From Gemmatimonadota bacterium (GTDB lineage: Bacteria > Gemmatimonadota > Gemmatimonadetes > Longimicrobiales > Gaopeijiaceae): a stretch of 55,409 nt of DNA. Positions 1-55,409 of this stretch are shown one piece after another. A program made the position numbers and the translations under genes. Each line of letters opens with the position of its first letter. Position 1 is the first letter of the stretch. The stretch lies in contig DQPL01000032.1 of assembly GCA_015664885.1 (NCBI GenBank), positions 1 through 55,409 of the forward strand, in the 5' to 3' direction. The notes below the pieces were generated by a model. That model saw only the letters and a program-made list of their open reading frames with translations, was not told the DNA's origin and searched no databases.

Positions 1-45
1 GAACAAAAAGGTTGTCGGCGCGGCGAGCGCCGGCTAGGCTCACAA

Positions 46-633
46 TTGGGCCATGTAGACTCGATGGGGCCACCCCCGAGCAACGATACCGTGATTCCCA
101 CCCTACTGACGCTGTTCACCACCGTATGGCCTGCGGCCACACCCGCGTGGTCCGGCCTGCCGGATCCCTGTGCGGTGGAGGGTCCAGCGTACTACGCCTT
201 CGAGCTGGTCACGACCAAGAATATCCCAGGAACGGGCTTCGCGTTGGCCACCGCGGAGGTATCGCTCCCCATCGCGTCACCGTTCTCTGTCGCGCTCACC
301 GCAGACGGCAGTTACGAGTACGACCTGAAAGTCACGCTGGCGCGCATGAACGCGCCGCGCCAGGGGCATCTCGTCGCCTGGGTCACGACGCGAGAGATCG
401 ACCGAGTCGTGCGCATGAGCACGCTCGACGACGACCTCCAGGCCTCGGGCTCGGTGAGCTGGAACAAGTTCATCGTGGTCGTCACGCTCGAGTCCTCCGA
501 TGACCCGGACCAGACCATGTGGACCGGCCCGATCGTCTTCCGTGGCGCGTCACGCAGCGGAATGATGCACACGATGGTCGGTCATGGTCCGCTGCAGCAG
601 GAGAACTGCGCCGCGTACGGGTACGGCAACTAG
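46..633 (+). CDS. Hypothetical protein, possibly partial at the window edge
   Basis: I do not recognise this protein. The reading frame is open to the first base of the window, so the true start may lie upstream. Within the window a TTG at 46 (weak AGG eight bases before it) or the ATG at 64 could serve. With the TTG start it is 195 aa. The N-terminal part has a short hydrophobic run (VIPTLLTLF) that could be the tail of a signal peptide. The rest alternates polar and hydrophobic residues in a beta-rich pattern, with two cysteines, one near residue 43 and one near the C-terminus (ENCAAYGYGN). It converges on the next gene and shares a hairpin terminator with it. Confidence 0.55.
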   Translation: MGHVDSMGPPPSNDTVIPTLLTLFTTVWPAATPAWSGLPDPCAVEGPAYYAFELVTTKNIPGTGFALATAEVSLPIASPFSVALTADGSYEYDLKVTLARMNAPRQGHLVAWVTTREIDRVVRMSTLDDDLQASGSVSWNKFIVVVTLESSDDPDQTMWTGPIVFRGASRSGMMHTMVGHGPLQQENCAAYGYGN

Positions 634-638
634 GAATC

Positions 639-655
639 TTTCAGGCCGCCTGAAA
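639..655. terminator. Hairpin between convergent genes (probable bidirectional terminator)
   Basis: TTTCAGGC and GCCTGAAA form a perfect inverted repeat around one base, giving roughly a 7-bp stem with a 3-base loop, flanked by A/T-rich sequence on both sides. It lies in the 26-base gap between two convergent stop codons. Confidence 0.6.
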
Positions 656-659
656 AACC

Positions 660-3086
660 TCAGTAGCGCATGATCTGCTTCAGCACCTCGACCCTTCCGA
701 AGGAACCCGTGAACAATTCATCCGGGAATCGCCGGTACTCTAGCAGCTCCGCGAAGATATCCCCGGCGATGTACTCGTTCAGTCCCAGCCCGGCTAAGTA
801 CATCAAACGCAGGTTCTTGTCCCGATTCACAACAGCGTCCTCGAGCCAGGGAGCCAGGTCGTTGGCGTCTGCGGCGTATGTCGTGAGCAGGTCGAGCGCA
901 CGCGGGAATCCGGCTTGGCCGAGCGACATCGCGACCTCCGCGTTTTCGGGGTCTTGCAGCCGATCAACGAATTGGTCGACATCGACCAAAACTCCGCCAT
1001 CCTTCGCGGCGAGCACGACGTCATAACCGGCGCCGTCGTACGTGTTGCCCCACACGGTGCCGTCAGGAAATGCCTCGAAGAACGTCGCCAACTCGCTTTT
1101 CACAGCCGCCACATTGGTCTCGTACAACGGGACCCATTGGGTGATCACACCACCTGGATTCAGGTGCTGCCTGGCCAAATCGAAGTACTCCGCGCTATAA
1201 AGCGCCGCCGCTCCCTTCATCCACGGGTGGATGGGGTCCGAGGTGATGAGGTCGAAGGTCTCGTCCGTCGTGAGAAGGAAGTGACGCGCGTCGTCGTGCA
1301 CGACCTCGACCCGAGGATCGGACAGGACGTCGTTGTTGACCCCGGTGAAATAGCTCGACGCCTCCTCCGTGATGAGGGGCTCGATCTCACAGATCACGAT
1401 TCGCTCGATGCCCGGATAGGCGATGAAGGTTCCTGCGGTCACCCCGGCACCGAAGCCGACGATGAGGACCGTCTTGGGGTCCTCGTGAAGCAGTGCCGTG
1501 AGGTGACCCAGCATGCCCTGCAACCGCATGTCCTGGGGCTCCGTCGAGGCTACGACCTTCCCTCCCACGTGGAAGTTTCGAACACCGTTGTCGAGCTCTG
1601 TCACCGCGATGGAGGAGTTCTGACCCTCCCCGAGGTAAAGCGTGTTGGGCGGTTCGTACGTGGGCGCGTAGCGTCCGTACGCAACCAGGACGGGGGGGAT
1701 CGGCGGCACGAGCGACGCTAGGATGGCGACCACAGCGACTACCAGCGGCACGGCCACTACGAGACTCGCTCGCCTCCGGTCGGAGTCGAGGAAGCGCGGA
1801 GCGATCAAAATCAACGCCGCTATGGCGGCCAGCCCCATCAGCAGCCGCTGTGCGTTCTGGGTCCCCATCCAAGGGATGAGAACCACGCCAAAGGCGAGCG
1901 CCCCCACGATGGCGCCGACCGTGTTCGACGCATAGACGCCTCCCATCAGCTCGCCCGGGTCCTGTCCTTCGTCGGCGACCGACGCGACCGCCAGCGGGAA
2001 GCTGGCGCCCCAGAAGAGCGGTGCCGGGATCAGCGCCCACACCGCCCGGGCCAGATCGAGCTGAAAGACCGGTACCGCGCCTTGAGCGATAGAGGGGTTG
2101 ATGGGCCAGTAGGGTAGTTGGGCGGCGATGGCCCATGCCGTCCAAGCAACCCCGAAGAACACGCCGACCTGGCACAGCGCGAACGCAGTCCGCGGATTGG
2201 GAGACACGCGCGACACGTAGGAGCCCGCGACGCTTCCAACGCCAAGAGCAGCCAAAAACACCGCCAAGATGATGGAGAACGTATAAGTGGTCGCACCCAG
2301 CATCAGCCCCATCAGCCGAGTCCAAACCACCTCCGCTCCCAACGCCGTGAGCCCCGAGAGCCCGATCGCCAACAGCACGGTACGGTGTCTCGTCGCGAAC
2401 ACCGGGACGGCTTCATCCCCGGAGGCTTCGTTCGCCTCGTGCTCAGCGTACCGAGACAGCACGGCCGCGAGCGCAGCGACAGCCACGTTGAGGCAGAGGG
2501 CAACCAACGTGGCCACGACGATATCGAACTCGCGCAGCAGATAGAATCCAGCAAGCAAGCACCCGAGCACGGCACCAGCGATGTTGCCGCCGTAAAAGAA
2601 GCCCATCCATGACACCCCCACCGGGGTCGCGGTCACGTAGCGCGAGATCGCCGGTAGCGTCGCGCCCATGAGAACGGTGGGCGGGACGAGCAGAAGACCG
2701 GCTAGCACCGCGCGGAACAGCACGCTCCCCAGGCCACTCGGCGCGACGCTGACGTAGGCGCCCCCGACGAGTGGGATCAACCCCAAAAGAACGAGGCCCA
2801 GTGCGCCGATCGCGAGCTCGAGCACAGCGTACACACGCAGGGGGTGCTGATCCGCGGACACATACCGCGACAACGCCAGACTGCCCAGACACATGCCGCC
2901 CATGAAGGATCCCAGCAGCACGCCTAGCGACACTCCGGTCGACCCGATGACGAGCTGCAGCATCTGGAACCAGACGATCTCGTAGATGAGCGCGGCACAT
3001 CCGCTGCCCACGAACAACAGGAGCAGGACCGGCAGCAACCGTGACGTTGTCCGTTCGTTGGCCCCGTTTTCCATCTCGTCCGTCAT
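660..3086 (-). CDS. Polytopic membrane protein fused to a spermidine-synthase-like domain
   Basis: The 808-aa protein has about ten or more hydrophobic segments in its first 480 residues, then a soluble Rossmann methyltransferase-fold domain of the spermidine synthase type. The nucleotide-binding signature is VGFGAGVTAG near residue 540, followed by the acidic CEIEP strand, a VHDDAR motif and SDPIHPW. Proteins of this architecture are commonly annotated as fused MFS/spermidine synthase, but the donor (decarboxylated SAM) and acceptor have not been shown for most of them, so polyamine synthesis is only a possibility. The start at 3086 has AAAGG upstream; the longer open frame would run into the divergent oxidase leader. 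Confidence 0.8.
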   Translation of the reverse strand: MTDEMENGANERTTSRLLPVLLLLFVGSGCAALIYEIVWFQMLQLVIGSTGVSLGVLLGSFMGGMCLGSLALSRYVSADQHPLRVYAVLELAIGALGLVLLGLIPLVGGAYVSVAPSGLGSVLFRAVLAGLLLVPPTVLMGATLPAISRYVTATPVGVSWMGFFYGGNIAGAVLGCLLAGFYLLREFDIVVATLVALCLNVAVAALAAVLSRYAEHEANEASGDEAVPVFATRHRTVLLAIGLSGLTALGAEVVWTRLMGLMLGATTYTFSIILAVFLAALGVGSVAGSYVSRVSPNPRTAFALCQVGVFFGVAWTAWAIAAQLPYWPINPSIAQGAVPVFQLDLARAVWALIPAPLFWGASFPLAVASVADEGQDPGELMGGVYASNTVGAIVGALAFGVVLIPWMGTQNAQRLLMGLAAIAALILIAPRFLDSDRRRASLVVAVPLVVAVVAILASLVPPIPPVLVAYGRYAPTYEPPNTLYLGEGQNSSIAVTELDNGVRNFHVGGKVVASTEPQDMRLQGMLGHLTALLHEDPKTVLIVGFGAGVTAGTFIAYPGIERIVICEIEPLITEEASSYFTGVNNDVLSDPRVEVVHDDARHFLLTTDETFDLITSDPIHPWMKGAAALYSAEYFDLARQHLNPGGVITQWVPLYETNVAAVKSELATFFEAFPDGTVWGNTYDGAGYDVVLAAKDGGVLVDVDQFVDRLQDPENAEVAMSLGQAGFPRALDLLTTYAADANDLAPWLEDAVVNRDKNLRLMYLAGLGLNEYIAGDIFAELLEYRRFPDELFTGSFGRVEVLKQIMRY

Positions 3087-3217
3087 CTCATGACCTTTCA
3101 GAATCGCCTTGCCGGGCCGCGGCCCACCCAAGACCTTCCGAGCTGCTCGAGCAAGGCACCGAGCGGTTACCGACTTCCGTTCACCAACCCGCTGGCACAC
3201 CGGAGAAGCACATCCCG

Positions 3218-4894
3218 ATGAGGCGCATCGCAGCAACTTGGCTGGTATATGCGTGGATCGCGACTCTTCCGGGCTCGCTCACCGCCCAGCACGCCTCGGA
3301 CACGAGCACGGTGGGTGACGGGTGGAGAATGGTGCCCATGGGCACGAACATGCCTGTGCTGCCGGGTCTCGAAGGCGCTGTACCGATGGTAGGTCCGTTC
3401 GTTCCGGGCACCGGCGTGGACGCTTCCGCGCTCCCGGAGGCGCGGCCCTCCCAAGTCGTAACGATGTCGGACGGGGACACACTCGACATCTCCGTGTCGA
3501 TGGTACGCCGCACCATCGAGGGTCACGAGTTGGTGATGTTCGGCTACAATGGCCAATATCCCGGCCCCCTGATCCGGGCCACCAAGGACGCCACCATCAT
3601 CGTAAGGGTGACGAACAGGATTCAGCTGCCGACCACGATTCATTGGCACGGAATCCGACTCGACAATCGATTCGACGGGGTCCCTGGAGTCACACAACCA
3701 GCCATTCAGCGCGGCGAGAGCTTCACGTATCAAGTGAAGCTCCCCGACTCCGGAATGTTCTGGTACCATCCGCACGTACGCGAGGACGTGCAGCAGGATC
3801 TCGGACTGTTCGGCAATCTGCTCGTCACCTCGAGCGATCCCGACTACTACGGTCCGGCCCACCGGGAAGAGGTCTTCGTTCTGGATGACATCCTGATGGA
3901 CGAGCACGGTCTGATCCCCTGGGGTGAGAGCGCTGCGACGCACGCGCTCATGGGGCGTCTGGGCAACGTCATGATGGTGAACGGAGAGACCGATCACCGC
4001 CTGTCCGTTCAGCGAGGCGAGGTCGTCCGTTTCTTCCTCACCAACGTCGCAAACTCACGAACGTTCAACGTCACCTTCGGTGGGAACCCCCTGAAGATCG
4101 TCGCATCCGACGTGGGCAGGTACGAACGAGAGATGTGGATTAACTCGGTGGTCATCGCTCCCGCGGAAAGGTACGTGGTGGACGTGCGCTTCGAAAAAGC
4201 CGGCGAGGTAGCAATCTCCAATACCATCCAGGCGATCAACCACTTCAGGGGCGAGTTCTACCCGCAGATCGATACACTTTCGATGGTGTCGGTGTCGGAA
4301 GAAGCTGCGGACCCCGAGATCTCCGAAGCCTTCGAGACGCTGCGCGAACACCGCGAAGTGATCTCCGACATCGAACGTTTCCGACCGTTCTTCGGCAAGG
4401 AGCCCGACCACGAGTTGGAGACGACGCTCAGGGTCCGCGACCTACCACCGTCGATCGTGCTGGCCATGGAGGCCGACACCCTCTTCTATCCGCCCATCGA
4501 GTGGAACGACGGCATGCCGATGATGAATTGGCTGTCCACTGGCGCACAGGTGACCTGGTTATTGCGGGATCGCGACACCGGCGCCGAAAACGGCGACATC
4601 CGCTGGCATTTTGACGTGGGTGACGTGGTGAAGATCCGTGTCTTCAATACGCCCGACTCTTTTCACCCGATGCACCACCCCATCCACATCCACGGACAGC
4701 GCTTTCTCGTGCTCTCGATGGACGGGGTCGAAAGCCAGAACCTGGTCTGGAAGGACACGGCGATCGTGCCGGTCGGTTCGACCATGGACATTCTGGTCGA
4801 GATGTCCAACCCCGGCGAGTGGATGCTCCACTGCCATATCGCCGAGCACCTGAACGCGGGCATGATGTTCAGCTTCATCGTGTCGGGGCAGTGA
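3218..4894 (+). CDS. Secreted three-domain multicopper oxidase
   Basis: This 558-aa protein carries a Sec signal peptide (about residues 1-24, ending LTAQ) and all four copper-binding motifs: HWHG at 142-145, WYHPH at 182-186, HPMHHPIHIHG at 483-493 and HCHIAEH at 538-544 followed by the methionine-containing NAGMM. These provide one type 1 and the type 2/type 3 trinuclear copper centres, which couple one-electron oxidation of a substrate to reduction of oxygen to water. The lack of a methionine-rich insert argues against a dedicated CueO-type cuprous oxidase, but metal, phenolic or bilirubin-like substrates all remain possible. The start at 3218 follows GGAGAA at ten bases. It is divergent from the spermidine-synthase-like gene. 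Confidence 0.9.
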   Translation: MRRIAATWLVYAWIATLPGSLTAQHASDTSTVGDGWRMVPMGTNMPVLPGLEGAVPMVGPFVPGTGVDASALPEARPSQVVTMSDGDTLDISVSMVRRTIEGHELVMFGYNGQYPGPLIRATKDATIIVRVTNRIQLPTTIHWHGIRLDNRFDGVPGVTQPAIQRGESFTYQVKLPDSGMFWYHPHVREDVQQDLGLFGNLLVTSSDPDYYGPAHREEVFVLDDILMDEHGLIPWGESAATHALMGRLGNVMMVNGETDHRLSVQRGEVVRFFLTNVANSRTFNVTFGGNPLKIVASDVGRYEREMWINSVVIAPAERYVVDVRFEKAGEVAISNTIQAINHFRGEFYPQIDTLSMVSVSEEAADPEISEAFETLREHREVISDIERFRPFFGKEPDHELETTLRVRDLPPSIVLAMEADTLFYPPIEWNDGMPMMNWLSTGAQVTWLLRDRDTGAENGDIRWHFDVGDVVKIRVFNTPDSFHPMHHPIHIHGQRFLVLSMDGVESQNLVWKDTAIVPVGSTMDILVEMSNPGEWMLHCHIAEHLNAGMMFSFIVSGQ

Positions 4895-4916
4895 TGAGCG
4901 CGCCTGGTGTGCGACC

Positions 4917-5366
4917 GTGAAGCAAGCCGTGAAGGTCGTTCTCGGCGTCGGACTCGCACTCGGCACCATCACGATCGTGTACACCGGTGGACAACGCATC
5001 CTCAAGCAGCAGAACATCAGGGACGAGGTCGCTGGACTGCGGGACGATCTCTATCGGGCACGAATCACCGCTGACCGCTGTCAGCGCTCGACCGCCAGCA
5101 GTGAAAACCAACTGCGCGCGTTCGATGCACGGCTGGACTCGATGCGTGCTCGTGTCGACAGCTTCGAGGCCCTCGACACCCGCGGCGTCGCGCTGGAGCA
5201 GTACCCGGCCTACCTAGAAACCTTCACCGCGTACAACGACTCGGTCGAGGCGCGGGGAGCACGCGAGCGCCAACTACGCGCCGCGGACGCGTCGTGCAGG
5301 AGTGTCATCGTGGAGCACAATTCCATCCGCGACTCGCTGCAACAAGTGTTCTCACAACTGGATTAG
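4917..5366 (+). CDS. Small membrane-anchored coiled-coil protein
   Basis: A 149-aa protein of unknown function that starts with GTG 22 bases after the multicopper oxidase and is probably cotranscribed with it. One transmembrane segment (about residues 6-24) is followed by a long charged helix rich in E, R, D, A and Q with heptad-like spacing (about 35-80 and 110-149). It has two cysteines, C55 and one near residue 128, which might form a disulfide if the domain is periplasmic. No family recognised. Confidence 0.7.
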   Translation: MKQAVKVVLGVGLALGTITIVYTGGQRILKQQNIRDEVAGLRDDLYRARITADRCQRSTASSENQLRAFDARLDSMRARVDSFEALDTRGVALEQYPAYLETFTAYNDSVEARGARERQLRAADASCRSVIVEHNSIRDSLQQVFSQLD

Positions 5367-5400
5367 TGGGCCGCCGCGCCGCCGGGCGGGCCACCTAATC
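5361..5400. terminator. Long imperfect hairpin spanning two convergent stop codons
   Basis: GATTAG-TGG-G-CCGCC pairs with GGCGG-G-CCA-C-CTAATC, with one bulged C and one mismatch. The stem includes the stop codon of the upstream plus-strand gene and that of the minus-strand remnant. It is placed to terminate both transcripts. Confidence 0.55.
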
Positions 5401-5640
5401 GACTCCTGCTCCGATCGAGTCCTGCGTCGTCAACTGGGCGGCGAGCGAGTCGATCTGGGCCCTTTCTCCGTCGGTGCCGTGCCAGTACGGCTTGAAGACC
5501 GCGCCAGGCAGGGTGGCGAGCGAGTGTAGTTCGGTGTTGTCGAGGATGATGCGCGCGTCGTCGTAAGCGAACCGGTTCACCAACGAGTTGGCGTACACAA
5601 CAACCGCCAGCGCGCCGGCAAGAAGCGCGGCACAGCGCAC
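5395..5640 (-). pseudogene. N-terminal stub of a TMTC/GT39-like membrane glycosyltransferase
   Basis: The 81-residue frame starts at a GTG directly after in-frame stops. It contains one transmembrane helix followed by YANSLVNRFAYDD and a LATLPGAVF-KPYW segment. That pattern is typical of the first periplasmic loop of multi-TM dolichyl-phosphate-mannose-type glycosyltransferases with C-terminal TPRs (several hundred residues), including the acidic YDD pair. After KPYW the sequence loses family character and stops within about 30 residues. The body of the enzyme is absent, so I call it a remnant. It could instead be an independent small protein. Confidence 0.5.
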
Positions 5641-5755
5641 GCTACTCAGCGGCGATGGAATCAGAGACCGAACGAGTCATCCCTCCCAGCGGCTCGATTG
5701 TGGAGGGAGCCTACCCTTATGAGATTCCGCCGGTAATTACCCCAGCCCCCGAGTC

Positions 5756-6931
5756 ATGTCACTGCTCAGCTTCGTGCGTCCCATGGGCATCTACGAGACC
5801 CTGTACGCGTTCCTGGACGTTTTTGGGACCTATATGGGAGAGCCCGGTACCCATCCTTGGAGCCAGGGCTTCCCTCGTACGGTCAAGCTCCCGGGTGGCC
5901 CGGAGCTGCCCTCGAACGTGCACGTCTCTGCGGACCATCTGAAATATCCCAAAGCGTGGGGACTGCCATCGCTGCGGGAAGCGATCGCGCGCTACTACAA
6001 CCGTGCGTACGGCAGCCGGCTTGCACCGGAGAACGTCATGGTGTTCGCGGGTGGGCGCCCAGCGATCGTGGCGTCTCTGCTCTTCCTCGACCCCGACATC
6101 ACCGTGCGGGTCGCGTCGACCGAGTACACGCCGTACTACGACATCCTGGAGCGGTTGGGGCGCGCCTATACGCTGGTGGAGAGCGGCGTCGAGAACGGCT
6201 TTGCGCCCTCAATCGACGACTACATCGACGACGCCACCAGCTCGCTCGTGCTGCTGAGCAATCCTTGCAACCCAACCGGTGTAACACGTAGCGGCGAAGA
6301 GCTGGAACGACTCGTGAAGGCCGCGTGTTCAGGCCGATGCGGCCTGCTCGTCGACGAAGCCTATGAGCTCTTCCACGAGCCTCCGGTGAGCGCGCTGCAA
6401 TACGTGGAGAACATCGATGAGTCCGACATGCTGGTCGTCGGGGCGGCGACGAAGGGTCTCCAGGCCCCGGGCATCCGCATCGGCTGGATTATCGGCTCGC
6501 GTGAGCATGTCCAGACGCTGAGCAACTTCTCCTCGTTCGGCATGGGCGGCGTATCGCATCCGTCCCAGTGCTTCGCGTTGGAGTTGTTCGGTGAACAGCG
6601 CATCGAGTTGGCTCGCTGCGCGGTACCCACGTTCTACAAGAGCCAGCGTGACCGGTACGGAGAAGCGTTCGAGCAGCTGGGCCTCGACCTCTTCTCGGGG
6701 TCGGGAGGGTTCTACCACTGGTGCCGGCTCACCAACGGGCTGACCGCGGCACAGCTCAACGAACGGCTCTTCCCAATGGGCGCCGCGGTTCTCGAAGGGA
6801 CCGACTGCGACATGGCACGGCGCGGCGACGATTCTGCCCTGCGAAGCTTCTTCCGCTTCTCGTTCGGGCCGCTCGCTCCGGAGTCCTTCGACCAGGACAT
6901 CACGTTGATGAGACGGGCGTTGGACGCTTAG
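5756..6931 (+). CDS. PLP-dependent class I/II aminotransferase
   Basis: The 391-aa fold-type I aminotransferase has the expected PLP-site residues: NPCNPTG at 169-175, D200 with the DEAYE run, the Schiff-base lysine K233 in GAATKGLQAPGIRIGW, R241 for the phosphate, and a C-terminal carboxylate-binding arginine in FFRFSFG near 366. The amino donor and product cannot be told from sequence. No good ribosome binding site precedes the ATG at 5756. Upstream, a different frame (5655 on) encodes VEGAYPYEIPPVI, which looks like the missing N-terminus of this enzyme; loss of one C in the CCCCC run before the ATG would explain this. Convergent with the isomerase gene. Confidence 0.88.
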   Translation: MSLLSFVRPMGIYETLYAFLDVFGTYMGEPGTHPWSQGFPRTVKLPGGPELPSNVHVSADHLKYPKAWGLPSLREAIARYYNRAYGSRLAPENVMVFAGGRPAIVASLLFLDPDITVRVASTEYTPYYDILERLGRAYTLVESGVENGFAPSIDDYIDDATSSLVLLSNPCNPTGVTRSGEELERLVKAACSGRCGLLVDEAYELFHEPPVSALQYVENIDESDMLVVGAATKGLQAPGIRIGWIIGSREHVQTLSNFSSFGMGGVSHPSQCFALELFGEQRIELARCAVPTFYKSQRDRYGEAFEQLGLDLFSGSGGFYHWCRLTNGLTAAQLNERLFPMGAAVLEGTDCDMARRGDDSALRSFFRFSFGPLAPESFDQDITLMRRALDA

Positions 6932-6958
6932 CGCGCTACTGAGCGGCGGTTTGGCGGA

Positions 6959-7960
6959 TCAGCCGTCCGAAAACGCGGCGTCGAAGTCGGTGGAGGACGT
7001 GGGGAAGTCGATCGAGTGCACAAAATCACACGCCTCTTCCGCGCCGTGCTCTCGATCCATTCCCGAGTCCTCCCACTCCACCGAAAGCGGGCCACGGTAG
7101 GCGATCCGGTGTAAGGCGCGCATGACCTCTTCGAACGGCACATGCCCTCGGCCGAGTGAGCGGAAGTCCCAGAAACGGTCGGCGTGCCCGAACGGCAAGT
7201 GGCCGCCGAAGACGCCTGCCGGCGTCGGTGTGTCGGACCACCACACGTCCTTCATGTGCACGTGGTAGATCCGCTCGGCGAAACGGAGGACGAAGTCGAC
7301 CAGGTCCACGCCCTGGTACGCGAGATGGCTGGGGTCGTAGTTGAAGCCGAACGCCTCTCGGTGACCCACTGCATCCAGTGCACGCTCGGCCGTCACTACG
7401 TCGAACGCGATCTCGGTCGGGTGCACCTCGAGGGCGAAGCGAACACCTTCTTCGTCGAAGACGTCGAGAATCGGGCCCCAGCGGTCGGCGAAGTCCTGAA
7501 ATCCGGCTTCGATCATCGCTTCGGATACTGGCGGGAAAGAATACAGCAGATGCCAGATCGAGCTACCGGTGAATCCGTTTACGACGTCCACGCCGAGGTT
7601 GGCCGCAGCCCGCGCCGTCAGCTTCATCTCGTCGGCAGCACGCTGGCGGACCGCCTCCGGATCGCCGTCACCCCACACATGAGCCGGCAAAATCGACTCG
7701 TGCCGCGCATCAATGATGTCGCACACAGCTTGCCCAACGAGGTGATTGCTGATCGCCCACACGTCGAGTCCATGCGACTGCAACATCTCCCTCTGGGCCA
7801 CGCAATAGCTCGGGTCGTCCGCCGCGCGAACGACGTCGAAGTGGTCGCCCCAGCACGCGAGCTCGAGGCCATCATAGCCCCAGGCCCCCGCCTTCTCGGC
7901 GAGCTCCGTAAGCGGAAGGTCGGCCCACTGGCCGGTAAACAACGTGACGGGCCTACTCAT
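6959..7960 (-). CDS. Sugar phosphate isomerase/epimerase family TIM-barrel protein
   Basis: The 333-aa protein belongs to the xylose-isomerase-like TIM barrel superfamily (AP endonuclease 2 family). Metal-ligand regions are visible: [26 protein letters not shown] and VEWEDSGMD, each placing an acidic or histidine residue at the mouth of the barrel. Members isomerise or epimerise sugars or act on 3-keto-sugars, often next to Gfo/Idh dehydrogenases. Its ATG overlaps the stop of the upstream Gfo/Idh gene by ATGA (7957-7960), so translation is probably coupled. It is the last gene of a permease, dehydrogenase and isomerase operon. Confidence 0.87.
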
Positions 7961-9120
7961 GCTTCTGCTCCAGCCGAAGGCGGTGTATACGCGGCGTCGA
8001 CCCACGCACCTCGCTGATTGCTTTCCACGGCCTTGTGGATGAAGTGGACTCCGTGGGCTCCGTCCTGCACCGTGGGGAAGTCTCTGTCGAACGGTCCTTC
8101 CAAATCGTCGCTCAACGTGCGTGCCACGTTGCGGTACACGTTCGCGAACGCCTCGATGAAGCCCTCCGGATGGCCGCCTGGTAGGCGCGTGTGCGCCTGA
8201 GCGCGCTTAGAGAGCTCCCCGGCGGCGCTGTAGAGGATATGCTCGGAACCGTTCGGGGCCACGAGTCGCAGTCGGTTGGGATCCTCCTGTGACCAGTCGA
8301 GTCCGCCCTCCGTCCCGTAGACACGCAGGCGCAGGTAGTTGCGCTCGCCCGTGGAAATCTGGGACACGAACAGCAGCCCCCGGACGCCGTCGTCCAACTC
8401 GAGCAACACGGTAGCGTCGTCATCGAGCTGTCGCCCCTCGACCACGGTGCCGAGGTCGGCGAAGAGCCGCCGCACCTCGAGACCGGTCACGTAGCGGACG
8501 AGATTGTGCGCGTGCGACCCGATGTCGCCCAGGACTGACGACACCCCGCCTCGCTCCGGGTCGACCCGCCACTCGGCCTGCTTCTGTCCTTCGGCCTCGA
8601 GCAGCGTTGCGAGCCATCCCTGGGAATACTCGACCACGACTTTCCGTATCTGGCCGAGCGACCCGGCCTCCACGCGCTCCCGGGCCTCCTTCACCATCGG
8701 ATACCCGGTGTAATTGTGAGTGACTGCGAATACGAGATCGCGCTCCGCAGCCAGCCGACAGAGGTGCTCGGCGTCCTCCAAGGTGGTGGTCAGAGGCTTG
8801 TCGCAAATGACGTGAATGCCCTGCTCGAGGAACACGCGCGCCACCGGAAAGTGCAGATGGTTCGGTGTGACGATCGACACAACCCGAATCCGACTCTCTT
8901 CAGGCAACGCGCCCTCGGCCACCGCCATCTCGGAGTACGTCTCGTAGACTCGACCCGGGGCCAAGCCCAGCTCGTCACCGGTCTCACGCGACTTGTCGAA
9001 GTCCGACGAGAAGGAGCCGGCCAGAAGCCGATACTCGCCATCCAGCGCGGCGGCCATCCGGTGCACCGCACCGATGAAAGCACCCGGACCACCGCCGACC
9101 ATCCCGTAACGGATCGTCAC
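7957..9120 (-). CDS. Gfo/Idh/MocA family NAD(P)-dependent oxidoreductase
   Basis: The 387-aa cytoplasmic protein has an N-terminal Rossmann fold ([12 protein letters not shown], about 6-17), the TPNHLH strand, the family CDKPL motif (usually EKP) and the C-terminal GDIGSHAHN segment carrying the aspartate and histidine of the active site. These enzymes oxidise or reduce sugar hydroxyls. The GTG at 9120 is chosen because AGGGGCAGG lies just upstream; longer frames run back through the MFS stop. It sits 46 bases behind the permease gene and overlaps the isomerase, so it is the middle gene of a three-gene operon. Confidence 0.88.
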
Positions 9121-9166
9121 GGGAGCCTGCCCCTTTCGAATGCCCGGCGGCGCAACAGCTCGACGC

Positions 9167-10642
9167 TCAAGCCGAAGCCACCAGGCTCTCCACCTTGTAG
9201 CCACCCGCCTTTCGGTCGCGAGCATACAGCACGCTGAAGATGAGCAGTAGTACCCCGCACAGAGGGACCATATACCGGAACGAGACGCGACCACCGTAGT
9301 TGTCCGCCGGCCCCAGGATCGCCTGTGCCTCGCCGACCAGGGTCTCGTCAGCGTCCGAGGCGATGATCGCGCGCAGGGCGTTCGCTGTAGCCGGCGAGGG
9401 CAGGACGCCCATCGACTCGTAGGACGTGGTTACCTCCTGCGCGGCCGTGACGGCCGCCTGCACGTCCGGGGCACTGTCGTTGCCCAGCACCATGGACGTT
9501 CGCTCAAAGACCGTGACAGCCTCAGCCACCGGGATCTCGTCGTGTGCGTAGCGGTCGGCGATCCTGCCCATCTGGGGCGCGGCCACCAGGCCGACGGTCG
9601 CCATGCCCACGGTACCCATGAGTCCGAGTCCGAGCGCTCCGCTCTTCGGCACCCTCTCGGAGACCACGCCGAGCATCGTGGGCCAGAAATAGCATACGCC
9701 GAGCGCGAACACGGTCGCTGCCGCGAAAACGGCCAGGCCGCTCGCTACGTAACTCAACGCGAGCAGTCCCGATCCCGAGAGCACCGCGGAGGCCAGCAGC
9801 ACGCCGGTCGGGGAAACTCGGTGCACGATGTCGCCTGCGCGATACCGCATCACCGCCATCAGTCCGTTGATCCAGACGAGCACGAGAATCCCCGCCATGC
9901 CACCCGACTCGAGCACCGCCGGGACCCATCGATTGGGGCCGAGCTCCACCGAGGCGGTCATCGCCATCGCGATGAGCATGACCCACATGAACGGAGTCGC
10001 GAGCGAGGCCTTGAACATCTCTCCCATGCCCACTCCGGCACGCACGCCCTCGGTGGTCGGGAAGGGCTCACGTAGCAGCATCCAACCGTAGATGAAGGTG
10101 GGCACCAGGACCAGGCCGATTTTGACCTGCCAAGCGCCCACTCCGATCGCGTCGAGCCCAAAGGCCGCGAGCCCCCCCAATACGACGCCGCCAGGGAACC
10201 AAACGTGGAACTGGTTCAGCTTCACGATCTTGTTGTCGGGGAAGAGCGCCGCCACCAGCGGGTTACACGCCGCCTCGACGAGGCCATTCGCCATGGCGAT
10301 GATGAGCGCTCCGCCGAACAGGGTGGAAAAGCCGGTCGCGAAGATGATCGTGACCGACCCGACCAGGTGTCCCACGAACGACATGCGCAGCAGCGCCCGC
10401 ATGCCGATCGAGTCCGCGAGGGGAGCGAACGCCAGCTGCGAGATCGCGAATCCCCAGAGCGCGGCCCCACCGATCCAACCCACCTCCTCGTTGGTGAGCA
10501 CGAACTCACGTTTGAGCGCGAGCATGATGGCCCCGACGGTCGCAAACGCGACCGAGGTGGCGATGAGGGCAACGCAACTGCCCAGGAAGAGGCGAGACGG
10601 GTTGACCTTGTCGGCCGGCGCCGGTGGCAGTGTGTCGGTCAT
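9167..10642 (-). CDS. MFS transporter with a long late extracytoplasmic insertion
   Basis: A 491-aa permease with twelve predicted hydrophobic segments, related to sugar/proton symporters by general layout (the FAPLADSIGMR loop 2-3 motif is recognisable). Between the penultimate helices there is an extra stretch of about 90 mainly hydrophilic residues (roughly 385-465, with VFERTSMVLGND and TAAQEVTTSYESMG) before the last membrane segment. That is unusual for the family and makes the protein longer than the common 400-430 aa. The operon position, upstream of Gfo/Idh and isomerase genes, suggests uptake of the sugar these enzymes handle. The ATG at 10642 has only a weak ribosome binding site. 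Confidence 0.85.
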   Translation of the reverse strand: MTDTLPPAPADKVNPSRLFLGSCVALIATSVAFATVGAIMLALKREFVLTNEEVGWIGGAALWGFAISQLAFAPLADSIGMRALLRMSFVGHLVGSVTIIFATGFSTLFGGALIIAMANGLVEAACNPLVAALFPDNKIVKLNQFHVWFPGGVVLGGLAAFGLDAIGVGAWQVKIGLVLVPTFIYGWMLLREPFPTTEGVRAGVGMGEMFKASLATPFMWVMLIAMAMTASVELGPNRWVPAVLESGGMAGILVLVWINGLMAVMRYRAGDIVHRVSPTGVLLASAVLSGSGLLALSYVASGLAVFAAATVFALGVCYFWPTMLGVVSERVPKSGALGLGLMGTVGMATVGLVAAPQMGRIADRYAHDEIPVAEAVTVFERTSMVLGNDSAPDVQAAVTAAQEVTTSYESMGVLPSPATANALRAIIASDADETLVGEAQAILGPADNYGGRVSFRYMVPLCGVLLLIFSVLYARDRKAGGYKVESLVASA

Positions 10643-10780
10643 TTGTGGGTCTGGGCCTTTTTCGGGCTCGGGCGAATTCAGTCTGCGATGGGGCAGGGAG
10701 CCAGGGTAGGGCCTGAGCGGAGGCACATGCAAGGGCTCAGCGGATGAGATTTCGCCGGCTGGGACACTCGGTCGGGTGGG

Positions 10781-11659
10781 CTACCAGACCCGTCGCGTCC
10801 AATAGACGGCAACTCCACACATCTGCGTTTCGAGCGTAGTGAACACCGTTGCAGACAACGGGTTCGTGAAGCTCGCCTCCGACTCGTTGTCTGCTTGCCA
10901 GAGCAAGTGAGGTGGGATTTCGTTGGGCGAACGATAGATCTCGACCGCGACGATGCTCTCCCGAGATAGTCCCGCCAGGATGAAACTGTTGTCCGCTGTC
11001 ACCCGCGTGCGATCGACCACGTAGACCATGCACCCTGCGCCGCGCAGGCTCCTGACGTTTGGCACCGCCCCCGTACTCCCGGTGAAGGGGTCGATGACCC
11101 CCCAGTTCCAAGAGAGCCACATGTCCTCCTGGCCGCTGAACACGTCGGCCCAGTGGCGAGGAGCAATGGAATCGATCGCCTCCGGTGTAAGGAAGAGGCC
11201 TCGACCCCAGTCATCCATGTTTCGCAAGAACTCGTTCATGCCACGGCGGTTGCGCGCCGTGACCACGAGTGGCTCCAGCTGGATCGCGTCGCGTTGTACT
11301 CGGAACTCTACGGTGAGGACCTCGCCCGACTCGACCTCGAAAGACTCCGAGCGCGTGGTCTGATATCCGAGACGTCGCACTTCCAGGCGGTAGGTGCCCG
11401 GCTCCCGCACCGGCAGGAGGAAGTAGCCGGCGCCATTCGAAAGCGTCGCCTCCAAACGGTCCTCTCCGGAAAGAAGAAAAACTTCCGCGGAAACCACCGG
11501 AGCGAACGCATCGGGGTCGATCACGTTCCCCCGTACCGCCTGTGGAGTCGGGAGCGGGTTCAATTGTTGCGCCTGCACTGGGACGGCCAGGACCAACATG
11601 GCTATCGCGACACTTCCCACGGGGCCCCAAGAGCCCAAATGGCGAACTCTGCGGCCCAC
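10781..11659 (-). CDS. Secreted CarboxypepD_reg-like and TonB-plug-like protein without barrel
   Basis: The 292-aa protein has a signal peptide ending PVQAQQ, a CarboxypepD_reg-like beta domain (about 37-115; TLSNGAGYFLLPV and LEVRRLGYQT) and a region resembling a TonB-dependent receptor plug (about 120-290; LEPLVVTAR and VYVVDRTRV, ending in an ESIVAVEIYRS strand). No outer-membrane beta-barrel follows. Such proteins recur in Gemmatimonadota; their role is unknown. The GTG at 11659 is chosen because it lies six bases after the upstream stop with GGAGTAGGGG overlapping that stop. It is the third gene behind the GMC oxidoreductase and its small subunit. Confidence 0.78.
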   Translation of the reverse strand: MGRRVRHLGSWGPVGSVAIAMLVLAVPVQAQQLNPLPTPQAVRGNVIDPDAFAPVVSAEVFLLSGEDRLEATLSNGAGYFLLPVREPGTYRLEVRRLGYQTTRSESFEVESGEVLTVEFRVQRDAIQLEPLVVTARNRRGMNEFLRNMDDWGRGLFLTPEAIDSIAPRHWADVFSGQEDMWLSWNWGVIDPFTGSTGAVPNVRSLRGAGCMVYVVDRTRVTADNSFILAGLSRESIVAVEIYRSPNEIPPHLLWQADNESEASFTNPLSATVFTTLETQMCGVAVYWTRRVW

Positions 11660-11664
11660 GGCCC

Positions 11665-12360
11665 CTACTCCAGCCCCAGGTGCCGCAGCACTTCGGGTGG
11701 GGGCGCGTCCCACTGCGCCAGTGCAACGTTGCCGATGTACTCGAGGTCCGTCATGCCTTCAGTGGTCGTCCAGAACGCGGTCGATGTGAGATATCGCACG
11801 CGATCGAAGAAGCGTGCACCCAGCTCATGCTGCTCGCTTGCATCAGGCACGAAGCAGATGTCGTCGCAGATCGCGTGTTGTTGCTCGCTCGTCAGGTCGC
11901 GGAAACGCAGGTCCTCGCCGAAGCGTTCGGCCGACTCGCGGTCCAACCACACGAGGCCACCGCGGATCAGCACGGCGTCCCGCTCGTTTCCGGGGTACGG
12001 CGCGCTCACCCATTCGTCGATGAAGTCTGGAGCCCCGACCTGGCTAGCGGACGGCGAGCGTACGTCCGCCGGGATGATCACGTCACAGAGCACGGCGAGC
12101 GACGCGAGCTCATCCGCCGAGAGGGTCCGCTGCCATGGCACCACCGGCGCAACCAGGTCCGGGTCCGCCGCGGTTCCCTTCGCCCGCGGATTGCTCGCCG
12201 GAGTAGGCACCGACGCGACGTCGGCTTCCGGGGCGCTCGGCTCGCACGAAACCAGCCCCGGCGTCGCCGCCGCGATCGCCATGATCTTGAGGGCATGCCG
12301 CCGATCCATTTGTATCGCACCCACGACCGGGAGCTCGATCATGTGCTTCTTGTCGCTCAT
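11665..12360 (-). CDS. Gluconate 2-dehydrogenase subunit 3 family protein (Tat-type leader)
   Basis: The 231-aa protein is the small partner of membrane GMC dehydrogenases (gluconate dehydrogenase gamma-chain family). Its leader has twin arginines (R20, R21 in MDRRHALK) followed by a hydrophobic stretch ending LVSC at C39, consistent with Tat export as a lipoprotein. The mature part has LSADELASLAVLCDVIIPAD, the family's hallmark helix and strand. In characterised systems this subunit is needed for export and activity of the flavoprotein, which then passes electrons to a cytochrome c; no cytochrome gene is seen here. ATGA overlap with the GMC gene (12357-12360). Confidence 0.88.
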   Translation of the reverse strand: MSDKKHMIELPVVGAIQMDRRHALKIMAIAAATPGLVSCEPSAPEADVASVPTPASNPRAKGTAADPDLVAPVVPWQRTLSADELASLAVLCDVIIPADVRSPSASQVGAPDFIDEWVSAPYPGNERDAVLIRGGLVWLDRESAERFGEDLRFRDLTSEQQHAICDDICFVPDASEQHELGARFFDRVRYLTSTAFWTTTEGMTDLEYIGNVALAQWDAPPPEVLRHLGLE

Positions 12361-14141
12361 CCCAAGCTCCTCGACGCGAGTCGTTCTACGATGTAGTCGG
12401 ACGCCCGCCATGCGATCGCCATGATCGAGAGCGTCGGATTCTTGTCGGCGTTCGAGACGAAACAGCCGCCGTCCGGGACGAACAGATTCTCGACCTCCCA
12501 GGATTGGCAGTACTGGTTCAGCACCGACCGCCGTGGCTCGGTGCCCATCATCACGCCACCGACCTCGTGGATGATCTGGCCCGGCGCCGCGATCGCACGC
12601 GCGCCGTCGTCGTGTATGGTGCCCGTCACGGTTCCACCCATCGCGTCGATGATGCTCGCGAACGTGTGTTGCATATGGCGCGCCTGGTTCCGCTCGTGCT
12701 CGGACCACTTCCAGTGGAACTCGAGCGTCGGGATCCCCCACTGGTCGACGCCGTCGGAATCGATCTCGCAGTAGCAGTCGGCGTTGGGAATCATCTCGCC
12801 GCGCCCGTCGAAGGACATGAACGATCCGTAGTACCGGCGGCAGTCGTCCTTGAACCGTGCGCCGTACGAGCCTTCGGTAAAGGGAGCCAGCCCGCCCATG
12901 AAGCCGAATCCGGGCATCCGGCGTCCGCCACCGAACTCGATGTGGTAACCTCGCGCGAAGTCGAGTCGCCCGCGCGCCTGTTCCTGATAGAGCCACCACG
13001 GCATGTACATGTGCATCGCCGACGCGCCGTCGGTGTTGTGCGCCGGTGTGTTCTCGAGCGCCGGGATCTGCCCGCCGACACCTGCGCCCACGGTATCCAT
13101 GATGTACTTGCCGACCAGGCCACTTCCGTTTCCGAGGCCGTCCGGGAACAGCCCGCTCTTCGAATTGAGCAGGATACGCGCGGACTCGAGCGCGCTGGCG
13201 GCGAGGATCACGACCCGCGCGCTCACATGCTCGTCGAGGCGCGTGGTCCTATCGATGTAGTGCACCCCGGTCGCTCGGCCCCGAGCGTTCAGGGTGACCT
13301 CTCGGACCATCGCGTCAGTGATGATGTCCAGGTTGCCCGTCGCGAGCGCGGGAGGGAGCAGCACCGTGGGCGACTGGAAGTTCGCCTTGATCGAACAGCC
13401 GCGGCCGCAGGGTGTCGCGAAGAAGCATGCTGCACGCGAGCGCATCGACTCCTCGGTGACGCGCCGCGCCATGGCGTTGTTGGGCCACAGCTCACGAGAA
13501 ACACGTGATGCGTCCAGCCGTTGCGAGAGAATCGCGAGGTGCGCTGGAATGACGGGAATGTTCAGGTCGCGGCAGTGGTGCTCGGCGAGCAGCTCCGTGG
13601 CACGGGGCGCCGGAGGTGGCAGAAGCACGCCGGGCGACGAGCTAGGGGTGTTCTCCAGACCCTCGTTGGACCCGTAGACCCCGATGAGCGCCTCGGTCTT
13701 GTCGTAGTACGGCACGACGTCCTCATACGACAGCGGCCAGTCGAAACCGAGGCCGTCGCGCGAGTATGGCTTGAAGTCGTACTCGCCCATACGCAACGAA
13801 ATGCGGCCCCAGTGGTTCGTGCGACCACCGAGCATGCGCGCGCGCCACCAGCGGAAGTCCGTGCCGTCGGCGCTCGAGTACGGCTCGCCTGGCACCTCCC
13901 AGCCCCCGTCGACGGTCGCGTCATAGAAACCGAAGGGCTTCTCGACCGTGCCCGCCCCCCGCATCGGCGCGTCCTTGGGCAGTTGGAACATGGGGGTCTC
14001 GATCACCGGGTCGTAGTCCCGCCCTGCCTCGAGCATGAGCACCTTCACCCCGGAGCACGCCAGCACGTATGCACACATGCCACCGGCCGCTCCCGAGCCC
14101 ACGATGATGACGTCGTATTCCTGCTGTCTCTTTCTCCGCAT
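12357..14141 (-). CDS. GMC-family FAD oxidoreductase (sugar/glycoside dehydrogenase type)
   Basis: The 594-aa flavoprotein starts with an FAD-binding Rossmann motif (DVIIVGSGAAGG, residues 10-21), followed by the LMLEAG ADP-ribose strand, GGRTNHWGR, and the C-terminal catalytic pair H525 (HEVGG) and N568 (DKNPTLSIMA). Together with the adjacent subunit-3 gene this matches periplasmic dehydrogenases for gluconate, sorbitol, fructose or the C3 hydroxyl of glycosides. The ATG at 14141 has AGG five bases upstream; an in-frame TTG at 14180 would add 13 residues. It lacks its own Tat signal, so it is probably co-exported with the small subunit. Confidence 0.88.
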   Translation of the reverse strand: MRRKRQQEYDVIIVGSGAAGGMCAYVLACSGVKVLMLEAGRDYDPVIETPMFQLPKDAPMRGAGTVEKPFGFYDATVDGGWEVPGEPYSSADGTDFRWWRARMLGGRTNHWGRISLRMGEYDFKPYSRDGLGFDWPLSYEDVVPYYDKTEALIGVYGSNEGLENTPSSSPGVLLPPPAPRATELLAEHHCRDLNIPVIPAHLAILSQRLDASRVSRELWPNNAMARRVTEESMRSRAACFFATPCGRGCSIKANFQSPTVLLPPALATGNLDIITDAMVREVTLNARGRATGVHYIDRTTRLDEHVSARVVILAASALESARILLNSKSGLFPDGLGNGSGLVGKYIMDTVGAGVGGQIPALENTPAHNTDGASAMHMYMPWWLYQEQARGRLDFARGYHIEFGGGRRMPGFGFMGGLAPFTEGSYGARFKDDCRRYYGSFMSFDGRGEMIPNADCYCEIDSDGVDQWGIPTLEFHWKWSEHERNQARHMQHTFASIIDAMGGTVTGTIHDDGARAIAAPGQIIHEVGGVMMGTEPRRSVLNQYCQSWEVENLFVPDGGCFVSNADKNPTLSIMAIAWRASDYIVERLASRSLG

Positions 14142-14203
14142 GCGGCCTCGTATCCGAGCTTCCTTCAGGGTCCCGGACAACTTAGGCGTGGGGAGCCGTT
14201 CTG

Positions 14204-14347
14204 CTAGCTGATGTAGGTCAGCAACTCCGGATCGTAGAGGTCGCCCACGTATTCGGCGTAGCCGTTGAAGAGCTGGGTTTCTATGTACTCGCTTCTCGCT
14301 CGGGTATCCACCATCCTGGCGGGATGATCACATTTGCCATCGTGCAC
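14204..14347 (-). CDS. Possible small ORF (47 aa) upstream of the GMC gene
   Basis: A short frame runs from a GTG directly after an in-frame TGA to a TAG. Its C-terminal 35 residues look protein-like (EYIETQLFNGYAEYVGD, then DLYDPELLTYIS). A weak AGGT precedes the GTG; an ATG at 14314 is an alternative. It is on the same strand as the neighbours and fills most of the gap between the lipoprotein and the GMC gene. I do not recognise it; it may be a leftover C-terminus of a lost gene. Confidence 0.3.
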   Translation of the reverse strand: MHDGKCDHPARMVDTRARSEYIETQLFNGYAEYVGDLYDPELLTYIS

Positions 14348-14368
14348 TCACCTGCTAGTTCGGGGGCG

Positions 14369-14881
14369 TCATCTCCCCGTCTTCCAGATGAAGTCCCACA
14401 CAGCGGACAGCACCGAGCCATTCACCACGATCGACGGATTCGGAGGGTCCACACCCGGCGTCTCGCCGTCCCCCCCTCCGCCGTTGAACCCCTTGAGCGC
14501 GAGCCCGGTGACGCCCGCCGCGATTACGATACCCAACATTACACTCTTCCCGCTCGAAAACTCCTTCAGCTCGATGCTGGAGGTCTGGGCTCGCCTGAGC
14601 CGTAGCGTATCGAACAGGATCACCTCACGGAACGCTCCAAACTCCCGTCGCGTGCGCCTGGCCAGCACCAACGTGTCTCCAACCTGCAGCACCTGACCCT
14701 CCATCGCCACTGACGCAGGCGCGGTGTTAGGGTCATCCACAGCCGAAGTCACGGGAACTCGCACGCGCACGGTCGAACCGAGCGGAGGCGTGTCGACCAC
14801 CTGATAGGTGTAGCAGCCGCCCAGAAGCAGAACCGCGGCGACCAGAAGTATCAACCCGAAGGCCGGAAAACGCCCGCTCAA
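14369..14881 (-). CDS. Lipoprotein of unknown function
   Basis: The 170-aa protein has a classic lipobox (LLLGGC, acylated cysteine C23), then a beta-rich middle (STVRVRVPVT and GDTLVLARR, with FDTLRLRRAQTSSIE), a hydrophobic, glycine-rich segment (KSVMLGIVIAAGVTGLALKG) and a glycine/proline tail. The pattern of a short lipoprotein with a late hydrophobic helix is common next to TonB systems in this phylum, with no assigned role. TTG is taken as start: it overlaps the previous stop as TTGA (14878-14881) and GAGG lies eight bases before it. It is the last gene of a SusC-SusD-lipoprotein-lipoprotein string. Confidence 0.72.
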   Translation of the reverse strand: MSGRFPAFGLILLVAAVLLLGGCYTYQVVDTPPLGSTVRVRVPVTSAVDDPNTAPASVAMEGQVLQVGDTLVLARRTRREFGAFREVILFDTLRLRRAQTSSIELKEFSSGKSVMLGIVIAAGVTGLALKGFNGGGGDGETPGVDPPNPSIVVNGSVLSAVWDFIWKTGR

Positions 14882-15315
14882 AGGATCACCTCGATGACAT
14901 CCGTGAGCGATTGGTTGTACTCGTACACGTAGCGCCAAGGCACGTCCGGGAAGATGCCGCCGGAAATATCCAAGAGGCCACGCCCGTCGACATCGATGCG
15001 CACGTCGACCACGACCGTGTCCATGGGCGCGGTCTCGACCTGCACGAAGAACCGACGCTTCACCGCGATGTCGATAATCGTGTCGATCGGCAACACGTGC
15101 GTCACGGTATCGGAAGCAAAGACCTGGACCTGCGTGACGTTCAACTCGTCGACCCCGGCAATGAACTCCTGGGAGTAGATCACGGTTACGACCTGGCCGT
15201 CGCTGCCGCTCATGCGAAACGAGATATTCTCGGGCGTGTGGTCCTCCAAAATGTCGCACGCGACCACCGATGCGAGGACCGCCGCCACGGCGCCCGTTCT
15301 CCTGAGTGTGTTCAT
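14878..15315 (-). CDS. Lipoprotein of unknown function
   Basis: The 145-aa protein begins MNTLRRTG and has a lipobox with acylated cysteine C20 (SVVACD). The mature part is short beta strands with many aspartates, valines and threonines (VVTVIYSQEF, VQVFASDTVTHVL, then VVVDVRIDVDG), suggesting a single beta-sandwich on the inner or outer membrane surface. No family recognised. No clear ribosome binding site precedes the ATG at 15315. It lies downstream of SusD behind a hairpin that may attenuate transcription, and is coupled to the next lipoprotein by a TTGA overlap. Confidence 0.72.
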   Translation of the reverse strand: MNTLRRTGAVAAVLASVVACDILEDHTPENISFRMSGSDGQVVTVIYSQEFIAGVDELNVTQVQVFASDTVTHVLPIDTIIDIAVKRRFFVQVETAPMDTVVVDVRIDVDGRGLLDISGGIFPDVPWRYVYEYNQSLTDVIEVIL

Positions 15316-15350
15316 AATTCGAAATTGAAAGGCGGAAGAGGAAAAGGCGA

Positions 15351-15379
15351 GGCGCACCCGTACTAGGTACGGATGCGCC
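15351..15379 (-). terminator. Strong hairpin downstream of SusD (terminator or attenuator)
   Basis: A 13-bp inverted repeat with one mismatch (GGCGCATCCGTAC and GTACGGGTGCGCC on the minus strand) around a CTA loop is followed by TCGCCTTTTCC. It lies between susD and the lipoprotein pair and could lower expression of the latter relative to the transporter. Confidence 0.65.
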
Positions 15380-15390
15380 CACCTTCTTCT

Positions 15391-15418
15391 TACTGCTACT
15401 GCTGTTACTGCTACTGCT
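15391..15418. repeat. Short direct repeat rich in TACTGC
   Basis: The 13-mer TACTGCTACTGCT occurs twice, separated by GT, just downstream of the SusD stop. Each 13-mer is itself made of TACTGC units. The ACTGCT core is also found in the repeat upstream of SusC. Confidence 0.7.
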
Positions 15419-15433
15419 CAGCCAGCGATCCTA

Positions 15434-16759
15434 TCAACCGGCGCAGCCCTGCCCGTTGAGGTTGCAGTTCGCGCGGATCTCGACGATCGTGATCGGCAGC
15501 ATGTGACCCGGAGTCAGAATCGCATCCGAGGCCGAGTGCCACATCGGATCCGTGATACCCCACCGATACATATCGCCGAGACGTAGACCCATGAGGACCA
15601 GGTTCATCCGGCGTGTGTGCATCAGCATCGCCGTATCGCTGACCGCGCCGCCGCTGTTGAACTCCACCTCACCGTCCAACGCGCGGATGGCATCGATCTG
15701 CGCCTCGAAAGCCGCCACGTTGCCATTCGCCAACGCGTCTTCGGCCACGATCAACCGCATCAAACGCTCGGAAGAGATCACCAGCGGCGGGTATTGATTC
15801 CCGGAAGTGAGGTAGTTCCCACCCTTCCACTGGTTCAGACGTTTGATGAGCGCGAGGTCCGCCACGCCCGATACCGGATCGTTCATAGCGATGCCATTGA
15901 TGTCGTTCGACGCATCCACCGTGACCAACGAGAGATCGATCTGGTTCTCCTTCCGCTCGTTGACGTTCCAGCACATGTTGCAGGACATCGAGCCGGAAGA
16001 AAACTTCAGCTGGAACTGCCAGTCTCCTCCGGTGGCGCCGATCACGAAGTTCGCGTCGGCCAGGGAACTCGCGAACGTCAGCGCCCCACCAGCCGTCGCA
16101 TTGGGGTTCAGCACGTTCCAGATCGTACGCGACATGGTCGCTCGCGCACGAACCGCCCTCGCATTGATCTCGAGGTCGGTTTCACCGAGGGCCTGGAAAC
16201 CGCTGACCGCCGCGTCCAGGTTCGAGATGGCTCTATCCAAAACCCCGGACATGGCCGCTGGACCCACGGGCGCGCCGTCGTCCATCTTGTTGGAGAACGT
16301 CATGTCCTCCTGAACCTCACCGGTCACCATCAGCATCATGCCGTTGTACAACTGCGCCCGCGCGAGATCCTTGGCGAACGCGCTGTTGTTGCCGGCATGC
16401 TCGCTCAGGATTTCAACCGCATTCTGCGCCATCCACACGCCCTGCCCAAGGGACGGGAAGGCGCCGTCGAGGAACTCGTTCTCCGGGTTCCCGACGTAGC
16501 CCTGATCGAGCTGACCCCAAGCGTCACGCGAACCGATCCAATACAGCTCATCGGAGGTGACGAGGTAGCCCTCCCAGACATCGGAAATCCCATTGCTGAT
16601 TCGATTCAGCGAACCGTTGACGACGCCATTGGCGGCCGCCTCCAGCATGATCGACTCCTCCACCAGGCTGTTCGGGTTGGTTACGTCCAGCAGATTGCAC
16701 CCCGACAGCGCAACCACTGCGGCCACCGCTATCGCGGGAGCTGTGATTCGATTCTTCAT
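15434..16759 (-). CDS. RagB/SusD family outer-membrane substrate-binding lipoprotein
   Basis: The 441-aa lipoprotein (lipobox ALSGC, cysteine C21) has the SusD-type alpha-helical layout, starting with LLDVTNPNSLVEES and an N-terminal helix pair (ANGVVNGSLNRIS), and ending with the C-terminal loop typical of the family. SusD proteins sit as lids on SusC transporters and bind glycan or peptide ligands. It has an unusual CNMCW pair near residue 255 and two cysteines near the end (CNLNGQGC). The ATG at 16759 follows AGGGAG. It is 13 bases behind susC and obviously cotranscribed with it. Confidence 0.88.
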   Translation of the reverse strand: MKNRITAPAIAVAAVVALSGCNLLDVTNPNSLVEESIMLEAAANGVVNGSLNRISNGISDVWEGYLVTSDELYWIGSRDAWGQLDQGYVGNPENEFLDGAFPSLGQGVWMAQNAVEILSEHAGNNSAFAKDLARAQLYNGMMLMVTGEVQEDMTFSNKMDDGAPVGPAAMSGVLDRAISNLDAAVSGFQALGETDLEINARAVRARATMSRTIWNVLNPNATAGGALTFASSLADANFVIGATGGDWQFQLKFSSGSMSCNMCWNVNERKENQIDLSLVTVDASNDINGIAMNDPVSGVADLALIKRLNQWKGGNYLTSGNQYPPLVISSERLMRLIVAEDALANGNVAAFEAQIDAIRALDGEVEFNSGGAVSDTAMLMHTRRMNLVLMGLRLGDMYRWGITDPMWHSASDAILTPGHMLPITIVEIRANCNLNGQGCAG

Positions 16760-16772
16760 GATCGAGTCTCCC

Positions 16773-19700
16773 TTAGAAAGTGACACGGGTAGAAAAAGTC
16801 AACCGCCGCGGGATCGGAATCGCCCACCCCTCGGTCGAGTTCAGGAAGTTGCAGTTGAGCCCTCCGTTGCAACGCCCATTGACGTTCGTCTCGGGGTCCA
16901 TGCCCGGATAGATACTGCCCGGCATCCACAGCTTCAGGTTGCGGGCGCCCAGGTTGACCGTAGCGGTGGAGAAGCCCCAACCCTCGACGATGTCGGATGG
17001 TATCCGGTACGAGAGCGAGACCTCACGCAACCGGATCACGTTGGCATCGTAGATGCCGTTCATCCCGCTCATCGGCGCGAGGCCTTCGATCTCCCGGGCC
17101 CACGCGATAGCCGCGTCGAGCCGGGCCTGCGCACTGCTAGCCGGATTGTGAAGGATCGAACCCAGCTCAGCCGCGCGCGGCGTGTTGCGGCCGATGACCG
17201 GATTCGCCCGGCGGAACATACCGGACAGGTCCTGGACCTGGGAGCCGAACCTGTACTCGAACAGAGCACCGAGCTCGAAGTTGTCCAGGAAGGCCAGGTT
17301 GAAGCCGGCCGAACCAGCATAGTCCGGGGTCGGCTTGCCGAGGTGGGTGTCGAGCAGGCCCGCCCCGCAGTTGTGCGACGCATAGGCCCCCGAGGCCGTG
17401 CCGAAGTCCGAGTTTCCAACAGCGAGCGGCTTGAAGTTGCTCGGGTTACGCGGAACCGCGAAATACGCAAGCGCTTCAGCTGAGGTAGGCTCCGTGCACG
17501 AACCGTCGATGTTCAACGGAATCGCCACGTCGGCTACCTTCGAGCCGAAGAACGCGCCAGGCGCCCAGCCCTCGACCAGCCAAGCCCTATAACGCGGGTA
17601 CGAGCCACCCGTCTTGAGCGGCGGAGCGCCACCCAAGCTAGTGACCTTTTCCGTCATATAAGCCGTATTGGCGAAAACGTTGAGCGAGAGGCCTTCCCGC
17701 TGCAGAAGCGCACCCTGAAGGGCGACCTCGATACCGGAGCCAATCATTTCACCGATGTTGACGAGCTGCCGCTGAGTAAATCCGCCCGTCACAGAGAACT
17801 GACGGGAGACCAACGCGTCCTTGACCGTGCGATCCCAGTACGTGACGTCCACCGACCAGCGGTCATCGAACAAGCCCAGTTCCGCGCCGATTTCCCACTC
17901 GGTGGAGACCTCGGGCTTGAGAGTTTCGTTACCCAGGTTGCCCGGCCGCACACCCGCGCCCTCCTCGGAAGGCCCCGGCACATACGTCGTGAACTTTGCG
18001 AACGCATCCGGCTGCAGGCCGGACTTGCCAATGGCGGCACGGATACGGAGCGTGGAGAACGTCGAATTCGTCCAGTCCAGTCCCTGGCTCGGCACGATCG
18101 AAACTGAAGCCTTCGGATAGAAGGCCGTCGTGAAATCCTCACCGAACGCGGAGTTCGCGTCCCAGCGGCCACCCACCGTCGTGAAGATCCAGTCGTTGTA
18201 GCCGACCTGGTCCTGCAGGTATCCGCCGAGCTGCGTGACCCGCGTCCAACTCTCAGACGTGCTCTGGTTGGCGAGCGCCGCGATCGTCTCCAGGCCCGGG
18301 CCCGGGAAGACGGAGCCACCACCACCCGCGCTCTGCCGCTGGCGTAGGAAGCCCTGGCCACCGAACAGGAAGGTGTTCTCGATGCTGGCGCCGAAAGTGC
18401 TGATGTAGGAACCCTTGAGGTCCGTCGTGATCTCCCGACTCCGGTCCTCCCGGACCGCGCGATCGCCATTGACGGAGTTGCCGCCGAAGCCGTCCACGTG
18501 CCAGGCGTACGGCCGCATGAAGACGCGGTCATCGGACGTGAAGTCGAGACCGAACGTAGCGTCGAAGCGCAAGCCGTCGGTCGGCGTGTAGGCGATGTTC
18601 GTGCTGCCCGCGAAGTGTGAGGAGTTCGACTTGTTGACCTGATACATGTTCTCACGCGTCGTCGCGAACGCAGGCGCCCCGTAGAAGTTCGATCCGGTGA
18701 CTCCAGCCTCGGCCTGGGGAGTGGCCCTGCGCAGTTGCGTCATCAGCGCAGAGCTGAACACGCCGTAAATGTTGTTGCCGTTGTCGGGCGTGTGCTGCTC
18801 CATGTCGGAGAACAGCGTGTTCACGCCAATCCGGATCTTGCTGCTCGGAATGATCGTGAAGTTCGACGTGATGCCGACGCGACGGTTGGTGTCCTCCTCC
18901 GGGTCGAGGGACGGAAGCACCGGGAAGTTCTGCGCCGGATTATACGAACCGTCCTCGCCGGAAAAACGACCCGAAACGAAGTACTGGAACGACTCGACCC
19001 CACCTGAAACCGAAGCCGAATAGTTCTGAGCGATACCGGTCGTCAGCATCTCGGGAATGATGTCGTGAGTGAAAACCTCATAGGGCCCAGGGGTAATGCC
19101 GAAGCGCTGCTGCATCCGGCTCGCGATCTCCGCGAGCTTCGCGGCATCGCCAGCCCCGGTGCAGTCAGTCGACCCGCAATCCCTGCCAATGAAGTCCGCA
19201 ATGGGAAGTATCCGGTTGGTCGGCACATTGAGAGCCGACCAGTCCGCCGTCAGGTTGAAGCTAGGGGCGCCCGCGCGCCCGCGTTTCGTGAAGATCTGGA
19301 TGACGCCATTGGATGCCTCTGTGCCGTACAGCGTGGCAGCCGCCGCACCCTTGAGGATCTCGATGCGATCGATCGACTCCGGCGGGATGTCGTCGAGGCG
19401 GCTGGGGTTACCCGTGCCGCTCAAGCTCACTGCCGAACGATCGATACGAATGCCGTCGAGGTAGATGATCGGCTCGTTGAGCTGCGAGAGGCTCGAGGAG
19501 CCGCGAATGCGAATCCTCCCGCCCTCACCCGTCGAACCTGACGTGGGCAGAAGGACGACACCGGGCACACGAGCAGCGAGCATGTCACTGAACGTGCTGA
19601 TCGGGTTGTTCTCGAGCACCGCCGCGTCGACCACGGCGATGGTGTTACCGAGCTTACGCCTCTCGGTTGCGATGCCGGCACCCGTGACCACGATCTGGTC

Positions 19701-20069
19701 CAGCGCGATCGCGGTCTGGTCGAGCCCGAAGTCGGCAACGACCGACTCGCCGGCACTGACCGTCACCGTCAGGGAACCGGAACGATAGCCGACCATGTCG
19801 GCCGCGAGCGTTTGCTCGCCTGCCGGCACATTGAAGAGTAAGAAGCGACCCGCAGCGTTCGTCAGCGCACCGATACCGGTACCGCCGATGTACACCTGGA
19901 CCGCCTCCAGCGGACGCCGCGACGCAGCATCCAGCACCGTACCTACGAGCGTGCCCGTCTCTTGGGCTGCTGCAGGGGTTGGTGCCCATCCGAGCATGAG
20001 AGCGAGGGCCAACACGAGCCCCCCTCTAAACATGCCGGACGTCAGACGTGCAGACAATGTGAACCTCAT
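16773..20069 (-). CDS. SusC/RagA-type TonB-dependent outer-membrane transporter
   Basis: The 1098-aa protein has a signal peptide (about 1-36, ending AAAQ), a CarboxypepD_reg-like domain (about 40-115; GRFLLFNVPAGEQTL and VGYRSGSL), a TonB plug (about 125-250; LDQIVVTGAG, then IRIRGSSSLSQLNEPIIYLDG and RIEILKGAAAATLYG) and a long beta barrel ending in the aromatic residue of RVTF. It imports a bound substrate together with the SusD lid, energised by TonB/ExbBD encoded elsewhere. The ATG at 20069 has GGGAGTAGGA upstream. Substrate cannot be read from sequence; the surrounding oxidoreductases suggest a carbohydrate. Confidence 0.92.
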   Translation of the reverse strand: MRFTLSARLTSGMFRGGLVLALALMLGWAPTPAAAQETGTLVGTVLDAASRRPLEAVQVYIGGTGIGALTNAAGRFLLFNVPAGEQTLAADMVGYRSGSLTVTVSAGESVVADFGLDQTAIALDQIVVTGAGIATERRKLGNTIAVVDAAVLENNPISTFSDMLAARVPGVVLLPTSGSTGEGGRIRIRGSSSLSQLNEPIIYLDGIRIDRSAVSLSGTGNPSRLDDIPPESIDRIEILKGAAAATLYGTEASNGVIQIFTKRGRAGAPSFNLTADWSALNVPTNRILPIADFIGRDCGSTDCTGAGDAAKLAEIASRMQQRFGITPGPYEVFTHDIIPEMLTTGIAQNYSASVSGGVESFQYFVSGRFSGEDGSYNPAQNFPVLPSLDPEEDTNRRVGITSNFTIIPSSKIRIGVNTLFSDMEQHTPDNGNNIYGVFSSALMTQLRRATPQAEAGVTGSNFYGAPAFATTRENMYQVNKSNSSHFAGSTNIAYTPTDGLRFDATFGLDFTSDDRVFMRPYAWHVDGFGGNSVNGDRAVREDRSREITTDLKGSYISTFGASIENTFLFGGQGFLRQRQSAGGGGSVFPGPGLETIAALANQSTSESWTRVTQLGGYLQDQVGYNDWIFTTVGGRWDANSAFGEDFTTAFYPKASVSIVPSQGLDWTNSTFSTLRIRAAIGKSGLQPDAFAKFTTYVPGPSEEGAGVRPGNLGNETLKPEVSTEWEIGAELGLFDDRWSVDVTYWDRTVKDALVSRQFSVTGGFTQRQLVNIGEMIGSGIEVALQGALLQREGLSLNVFANTAYMTEKVTSLGGAPPLKTGGSYPRYRAWLVEGWAPGAFFGSKVADVAIPLNIDGSCTEPTSAEALAYFAVPRNPSNFKPLAVGNSDFGTASGAYASHNCGAGLLDTHLGKPTPDYAGSAGFNLAFLDNFELGALFEYRFGSQVQDLSGMFRRANPVIGRNTPRAAELGSILHNPASSAQARLDAAIAWAREIEGLAPMSGMNGIYDANVIRLREVSLSYRIPSDIVEGWGFSTATVNLGARNLKLWMPGSIYPGMDPETNVNGRCNGGLNCNFLNSTEGWAIPIPRRLTFSTRVTF

Positions 20070-20354
20070 GTTCCTACTCCCGACTGATGTTGGAGTGTTG
20101 TGAACCACCCTTCTATAGAACTGCTATGAACTGCTATGAACTGCTAGGAGCCGACTGCGCTCCGTAAGGGTGCAGAGCCATATACACGAATAAGCCGACC
20201 CGGAAAGCACATTACGGGCGACCCGAAGACAAGCCTTACTCGTCCGCCGAGGAACCGAGTCCTGCCTACAGGTCCACGCATCCACACCGGCGTACGGAGT
20301 CAACATAGGAGCACGGAGCGCAGCGGGCAACGCTAGCAAACACCTGTGTCACCC
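20070..20354. promoter_or_regulatory. Intergenic leader of the SusC operon
   Basis: The 285-base gap holds the SusC promoter by position and the 10-bp tandem repeat described separately. I see no convincing -35/-10 pair, no terminator with a T run for the upstream plug gene, and no protein-like frame. Confidence 0.4.
20118..20147. repeat. Three 10-bp tandem repeats upstream of SusC
   Basis: GAACTGCTAT is repeated twice perfectly and a third time with a final G, 49 to 78 bases before the SusC ATG. A 10-bp period puts each copy on the same face of the helix, as expected for a multi-site regulator, but slippage is an equally simple origin. Confidence 0.75.
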
Positions 20355-21725
20355 CTAATGCGTGGTGATAACTATCGCCCCGTTCCCCGCGATCGACCCG
20401 TACGCGAACTGGGCATCGATCGGGTTGAGGATCTCGATCCTCTGGATGATTTGCGGATCGAGCTGTATTAGGAACTGGCCCGGCTGCGCCATGTAGACGC
20501 CGTTGAAGATGACCGCCGCCGACCGACACCCCGCTCCTCCCGCCGACCTTCGGCTCACCTCCACGCACATAGCCGGCTCGCGAACCCCCGTGAAGTCATC
20601 TTGGATCAGCGTCTCCCGCACCCTGAGACCCGGCGCGGCCATGTTTTGCAGCAAGTCACCCGCGTGCCGTACTCGCACCAGAAGCGGTTCGATCTGGGCG
20701 CGGGTCATGACATCCCGCCGCCCGCCCACGTTGAGCGTCTCTGCGCCGAACCGACTCCGCGCCGTAACCACGAGCCCCTCGATCTCGAGTGCCCCGGTCG
20801 CCATACGCACCTCGATGCCGACGGTCTCCTCACTGAAGACGGTCACCGAGTCGGTGCGCGAGTCGTAGCCAAGGGACTGAGTCACAACCAGATGCCGGCC
20901 TGGAGGAAGATCCCCGAGGATGAACATGCCCACCGAGTCCGTAAGGGCCTGGCTACGCGTGCCCAGTACCGAGACCGAGGCGCCCACCAGCGGTGTCCCA
21001 TTCTGGTAGTCGACGACCTTTCCCTGGAGCGTCCCCTCCTCGGACATCAACAGTATCAAGTCCTGGAGCGATGCGCCGCCGGCCGGGATGGCCAACTGCA
21101 CGCTGCGGCCCGCGCTCATCCCGAACCTCGCCTGGAGTTTCACAGAACGACCGGCCGGCACCGAGCACATTCGGTAGTAGCCCCCGTCGTCGGTCCGCAC
21201 CTCTAGGGTCGGTGGGTCATCGAAGCGGGGGTCGACTACCTCTGCCGTGACGATCACGTGCGGCATCGCCACCCCTGTAAGCGAATCCGTAACGATCCCC
21301 GAGATCGCGCCACGGTCGCCTCGGCGCTGCTCGGAGAGGCACCAACCCATGAGCAGAGTCCGCTCCGAGGGTACCGCCAACTCTATACGGACTGCACGAT
21401 CCTGGGAGAAGGTGACCTGCAGCGAGGGGGCGCTGACCCCCAGTGATTGAAGCCTCGGATGAAAGAAGGAGACCCAGTGCTCTCCCGCTGGCACGTGATC
21501 CACCTCGAAGCTGCCGTCGGCTTCAGACGTCCCCATCGCCGACGTACCCATGACCACCACGCGGGCGCCAAACAAGGGGCTCATCGTCGTACTGTCGAAA
21601 ACCGTCCCGCGCAGGACCGAACCGCTCTCCGTCGCCTGAGCAGAGAGATCGCCCATTCCGTAAAGCGCCGCCACGAAAGCGGCGGTCGTCAGCCAATGCC
21701 CCGACCCACTTCTCACATATCTCAT
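20355..21725 (-). CDS. Secreted protein: three CarboxypepD_reg-like repeats and a TonB-plug-like domain
   Basis: The 456-aa protein has a signal peptide and three consecutive beta-sandwich repeats (about 40-125, 150-235 and 250-330), each with a GT/SGIV/GKVVD start and a SVPAGR or DLPPGRH turn. A plug-like region follows (about 340-456; IEGLVVTARSR, then AVIFNGVYMAQ and IQRIEILNPIDAQFAYG), which closes GAIVITTH. The barrel that should follow a plug is absent. The ATG at 21725 has AGGAG five bases upstream. The function is unknown; it may sit in the periplasm or cap a receptor encoded elsewhere. It precedes susC on the same strand. Confidence 0.8.
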   Translation of the reverse strand: MRYVRSGSGHWLTTAAFVAALYGMGDLSAQATESGSVLRGTVFDSTTMSPLFGARVVVMGTSAMGTSEADGSFEVDHVPAGEHWVSFFHPRLQSLGVSAPSLQVTFSQDRAVRIELAVPSERTLLMGWCLSEQRRGDRGAISGIVTDSLTGVAMPHVIVTAEVVDPRFDDPPTLEVRTDDGGYYRMCSVPAGRSVKLQARFGMSAGRSVQLAIPAGGASLQDLILLMSEEGTLQGKVVDYQNGTPLVGASVSVLGTRSQALTDSVGMFILGDLPPGRHLVVTQSLGYDSRTDSVTVFSEETVGIEVRMATGALEIEGLVVTARSRFGAETLNVGGRRDVMTRAQIEPLLVRVRHAGDLLQNMAAPGLRVRETLIQDDFTGVREPAMCVEVSRRSAGGAGCRSAAVIFNGVYMAQPGQFLIQLDPQIIQRIEILNPIDAQFAYGSIAGNGAIVITTH

Positions 21726-21878
21726 AGCAACTCCTGCCCACCAATCCACATGAATCTCGACCCGGACGTCCGGGGTTCCAACGCGGGACGCGTCCTGACC
21801 CGCGACCTGCTCGCGCATATTGTACGGCTGCGGCCCCCTTTTGTTGCCCTCACCGAGAGTGTGGGACCCAGTAGATTC

Positions 21879-22689
21879 TCAGTCGCTCGAACAGTACAGC
21901 CCCTCCGCCGCCTTTGCCGACACAGTAATGCCGCGGATCATTGCCGAGCTGAGACCTTGATGCTCCATCTCGTTCAGGCCTGCGATGGTGCAGCCCCGCG
22001 GCGTCGTAACCCGGTCGATTTCGCCCTCGGGGTGTGAATCCTGCCTGAGGGCGAGCGCGGCGGCGCCTTTGGCGGTCTGGGCCGCGAGTAGCAGCGCCTC
22101 CTCCGGGTGAAAGCCAATCTCGATGCCCCCCTGTGAGGCTGCACGCACGCACCGGAGGAAAAACGCCACACCGCAAGCGCACAGTGCGGTGGCTGGCACC
22201 ATCATCTGCTCTTCGATCACGAGCGTTCGGCCGACGGCTTCTGAAGAGCTCTGTCGCTTCCGCGAGCGCCGCGCCGTCGGAGCAGAGGCAGGTCATCGAC
22301 TCGCCGATGGAGACCGCCGTGTTCGGCATCGCACGCACCACGGGCACACTAGCGCCTAGCGCGTCACGGATCTGTCTGATCGAGACCCCGGAAACTACAG
22401 AGATCACCCGATGCCGCCCTCCGTCCAGCACCGGCCGGATCTCTTCGAGCAGCGCTTGCAGCTGCTGTGGCTGGACCGCCAGCACGAGCACGTCCGAGGC
22501 ACTCACGGCGGTCGTATTGTCCGACCCGACGGGATGACCCGACTGGGCCAGGTCCTCGAGCTTGGCTGAGTCGCGCCGGGTGAGCGTGATCTCGGCGGCA
22601 GTGAAGAGCTGCGCGCGTACCCAACCGGTTGCCAACGCCCTCCCCAGATTGCCGACTCCGAGGATGGAGACCTTCGGCCGTTCGCTCAC
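21879..22689 (-). pseudogene. proC: Pyrroline-5-carboxylate reductase (ProC), interrupted by a +1 frameshift
   Basis: The N-terminal half (ILGVGNLGRALATGW Rossmann motif, VLVLAVQPQQL, RAMPNTAVSIGE) reads in one frame to about 22240. The C-terminal half (VGRTLVIEEQMMVPATAL, then the signature DRVTTPRGCTIAGLNEME) reads in the next. Removing one A near the CTCTTCAGAAGCC site restores the usual ELFxAVGR junction and a 269-aa protein, the normal length. ProC makes proline from pyrroline-5-carboxylate. The SGSGPAY segment of the family is replaced here by CACGVAF, so activity is uncertain even if the shift is a sequencing error. The GTG start overlaps the DUF1080 stop (GTGA), with GGGAG upstream. 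Confidence 0.78.
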
Positions 22690-23390
22690 CGTAACTCCCG
22701 AAGCTTGATGTTGCGGTACCAGACGCGATCACCGTGCTCCTGGAGGCCGATATGGCCTCGATCGGCCTGACCGTATGCGGGCCACGCGCCGAACTTGCTG
22801 TTTTCAACCAGCTCGGTCCACTCGTCGCTGCGCAACTCGTACTCCACGACCTTGGTGCCGTTGAGCCAGTGCTCGACGTGCGTGCCGCGCACCAGAATGC
22901 GGACTTCGTTCCAGCTACCAACCGGCCTGACCACACGTCGAGCAGCCGGGTGAAGACCATAGTTGGAACCGGCGCTCGTGAGGGGGTCACGTCCGTCGCG
23001 GTGGCCGTCGTCGTCGAGCACCTGCATTTCGGGAGCACTGTGGTACACTTGCTGCTCGCCCTCCGCCGCTCGGTACAAGATCCCGCTGTTCCCGCCCGGC
23101 ACGACCCTCCAATCGATCGACAGCTCGAAGTCGCCGAACTGAGCCTCCGTGATGAGGTCTCCACCCGGGCCGACGCGCGTGAGCAGACCTTCCTCGACGG
23201 CCCAGCCCCCGGGCAGGTCCGGACGGTTGTATCCGCGCCAGCCGTCCAGAGACTCACCATCGAAGAGAAGTTGCCAGCCGGCTTCGCGCTCCGCGTGACT
23301 GAGCGTGTTCATCTGCTGAGCCATACCGGGATACGCTAGCAACACGAGCGCGATCGTGGCCGCCCCAACTCGACGAATCACAGCGCCCAT
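22686..23390 (-). CDS. DUF1080 (3-keto-disaccharide hydrolase domain) secreted protein
   Basis: The 234-aa protein has a signal peptide ending GMAQQ, then a concanavalin-like fold of the DUF1080 family: [76 protein letters not shown]. Family members cleave 3-keto-glycosides in the periplasm, and the name 3-keto-disaccharide hydrolase comes from such activity. It overlaps the Gfo/Idh gene by 13 bases and proC by four, so the three form one operon. With the GMC dehydrogenase nearby this supports an oxidise-then-cleave route for glycosides. Confidence 0.88.
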
Positions 23391-24868
23391 CCCTCGCGGT
23401 ATTCGCGAACCAGGTATTCGTTCGCACGCTCCGAATTCGTCACCCTCATGTGCTTGGCGTCGTACTCGATCTTGAAGCCCTGGCCGGTGCGCAGCGCGAC
23501 CAGCCCCAGTAGCATCACCTCGGTGAGCGGCGACGCATAAGAGAACGGACAGGTAGCTTCACCCACTCCCTTGCAGGCGTTCGCCCAGTTCATCTCGTGG
23601 CTGTCCTCGATCCGCGTGTAGCTCTGCGGCACCTTGGCGGCTTCTTCGGCCAGCCCTTCCGGGAAGAGCCTTGGCCGCCGGCCATAGGTCTCGTGCATCA
23701 GCAGCCCGCGCTCACCCACGAAGATCACCCCGCCCTCTCGATTCAGGCGTACGTCAGAGGGGAGCTGCGGGGGTCGCTGTGGCATGAGGCCGCCGTCGTA
23801 CCAGTGCATCGTCACAGGTGGCATGAGCCCACGCCGCGGGAACTCGTAGTGCACGGTGGTCGCCATCGGATACGAGACTGGGTCGTCGCTCGGGCCGCCC
23901 CACGGTGACGATGTCGATTCGATGGACGTCGGATAGCCCAGGTCGAGCGCCCAGTACGGGTGATCGATGAGGTGGGCGCCCATGTCGCCCAAGGCTCCGA
24001 CGCCGAAGTCGACCCAGCCCCTCCAGTGGAAGGGGTGGTAGATGGGGTGGTACTGCACGTCGCGCGCCACCGGACCGAGGTACAGGTCCCAGTCGAGCTG
24101 CTTCGGGACCGGGAAGTCGCCCCAGAGCCCGGCCGCGTGGGCCGCGTCCACCGAGCCCGGCCACCACGAGCGATCCGGTGCATCGCGCTCGAAGTCCTCG
24201 GGGAACGGCGCGGGGCGCAATAGACCCTGCGACCAAATGGGGCGGTTCGTCCACACGTGGACCTCGCGCACGTTCCCGATTACGCCGGCAGCGACCCACT
24301 CGTTGATGAGACGCGCATCGTCGCTGGAGTGCCCCTGGTTCCCCATCTGCGTTACGACGCCGGTCGATTCCGCCAACTCTTGGAGGACGCGAGCCTCGTG
24401 GACCGTGTAGGTGAGCGGCTTCTGCACATATACGTGCTTGCCCGCTCGCATCGCCGCAGCAGCGATCGCCGCGTGAGCATGATCCGGGGTCGCGATCAGG
24501 ACCGCCTCGATGTCGCTTTGCTGCTCGAGCATGACGCGGAAGTCCGTGTACTTCGCCGCGCTCGCATACTGCTCCTTCCAGCGCAAGCCCTTTTCGCGCG
24601 GCGTGCCGTCGCCACTGTGGGTACGCTCCTCGACCTTGGCGGCCACCAGATCGTGGTCGAGATCACATACCGCCACGATGTTCTCCGAGCCGAATTCCTG
24701 CGCGTTCTCGCCACCCACCCCGCCGGCTCCCACTATGGCGATGTTGAGGGTGTCACTCGGCGTTTGATGGCCCACGCCACCGAGCACTCGACGCGGAACG
24801 ATCATGGCGCCCATGGCGAGCTTCGAGCTGTTCGAGACGAAGTCCCGGCGGGTGATTTCGTCGGACAC
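23378..24868 (-). CDS. Tat-exported Gfo/Idh/MocA family oxidoreductase
   Basis: The 496-aa protein starts with a twin-arginine leader ([20 protein letters not shown]), then [12 protein letters not shown] for NAD(P), [22 protein letters not shown] (the EKP position is QKP) and [16 protein letters not shown]. Exported Gfo/Idh enzymes with a tight cofactor are known for sugar and glycosidic substrates. The GTG at 24868 follows a strong AGGGAGGGG. The frame also runs upstream without a stop through an amidohydrolase remnant; the Tat leader and ribosome binding site show that the dehydrogenase is its own gene. It shares an operon with DUF1080 and proC. Confidence 0.87.
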
Positions 24869-25402
24869 GGCCCCTCCCTGATTGAAGATGCAACCGACAA
24901 GATCGGTGGCCGGGAGTGGCAACGCTACCGCAGAGCTACCGTCGACGGTCACTTCAGGGGCCGCGAGCCACTTCTCCTGGTGCCACCCACGCCCTTGGAT
25001 CCACTCCCCCGCAGGCGTGCTCTGCACCGCCTCGGCGACCATGGCGACGATCTCGTCCCAGGTCGTCACCTGCGTGAGGTCCAGGATCATCTTGGACTGG
25101 CCCAGGCTGCTATAGTGCCCGTGGCCTTCGATGAAGCCCGGGATCACGAGACGACCGCCTAGCTCGACGACTCGAGTCGCATCCCCGACCAGCGCCTCGA
25201 TCTCTTGGGTCGAGCCCACAGCGACAATCCGGTCCCCGCGAACGGCGATCGCCTCAGCCTGGGGCATCGCGGCATCGACGGTCACGATCTTTCCGTTCAC
25301 GAGCACCAAGTCGGCCGCTACCGCGGCGTCCTGAGCGCAGCCCAGGAGAACCGTGAACTACAGAAGTGGGATGGCGCTCAGGGCCCCACGAACTAGCCGC
25401 AC
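24869..25402 (-). pseudogene. Amidohydrolase remnant with nonsense codon in the signal peptide
   Basis: From a GTG at 25402 with GGGGGAA before it, the frame reads a lipoprotein leader (MRLVRGALSAIPLL), then TAG at 25358-25360, then [10 protein letters not shown], the rest of that leader. Next comes the N-terminal part of a YtcJ-type amidohydrolase: [47 protein letters not shown]. The metal-binding HxH region is present as HGH, but the remaining 400 or so residues are missing. The frame joins the start of the Gfo/Idh gene without a stop. Nonsense mutation plus loss of the body makes this a decayed gene. Confidence 0.75.
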
Positions 25403-25556
25403 AAGAACTTCCCCCGACAAATTTTCCTGGACGGGAGTCAAATTGCCGCGTGCCCAGCACGGGCGCTACTCTGCGACACACGGCCGAGACGCTGGCGCCT
25501 TCATGGCGGAGCGTAGTAGAAGTAGACCCTTCAGAGGAATCACCGATGAGGGACCA

Positions 25557-26891
25557 ATGAACCGTCAACGCTTCGTCCAGCTCTCGATCGGGGGGCTGGC
25601 TGGTGTGCATTCGCCGACATGGCCGCTCGCCGCCTGGGGCTCCCTCACGGGGCCCTTCCGGCAGGAGCTGACCGTAGACGCTGGGCGACTCGCGCGCAGC
25701 ATGCGCATGCTCGCCACCTTCGGCGCCAACGATGCGGGCGGCATCGACCGCGTCGCCTTCAGCGAAGCCAACGTGGAAGCTCTCGATTGGATCGCACGGC
25801 TACTCAGCGATGCGGGCTTTTCCACGGAAATCGACCTGGCCGGCAACCTCATCGCCCGGAAGGCCGGCACCGACTCCAGTCTGCTCCCGTTGATGTTCGG
25901 GTCGCACATCGACTCGGTGCCCGGCGGCGGCAACTACGACGGTCAGGTCGGATCCATGAGCTCGGTCGAGGTGGCGGCCACCTTCGCTGCCGCGGGCATC
26001 GTGACGCGCCACCCGCTCGAGATCGCGATTTTTTCCAACGAGGAGGGCGGCAAGACCGGTAGCCGCGCACTCGCCGGCGAAGTCGAGGCTTTCGAGCTCG
26101 ATATCGAGACCGCATCGGGGCTGACGATCGGCGAAGGGCTGAAGCGGCTGGGCGGCGACCCTGACCGGCTCGGCGACGCACGCCGCGAGAGGGGCTCGCT
26201 CGCCGCGTTCCTGGAGTTGCACATCGAGCAGGGCGCAGTCCTGGACGCCGACGGCTTCGACATAGGCATCGTCGAAGGCATCGTGGGCATCATGCGTTGG
26301 AACGTGACCGTCGACGGCGTCACGAACCACGCCGGAACCACCCCGATGGACCGTCGCTCAGACGCGATGGTCGCCGCCGCCCGCTTCGTCGATCTCGTGC
26401 ACCGGACAGCCCGGGAGGCACCGGGTCGCCAGGTGGCCACCGTGGGCCGGCTCACCGCCGAACCAGGCGTCCCCAACGTGATCCCCGGTCGAGTCACGCT
26501 CACGCTCGAGATCCGCGATCTTTCGATGGATGGCATCGAGCGACTATACGAAGCAATCCGTGAGCGATCCGAAAGCATCGCGGAGGAATCGCGAACGGCG
26601 TTCTCCTTCGACCGATTCTATACGAGCCGAGCCGCGCCGACCGACGAGCGGATCCAGGCACGAGTCGCGAGCGCGGCGGCCGGGCTGGGGTTGTCTGCTC
26701 GCGCGATGCCTTCGGGCGCGGGCCACGACGCGCAAAGCATCGCGTTGTTGGCACCGGTCGGCATGATCTTCGTGCCGTCGATCGGGGGCATCAGCCACGC
26801 TCCCGAAGAGCACACCGCCCCGGGCGACGTCACGAATGGCGCCAACGTGCTGCTGCACACTCTGCTGGCGATCGACGAAACGGGGCTCTAG
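25557..26891 (+). CDS. Exported M20-family amidase (N-carbamoylase/allantoate amidohydrolase type)
   Basis: The 444-aa protein has a signal-like N-terminus and the metal ligands of the hydantoinase/carbamoylase branch of M20: H117 and D128 in GSHIDSVPGGGNYDG, E162-E163 in SNEEGG, H222 in ELHIEQG and H414 in GGISHAPEE, plus SGAGHDAQ. Such enzymes cleave N-carbamoyl amino acids, allantoate or ureidoglycine and similar amides; which one is not evident. The ATG at 25557 is preceded by GAGGG. An upstream open frame exists but lacks protein character. It converges on the glycosyltransferase stub. Confidence 0.88.
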   Translation: MNRQRFVQLSIGGLAGVHSPTWPLAAWGSLTGPFRQELTVDAGRLARSMRMLATFGANDAGGIDRVAFSEANVEALDWIARLLSDAGFSTEIDLAGNLIARKAGTDSSLLPLMFGSHIDSVPGGGNYDGQVGSMSSVEVAATFAAAGIVTRHPLEIAIFSNEEGGKTGSRALAGEVEAFELDIETASGLTIGEGLKRLGGDPDRLGDARRERGSLAAFLELHIEQGAVLDADGFDIGIVEGIVGIMRWNVTVDGVTNHAGTTPMDRRSDAMVAAARFVDLVHRTAREAPGRQVATVGRLTAEPGVPNVIPGRVTLTLEIRDLSMDGIERLYEAIRERSESIAEESRTAFSFDRFYTSRAAPTDERIQARVASAAAGLGLSARAMPSGAGHDAQSIALLAPVGMIFVPSIGGISHAPEEHTAPGDVTNGANVLLHTLLAIDETGL

Positions 26892-26896
26892 CCGCG

Positions 26897-27334
26897 CTAA
26901 CCGCCCTCCTCGTCATATACGAAGAGGGAGTGTCCGATCCACCAGGCATATGCTCCCGCCACCGCGACGAGCATGGCGGCGAGCAACGCCCCCACGAGGC
27001 GCGGACCAGCGAGCAACTCGGTCGCGTCGTTGCCGAGCCCGAAATGAAGCGCGCGAGCGTAGTCCCAGCGATGGTCGAACAGCCATTCCCGATCTTCTGC
27101 AGGCCGAACGGGATCCGCCGCCGCGGCAGCGATGCCATAGGCGTACATCATGAGCGGAGGCTGATCGGTGACCATGTTCCACCGCCCCTCTGTGACTCCC
27201 CTCAAGCCACCCGACACGAGAATGATCTCATCGAAAGTGGCTGAGGTGTGCCCGGCACTCAGGTGGGCGAGGACTCCGGCAGCGAGCGCGGCCACCGCGA
27301 TGACGGTCAGGGCGGCGCGCCGGGAGACGGTCAC
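26897..27334 (-). pseudogene. N-terminal stub of an ArnT/GT39-like membrane glycosyltransferase
   Basis: The 145 residues comprise a first transmembrane helix, then SAGHTSATFDEI, GLRGVTEGRW and TDQPPLMMYAYG, the hallmark first periplasmic loop of GT-C enzymes (acidic residue in the TFDE motif, then a PPL turn). After LLAGPRLVGALLAAMLV and one more helix, it stops at a TAG beside the M20 stop codon. Full members have about ten more helices. I infer a 3-prime truncation. The GTG start lies one base after the MFS stop. Confidence 0.55.
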
Positions 27335-27335
27335 G

Positions 27336-28553
27336 TCAGGATGCCACCGCCCTCGGGTCGTTTACGCGCTGGAGCAGGACCAGGCCGATGATGAAGAGAA
27401 CGGCAATCAAGAGGAAGCCGGGACGCTGATTGCCACCGAACACAAGCGCGGCACCCCCGAATAGCAGCGGACCCAAGACAGACGACGACTTTCCGCACAG
27501 CGCGTAGAACCCGAACATCTCGGCCTCCTTGCCCTTGGGGATCAAGGCCGACATGAAGCTCCGGCTCGCGGACTGAACGGCGCCGAGACCAAGACCAACT
27601 ACGACCGCCACTGCCCAAAACAGCGTTGGACTTTGGATGAAGAAGGCAGACACGCTGGCGGCGATCCACAACACGAGCACACCGTTCAGCACCTTCTTGG
27701 GCCCGTAGCTGTCTGTGGGCTTGGCGAGAGCGAATGCGCCCACGAGAGCGGAGATCTGAACGACCAGAAAGAGAATGATCGTGTCTTCGAACGTGAAGCC
27801 GAAGGTCTCCGTGGCGACGGTGCCGGCGCTCACGATGATCGTCAGCACCCCGTCGATATAGAAGAAAAAGGCGATCAGGAAATTCCGGAGCTCCTTGAGT
27901 TGCCATACCGCGCGCACGATTTCGGGAAAATTGGTGATCCCCCAACGGGCGGCCTGTGGCACGCTCATCTCCCCAGCTCGGTCGGGAGGTAGGTACAGGA
28001 AAGCCGGAAGCGAAAAGAGTAGGAAGAAGGCCGCCACCAGCAGCCACACGAGCTCGGTCCGACTGGTCGCGAACGGAAGCACCATCAGCAGGCCGAGCGC
28101 CGACCCTAGATACCCCACCCCGAATCCCAATCCTGAGATCCAGCCTTGCTTCTCGGGCGGGGCAATGTCGGGCAAGTAGGCGTTGTAGAAGACTAGAGCG
28201 CTCTCGAAGCCGACGTTGGCGATCACGAAGATCACGAAGCCCGCCACCACCATGCCGGGGCGGAGCGTGGTCATCAGCAACACCCCGACCAAGCAGATCA
28301 CCGTGTAGGCGAGCATGAACTTCTTGCGAGCGCCGCCGCGATCGGCGATGGCGCCGAGCAACGGCGACGTGACCGCGACGATCAACGCGGAAACCGCCAC
28401 ACAGAGTCCCCACCACCACTGTCCCCGCCCGCCCTCGTTCCCGACGATCGTGCCTACGTAATAGATCGAAAAGACCGTGGTGGTGATCACCGCCGGGTAC
28501 ACCGAGTTCGCAAAGTCGAAGAGCGCCCACGCGCCGACCTGCTTCTTGTTCAT
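27336..28553 (-). CDS. UMF1-family MFS transporter (Atg22-like)
   Basis: The 405-aa permease has the family's opening WALFDFANSVYPAVI, then PLLGAIADRGGARKK in the loop 2-3 position and 12 hydrophobic segments. QSASRSFMSALIPKGKEAEMFGFY marks the second half and is typical of the UMF1/Atg22-like branch. Its substrate is unknown; the yeast relative exports amino acids from the vacuole. The ATG at 28553 has GGGAG upstream. It is divergent from the next MFS gene, with a 96-base gap that holds both promoters, and is followed by the glycosyltransferase stub. Confidence 0.87.
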   Translation of the reverse strand: MNKKQVGAWALFDFANSVYPAVITTTVFSIYYVGTIVGNEGGRGQWWWGLCVAVSALIVAVTSPLLGAIADRGGARKKFMLAYTVICLVGVLLMTTLRPGMVVAGFVIFVIANVGFESALVFYNAYLPDIAPPEKQGWISGLGFGVGYLGSALGLLMVLPFATSRTELVWLLVAAFFLLFSLPAFLYLPPDRAGEMSVPQAARWGITNFPEIVRAVWQLKELRNFLIAFFFYIDGVLTIIVSAGTVATETFGFTFEDTIILFLVVQISALVGAFALAKPTDSYGPKKVLNGVLVLWIAASVSAFFIQSPTLFWAVAVVVGLGLGAVQSASRSFMSALIPKGKEAEMFGFYALCGKSSSVLGPLLFGGAALVFGGNQRPGFLLIAVLFIIGLVLLQRVNDPRAVAS

Positions 28554-28649
28554 GCAGACTCCCGGGGACGGAGAAGACGCCCGCAGGGTAGCGATCCGGC
28601 GCCACCTACGTCCAGCGGTCGAGCTTCCCATGCCGGTTAGGTTCCGCCG

Positions 28650-29855
28650 GTGAAAAACAGTTCTCCGTATGTGGTGGTCTTCACGCTCTGGCTTCTCGTC
28701 TTTTCGTCGGCGAGTCAGACGATGATCATTTCGCCGATCCTGCCCCAAATCGGGGACGACCTCGACATCGCGGACGCGGTCCTCGGCACTCTCGTGACGG
28801 CGTATTCGCTGATGGTGGGCCTATTTGCGATCCTGTCAGGCCCGGTCTCGGACAGAATCGGCCGGCGCCGGATCCTACTGGCGGGGTGCGGCGTGATGAC
28901 CGTCGCCCTCGCGTCGCACGGGCTGGTCGACAGCTACTGGTCGTTCCTCGGGGTGAGGGTCTTCGCCGGAATGGCCGGCGGCGTGCTGAGTGGAGCCGCG
29001 GTCTCCTACATCGGCGACTACTTCCCGTACGACAGGCGCGGCTGGGCCGTGGGGTGGGTGATGAGCGGTGCTGCGTTCGGCCAGATCATCGGGATTCCGA
29101 TGGGAATCGTGATGGCCGAGCGCTGGGGCTTCCACTCGCCCTTCTACCTATTCGCCATCACGATGGCGCTGACGCTGCCGCTTCTCTTCTTCGGCGTACC
29201 ACAGCCACCGGTGAAGCGGACGTCCGAGCGGCTCACTGTAAGCGGAGCCTTTGCCGACTATGTCACACTCCTGAAACGACCGGAGGTAGCGTGGGCGGCC
29301 GTCGCCTACTTCGTCATGTTCTTCGGCGTTGCGGTCTTCGTGATCTATCTGCCCACCTGGCTCGAGCGCGATCTAGGGGCCTCCGGCGACCAGATCGCCC
29401 TGATGTTCCTAGTAGGAGGCATCGCCAACGTCGTAACAGGACCGCAAGCCGGGAAGCTCTCGGACCGCATCGGCCGGAAGGGGATCATCCTGCTCTCGTG
29501 CATAGGGCTCTCGGTGTTGATGCTCGGCACCGTGCCTCTGGTGACGAACATCACGATCGCCTACGTCTTCTTCTTCCTGACGATGGTGCTCGTCGCAATG
29601 CGAGTCAGTCCCTTCTCCGCCCTGCTGACCGGGCTGGTACGCGACGAGCGCCGGGGCTCTCTCATGAGCCTCGCGGTCGCTCTCGGTCAGCTCGGCTTCG
29701 CACTCGGGGGAGCCGTCTCAGGCCCGATGTTCGCCAGGGTCGGATATGCCTCCAACACGGTTCTCGGAGCTGTGTTCGTTCTCGGGATGGGGCTCGTCGT
29801 GTGGTTCTTCATCCCTGAGCCCAACTTGGAGGCCGCGCCAGCAACAGCGGATTGA
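28650..29855 (+). CDS. MFS transporter (multidrug/arabinose efflux-like)
   Basis: The 401-aa protein has twelve hydrophobic segments, the canonical loop 2-3 motif GPVSDRIGRRRILL and its repeat GKLSDRIGRKGIILL in the second half, plus SPILPQIGDDL near the N-terminus, all typical of drug or sugar efflux proton antiporters. The GTG start lacks a strong ribosome binding site (AGG nine to ten bases before it). Substrate unknown. It precedes the receiver/PIG-L gene by about 100 bases on the same strand. Confidence 0.85.
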   Translation: MKNSSPYVVVFTLWLLVFSSASQTMIISPILPQIGDDLDIADAVLGTLVTAYSLMVGLFAILSGPVSDRIGRRRILLAGCGVMTVALASHGLVDSYWSFLGVRVFAGMAGGVLSGAAVSYIGDYFPYDRRGWAVGWVMSGAAFGQIIGIPMGIVMAERWGFHSPFYLFAITMALTLPLLFFGVPQPPVKRTSERLTVSGAFADYVTLLKRPEVAWAAVAYFVMFFGVAVFVIYLPTWLERDLGASGDQIALMFLVGGIANVVTGPQAGKLSDRIGRKGIILLSCIGLSVLMLGTVPLVTNITIAYVFFFLTMVLVAMRVSPFSALLTGLVRDERRGSLMSLAVALGQLGFALGGAVSGPMFARVGYASNTVLGAVFVLGMGLVVWFFIPEPNLEAAPATAD

Positions 29856-29953
29856 GGAGCGCCCACCGTCGCCCTATCTTCCGGCCCCCATGGAAGGGTG
29901 GACCTATCCGGTCACACCCCGCGAACGTGCCGAAGTCCTCCGAGGAGGCTTGG

Positions 29954-30935
29954 TTGACCGCAGATTCTGGCGCGCCACTGCGCGTGCTCTTCGTCGAGGA
30001 CGCGTTCGACCACGCCCTCCTCGTGAAGGCGTTTCTATCGGCCAGCGGCGGGTATGAAGTAACGCACACGCAGGACGGGGACCAAGCCGTCCGTTTGATC
30101 GAAGACCAAGAATGGGACCTGCTCATCACGGACCTGACTCTGCCGGGTGCGGACGGCTTCGAGGTGATTCGCGTGGCGCGGGCCAAGAGCCCTGATCTTC
30201 GGATCCTCGCCACCACGGACTATACCGAGCAGGAGTATCACGATCGGGCCACGAGCGCAGGTGCTCGCGAAGCCGCTCGACAAGGACGGGTTCCTCGAGG
30301 GCGTCAACGCCGTCCTGGGTGCAGAGGTCGAGCCGAGCCCGGCGCCCGGGAACATTCTCGCTATAGAAGGCCTCGCTGGTGACGTCGAGATGGGGTGTGG
30401 AGGCACGCGGGTCCAGGCTGCCGCCGCAGGCCACACTGTCGTGGTCTTGCCGTTGAGCCAAGACGAGCTGGACGCCGCCGGCGCCGCACTCGAAACCTCC
30501 AAGGCCGCATGCCGCGTCTTGGGCATTCGTCTTGTGGTGGACAAGGCGGCGCTCGGAGACGCAACGCGTCGCATCGCCGTCATGCAGAAGGCCATAGCGG
30601 ACCTGCAGCCAGCCGTGGTGTACGTGCCGTCGATGGACGATAGTCACCCGGCTCGCATGGATGCGTTCCGGGTCGCGAGGGCCGCCACCGGCGACGTTGC
30701 GACCGTGCTCGCCTATCAAACCGCGACAACCCGAATCGACTACCACCCGACGCACTTCGTCGACATCACCGACCAGATGGACACCAAATTGGAAGCGCCT
30801 TCACACTTCCAGTCGGCTAACAGCGTCCGACTGGACCTACGCCCGGAGTTGGCGCACGCCTATGCTCACTACTGGGGTTGGCATGTACGCTTCAAAGAGG
30901 TCGAGGCGTTCGAGGTGATCCAGGGGAGCGTTTAG
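29954..30935 (+). pseudogene. Receiver domain fused to a PIG-L/LmbE-like domain, +1 frameshift
   Basis: The TTG at 29954 (GAGGAGG upstream) opens a CheY-like receiver: VLFVEDA (E15, D16), phospho-acceptor D60 in LLITDLTLPG, then LATTDYTEQ. The frame breaks near 30240-30260 and the next frame continues with VLAKPLDKDGFLEGV (receiver lysine and last helix), then a PIG-L-like deacetylase domain. Removing one G of GGG at 30246-30248 makes one 326-aa protein. The PIG-L zinc motif HPDD is degenerate (LAGD before VEMGCGG) and the second motif reads HPAR for HPDH. Catalysis is therefore unlikely; the domain may bind ligand. accA follows with no gap. Confidence 0.7.
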
Positions 30936-31880
30936 ATGGAATTCGAGCGCGACATCATCGAGGTTCAGACGCAGATCGACAAACTGCTCGATCTGGCGGA
31001 CCGAAAGGGCATCGACGTCACCGCCGAGGTGAAGTCTCTGACAGCCAAGCTCAACGAGCTCAAGGCGCAGACTTACAAGAACCTGCGGCCCATCGAGCAG
31101 GTTCAGGTCGCGCGTCATCCAAAGCGTCCCTATACGCTCGACTACATCGAACGGGTCTTCACGGATTGGATCGAGCTCCACGGAGACCGAGCCTTCCGTG
31201 ATGACGAAGCGATCGTAGGTGGTTGGGCACGGCTGCGCGGGACGTCCGTCATGGTCATCGGCCACCAGAAGGGTCGAAACATGAAGGACAACCTGCGCCG
31301 CAACTTCGGAATGGCCCACCCGGAGGGTTACCGGAAGTCGCTTCGGCTCATGAAGCAGGCGGAAAAGTTCGGGCGGCCCGTGATTACGCTGCTCGACACC
31401 CCAGGGGCATATCCGGGTATTGGCGCCGAAGAGCGCGGACAGGCCGAAGCCATCGCGAGGAACCTGCGCGAGATGGCTAGCCTGCGCACTCCTCTCATCA
31501 GCCTCGTGATCGGTGAGGGTGGCTCGGGCGGGGCTCTGGCACTCGGTGTCACCGACCGCATTTTGATGCTCGAACACTCGGTATACTCCGTCATCTCCCC
31601 GGAGGGGTGCGCGGCGATTCTGTGGCGTTCCGCCGAGCACCGCGAAAAGGCTGCGACAGCCCTGCGGCTCACGTCCAAGGACCTGATGGAGCTGGAAATA
31701 TGCGACGAAGTCATTGACGAGCCCCTGGGCGGGGCACACACCGACTGGGACACCACCGCCGAGCGCGTCGGTGACGCGCTGGAGCGTCACCTGCACGAGC
31801 TGAGTGCGCTGTCCCCCGAGGCACTACTCGAGGGTCGGTGGGCCAAGTACGCGGCCATCGGCGTATGGTACGAGGTCTAG
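30936..31880 (+). CDS. accA: Acetyl-CoA carboxylase carboxyltransferase subunit alpha
   Basis: The 314-aa protein matches AccA over its full length: the N-terminal helical hairpin (FERDIIEVQTQIDKLLDLA), PYTLDYIERVFTDWIELHGDRAF, the CoA/carboxybiotin-binding core GGWARLRG and GRNMKDNLRRNFGMA, PEGYRKSLRLM, TLLDTPGAYPGIGAEERGQ and GEGGSGGALALG. It transfers CO2 from carboxybiotin to acetyl-CoA as a heterotetramer with AccD, which is not in the window. The ATG directly follows the upstream stop, with GGGGAG nearby. It heads accA-ricT-metG. Confidence 0.97.
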   Translation: MEFERDIIEVQTQIDKLLDLADRKGIDVTAEVKSLTAKLNELKAQTYKNLRPIEQVQVARHPKRPYTLDYIERVFTDWIELHGDRAFRDDEAIVGGWARLRGTSVMVIGHQKGRNMKDNLRRNFGMAHPEGYRKSLRLMKQAEKFGRPVITLLDTPGAYPGIGAEERGQAEAIARNLREMASLRTPLISLVIGEGGSGGALALGVTDRILMLEHSVYSVISPEGCAAILWRSAEHREKAATALRLTSKDLMELEICDEVIDEPLGGAHTDWDTTAERVGDALERHLHELSALSPEALLEGRWAKYAAIGVWYEV

Positions 31881-31895
31881 AGGAGCTGTCGAGAA

Positions 31896-32741
31896 ATGAC
31901 CGGCTTCGCTGAGATCCGCTTCAAGGGCACGCGCAAGGACTACTTCGCGTATGACGGTCTCGACCTGCGTCCTGGACAGAACGTCATCGTCGAGGCCGAT
32001 CGGGGTGAGGACATCGGTGAGGTCTCCGCGACTGGGGTCATCGCCGAGAGGAAGTGCTCATCGTCGAACGGCGGTTGCGCCACGCCGGCGCCCGAACGCC
32101 GGGTGCTCCGCCTCGCCCGCCCGGACGAGGCCTCCCGGGCGCAGACGCTTCGCGCGGACGAGGATCGCGTGCGTTTGGAGGCACGGGCCCTGGTCGCGAA
32201 ACACGAGCTCAAGATGAAGGTCACCGAGGCCGAGTGGCAGTTCGATCGCAACAAGCTGATCATCTACTTCACGGCGGACAAACGCGTCGACTTCCGGCAA
32301 CTGGTGCGGGACTTGGCGCGCACATTCCAGACGCGCATCGAGCTCAAGCAGATAGGTGTGCGCGACGAGGCCGCGCTGCTCGGCGGTGTTGGACGTTGCG
32401 GCCGCGAGCTGTGCAGCTCGACCTGGCTGCCCGAGCTCAAGCCTGTCTCCCTCCAGCTCGCCAAGGACCAGAGCCTCTCGCTGAACCCCGCGCAGATCAG
32501 CGGCTGCTGCGGACGCCTCATGTGCTGCCTGATGTATGAACACCGCACCTATGTCGAGGCGAGACGGCGGTTCCCCAGAGAAGGTCAGAAGATCCGCACC
32601 GCTACGGGGCACGAGCGAGTGGCCGCGATCGACATCTGGAACGACACGGTCTCGCTCGAGAACGACGAGGGTCAGCGGCGCACGATCTCGTTGGACGAAT
32701 TGAAAGGAGAGGTGAGCCAGCCGCGGGAGAAGTCGACTTGA
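31896..32741 (+). CDS. ricT: PSP1-domain protein, RicT/YaaT type
   Basis: The 281-aa protein has the PSP1 C-terminal domain (EDRVRLEARALVAKHELKMKV onwards, FYTADKRVDFRQLVRDL-like core) and the cysteine cluster GGVGRCGRELCSSTWL plus QISGCCGRLMCCLMYEH. In Bacillus, RicT (YaaT) with RicA and RicF forms an iron-sulfur complex that assists RNase Y-dependent mRNA processing. Two further cysteines lie in RKCSSSNGGC near residue 50. In many bacteria it sits next to metG, as here, where the stop overlaps the metG TTG as TTGA. Confidence 0.88.
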   Translation: MTGFAEIRFKGTRKDYFAYDGLDLRPGQNVIVEADRGEDIGEVSATGVIAERKCSSSNGGCATPAPERRVLRLARPDEASRAQTLRADEDRVRLEARALVAKHELKMKVTEAEWQFDRNKLIIYFTADKRVDFRQLVRDLARTFQTRIELKQIGVRDEAALLGGVGRCGRELCSSTWLPELKPVSLQLAKDQSLSLNPAQISGCCGRLMCCLMYEHRTYVEARRRFPREGQKIRTATGHERVAAIDIWNDTVSLENDEGQRRTISLDELKGEVSQPREKST

Positions 32742-34282
32742 CGCCCCCCCGGCGTTGGTACCTCACCACGCCCATCTACTATGCGTCCGGCGACCCTCAC
32801 ATCGGGCACGCCTACACGACCATCCTCGCAGACGTGCTCGCACGCTTTGCACGACAGATCGGCACTACCGTCTTCTTTCTGACAGGCACGGACGAACACG
32901 GCCCCAAGATCCAGGACGAAGCCGAACGCCGGGGGATACAGCCGTTGGAGCTGTGCGACCTCATGGCCGGTGGCTTCTCGGCCGCCTGGACGAAGCTCGA
33001 CATCTCCCACGACCGGTTCATCCGGACGACGGAAGACGAGCACAAGGCCGTCGTCACCGCATTCTTGCAGCGCCTATGGGACCGCGGCCAGATCTACAAA
33101 GCGGCCTACACGGGATGGTACTGCGTCTACGAGGAGAGGTTCTGGACGGAGAAGGACCTGGGCCCTGACAATACCTGCCCGGACTGCGGCCGAGGCGTCG
33201 ATCGCGTGGAGGAGACCAACTACTTCTTCAAGATGAGCGAGTACCAAGAGGCCCTCATCGAGCATATCGAACAGAACCCCGACTGGATCGTTCCTGAAGA
33301 GCGGAAGAACGAGGTCCTGGGCTTCCTCCAGCAGCCGCTCGGCGACCTCTCGATCTCGAGACCGAAGTCGCGCGTCCATTGGGGCATCACGCTTCCGTTC
33401 GACGAAGACCACACTGCGTACGTGTGGGTCGACGCGCTGGCAAATTACCTTACGGCGTCCGGTGCGATCGACGCGACACAGCCCATCGGCGAACAGGGCT
33501 TCGAAGACGTGTCGGGCTCATGGTGGCCCTGTGACCTGCACCTAGTCGGCAAAGACATCATCACCATGCACGCCGTGTACTGGCCCACGCTCCTCATGGG
33601 CGTCGGCCTGCCGGTGCCGAAGCAGATCCTGGCGCACGGCTGGTGGGTGGTCGACGACACCAAGATGTCGAAGTCGATCGGGAACGTGATCGACCCGCTC
33701 GCGTTGAGCGACGAATTCGGCACCGACGCGGTACGATGGTTCCTCCTGCGCGAGATGCCCACCGGCGCAGATGCCTCGTACTCGATCGAGCGCTTCATGA
33801 CCCGATACGGTGAGCTCGCGAACGTGCTCGGAAACCTCGCGAGTCGCGTGATCGCGATGGTTGGCAAGTATCGCGACGGGGTGGTTCCGGATGCGCCAGG
33901 AACGGGGCTCGACGAGCAGATAAAGGCCACGTTCGAGACAGCTCGGGACGCGATGGCTCGGTACAAAGTGCATGAGGCACTCGCGGCCGCGATGGACCTG
34001 GCACGGACCGCCAACGGCTACGTAGAGGACCGCGAACCCTGGTCGCAAGCCAAGGACTCGGGTGCAGCTGCAGAGTTGGACGAGACGCTCGCGAGCCTAT
34101 GTCGGGTGCTCGCCGCTCTATGCGCGCTCTTCGAGCCTGTAGCCCCCAGTAAGATGGCTGAGCTGGCGACACGCCTAGGATTCGATGCGGTCCCGACGTT
34201 CGACGAAGCGCGCGCAGTCACGTTGGCCGGCCAGACCGTCTTGAAGGGCACCCCTCTGTTCCCACGTATGGACACAGCCTGA
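32738..34282 (+). CDS. metG: Methionine-tRNA ligase
   Basis: The 514-aa class I synthetase has HIGH at residues 21-24 and KMSKS at 309-313. The zinc knuckle region retains only one obvious pair (CPDCGR); the partner site that is CxxC in many homologues reads CVYEERF here. The anticodon-binding helical domain follows, but there is no C-terminal tRNA-binding (EMAP/Trbp111-like) domain, giving the short form. It charges methionyl and initiator tRNA. TTG start overlaps the ricT stop. Confidence 0.96.
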   Translation: MTPPRRWYLTTPIYYASGDPHIGHAYTTILADVLARFARQIGTTVFFLTGTDEHGPKIQDEAERRGIQPLELCDLMAGGFSAAWTKLDISHDRFIRTTEDEHKAVVTAFLQRLWDRGQIYKAAYTGWYCVYEERFWTEKDLGPDNTCPDCGRGVDRVEETNYFFKMSEYQEALIEHIEQNPDWIVPEERKNEVLGFLQQPLGDLSISRPKSRVHWGITLPFDEDHTAYVWVDALANYLTASGAIDATQPIGEQGFEDVSGSWWPCDLHLVGKDIITMHAVYWPTLLMGVGLPVPKQILAHGWWVVDDTKMSKSIGNVIDPLALSDEFGTDAVRWFLLREMPTGADASYSIERFMTRYGELANVLGNLASRVIAMVGKYRDGVVPDAPGTGLDEQIKATFETARDAMARYKVHEALAAAMDLARTANGYVEDREPWSQAKDSGAAAELDETLASLCRVLAALCALFEPVAPSKMAELATRLGFDAVPTFDEARAVTLAGQTVLKGTPLFPRMDTA

Positions 34283-34309
34283 TGTGTGGGCTGTCGAAGA
34301 GGACGTTCC

Positions 34310-34347
34310 GGCCGCGCCTTGACGACGCGCCTTCGCGGCCTAATTTT
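34310..34347 (+). terminator. Hairpin and T-run after metG overlapping a promoter-like pair
   Basis: GGCCGCG and CGCGGCC (7-bp stem, 17-base loop) are followed by TAATTTT, as in a factor-independent terminator. The same bases hold TTGACG at 34319 and TAATTT at 34341 with 16 bases between, a good sigma-70 match placed about 50 bases before the peptidase ATG. The two readings may both be true. Confidence 0.5.
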
Positions 34348-34396
34348 CCGTGCGGTAGGCCCCCTAACCACGTGAAATCGCTATATAAGGCACCGA

Positions 34397-35332
34397 ATGA
34401 CCGGTGATCGGTGGACTTTCCTCGTTCTTCGCGGCGAGGACAGTCCGGTCAAGCAGTACTCCTTCTCCTCTCGCCTCTTTCGGGTCGCGATCGGGGGGGG
34501 CGTTATCGTCGCCCTACTTCTCGTGGGGTCCGCGCTGACCGTCGGTATTGATGCGTATTCGCGCGTCCAGACCAGCCGCTTCGAGGAGCGTAACGAAGCG
34601 CTTCGAGTGGAGCTCCAGCAGTTCCAAGTCCGGATTGATCAGCTAGAGGGCACGCTCGACCAGGTCGCGGCGAACGACACCCGCTTTCGTGGTATCGCCG
34701 GACTCGAATCGATCGATCCCGAAGTCCTGCAGGCAGGTGTCGGCGGGCCGGGGCTCGGTTCCCCCGAGAGCTACGGGCTCTCGTCCATAGACCCCGACGC
34801 CGGGAGGACGGCGTTCGCGATCTCGTACGACCTCAACGCTCTCGAGCGTCGGGCGGACCTGCTCTCGGCCAGTCTCGCCGAAGCAACGGACTCGGTGCTC
34901 GCGCATCGCGACCTGCTCGAGTCGACGCCGTCCATCCTCCCCACCGCCGGGGCCTACAGCAGCTCGTTCTCCGAGTCGCGCATGCACCCCATCCACAACC
35001 GCCTACTTCCGCACCCGGGCATCGACATCTCGACTGTAAAAGGCACTTCGATTTTGGCGGCGGCCAAGGGTCGAGTGGTCCGTTCCGCCTGGATCGTAGG
35101 GTACGGGCTCACCATCGAGATCGATCACGGCTTCGGATTCACGACGCTCTATGGGCACGCCTCGAAGCTCATGGCGCGAAGAGGCCTGGAAGTGAAGCGT
35201 GGGGACGTGATCGCGCAGGTGGGAAGCACTGGAATCGCCACCTCCGCACACCTGCACTATGAGGTCCGCGTGAACGGCGTCGCACAGAACCCCAAGAACT
35301 TCATCCTGCCCGAGCCGGTACTACGCTACTGA
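34397..35332 (+). CDS. Membrane-anchored M23 (LytM) peptidase with coiled coil
   Basis: The 311-aa protein has a short cytoplasmic start, one transmembrane helix (about 32-53), a coiled coil (about 60-95) and a LytM domain at about 205-305. Zinc ligands are in place: the histidine and aspartate of LPHPGIDIS, and HLHYEV near the end, with SAHLH. Such proteins cut peptide crosslinks in peptidoglycan, or activate amidases when the site is degenerate; here it looks intact. AAGG lies six bases before the ATG. It is separated from metG by the terminator/promoter site and followed by its own terminator. Confidence 0.9.
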   Translation: MTGDRWTFLVLRGEDSPVKQYSFSSRLFRVAIGGGVIVALLLVGSALTVGIDAYSRVQTSRFEERNEALRVELQQFQVRIDQLEGTLDQVAANDTRFRGIAGLESIDPEVLQAGVGGPGLGSPESYGLSSIDPDAGRTAFAISYDLNALERRADLLSASLAEATDSVLAHRDLLESTPSILPTAGAYSSSFSESRMHPIHNRLLPHPGIDISTVKGTSILAAAKGRVVRSAWIVGYGLTIEIDHGFGFTTLYGHASKLMARRGLEVKRGDVIAQVGSTGIATSAHLHYEVRVNGVAQNPKNFILPEPVLRY

Positions 35333-35362
35333 GCCGCTCGACCGACCTGTGTATGAGTACCC

Positions 35363-35388
35363 AGGGCGCCCTCGGGCGCCCTTTCTGT
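35363..35388 (+). terminator. Factor-independent terminator after the M23 peptidase
   Basis: AGGGCGCCC and GGGCGCCCT form a 9-bp perfect stem with a TC loop, followed directly by TTCTGTT. It lies 30 bases after the stop. Confidence 0.85.
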
Positions 35389-35408
35389 TGCCACTAGAGG
35401 ATTGTTTC

Positions 35409-36614
35409 ATGCGGGTTGTTTCGGGTATCACCCTTGTGTTGCTGCCGCTAGCACCCCTCGCGATACACGCCCAAGCTAGTGACGCGGCCTTCGCGCCGGA
35501 CACGATCGTGCAGATGCCTGACGGGCCCCGCGTCACCCTGCTGCACGCCGACGGCGGGGGGGTCGCTGCACTCAGGCTGTCCGTGCCATTCATCGAGAGT
35601 GCCGCGGAGGCGGGCGCCGGCCGGATGCTGGCCGCGCTCGCGGAGCAACGCATGGCGGGGCCTGCCCGCCAGATAGGCGCCCGCGTCTCCGCGAGCCGGA
35701 CGCCATGGGGCTTGGCGTATTCCGTGGAAGGCGCCGATGTCGACCTCGAGTACCTGACGTACCTGCTCCGGCTCGCCACCGCAGAGCCAAGGCCAGAACG
35801 CGGCGTGGTGGACGCCATCCGGGCCGAGCTCAGGGTGGACTTGGAGCGCCAGGCTGAGTCCCCGGGCGATCGCTTGCTCTTCGACCTTCGCCGCGCAGCA
35901 GCGCCCGAGCTCACGCCATTGGCCGGATCGCCCGGTTCGCTCCGTCTACTCGACGAAGCGCGGCTACGAGCCGTGTGGCGGAGGAGCCACCAGAGCGCGT
36001 CGATGTCGCTCGTGGCAGTGACGGCTGCGAGTCCACCGGCGCTTCTTGCGATGCTCGAGGCGATCGGTCTACCTGCCGACCGAATGGCCGATTCGCTGGC
36101 AACGCCAGACCCTCAAGAGACCGGCGCTAGCCCGCTTCTTCTGCGCAGCTGGTACGGAGAGGCCCTGGTCGATCACGCTCTGGCGGACCCGCACGCGGCC
36201 GTCGCCGCATACCTCATCTCGCAGAACATCGCTCGCTCGGGTACAGGTGTGGAGGTCGGCGTCCGCCTCTGGCAACTCCGTGACCGAACCTTGATCGTGG
36301 TCGCGGGAGCGGCCCCGAGCCGCCGCACCGCCGCATCCATCAGAGAAGCAGTGCAAGCGGCGCTCGGCGACGCGGTGTCCTCCCTCGACCCATGCGTGAT
36401 CGAAGATGCGGTGGATCGTGTGGGCCGTGAGTACCGGACTCGCGCCCGCAGCCCTGGGGGGCTCGTCGAACAAGTTGGACGCATGGCCGATAGCACGGGC
36501 GGTGCGTCGGACGCCCTGCAATATCTCGCCGGCTTGGCTCGCGTGACAGCCGCGAGTCTCTCCGAGTATCTCGACGGCCTGGGCCCGCCCTTTGTGGTGG
36601 AGCTGCTTCCGTGA
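35409..36614 (+). CDS. Secreted M16-like protein without the HxxEH motif
   Basis: The 401-aa protein has a Sec signal (ending AIHAQ) and the alpha/beta repeat layout of M16 (pitrilysin/mitochondrial processing peptidase) halves: GGVAALRLSVPFIESAAEAGAG in the usual N-terminal strand and helix, then LTYLLRLATAEPR. The zinc-binding HxxEH helix is replaced by residues of MLAALAEQRM, so it cannot bind zinc in the normal way. M16 proteins often come as pairs in which one subunit is inactive; in this pair both lack the motif. Its stop overlaps the GTG of the next paralogue (GTGA). Confidence 0.75.
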   Translation: MRVVSGITLVLLPLAPLAIHAQASDAAFAPDTIVQMPDGPRVTLLHADGGGVAALRLSVPFIESAAEAGAGRMLAALAEQRMAGPARQIGARVSASRTPWGLAYSVEGADVDLEYLTYLLRLATAEPRPERGVVDAIRAELRVDLERQAESPGDRLLFDLRRAAAPELTPLAGSPGSLRLLDEARLRAVWRRSHQSASMSLVAVTAASPPALLAMLEAIGLPADRMADSLATPDPQETGASPLLLRSWYGEALVDHALADPHAAVAAYLISQNIARSGTGVEVGVRLWQLRDRTLIVVAGAAPSRRTAASIREAVQAALGDAVSSLDPCVIEDAVDRVGREYRTRARSPGGLVEQVGRMADSTGGASDALQYLAGLARVTAASLSEYLDGLGPPFVVELLP

Positions 36615-37822
36615 GGGCTCCTCCCCCCTCGGTCGCTGCCGGAGGGCTGCTCGCGGCGTTGATCTGCGGCTGCGTTTCGTCCCTCACCGGCCAGTCCACG
36701 CCCTACGCCGCAGTCAGCGTCGACAACGGAAGCCGAGCGACGCTCGTCGTCATCGGTGCCCGTCTGCCGGTCGGTTCGGTGCACGATGTGGTCGGGCTCG
36801 AGGGGACCGCGTGGCTGCTCGGCAAGACACTGGCCGCCCAGGCGAACGCCGCGCTGAGTGGGGATGCTGGCGTCACGGTCGATGTCGGCAGGTCGTCGAC
36901 TCTGTTCACCCTATCCGCGCTGCCCGACGCCTGGGGGGTCGCATGGGCGATGCTCGAGCGTACGCTCTTCGATGCGACTCTCGACTCCACCTCCTTCGAA
37001 CGCGAGCGGACCAGGCTCTCCGGTCAAGTACTCTTCCAGAGCGGCTCCCCTGCGTTGGACTCCGAAGGGCGAGTGGTGCAGCTCGTCTCGTCGCCGTCCA
37101 ACCCATGGGCGCGGAGCCCGCGCGGCACACGCGCATCTCTCGATGCGCTGACGATTCACGACGCGCAACTTCTCCGTCGCAGTAAGTACTCCGCCACGTC
37201 TTCAGTGGTCGCGGCAGTGGGCTTGGGCGACAATGAGGTCCTGCGCGAGCACCCAGCCCAGCTCGTGAACTCTCCGCCCCAGGGGCCGGCGTGGACGGTC
37301 GGCACGCGGCTCGACGTCACGCAAGAAGTCACCAGCAGTTGGATCTCGGTCGCGTACCCGCTACAGGGGCCACTGTCTCGCACCGCGATGGAGTTCGTGG
37401 CACACCTTATCCGCTGGCGCCTGAGTCCGCTGCCACCGGACCCGGACCGATATGAAGTCGCAGTGCGCTTGGTGGATGCCCCCCTCGGTGTCGTGATCGT
37501 GGTGGATGGAGCAGTCGCTCCCGAGGCGTCCAAGCGCTTCGAGCAAGAGGTCGTGCGGGTCGTGTCCGACTTGGCGCTGGACCCACCTGCAGGCGATGTC
37601 TTCACATGGGACCGACGGCGCTTTCGCACAGCCCGACTCCTCACCGAAGCGACTCCCGAGCTCGCGGTGGCCAGGATCACGTCGGATCTCCTGCGTGATG
37701 GCAAGAGACGGGACCTGGCTGAGGACATGTGGGAGATCACGCCCGCGGCGGTCGCGGGGGCGTTGCTCGCGCTCGGCCAGCCCCGAGTCTTCAGGCTTGG
37801 TCCGGACCTCAGGTCACGCTGA
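36611..37822 (+). CDS. Second secreted M16-like protein without the HxxEH motif
   Basis: The 403-aa protein starts with a signal or lipoprotein leader (LICGC, cysteine at 21 possible) followed by an M16-type fold: ATLVVIGARLPVGSVHDVVGLEGTA in the first strand and helix, ISVAYPLQGPLSRTAMEF in the second half and VEVxVRLVDAPLGVVIV-like core strands. The HxxEH position is occupied by WLLGKTLAAQ; no zinc site is visible. Together with the preceding gene it may form a catalytically silent heterodimer, possibly a periplasmic chaperone or sorting partner, but that is inference from other M16 pairs. Confidence 0.7.
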   Translation: MRAPPPSVAAGGLLAALICGCVSSLTGQSTPYAAVSVDNGSRATLVVIGARLPVGSVHDVVGLEGTAWLLGKTLAAQANAALSGDAGVTVDVGRSSTLFTLSALPDAWGVAWAMLERTLFDATLDSTSFERERTRLSGQVLFQSGSPALDSEGRVVQLVSSPSNPWARSPRGTRASLDALTIHDAQLLRRSKYSATSSVVAAVGLGDNEVLREHPAQLVNSPPQGPAWTVGTRLDVTQEVTSSWISVAYPLQGPLSRTAMEFVAHLIRWRLSPLPPDPDRYEVAVRLVDAPLGVVIVVDGAVAPEASKRFEQEVVRVVSDLALDPPAGDVFTWDRRRFRTARLLTEATPELAVARITSDLLRDGKRRDLAEDMWEITPAAVAGALLALGQPRVFRLGPDLRSR

Positions 37823-37860
37823 GGGCAGCCGAGTGCCGCGCAATGCGGAGGAGGGCCTGG

Positions 37861-37883
37861 AAGCTTCTTGCTCGTCGAAGCTT
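37861..37883. terminator. Hairpin without a clear T-run, after the M16 pair
   Basis: AAGCTTC and GAAGCTT form a 7-bp stem around a 9-base loop in the 132-base gap. There is no T-run directly after it (GATGCATGTTTT follows), so it may be a weak terminator or an mRNA end structure. Confidence 0.35.
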
Positions 37884-37954
37884 GATGCATGTTTTCCCGC
37901 ACGGTACCTTCGGGCGCTTGTTCCCTGAGTAAACTAGACGGACGGAGTTTTTTT

Positions 37955-38737
37955 ATGAGGCGCAGCGCGCTCCCGTTTGCCATGAGCCTTCTCGTCGCCG
38001 CCGCAGCGTGCGGTCCGCAGCAGGTAGTGGTGACGATAGAGATCGACGTCGATGACCCCGATGGCGACGGCACCATCACGCGGGCCCTCTCCGACATCGA
38101 GGTTCGGCTTATTCCGTTTGATCGCGACGCGGTCTTCGACTCGATGACCACCGCGTTCGGTACGCCGGAGCCTGCGATCCCCGCAGCCCTGGTCGAGGCC
38201 CGAAATGAGGTTCGCGTGGCGCAGGAGGAGTGGCAGCAGTCGCAGACTCGTTGGAATGCCATCCGGGACACGCTCCAGAAACTGAACACTGCCCTCGAGC
38301 AGTACAGCCGAGGAGAGTCTCGCTACACCGCTCTTTTCCGCGAGTGGACTGATTTCGACGGGGAACTAAGCGGTGTTGATCGGCAGATGACCCGCTCGTT
38401 CGATCGCTTTACGGAACTGCAACAGGGCACCATCCGCGCTTCGGACTCCGTTCGCATCCTCCAGGAGAACTGGGGAGACGAAGCCTTCGTCGGCCTGGGT
38501 GAGGTCTTCGACGCCTTGAGCGAGGCATCCGGCCTCGGCGAAGCGACCGACACCACCGACGCCAATGGCGTCGCGCGCAGAAACCTCCAAGTGAAGCCCG
38601 GCGTGTACTGGGTGCACGCGCGCTATGAGCTCGCATACGTGGAGCTGTACTGGAACGTCATGGTCACCGTCGTGAAGGGCGAGCCTCATCAGGTGCGGCT
38701 GACTCGGGAGAATGCCGAAGAGCGTATCAAGCTCTAG
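37955..38737 (+). CDS. Lipoprotein with a central coiled coil
   Basis: The 260-aa lipoprotein (leader MRRSALPFAM, acylated cysteine C19 in AAACG) has a beta-strand start (VVVTIEIDVDDPDGDGT), a helical segment rich in Q, R, E and W (about 80-165, with VRVAQEEWQQSQTRW) and a C-terminal beta domain (GVARRNLQVKPGVYWVHARYELAYVELYW). The pattern suggests a structural role in the periplasm or at the outer membrane. No family recognised. GGAG lies seven bases before the ATG. It is separated from the M16 pair by 132 bases and may be its own unit. Confidence 0.75.
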   Translation: MRRSALPFAMSLLVAAAACGPQQVVVTIEIDVDDPDGDGTITRALSDIEVRLIPFDRDAVFDSMTTAFGTPEPAIPAALVEARNEVRVAQEEWQQSQTRWNAIRDTLQKLNTALEQYSRGESRYTALFREWTDFDGELSGVDRQMTRSFDRFTELQQGTIRASDSVRILQENWGDEAFVGLGEVFDALSEASGLGEATDTTDANGVARRNLQVKPGVYWVHARYELAYVELYWNVMVTVVKGEPHQVRLTRENAEERIKL

Positions 38738-38785
38738 ACGCTTTCTAGTTAGCCTTCTAGGAGGCTCCCTAGCAGCGAGAAGTCC

Positions 38786-40966
38786 TTGAGCGTAGCGACA
38801 AAGACCAGCGTCTCACCGACGTTCGAGATCGACTCCGACGGCATTGGGTGGATCACGTTCGACGATCCCGAACGCAGCCTGAACGTTCTCGCCGAACCCG
38901 TCATGCGGCGCTTCGCAGAAATGCTCGACGATGCCCGTGCGGCCGGTCGAGAGGGCCAGGTAAAAGTGGTCGTGATCCGCAGTGGCAAGCCTGGTTCGTT
39001 CATCGTCGGGGCCGACGTAGATGAGATCGCCGCCATCGAGGATCCCTCGGAGGCCGAGCAAAAGATCCGGCTTGGTCAGGCGATCCTCAACGACGTGGAG
39101 ACGCTGCCGGTGCCAACCGTCGCCGCCATCCATGGGACTTGCTTGGGCGGCGGCGTAGAGGTCGCGCTCGCGTGCACGCATCGCCTGCTGTCCGATGCCA
39201 AGAAGACGAAGATCGGGCTGCCCGAGGTCATGCTAGGCATTCTGCCCACATGGGGTGGCACGACCCGCCTGCCCCGGCTCGTCGGCCTGCAAGCCGCGCT
39301 CGACCTACTGCTCACCGGAAAGCAGATCGACGCGCGTAAGGCGCAGCGTATCGGCTTCGCCGCAGAGGTCTATCCCGAGCACATCTTCCAAGAGATGGTT
39401 AGGGACTTCGCGCAGAACGCTCCTGAGCGGCCACGTGCCGGTTCGCAGCGCAAGGCCAATCTGGTCACGCGCTTGCTCGACGGCACGGCGCTCGGCCGCA
39501 AGCTGGTTCTAAGGACTGCTCGCAAGAGAGTCCTGTCGAGCACTGGCGGGCACTATCCGGCGCCGCTACGCATCTTGGACATCCTCGACAAACACCAAAC
39601 TGGACCGCTGGAGCAGAGCCTGACCGCAGAAGCGAGTCTTGCCGCGGAATTGGTCGTATCCGCCGTCAGCAAGAACCTGGTCCACGTCTTCCACATGCGC
39701 GAAGCCGCACGGCGAGGGACCAGCGCCACGAGCGGCGATTCCACGCCCAGAACGGTGACTAACCTCGGCGTTCTCGGGGCCGGCATCATGGGCGGCGGCA
39801 TCGCACAATTGGCTGCATACAACGACGTCCGCGTGTACATGAAGGATATCCGCCACGACGCGGTCACGGGTGGCCTCCAGCACGCCCGCCAGCTCTTCGA
39901 CAAGGCGGTCAAGCGTCGCAAGCTCTCGACACGGGAGGCGCGTCAGTGCATGGAGATCGTCACGGGCGGACTCGAATACCACGGCCTCTCCGCGGCGGAG
40001 CTCGTCGTGGAGGCCGTGGTCGAGCGCATGGACGTGAAGCGCGCGGTGCTTCGGGAGACCGAACAGAATGTGGACGCTGCGTGCGTGCTTGCGACGAACA
40101 CTTCGTCGCTCTCCGTGGATGAGATGGCTGATGCGCTCGAGCGTCCCGAGCGGTTCTGCGGTATGCACTTCTTCAATCCGGTGCATCGCATGCCGCTCGT
40201 GGAGGTCATCCGAGGATCCGCGACGGACGCGGTGTCGATTGCTACCGTGTACGCCTTCGCGCTGAAGCTGGGCAAGATCCCGGTGGTCGTTGGTGACGGG
40301 CCAGGCTTCCTCGTGAACCGAATTCTGGGCCCCTACCTGAACGAGGCCGGCTTCCTTCTGGGAGACGGTGCAAGCGTTGGACAGATCGACGCCCAGGCGA
40401 AGCAGTTCGGCATGCCGATGGGCCCGCTGCGGCTCATCGACGAAGTGGGCATCGACGTCTCAGCGCACGCGGGCGCCGCCCTGCGCGAGGGTCTCGGAGA
40501 TCGACTGACTCCTTCCCCCGCGCTGGTAGCGCTCGGAGAGACCGAGCGCCTCGGCAGGAAAGGCGGCCGTGGCTTCTATCTCTACGACCAAAAGGGGCGC
40601 GAGCGGGAGATCGACGAATCTGTGTACGCCGACTTGGGAGCATCCGTGCCTAAGGAGCGACGCAAATTTCGCGATCGGGACATTCGCGCTCGGCTCGTTG
40701 TACAGATGATCAATGAAGCCGCGCGAGCGCTAGACCAGGGCATCGTACGCACCGCGGCGGAGGTCGACCTCGCGATGATCATGGGCACGGGCTTTCCACC
40801 GTTCCGCGGCGGACTACTGCGCTTCGCCGATTCAATGCACCCGAAAGGAGTGCTCGACCGAACCCGCGAGCTCGAAACGAAGCATGGAGCGCGGTTCGAG
40901 GCGGCAGACCTTCTGGTCGAACTGGCGACGAGTGATCGCACGTTCTACGAGGCCTTCGGCACTTGA
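38786..40966 (+). CDS. fadJ: Multifunctional enoyl-CoA hydratase/3-hydroxyacyl-CoA dehydrogenase
   Basis: The 726-aa protein fuses a crotonase domain (about 1-190; PGSFIVGADVDEI and GTCLGGGVEVALAC oxyanion motifs, then GLPEVMLGILPTWGGTTRL) to a 3-hydroxyacyl-CoA dehydrogenase (NAD motif VLGAGIMGGGIAQ from about residue 326; NTSSLSVDEMA and FFNPVHRMPLVEVI). It carries out two steps of fatty-acid beta-oxidation, with a separate thiolase. Size and layout match FadJ/FadB. TTG start with GAGAAG upstream. It heads a tightly packed operon. Confidence 0.93.
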   Translation: MSVATKTSVSPTFEIDSDGIGWITFDDPERSLNVLAEPVMRRFAEMLDDARAAGREGQVKVVVIRSGKPGSFIVGADVDEIAAIEDPSEAEQKIRLGQAILNDVETLPVPTVAAIHGTCLGGGVEVALACTHRLLSDAKKTKIGLPEVMLGILPTWGGTTRLPRLVGLQAALDLLLTGKQIDARKAQRIGFAAEVYPEHIFQEMVRDFAQNAPERPRAGSQRKANLVTRLLDGTALGRKLVLRTARKRVLSSTGGHYPAPLRILDILDKHQTGPLEQSLTAEASLAAELVVSAVSKNLVHVFHMREAARRGTSATSGDSTPRTVTNLGVLGAGIMGGGIAQLAAYNDVRVYMKDIRHDAVTGGLQHARQLFDKAVKRRKLSTREARQCMEIVTGGLEYHGLSAAELVVEAVVERMDVKRAVLRETEQNVDAACVLATNTSSLSVDEMADALERPERFCGMHFFNPVHRMPLVEVIRGSATDAVSIATVYAFALKLGKIPVVVGDGPGFLVNRILGPYLNEAGFLLGDGASVGQIDAQAKQFGMPMGPLRLIDEVGIDVSAHAGAALREGLGDRLTPSPALVALGETERLGRKGGRGFYLYDQKGREREIDESVYADLGASVPKERRKFRDRDIRARLVVQMINEAARALDQGIVRTAAEVDLAMIMGTGFPPFRGGLLRFADSMHPKGVLDRTRELETKHGARFEAADLLVELATSDRTFYEAFGT

Positions 40967-41556
40967 TTGCGGGCGTCGTACCCTGCGCGGGCTCATCCTC
41001 TCGCATGGGCAAAGCAAAGGCACTGCTCAGCATCGGAGATTCTACCTTCGTTCAAGCCGTAGTCGATGCCTTGAGCGACGGCGGGTGCGAGCCCGTGCTC
41101 GCCATAGTGCCGGATGACCGGGTCGTTGCGGAAGCCGCTCGTGTCACGGGGGCGCGCGTGCTCACGAACGCCGATCCTGGTGAGGGGCCTATCACGTCGA
41201 TGCGGCTCGCGTTGAGGGAACTGGGGGACTCGGTCGAGGGTGTGATCTACATGGCGGTCGACCATCCATGCGTGCGGGCTGAGACCATTGCGACGATAGT
41301 GGACGTTGCGCGCTCGACGGACGCGCCGCTGGTGATTCCCACGTACGAGGGCGAACGCGGCCACCCGAGCTTTTTCCAGCAGAGTCTGTTCCTCGAGCTC
41401 ATGGATCCCACGTTGGGCGGCGGAGCACGCACGGTCGTGCATAGACACTTGGCCCTCGCCGAGCTCGTCGCGGTACCTGACCCGGGAATCCGACTGGATA
41501 TCGATACCCCGGCAGAATACGAAGCCATGCTCGCCGCCGGAATCGACGCGCCATGA
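40963..41556 (+). CDS. MobA-like nucleotidyltransferase (MocA/CTP:molybdopterin type)
   Basis: The 197-aa protein has the NTP-transferase signature CAGSSSRMGKAK (residues 8-19), then NADPGEGPITSMRLAL, MAVDHPCV (metal-binding aspartate) and the C-terminal DIDTPAEYE. The position beside XdhC and CoxI suggests the molybdopterin cytidylyltransferase branch (MocA), which makes the MCD cofactor for xanthine dehydrogenase and related enzymes. The TTG overlaps the fadJ stop as TTGA. Confidence 0.82.
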   Translation: MIAGVVPCAGSSSRMGKAKALLSIGDSTFVQAVVDALSDGGCEPVLAIVPDDRVVAEAARVTGARVLTNADPGEGPITSMRLALRELGDSVEGVIYMAVDHPCVRAETIATIVDVARSTDAPLVIPTYEGERGHPSFFQQSLFLELMDPTLGGGARTVVHRHLALAELVAVPDPGIRLDIDTPAEYEAMLAAGIDAP

Positions 41557-42392
41557 CATTGCACGCTGCGGACGCCGCCACGCTCTTGGTCGACACAGCC
41601 GAGGATGGCGGCAGCGCAGTGGTCGCGATCGTTGTCGGTGGGACATCGAACGCGCGAGACGCGGCCCGCATCGCATGGATCGTGGGCGCCGGCGCGGAGA
41701 CCACGGTACATGGATCGCTAGGTGCCGCCCCACTCGATGACGCGGCGATCGCTCTGATGAAGGAGGTCCTGGCTGACCCGAGGGGCTCCGATGGGCTACA
41801 CGAACTCGACATCGACGACATCGTGCTCGAGCTCTATCTCGAAGTGCGCAGGCCCGTCCAGGAGCTGATCATTGTTGGAGCCGGGCACGTCGCTCAGCCA
41901 CTGGCCCACATGGGCTCGTTGCTAGGCTTCCGAGTCTACGTGCTCGACGACCGCCCGGACTTCGCGACCCGCGAGCGCTTTCCGGACGCCGAGCACGTGT
42001 TCCAAGCCGACTTCGATGATCCGTTCAGGGACGTCGAGCTTCACGAGCGCTCGCACGTACTGCTGGTCACGCGCGGCCACAAGTACGACTATGCGTGCCT
42101 CGTGCGAGCGTTGCGTGTGGATTCGCCTCCCGCATACATCGGCATGATTGGGAGCCGGCGCCGTGTTCGCGCGACGTACGTGCAACTGCTCGAGGAAGGG
42201 TTTGATCGAGCACAATTGGATCGAATCCATGCGCCCGTCGGTCTCGATGTCGGCGCGGAGACGCCCGAAGAGATCGCGGTCTCGGTTGCGGCTGAACTGG
42301 TGAAGGTACGGAGGGGAGGCACGGGAGCCTCGCTCAAAGAGGTGGAACGTGTAGCGGAGCGCTTCTTCCCCGATGGAGACGAAGAGAGATGA
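41553..42392 (+). CDS. xdhC: XdhC-like molybdoenzyme maturation factor
   Basis: The 279-aa protein has a degenerate N-terminal half (about 1-95) and a well-kept C-terminal Rossmann fold of XdhC: ELIIVGAGHVAQPLA, VYVLDDRPDFATRERFP, HVLLVTRGHKYDYACL, YIGMIGSRRRV and HAPVGLDVGAETPEEIAVSV. XdhC binds the molybdenum cofactor, protects it during sulfuration and inserts it into the apoenzyme. The ATG overlaps the previous stop by ATGA. The usual N-terminal CoxI domain is poorly recognisable here and instead occurs as a separate gene directly after. Confidence 0.87.
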   Translation: MTLHAADAATLLVDTAEDGGSAVVAIVVGGTSNARDAARIAWIVGAGAETTVHGSLGAAPLDDAAIALMKEVLADPRGSDGLHELDIDDIVLELYLEVRRPVQELIIVGAGHVAQPLAHMGSLLGFRVYVLDDRPDFATRERFPDAEHVFQADFDDPFRDVELHERSHVLLVTRGHKYDYACLVRALRVDSPPAYIGMIGSRRRVRATYVQLLEEGFDRAQLDRIHAPVGLDVGAETPEEIAVSVAAELVKVRRGGTGASLKEVERVAERFFPDGDEER

Positions 42393-42730
42393 CGCACGAC
42401 GACGACAAGTCCCTGACCGAAGCCCTGCAAGCGGCCCGCGAGGCAGGCCGATGCTGCGCGCTCGCTACCATCGTGGGCACAAAGGGCTCCACACCTCGCA
42501 AGGTGGGCGCTCGCATGATCGTGGACCCCGAGGTCGGCTTGGTCGGGACCGTCGGTGGTGGCTGCGGCGAAGCCGAAGTCATCGAGGCCGCGAAGGAGGT
42601 CCTGAAGACGGGTGTGCCTCGGCGCGTCAGGGTCGACCTCACGGACGACTTCGTGTCATGGAGCCCCGCGGTGTGCGGCGGCATCATGGACATCTTTCTC
42701 GAGGCGGTGGACGGCCACTCCCCAGGGTGA
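42389..42730 (+). CDS. Stand-alone XdhC/CoxI N-terminal domain protein
   Basis: The 113-aa protein is a CoxI domain: ALATIVGTKGSTPRKVGARMIV, GLVGTVGGGCGEAEVIEAA and SWSPAVCGGIMDIFLE, the last with the conserved CGG. In many bacteria this domain is the first half of XdhC; here it is coded apart from and after the Rossmann half. The pair probably work together in cofactor transfer. ATGA overlap with xdhC, GTGA overlap with the DUF402 gene. Confidence 0.87.
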   Translation: MTHDDDKSLTEALQAAREAGRCCALATIVGTKGSTPRKVGARMIVDPEVGLVGTVGGGCGEAEVIEAAKEVLKTGVPRRVRVDLTDDFVSWSPAVCGGIMDIFLEAVDGHSPG

Positions 42731-43254
42731 CCGAGCGTCCCCGCGTCCGTATTCACTACCGGCGCCCACCCGATCGAGAGCAAATCTTCGATCAGATCGT
42801 GGTGCTGGAGCGCGACGACGTCATCGTGACGCTTTCGGAAACGATGGAGTTCGATCCGCCCATGCGCATCGAGAGTGACATCGTGCTCGAGACCGGCTCC
42901 TCGGTGGTTTGGTTCACATACCCCGGCGCGTGGCACGACGTCGGCCGCTTCCATCTCGCGGACGGCACATTCACCGGCTTCTACGCCAACGTGCTCACAC
43001 CGCCCGAGATCGACGGGCGAGTCTGGCATACTACGGACCTGTACCTCGATGTCTGGGTCTCGGCGGACGGCACGGCCCGGCTTCTCGACGAGGACGAATT
43101 CGAGGAAGCCGTCGCTCGCGGTCTGCTGGACGAAGACACAGCGCGTCGGGCGCGCGAGGAGGCGGACCGGCTACTGGCTGAGGCTCGAGACGGCTCGTGG
43201 CCGCCCGTCGCGGTACGGGAGTGGACGCTGGAGCGTGCGAGTGCTGGCGCCTAG
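42727..43254 (+). CDS. DUF402 family protein (NtdP/FomD-like fold)
   Basis: The 175-aa protein has the DUF402 core: SSVVWFTYPGAWHDVGRFHLADGTF, GFYANVLTPPEI, DLYLDVWVS (metal-binding acidic residues), then RLLDEDEFEEAVARG and a C-terminal helix. Characterised members hydrolyse nucleotides or CMP-linked phosphonates with divalent metal, so a nucleotide phosphatase or hydrolase role is possible. The GTG overlaps the CoxI stop. It is the last gene of the five-gene operon and converges with the 67-aa gene, overlapping four bases. Confidence 0.82.
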   Translation: MTERPRVRIHYRRPPDREQIFDQIVVLERDDVIVTLSETMEFDPPMRIESDIVLETGSSVVWFTYPGAWHDVGRFHLADGTFTGFYANVLTPPEIDGRVWHTTDLYLDVWVSADGTARLLDEDEFEEAVARGLLDEDTARRAREEADRLLAEARDGSWPPVAVREWTLERASAGA

Positions 43255-43454
43255 GCGTCGACCCGGTACGCGGCACACAGCCGAGCCACGTCGACATGAA
43301 CTCGCTTGAGCACCGCTGGGTCTTCACGCAGGCAGTCGATCAGCCGGTCGTATCCTTCGAGCGACGCGGAGGGGATCTCGATCTCTTCGTGGTGATAGGA
43401 GCCTTCGTCGACCAAGACTAACCGCACCCTCGCGGTGCCCGCGCGCTTGCTCAA
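43251..43454 (-). CDS. Small hypothetical protein (67 aa)
   Basis: The frame starts TTG directly after the VKOR stop and encodes an acidic/basic mix with EIEIPSASLEGYDRLIDCLREDPAVLKRVHVD, which looks like a compact alpha/beta protein. I see no family. The operon position behind VKOR and a DsbA-like gene is the only functional hint. Confidence 0.55.
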   Translation of the reverse strand: MSKRAGTARVRLVLVDEGSYHHEEIEIPSASLEGYDRLIDCLREDPAVLKRVHVDVARLCAAYRVDA

Positions 43455-43931
43455 CTAGCTACCCCCTCTCAGTCGCGCCACTTCAGGAATCGATGCCACG
43501 AAGATCAGTGCGATGATGATCGCGGAAGCGACGCAGTACTGACACCACGCCTGGATGACGAACGCCTCCAAGTATGTCAGGTAGGCGGAGAAGAGGCCGC
43601 CCCCCAGCGAACCCACCAACAAGAGCCCGCCGATCATGCGTGATTCTCGGTGCTTCGGTTGCAGACCCATGAAGGAAAGCGCCAGAAGCACGACGTAGCC
43701 CAGGACCCCGATGGCGGAGACGGGGACCGGTCCGAGCGTGGCATACCGGCTGGACTGAACGGTGGCACAATCGCCCACGCCACACACGATGGGGCCGCCC
43801 AGCCCCAGGTTGTGGCTGAAGAGGTAGAGCGCCACAAAGAAGCCCCCCATCGCCAGCACCGCCACCACCATACGATTCATGGGCGGCGCGGCCACGGCCG
43901 CGCCGCCCACATCGTGTGCTTCCTCGCTCAC
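43455..43931 (-). CDS. Vitamin K epoxide reductase (VKOR) family protein
   Basis: The 158-aa protein has four or five transmembrane segments, the loop cysteines C50 and C55 (VCGVGDC) with the conserved serine just after, and the quinone-side pair C130-C133 (WCQYC). Bacterial VKORs oxidise a DsbA-like partner and pass electrons to quinone, replacing DsbB. The thioredoxin-like partner gene lies 16 bases upstream. GTG start. Confidence 0.93.
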   Translation of the reverse strand: MSEEAHDVGGAAVAAPPMNRMVVAVLAMGGFFVALYLFSHNLGLGGPIVCGVGDCATVQSSRYATLGPVPVSAIGVLGYVVLLALSFMGLQPKHRESRMIGGLLLVGSLGGGLFSAYLTYLEAFVIQAWCQYCVASAIIIALIFVASIPEVARLRGGS

Positions 43932-43947
43932 GCTCGCTCCGGACGCG

Positions 43948-44703
43948 TCAGTTGGCCCCGCCGGCGTTCTCAGGGCTTCCGATCTTGTCCATCGCCTCTT
44001 GGATACCTTGGAAGGTCGCGCTGGGAACCTGCAAGAACTCCCCAGGCCTGCCCACCATGATCGTCGGCGTCGAATTAACGCGCAGCTCGTACCCCAAACG
44101 CATATTGGCAGTCACCAGGTCCGCGTGGCGATCGCTCTTCACGCACGCTTCGAACTCGTCGGCATCCAGACCCACGTCCTCTCCAAAGCCGAGGAAGTTG
44201 GCGATGGGGCTCGCCTCGAGCCGCCACGACGCCTGGTTCCGGAATAGCGCGTCATGATACTCCCAGAACTTGCCTTGATCCTGCGCGCAACGCGCGGTGC
44301 GCGCGGCGAGAAACGACGTCGGGTGAATCGTCGTGATCGGGAAGTCGTAAAAGACGAATTTGGCCTTCCCGGTCTCGACCAGCAGCAGCTCGACCTGAGG
44401 CTTCACGCTGAGCGCGAAACCCCCACAGCCCGGACACGCGTAGTCACCGAACTCGATGATGGTGATCGGTGCGTCCTCGTCACCCTTCGTGACGCCTTGA
44501 GCGATTTCGGCCAATAGCGTCAAGTCGTCGAGCCCTTCGACCTCAACGGGCTCCATGGCCGCCGCACCCAGCGCCGAGCTGGTTACGGAGTAGCCGACGG
44601 CGCCAATTCCTACGATTGCCACGACGCCAAGGATCACATAGAACTTCGTCATGTTGGAGCCGCCCTGCTCGCGGGCCTTTCTCCGTTCGTCGCTTCTAGA
44701 CAC
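43948..44703 (-). CDS. Membrane-anchored DsbA-family thiol oxidoreductase
   Basis: The 251-aa protein has a short cytoplasmic start, one transmembrane helix (about 20-40) and a thioredoxin-fold domain with the CPGC active site at residues 90-93 in FGDYACPGCGG, the YDFPIT strand and a cis-proline in VNSTPTIMVG. It is of the DSBA/thioredoxin-4 type, commonly partnered with VKOR. It introduces disulfides into exported proteins. GTG start; an ATG 17 codons later is possible but would leave the helix without its charged start. A 154-base gap on its upstream side holds its promoter. Confidence 0.9.
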   Translation of the reverse strand: MSRSDERRKAREQGGSNMTKFYVILGVVAIVGIGAVGYSVTSSALGAAAMEPVEVEGLDDLTLLAEIAQGVTKGDEDAPITIIEFGDYACPGCGGFALSVKPQVELLLVETGKAKFVFYDFPITTIHPTSFLAARTARCAQDQGKFWEYHDALFRNQASWRLEASPIANFLGFGEDVGLDADEFEACVKSDRHADLVTANMRLGYELRVNSTPTIMVGRPGEFLQVPSATFQGIQEAMDKIGSPENAGGAN

Positions 44704-44857
44704 AGCCTACTCCGGTGCTGGACCGCGCGCGCAATGGCGGGCTCGGTATCATGTGCGAATGCGCCCGTCGCGCGGGCTCCCTACGTATGATGCGTTTGGG
44801 CCTTCAAGATGTTTCCCCGGGGGAGTGGGATCAAGCGATGAGGCGCGGCACCTTGGC
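44704..44857. other. Intergenic region between the DsbA-like gene and the HAD phosphatase gene
   Basis: The 154 bases hold no T-run hairpin that I can support. A short plus-strand frame crosses into the phosphatase but has no protein character. The DsbA promoter is expected here by position; no clear -35/-10 pair is seen. Confidence 0.4.
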
Positions 44858-45541
44858 TCAGGCCGTCAAAAGCGAAAGGACCTCGTCGGTAGCGGAAAGA
44901 TCCTCGAGCACGTAGTCCGCACCCGTCTCCTCCAGCTGACGGAAACTGAAATGACCGGTTGCGACCGCAAGCGTACGTGTGCCCTCACGCTGCCCGCACG
45001 AAACATCCCGAGGCGTGTCGCCCACCACGATCGCGTCGGCGGGCTCGATGGTCTCCCGCCAAGCACGCCGTGCACGCCCGAGCGCAATGGCCGGAAGCTC
45101 GTCCCGTTCCTCGTGGTCCGAGCCATAGCTACCGAGCTCGAAATAGTGCCACAATGCGGCCGACCTGAGCTTGAGCTCGGCCCCCCTCAGGATGTTGCCC
45201 GTGAGAAGTGCGACGCCGATGTCCTCGATCTCATCAAGCGCCGCCAGCAGCTCGGGCACACCGGGCAGGACGTTGACCGGACGGTCGACCAGTTGGTCCT
45301 CGAGCTTTTGGAGGTAACGAGCGAATAAGTTCGCCATGCGCGACTCGACCAGATCTTGGGCGTAGCCCGCACCCTGCAGGAGCTCCCGCACGATCTGAGG
45401 ATCGGTCTTGCCCGCGAAGCTCACGCCCTCGACGTCCCCGATCGTACTGAACGTCTCGAGCATCGCCTCGCAGAACGCATCCTTCGCGGGGCCACCTGAA
45501 ATGAGCGTACCGTCGATGTCGAAGAGAACGACCCGGCGCAC
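44858..45541 (-). CDS. HAD-superfamily hydrolase (phosphoglycolate phosphatase-like)
   Basis: The 227-aa protein has HAD motif I FDIDGTL (D8, D10), motif II in LLTGN, a lysine in the cap region and motif IV GDTPRDV. The cap domain is helical, as in Gph/beta-phosphoglucomutase types. The substrate cannot be read, but phosphoglycolate or a small phosphosugar is typical. The GTG at 45541 lies two bases after the stop of threonine dehydratase; an open frame further upstream is only overlap. Confidence 0.87.
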   Translation of the reverse strand: MRRVVLFDIDGTLISGGPAKDAFCEAMLETFSTIGDVEGVSFAGKTDPQIVRELLQGAGYAQDLVESRMANLFARYLQKLEDQLVDRPVNVLPGVPELLAALDEIEDIGVALLTGNILRGAELKLRSAALWHYFELGSYGSDHEERDELPAIALGRARRAWRETIEPADAIVVGDTPRDVSCGQREGTRTLAVATGHFSFRQLEETGADYVLEDLSATDEVLSLLTA

Positions 45542-45543
45542 GC

Positions 45544-46518
45544 TCAGGCCAGGCCGGCGAGTAGGCTCGGCTCCAAGTTGCCGCCGCTGACCACCACTGC
45601 GACGGCCCTGCCCTCTACATCGACCGCCTTGGAGAGTAGCGCGGCGGTCGTCGCCGCTCCCGAGTATTCGACAACGAGTTTTCTGCGGCTCACGAGCCAC
45701 GACGTGGCTTCCCGGATCGCGTCGTCGTCGACGGTAACGACATCTTCCATCAGCTCGCGCGCATGCTCGTACGTCAGCTCGCCGGCGATCACGGGCGCCA
45801 ATCCGTCGGCGATCGTGTCGATGTCATCAAGTATCGCCGGATGGCCCTCGTCGAGCGCCTTACGCATCGAGGCAGCCCCTTTGGGCTCCACCCCGATGAT
45901 CTGCGCGCTCGGCAAAAGCCTCTTCACCGCTGCCGCGATCCCGCTGGCGAGTCCTCCGCCTCCGATGGGGGCCAACACCAAATCGACATCAGGCCACTCG
46001 CGCGCGATCTCGAGGCCGACCGTTCCCTGCCCGGCGATGATATGGCGGTGGTCGAACGGTGGCACGATCACCAACCCTCGCTGCTCGGCGATCTCTTCCG
46101 CGCGTGCCATTCGCTCGACGGAGGTCGTGCCCTCGTATTCAATCTCCGCTCCGAGCCGCTCGACGCCGTCTCGCTTGACCTTGGGTGCAGTCGTGGGCAT
46201 GACCACGACGACTTGTACGCCTCTAAGCTTGCCCGCGAGCGCGACGGCCTGGGCATGGTTGCCCGAGGAGTATGTGATGAGGCCCGAGGAGACCTGATCG
46301 TCGGAGAGTTGGGACACGAAGTTGTGGGCGCCTCGGATCTTGAACGATCCCGTTCGTTGCAGGTTTTCACACTTGAGGCGTACCTGAGCGCCGGTGGCAT
46401 CGGAGAGCGCGTCCGCCGGAAGCAGAGGGGTCGACACAGACACGCCAGCAAGACGACGCGCGGCGGCCTCGATCTCCGTCAGGCCAACGAGTCCCTCCCC
46501 CTGTACCAGGTCGCTCAC
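45544..46518 (-). CDS. Threonine/serine dehydratase, PLP type without ACT domain
   Basis: The 324-aa fold-type II enzyme has K60 in [11 protein letters not shown] for [13 protein letters not shown], the glycine loop [12 protein letters not shown] and SGGN near the end. The absence of C-terminal ACT regulation and the length fit catabolic threonine dehydratase or serine racemase. It turns threonine into 2-oxobutanoate (or serine into pyruvate). The GTG overlaps the gyrA stop as GTGA, so it is cotranscribed with gyrA. Confidence 0.9.
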
Positions 46519-49151
46519 TCCTGGTTCTCGCCCTCGTCGCTGGCCCCACGCTCGGTGTCGGTGCCGGCCTCGGTGTCGGTGCCGGCCTCGGTGTCGGTGC
46601 CGGCCTCGGCGTCAGACCCGGCCTCGGTGTCGGGTCCAGCCTCGGCGGTCAACTCGCCGTCAGTTTCGCCGTCCTCCCCCATGTCACCGTTCTCCTCGTC
46701 CTCGACGACCACACGCGCGACGTCGACCACGATGTCGCCCTTATCCAGGTTGACGAGCTTCACGCCCTGTGTCGCGCGCCCGATGAGCGAAATCTCAGAG
46801 ACCCGCTGACGATTCACGACACCGGCCTTCGTGATCACCATGAGCTGTTCGTCTTCCTGCACCGACTTGATGGCCACGACCTGGCCCGTCTTTTCCGACG
46901 TCTTGAGGTTGATGACCCCGGTGCCGCCACGCTTTTGCAGACGGTAGGCGGCGACGTTGGTCCTCTTGCCCATTCCGTTCTCGGAGACGACGAGCAGCGT
47001 TGAATCCGGACGGACCACCACCATGCCCATGACCACGTCGGCGCCGCGAAGCTTGAGCCCGCGCACGCCAGCCGTGGCACGCCCCATCAGACGAGCGTCA
47101 CCCTCATTGAAGCGGATCGCCATGCCGCCGCGACTCGCGAGAATGATCTCGTCTTCTCCCGACGTGATTTGCACGTCGATCAACTCGTCGCCCTCGCGGA
47201 TGTTGATCGCGTTGAGACCGACGGCTCGCACGTTCCCGTACGCGGACAATGCGCTCTTCTTCACTACGCCCAATCGCGTTGAGAACATGAGGTGCTTGTC
47301 GTCCGAGAATTCTCGCACCGGCACGACCGACGCGATGGCCTCATCCTCGGAGAGGTTGAGCAGGTTGACGATCGGCTTTCCGCGAGCGGTCCGACCACCG
47401 ACCGGGATCTCCCACACCTTGATCCAGTAGCACTGGCCGCGGCGCGTGAAGATCATGACGTAGTCGTGCGTGGACGCCACGAAGAGGTGTTCAACCCAGT
47501 CCTCGTCCTTGGTATCCATGCCGCGCAAGCCACGGCCACCACGGCGCTGGGCCCGGTAGGTGTCGAGCGCGAGGCGCTTCACGTAGCCCTGATGGGAAAC
47601 CGTGAGCACCATATCCTCCTCGACGATCAGGTCCTCGACATCGAAGGAGCCAACCGCCTCGACGATCTCGGTCCTCCGGTCGTCGCCGTACTTTTCGGAA
47701 ACGGTGCGGAGCTCGTCCTTGAGGATGTCCATTCGCCGGTCTTCGGACTCCAGGATGTCGCGCAGGTCCTCGATGATGAGGCGTACCTCGTCGAGCTCGT
47801 CATCGAGCTTGTCGATCTCGAGCCCCGTAAGGCGCCCGAGTCTCATGTCCAGGATCGCTTTCACCTGACGCTCCGACAGCTCGAACGCCTCGCGCAACTG
47901 TTGTGAGGCCGCCGTCGTGTCCGACGAGCCGCGGATGATCTTGATCACCTGATCGATGTTGTCGACCGCGATCTTCAGACCCTCGAGGATGTGCTCGCGC
48001 TCGCGCGCCTTGGCGATGTCGAACTCGCTCCGGCGCACGATGACCTCGTGGCGGTGCTTCAAGAAGTGCTGAAGCATCTCCCGGAGGGGCATGACCTTGG
48101 GCTCACCGTTGACCAGCGCAAGCATGATGGTTCCGAACGTCGACTGCATCTGCGTGTGCCGGTACAACCGGTTCAGAACGACCTGCGGTACGGAACCCCG
48201 CTTCAACTCGATCACGATGCGCATGCCATCGCGATCGGACTCGTCGCGCATGTCGCGGATGTCGGGCAGCTTCTTATCTCGAACCAGCTGCGCGATCTGC
48301 TCCACCAGCCGGGCCTTGTTTACCATGAACGGGAGCTCGGTGACCACGATCCGTTCGTTGTTCTCGTCGATGGGCTCGATCTCGGCCCGCGCGCGCATGA
48401 TGATCCTGCCTCGACCCGTGCGGTACGCGTCTCGGATACCCTCGAGTCCGCAAACGAAACCGCCCGTGGGGAAGTCCGGACCTTGGATGAACTGCTCGAG
48501 CTCCTCCTGCGGCAGATCGGGGTTGTCGATCAGCGCAATCGCGGCCTCCACGACCTCACGCAGATTGTGCGGAGGAATGTTGGTGGCCATGCCGACAGCG
48601 ATACCCGACGAGCCGTTGATGAGCAGGTTGGGTATGCGCGATGGCAGAACCGTCGGCTCGTCCTTGCTACCATCGAAGTTCGGCCTGTAGTCGACGGTTT
48701 CTTTGTCGATGTCCGCCAGGAGCTCCATCGACAGATGAGTGAGGCGAGCCTCGGTATACCGGTACGCCGCGGCGGAATCGCCGTCGACCGAGCCGAAGTT
48801 CCCCTGGCCGTCGACGAGCGGATAGCGCAGCGAGAAGTCCTGTACCATGCGCACCATCGAGTCGTAGACGGACGAGTCCCCGTGCGGGTGATACTTACCC
48901 AGCACGTCGCCGACGACGGTTGCGCTCTTCTTGTATGCGCGTCCGGGGCTCAGGCCGATCTCACCCATGGCGTACAGGATGCGGCGATGAACCGGCTTGA
49001 GACCGTCCCTCACATCTGGCAGCGCGCGCTGTACGATCACGCTCATCGAGTAGTCGATGAACGATTCGCGCATCTCGTCCTCGAGCAGGCGCGATAGAAC
49101 CGTCTCTCCGCCCCCGCCGTCTCCGCCTACGAGCTCGAGCTCGTCACTCAT
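46515..49151 (-). CDS. gyrA: DNA gyrase subunit A with acidic repeat tail
   Basis: The 878-aa protein has the breakage-reunion domain with active-site tyrosine Y132 ([10 protein letters not shown]) and the quinolone region [10 protein letters not shown] (S93 and D97 present, so the common resistance changes are absent). The C-terminal pinwheel carries the gyrase-specific GyrA box QRRGGRG, so it is GyrA, not ParC. The last 60 or so residues are acidic and disordered, with EAGTDT repeated several times. With GyrB (not in window) it negatively supercoils DNA. ATG at 49151 with GGAAGGA before it. Confidence 0.97.
46552..46641. repeat. 18-bp tandem repeat coding the GyrA tail
   Basis: Five units: three perfect copies of TCGGTGTCGGTGCCGGCC and two degenerate ones, coding EAGTDT in the minus-strand frame. 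Copy number may vary between strains. Confidence 0.85.
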
Positions 49152-49204
49152 TCGTTTGTCCTTCCTAGGGTTCAATCCGCCGGCTCGCGCCGACTAATGC
49201 CGCC

Positions 49205-49636
49205 TCAGTATTTCACAGAGAGCCCGGTCCACTTGCACGCGTTGCAGCGGCGCCTGGTCAGCCTGCGCCCCATGAACGTAGAGAGAATACGATGCATCCT
49301 GAGCCTCTTCATTCGCTCGGTGTCCCCGCGACAGACGGGACATACATCTCCCACAGCGCTCACCCTACCCTCCGCGCTCTCGAGAATCATTTGAGCGACA
49401 AAGGCGAAGAGGCCGATCGCGAGCAGCGATACGCCGACCACGAACCGAGTGGGTGAAACCAAGTACCCGAATCCGGCCCGCATGGACTGAAAGCCAGACG
49501 ACAACCGGACCAAAGTCAGGGAGGCCGCCTGCGTCGATAACTCCAGGCCCACAACTACCAGCCCGGCCGCGAGGAATGGCGTGGTACGCCGCACTAGCGG
49601 TCCGGGCCTACGGTCGTGCGGGGCCCAGAGAGGCAA
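49205..49636 (-). CDS. Small membrane protein with C-terminal zinc ribbon
   Basis: The 143-aa protein has two hydrophobic segments (about 17-37 and 58-84) and a C-terminal zinc ribbon made by CPVC and CNAC pairs, followed by KWTGLSVKY. Function unknown; it may bind nucleic acid or a partner at the membrane. TTG start is tentative, as no ribosome binding site is seen; a GTG 15 codons further on would leave both helices. It lies 53 bases upstream of gyrA. Confidence 0.6.
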   Translation of the reverse strand: MPLWAPHDRRPGPLVRRTTPFLAAGLVVVGLELSTQAASLTLVRLSSGFQSMRAGFGYLVSPTRFVVGVSLLAIGLFAFVAQMILESAEGRVSAVGDVCPVCRGDTERMKRLRMHRILSTFMGRRLTRRRCNACKWTGLSVKY

Positions 49637-49733
49637 AGGTCGTCGGGCAAGCGCTCGCTCCTGTCAGGCTGTAGGGGCGCTCGGGCGCGCTTCCTCCCGA
49701 GACTGTGAAAACTAACGCTTTTTGCCCCCCGAA

Positions 49734-50747
49734 TCATGCCATGAGGACGAAAGATTTCAGCTCTTCAAGCCCGCCCTCTCGCATCAGGCGCCGCAGCTGC
49801 TCTCGTGCTCCCTTCTGGCCGACCGCGCCCAGGTGCAAAACACTCCGTTCGGCCAATGCCTGCGCGGTATCCAGGACCGGGACATCGTAGATTCGCTGGC
49901 CGATTTTCCGTGGATCGACTTCGGCGAATGCGGACAGCTCAACGCCTCGGTCCACGAGCTCTTTGGCGAGCGCCTTGCCCACCGGCCCCGCACCCCATAT
50001 CAACGCGCCCTCGACGACCCCCGGGAATGCCTCCACCAGGTGGTGCACCTTGCAGCGCCGGAAGGCGTCCGGGGCATACGCGGGATCAGTACGGGACAGC
50101 CGACCGTCCCCCTCCCGCCAGCTAAAGAGCGTCTCCGGAACGACGCCCAGGCCCCCTCCAGCGCGCCACAAGCGCAAGACGAGGTCGTAGTCCTCCGGCC
50201 AGCCCCGGTCCAGGTACCCTCCGACGGCGGCGACCGCCTCGGCTCGCATGAAGAACGTCGGGTGCGCAATCGGACACTCGACGAAGATCTCTCGCGCCAC
50301 CTCGTCGGGCGTCGAGGTCGAGTTGATCCACGCCTCATACCAGAGCGCTCCACCCCGGACCTGCTCGCGCGGGAAGTACTCCACCCGGCATCCGCAGAGC
50401 ACGAGCCCGCTTTGTGCCTCCATGAACGTGTATTGACGGGCGAACCGTGTCTGCGCCGACACGTCGTCGGCATCCATGCGGGCGAGATATTGTCCACGTG
50501 CGGCTGCACGCCCGGCCTCGAGAGCAGCGATAATCCCCCGAGCAGCCTGCTTTATCACGGTCACGCGCGCATCACGTGAAGCCCACATCAGCAACTTCTC
50601 GTACGTCTCGTCTGTAGACCCGTCGTCCACGGCGAGCACCTCGAAGTCGGTGAAGGATTGCCGCTCGATCGAATCGATGGCCTCGTCCAGATGCGCTGCA
50701 CCGTCGCGGACCGGGAGCAACACCGAGAGGGGTGGAGCAGCTGTCAT
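49734..50747 (-). CDS. Family 2 glycosyltransferase fused to a Rossmann-type domain
   Basis: The 337-aa protein has a GT-A domain (LSVLLPVRDG, D41-D42 in VDDGSTDE, the metal motif DADD at 92-95 and the catalytic PEDYDLVLR), and a C-terminal region from about 248 that looks like a nucleotide-binding fold (GALIWGAGPVGKALAKEL, then VPVLDTAQAL). That second domain resembles the N-terminal nucleotide-binding part of sugar-nucleotide modifying enzymes. The fusion could tie sugar-nucleotide supply or binding to transfer, but this is inference. ATG at 50747, ribosome binding site weak. Confidence 0.82.
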   Translation of the reverse strand: MTAAPPLSVLLPVRDGAAHLDEAIDSIERQSFTDFEVLAVDDGSTDETYEKLLMWASRDARVTVIKQAARGIIAALEAGRAAARGQYLARMDADDVSAQTRFARQYTFMEAQSGLVLCGCRVEYFPREQVRGGALWYEAWINSTSTPDEVAREIFVECPIAHPTFFMRAEAVAAVGGYLDRGWPEDYDLVLRLWRAGGGLGVVPETLFSWREGDGRLSRTDPAYAPDAFRRCKVHHLVEAFPGVVEGALIWGAGPVGKALAKELVDRGVELSAFAEVDPRKIGQRIYDVPVLDTAQALAERSVLHLGAVGQKGAREQLRRLMREGGLEELKSFVLMA

Positions 50748-50812
50748 GGGTGATTAGCTTCAAGGAGCCCTACAGGTAGGGCTAAGCCTAGCGACACGGA
50801 GAAGTCCCAGCG

Positions 50813-51188
50813 ATGACCGAGATCGAAGGCAGCGGCGGGTGGAGCCGCGGGCAAGCTCTGGAGGAAGCACGGTGGCGGCTACTACGCCCTGCTCGCCGTC
50901 GGCACCTTCGTCTACCTCGAGATCCGGGCCCTCACCGAGTCTTTCTTCGAGGCCGACGGGGTCAAGGAGTTAGTTTCTTCCGAGATCCTCGAGGCGATTT
51001 TCGCCTTCGGAATCAAAACCATAATCAACTCCTTCGTCGCCGGCATCTGGCCTCTCGTCTGGATCAGCCGGATGGGGCTAGCCCAAGCGGCGGCCTGGGC
51101 CGGAGGCGGCTACGTGGTGTGGGCGCTGATCCTCGCGATGTTGCTCGCCCGCCGCGAGAAGGAGTTCAAGAAAGAGCTGGGGCTCTAG
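50813..51188 (+). pseudogene. Small membrane protein (124 aa), +1 frameshift near its start
   Basis: ATG at 50813 (GGAG ten bases before) opens MTEIEGSG; after the GGG at 50837-50839 the protein continues in the next frame as AAGKLWRKHGGGYYALLAVG, then EIRALTESFF, IINSFVAGIWPLVWI and a last helix ending in REKEFKKELGL. Removing one G joins both into a 124-aa protein with three hydrophobic stretches and charged ends. No family recognised. Its last 23 bases overlap the uvrA 3-prime end on the other strand. Confidence 0.65.
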
Positions 51189-54000
51189 CACCGAGCACGT
51201 CAGCCAAATACTTCCCGGTCTCGCTCTCCGGCACACTGGCGACGGTCTCGGGCCTTCCCATAGCGACGACCTCGCCTCCACGCCAACCCGCGCCGGGACC
51301 CAGATCGATCACCCAGTCGGCCACCTTGATGACGTCGAGATTATGCTCGATGACCAGCACGGTGTTGCCTGCGTCGACGAGGCGGTCCAGTACGGACAGC
51401 AACTTGCTCACGTCCTCTCCGGAGAGGCCGGTCGTCGGCTCATCGAGGATGTATAGCTTCCGCCCCTTCTTGCCGGCCGCGCGGGCGAGCTCGCGCGCGA
51501 TCTTCAGCCTCTGTGCCTCTCCGCCTGAAAGCGTGGTCGCCGCCTGCCCTAAGCGCAGGTAGCCCAGTCCGACCTGTTGCAGCTGCCAGAGCGTCTTGCC
51601 GAGCTTGCGCTCGCGGATGAAGAAGCGAATCGCTTCGTCGACCGTGAGGTCGAGCACTTCGGAAATGTGCTTGCCGCGTACCTTCACGTCGAGGATCTCC
51701 CGGCCGTATCGCGTGCCGCTACAGTCCTCGCACGGCACGTAAACGTCGGCCATGAAAATCATCTCGATCTCGACCTTGCCGGCGCCTTTGCAGTGTTCGC
51801 AACGGCCGCCGCTCACGTTGAAGCTGAAGTGGCCCGGACCGTACCCGCGCTGCCTCGCCATGGGTTGGGAGGCGAAAAGCTTTCGGACCTCATCCCAAGC
51901 CTTGATGTACGTCACCGGGTTCGAGCGCGGGGTTCGGCCGATGGGAGACTGATCGACGAGCACCACCGCGTCGAGATGACTAAGGCCGTCCAGCGCCTCG
52001 TAGTCCCCGACGAGCTCTCCGAGGTGCTCCTTGGCCGAGGTCTCCCCGCCAAGCTCCCGCTCTGCGGCCCTGAAGAGCACATCGTGAACGAGCGTGGACT
52101 TCCCGGAGCCCGAGACACCGGTAACGACCGTCAACGTGCCGAGCGGAATGTCCACGTCCACTCCGCGCAAGTTGTGGAGCCGCGCGCCTCTGAGCGTGAG
52201 ACACGCACCGTCCACCTGGCGGACTCTCTCGGGCAGCGCGACAGAGGAACGCCCCGACAGATACCGCCCCGTAGCGGTGTCCTCAACCTCGAGCGCGTCC
52301 GGCGGGCCCTCATACACCACCTGCCCACCTTGCTCCCCCGACGCAGGCCCAAGCTCGACAACGTGGTCCGCTGAAAGAATCGCCTGCGAATCGTGCTCGA
52401 CCACGACGACCGTGTTCCCCGCAGCACTGAGTTTCTGCAGCAGGCTGAGCAGGGCTCCGGTGTCCTTGGGATGGAGCCCAATCGTGGGCTCGTCGAGCAC
52501 ATAAAGCGTGTCCACCAGTGCTGCGCCAAGTGAGTTCGCGAGGTTGATGCGCTGCGCCTCTCCACCAGACAGCGTGCGTGTCTGTCGGCTCAGCGTGAGG
52601 TATCCGAGGCCGACTTCGGCGAGAAAGCCGACACGTGCGCGAAGTTCGCGCACAATCGTCTCGGCGATCTGAGCCTCCATCTCACTGAGCTCGAGCCCTT
52701 CCAGCCAGGGACCGAACTCTTCAAGTGGAATCTCCGCCACCTGAGAGATCGTGTGCTGCCCGATGCGCACCCTAAGCGCTTCGGGTCTGATGCGTGCACC
52801 ACCGCACTCCCGACAGTCCTGAGGACTCTGGTACTGTCGCAAGAAGACCCGGATGTACTGCTTGTAACGCTTGTTCTCCTTCGATACCAGAAACGGAATC
52901 ACGCCGGTGAAGCCCTTGGTACCGTAGAGCACGGCCTCCCTGAACTTCTCCGGCAATTCCTGCCAGGGTGAGTAGTAGGAGACGTTCTCATCCATCGCGA
53001 AATCCCTCAGCCGGTCGCGCGCGCGCCGATAACGCGGCTTCGACCAGGGGTCGACCGCGCCTTCACCCAACGAGCGCCTAGGGTTCGGCACCACCAATTC
53101 GGGATCGTAGTCGAGCGTGGCGCCGAAACCGGTGCACAGCTTGCACGTGCCGTAGGGGCTGTTGAATGAGAACAGTTGCGGCGTCGGATCCAGGAACGTG
53201 ACCTCGGGATGATCCGGACAGCGAAAATGCTCGGAGAAGAGAATGCGGTTTTCCGGTCCCTCGTCGGCGACAACCACGATCGAGTCGCCTTCTCCCTCGA
53301 CAAAGCAAGTGCCCAGCGAGTCCGCGAGGCGGTCCGAGGCACTGCTCTCGACTGTGAGTCGGTCGACGACCACGAGCAGCTCTCGGGCCTCGGCGACGTC
53401 GACTCCGAGCACCTCTGCGTCGGAAGCGTTGTCTCCGGAGATGTCCAGTGATTCGCCGTCAGCGAGCAAGCGCATGAAGCCCATGGCGCGCAGGTTCGAG
53501 ACCATGAGCTCGTGCGTGACCTGCCCACTACGTGGAAGTGGGAACGTGACCTGGATGCGTGTGCCTTCGGGCAGCTGCAAGACGCGGTCGACGGCCTCGC
53601 TGACGGTGTCGGGACGGACCTGCCGGTCGCACTCGGGGCAATGCGTCCGCCCTACGCGCGACCAGAGCAGACGGAGGTAATCGTACACTTCAGTCGCGGT
53701 GCCGACGGTGGAGCGGCTCGACTTGGTCGGGTTCTTTTGCTCGATCGCGACGGCTGGAGAGATGCCTTCCACCGAATCCACATCCGGCTTCTCCATACGC
53801 TCGAGAAACTGCTTGGCGTATGTGGAAAGCGACTCCACGTACCGGCGCTGACCCTCGGCGAAAAGCGTGTCGAGCGCGAGCGAGCTCTTGCCGGACCCCG
53901 ATGGACCGGTGATGACCGTGAGCTGCCTCCTGGGCAGATCTAGGTCGATGCTCTTGAGGTTGTGCTGGCGAGCTCCGCGAATGCGGATGGGGTCGTTCAT
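51166..54000 (-). CDS. uvrA: Excinuclease ABC subunit A
   Basis: The 944-aa protein has two ABC ATPase modules: Walker A GPSGSGKSS at 32-40 and GVSGSGKST near 630, signature motifs TLSGGEAQRINLA and TLSGGEAQRLKIA, and zinc sites in CPEC, CRECGG and CEHCKGAGK/CEDCSG. It finds bulky lesions for nucleotide excision repair with UvrB and UvrC. The ATG at 54000 has no strong ribosome binding site; a longer frame from 54123 lacks family character. The final residues overlap the small membrane gene. Confidence 0.97.
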   Translation of the reverse strand: MNDPIRIRGARQHNLKSIDLDLPRRQLTVITGPSGSGKSSLALDTLFAEGQRRYVESLSTYAKQFLERMEKPDVDSVEGISPAVAIEQKNPTKSSRSTVGTATEVYDYLRLLWSRVGRTHCPECDRQVRPDTVSEAVDRVLQLPEGTRIQVTFPLPRSGQVTHELMVSNLRAMGFMRLLADGESLDISGDNASDAEVLGVDVAEARELLVVVDRLTVESSASDRLADSLGTCFVEGEGDSIVVVADEGPENRILFSEHFRCPDHPEVTFLDPTPQLFSFNSPYGTCKLCTGFGATLDYDPELVVPNPRRSLGEGAVDPWSKPRYRRARDRLRDFAMDENVSYYSPWQELPEKFREAVLYGTKGFTGVIPFLVSKENKRYKQYIRVFLRQYQSPQDCRECGGARIRPEALRVRIGQHTISQVAEIPLEEFGPWLEGLELSEMEAQIAETIVRELRARVGFLAEVGLGYLTLSRQTRTLSGGEAQRINLANSLGAALVDTLYVLDEPTIGLHPKDTGALLSLLQKLSAAGNTVVVVEHDSQAILSADHVVELGPASGEQGGQVVYEGPPDALEVEDTATGRYLSGRSSVALPERVRQVDGACLTLRGARLHNLRGVDVDIPLGTLTVVTGVSGSGKSTLVHDVLFRAAERELGGETSAKEHLGELVGDYEALDGLSHLDAVVLVDQSPIGRTPRSNPVTYIKAWDEVRKLFASQPMARQRGYGPGHFSFNVSGGRCEHCKGAGKVEIEMIFMADVYVPCEDCSGTRYGREILDVKVRGKHISEVLDLTVDEAIRFFIRERKLGKTLWQLQQVGLGYLRLGQAATTLSGGEAQRLKIARELARAAGKKGRKLYILDEPTTGLSGEDVSKLLSVLDRLVDAGNTVLVIEHNLDVIKVADWVIDLGPGAGWRGGEVVAMGRPETVASVPESETGKYLADVLGARAPALS

Positions 54001-54180
54001 GCCGAACGATATAACCGACGTCCACACCCAACAGGTCTTGACGCCCATCCGGGGCGCCAACAGCTTTTCCGGACTATGAAAAACATGATCCACGTCACGC
54101 ACCATCATCAGCACGCGGCCCAAGCGGGTTGCGGAGGATTGGTGCGTACCTAGGACGTAGATCCAGGAAGCAGCAAGCCA

Positions 54181-54206
54181 CCACGGCCCGTCTCGACGGG
54201 CCGTGG
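54181..54206. terminator. 12-bp perfect hairpin between padR and uvrA
   Basis: CCACGGCCCGTC and GACGGGCCGTGG form a perfect stem around TC. It lies downstream of the PadR gene on the minus strand and upstream of uvrA; no T-run follows, so rho-independent function is uncertain. Confidence 0.5.
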
Positions 54207-54268
54207 GTAGAGCAGCAGGAGCCTGCGGTACAGCGCCTGCGAGCGCTCGAGGCCCGGCGGTCGCTCGC

Positions 54269-54634
54269 TCATCCGTCGTCGCCTGCCACGGCCAGGTCGG
54301 CTTCTGCGGCGGCTGCGAGCGATCGCATGCGGCTCGCCTCCGCCGCGAGTACCTGGCGACCGAAGCTGGTGACCCGGTAGTAGCGACGTCGCTCTTGCAA
54401 CGCGTCCGCAGCCGGCCGGCGGGCGGCGGCCTCGATCATGCCCTCCTGCACGAGGCGGCGGATGTAGCGGTAGAGGTTTCCCGGCTCGAGCCGCAGGCGT
54501 CCTCCGCTACGTGACTCGATCTCTTTCACGATCCCGTAGCCGTGCAGCTCGTGCCCCGTGAGCACCAGCAGGACATGGAAGTCGACAGCTTTTAGCGGAA
54601 GATAGGAGTGCGGGTCGTGGCGGGCCCTGGTCAT
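54269..54634 (-). CDS. PadR-family transcriptional regulator
   Basis: The 121-aa winged-helix protein has VDFHVLLVLTGHELHGYGIVKEIESRSGGRLRLEPGN-type PadR core pieces (HGYGI turn; LEPGNLYRYIRRL recognition helix), then the wing RRRYYRVTSFGRQ and a short C-terminal dimerisation helix, as in group 2 PadR proteins. Such regulators often repress a nearby membrane or efflux gene; here the nearest divergent gene is the lipoprotein at 54783. The palindromes just upstream could be its operator. Confidence 0.87.
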   Translation of the reverse strand: MTRARHDPHSYLPLKAVDFHVLLVLTGHELHGYGIVKEIESRSGGRLRLEPGNLYRYIRRLVQEGMIEAAARRPAADALQERRRYYRVTSFGRQVLAAEASRMRSLAAAAEADLAVAGDDG

Positions 54635-54665
54635 GTGATCGTCCAGAAACGGGGCGGATTGTTCG

Positions 54666-54688
54666 ATATGATCATACTAAGCATATGA
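54666..54688. promoter_or_regulatory. Palindromic AT-rich site between padR and the lipoprotein gene
   Basis: TATGATCATA (54667-54676) is a perfect 10-bp palindrome and CATATG (54682-54687) a 6-bp one; ATATGA occurs twice 17 bases apart. In an otherwise GC-rich gap between divergent genes, this suggests a PadR operator and/or overlapping -10 boxes. Confidence 0.45.
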
Positions 54689-54782
54689 ATCCCGCAACCC
54701 CTAAACCTGCGCCTCTTGCTAAGGTGGGCCGGCGTGTAGAGGGTCCCGCCTCCCAAATTACAGTGAACCTTCGGAGATCATC

Positions 54783-55314
54783 TTGAAGCGTCTATTTCAG
54801 TGCGCCCTCTCGCTCGCCTTCGTCGCCGTACTTGCAACCGGATGCGACGACCCAACCTCCACACAGCTCGACATCGATGCTCAGTTCGCGAGGGGCGAAA
54901 ATGGAGTCGTCGCCATGGCGACGGGAAGTGGTGTGCGCGCCGGCTCTATCCGACATTTCCAGTTCTCGGCCATCGAGAAGGCCAACGGCTCCGTGTCGGG
55001 TCAGTTCAACCTGACGTTCGAGGGCCCGGACAACACGCACATTCGTGGCGAGATCGTCTGTATTCGCGTCGACGGAAGCCGGGCCTGGATCGGCAATAAG
55101 ATCACGAGCTCGGGCAACCCTGTGCTCGTCGGAAACCAGGGCGGGCTTCTACGTCGAAGACAATGGCGAGGGACAGGGGTCAACTGATCGCCTGAGTCGC
55201 ACCTTCGTGGATGGGGCACCCGACGGGGGTCTGGCACAAGATGTGTGCGATGGCGCCACGTTCATCGAGTTCGACGCTGTCGACATCGACAAGGGCAACA
55301 TCCAAGTGCACTAG
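54783..55314 (+). pseudogene. Lipoprotein of unknown function, +1 frameshift
   Basis: TTG at 54783 (GGAG seven bases before) opens a leader with lipobox VLATGCD (C21), then a beta-rich domain (HFQFSAIEKANGSVSGQFNLTF, IRGEIVCIRVDG). The frame breaks at the GGG near 55139-55142 and the C-terminal part continues one frame over: AGFYVEDNGEGQ, FVDGAPDGG and FIEFDAVDIDKGNIQVH. Removing one G gives a single 176-aa protein. Function unknown; it may be a secreted beta-sandwich protein. It is divergent from padR. Confidence 0.72.
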
Positions 55315-55352
55315 GCTCCGCGGTGTTCCGACTGGTGTAACGAACAGTCGAA

Positions 55353-55390
55353 GGAGGGGTGGCGATCCGAGAAGGTCGCCGCCTCTTTTT
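55353..55390 (+). terminator. Factor-independent terminator after the lipoprotein
   Basis: GAGGGGTGGCGA pairs imperfectly with TCGCCGCCTC and is followed by TTTTT. A smaller hairpin (CGACTG and CAGTCG, 55329-55350) lies just before it. Confidence 0.75.
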
Positions 55391-55409
55391 GTACGCCAAG
55401 GCCCCGCAC

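Follow-up and report, generated by a model that had tools for sequence, protein, structure and literature searches.

A probably inactivated member of a receiver–pseudo-PIG-L gene family in a Gemmatimonadota genome

The DNA considered here, referred to as the window, is the whole stretch of 55,409 nucleotides of a contig (DQPL01000032.1, assembly GCA_015664885.1) from a Gemmatimonadota bacterium of the family Gaopeijiaceae. Within it, an MFS transporter gene, a receiver domain, a PIG-L/LmbE-like domain and accA follow one another on the forward strand (Table 1). The ORF that contains the receiver extends from 29852 to 30382, and its likely start is the TTG at 29954.

Table 1. Genes, motifs and other features at the receiver–PIG-L locus of the window
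Feature	Position	Strand	Remarks
MFS transporter	28650..29855	+	PF07690, E 8.5e-62; conserved upstream neighbour
Shine-Dalgarno-like GAGGAGG	29942..29948	+	5 nt ahead of TTG 29954; putative function
Receiver-domain ORF	29954..30382	+	PF00072, E 2e-16; receiver homology ends at about 30265, out of frame thereafter to the stop at 30382
Phospho-acceptor Asp codon (D60, counting from TTG 29954)	30131..30133	+	Asp in 45/45 alignable relatives
Frameshift junction	30257..30272	+	11 nt fewer than every full-length orthologue; immediately 5' of the lysine codon of the receiver (30270-30272, in AKP)
PIG-L/LmbE-like ORF, other frame	30261..30935	+	contains the receiver end (VLAKPLDKD...) and the pseudo-PIG-L domain
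LAGD replacing HPDD	30372..30383	+	lacks zinc ligand H12 and catalytic D14 but has D15 (2ixd numbering)
HPAR replacing HPDH	30645..30656	+	Arg at the position of the third zinc ligand, H113
accA, acetyl-CoA carboxylase carboxyltransferase alpha	30936..31880	+	PF03255, E 1.1e-144; neighbour, outside the system

Much of what the first-pass annotation had read from this locus is present, namely a receiver with an intact D60, the changes from HPDD to LAGD and from HPDH to HPAR, the retained motifs VEMGCGG and DITDQMDTKL, and a PIG-L stop codon that directly touches the ATG of accA. However, the single fused reading frame that it had described does not exist in the window. The two domains are in two frames (29852-30382 and 30261-30935), which are one base out of register and overlap at 30261-30382, and no frame is open across 29954-30935. 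The receiver frame gives nonsense past ATSAGA, and the other frame gives VLAKPLDKD, that is, the conserved lysine and the last helix. All of the receiver site residues are thus in the window, but the lysine sits in a different frame from the rest. At the positions of H12, D14, D15 and H113 in the 2ixd numbering, where we take H12, D15 and H113 to be the zinc ligands and D14 to be the catalytic residue, the window has L, G, D and R. No second copy of the gene was found in the window genome; a scan of genome contigs with the window protein returned only distant, stand-alone PIG-L genes.

Of 121 genomes of the same family, 47 contain a degenerate receiver–PIG-L gene or the remains of one, in most cases at a single syntenic position, and 42 of these 47 have a full-length, open fusion. 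Each of the 45 copies that can be aligned over the receiver site has it complete (E/D, D, T/S, K), and the lysine is present in 46 of 46. The PIG-L active site has fared very differently in the 46 copies that can be aligned there. H12 is lost in all of them (30 have Arg), and D14 is Gly in 44 and something other than Asp in 45, but D15 is always Asp or Glu. H113 is Arg in 31 of the 47 degenerate copies and is kept in only four. Positions H12, D112 and H113 vary across the family; the residue combination R-G-D...R occurs in 15 copies and the L-G-D...R of the window in seven. Most of the copies retain a YWGRF-type C-terminus.

The PIG-L-like nature of the second domain, also proposed by the first-pass annotation, is clear for the family, since PF02585 matches all eight members tested (best E 1.3e-23); the window piece alone matches it weakly (E 0.0015, under the gathering cut-off). 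TIGR04001 likewise matches eight of eight members, and a family profile finds 2ixd (E 1.8e-17) and 1uan (E 4.5e-17) in the PDB. Because the structure model of the window piece, built from a three-row alignment, was poor (mean pLDDT 43) and was left unused, it is these profile matches that argue for a retained fold. The family resembles the PIG-L/LmbE zinc deacetylases (BcZBP 2ixd, BshB1/TIGR04001, TT1542 1uan and MshB) in matching their profiles along most of the domain or the whole of it and in keeping D15; it differs from them in that H12 and D14 are replaced in every or almost every copy and H113 in most, and in the receiver that stands in front.

HPDD is kept in only four relatives. One is in G011 (HPDD/HPDH), where the catalytic form occupies the syntenic slot of the family; two are in G121 (both HPDD/HQDH), which has them in addition to its degenerate copy; and one is in G239 (HPDD/HQDH), a member of another family of the class. 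A search of 395 genomes sampled from the phylum found no strong fusion other than that of G239. As there are 47 degenerate copies against four intact ones, the motif loss is not simply a decay of the window copy.

Downstream of both catalytic copies in G121, with gaps of a few nucleotides, come an ATP-grasp gene (PF15632) and the gene for a hybrid kinase with the domain order PAS-HisKA-HATPase-REC-REC-Hpt. This arrangement supports the receiver–PIG-L architecture as the output of a phosphorelay. The same kind of ATP-grasp adjoins the catalytic copy of G239, and none was found in the other genomes of the 121-genome family at E 1e-20. In this respect the catalytic copies of G121 and G239 resemble ATPgrasp_Ter (PF15632) biosynthetic neighbourhoods; the degenerate branch has no link to this ATP-grasp. 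The search for a kinase to go with the window gene itself came to nothing on its contig: the window genome has 20 HATPase_c matches, all of them on other contigs. The two G121 operons, each with the receiver–PIG-L, the ATPgrasp_Ter enzyme and the hybrid histidine kinase, lie at L141:5549-11464 and L142:2223-8018. Near the first are genes for an NtrC-type regulator and for a PAS-GGDEF-EAL protein, and near the second is a PHP-domain gene.

A tree with stand-alone PIG-L proteins as its root included 44 degenerate fusions and the four catalytic ones. A single branch (SH-aLRT 93) separates all 44 degenerate fusions from the rest. The four catalytic fusions are on another branch with a weak support of 80. 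A single change suffices to explain the distribution of degenerate and catalytic forms on the tree. The dN/dS ratios, which are rough because dS is high and near saturation in several pairs, lie between 0.11 and 0.19 for six of the seven intact-fusion pairs and reach 0.46 for the seventh, G007/G088. The two window halves have ratios of 0.16 and 0.14 against G014, and the neighbouring genes have ratios of 0.08-0.11. These values fit a window gene that was constrained until recently and that evolved faster than its neighbours.

What separates the window copy from its relatives is the junction between the two domains. All of the full-length orthologues have a single open frame and a common junction spacing, AGAxxVLxKP, and it is therefore the window copy that is short of 11 nt at this point. 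The nearest orthologue, that of G014, is one open frame of 332 codons with 59% identity across the PIG-L piece, and orthologues from many other genera of the family are likewise unbroken. The two domains are thus one gene in the relatives and not a pair of separate genes. Most likely, an 11-nt deletion split the two domains of the window gene and left it non-functional. An error of assembly or sequencing at 30258, behind which the fusion would be intact and would work as in the relatives, is an unlikely explanation that nevertheless has some points in its favor. The window genome is in 136 contigs and most of the family assemblies are fragmented, the PIG-L frame has no stop for 224 codons past the junction, and the low dN/dS of both halves is what a gene functional until recently would have. 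However, the difference is 11 nt and not a homopolymer slip, the neighboring MFS, accA, PSP1, metG and M23 genes are unbroken, and the same gene has been deleted in G001, which is of the same genus; this would fit a genuine loss of need. The open ORF of 224 amino acids, with a GTG at 30261, could also be taken to mean that the two frames are expressed as a stand-alone receiver and an internally started, stand-alone pseudo-PIG-L protein. We regard this as very improbable, as the conserved lysine and the last helix, being encoded in the other frame, would be missing from such a receiver, no ribosome-binding sequence precedes the GTG, and no relative has two complete, separate domain genes. Programmed ribosomal frameshifting could in principle unite the two frames and has the overlap at 30261-30382 as its sole point in favor; it can hardly be entertained, given that no slippery heptamer was seen at the junction, that about four conserved residues (the GAxx preceding VLxKP) would remain absent even then and that the full-length orthologues are all single-frame.

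Other genomes of the family have lost the gene as well. G001 is the only genome of the same genus that was compared, and its accA is 89% identical to that of the window; all that is left there is a receiver remnant of about 34 codons with its stop within the accA start region. G006 has a frameshift within the PIG-L part, G124 has a large deletion plus a frameshift, and G072 (L123:6769-7698) lacks about 29 codons of the pseudo-PIG-L domain, with the frame maintained. Loss of the receiver–pseudo-PIG-L gene is recurrent in the family and, since most of the family genomes either lack the gene or have it broken, it is dispensable. The syntenic MFS gene of G001 (L073:6525-8577) is itself damaged, with about 150 codons missing and a change of frame, and the next MFS gene is frameshifted; either the region is decaying in that genome or its assembly is poor.

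Taken as a whole, the sequence comparisons make it probable that the gene in the window was inactivated recently and that it belongs to a conserved family of non-catalytic receiver–pseudo-PIG-L response regulators, which would descend from a single early loss of the deacetylase chemistry. The first-pass annotation had proposed a phosphorylation-controlled, non-catalytic PIG-L output. This idea is well supported for a conserved family, with its 47 degenerate copies and preserved receiver site; however, the frameshifted window copy probably makes no working fusion and is only a decayed member of that family.

As for what the intact members do, we can suggest a route by which an ancestral enzyme under phosphorylation control would have become a non-catalytic response regulator that is now being lost in the window genome. 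The PIG-L-fold domain would have lost its deacetylase chemistry a single time, at an early stage of this bacterial family, and would have been retained thereafter as a non-catalytic output. In the intact relatives, a histidine kinase encoded elsewhere in the genome would presumably phosphorylate the receiver aspartate, phosphorylation would alter the contact between the receiver and the pseudo-PIG-L domain, and the latter would act through binding, with a sugar, a metabolite or another protein as its ligand. The degenerate branch would thus carry out phosphorylation-gated binding and not catalysis. We lean slightly toward the fuller form of this proposal, a response-regulator family whose output is a dead deacetylase fold, in which a single loss of the zinc site was followed by refitting as a phosphorylation-gated binder, often with Arg in place of both former His ligands and with the Asp retained, and whose catalytic sister would still work in a kinase/ATP-grasp operon. 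The patchy presence of the gene, its repeated lesions and the variable positions H12, D112 and H113 would also suit a PIG-L half that is merely a residual, functionless domain drifting behind a working receiver. We consider this quite unlikely, because Gly replaces D14 in 44 of 46 copies and an acid stands at D15 in 46 of 46, because the YWGRF-type C-terminus is mostly kept and the protein is full length in 42 genomes, and because dN/dS is mostly 0.11-0.19.

Receivers attached to metabolic enzymes have been described in bacteria and archaea (PMC5847659). The present family is like these response regulators with enzymatic outputs in having a full receiver site N-terminal to an enzyme-like domain and, for its catalytic relatives, an operonic hybrid kinase; it differs in that its output is catalytically degenerate. 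PIG-L or LmbE is not mentioned as a receiver output in that paper (PMC5847659), and no description of a receiver–PIG-L fusion was found in the literature searched, which is weak evidence as most subscription papers lay outside the search. Within that literature, the architecture and its pseudoenzyme descendant appear to be undescribed. Response regulators with an enzyme as output are thus already known, and what seems to be new is the receiver–PIG-L combination and a pseudoenzyme descendant of it across many genera. The existence of catalytic and dead forms of one architecture, one of them beside a probable kinase, would offer a testable route from a signalling enzyme to a signalling binder.

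The MFS, accA, PSP1, metG and M23 peptidase genes around the fusion are syntenic across the family, and an MFS gene precedes the fusion at the same position in G014, G005, G003, G011, G007, G017, G018, G002, G006, G072, G021 and G121. The abutment on accA had been taken as a hint at envelope or lipid metabolism. However, accA abuts the fusion in only a few close relatives, the gap is about 0.2-2.5 kb in others, and ORFs read by eye place an M1-type peptidase gene between the two in G005 and G011; with spacing and intervening genes so variable, we reject this link. G011 also has an insertion (L036:4551-11548, read by eye) that is absent at the equivalent slot in the other genomes compared; it places two sulfatase-like membrane proteins and a long TPR-like regulator between the MFS gene and the catalytic receiver–PIG-L gene.
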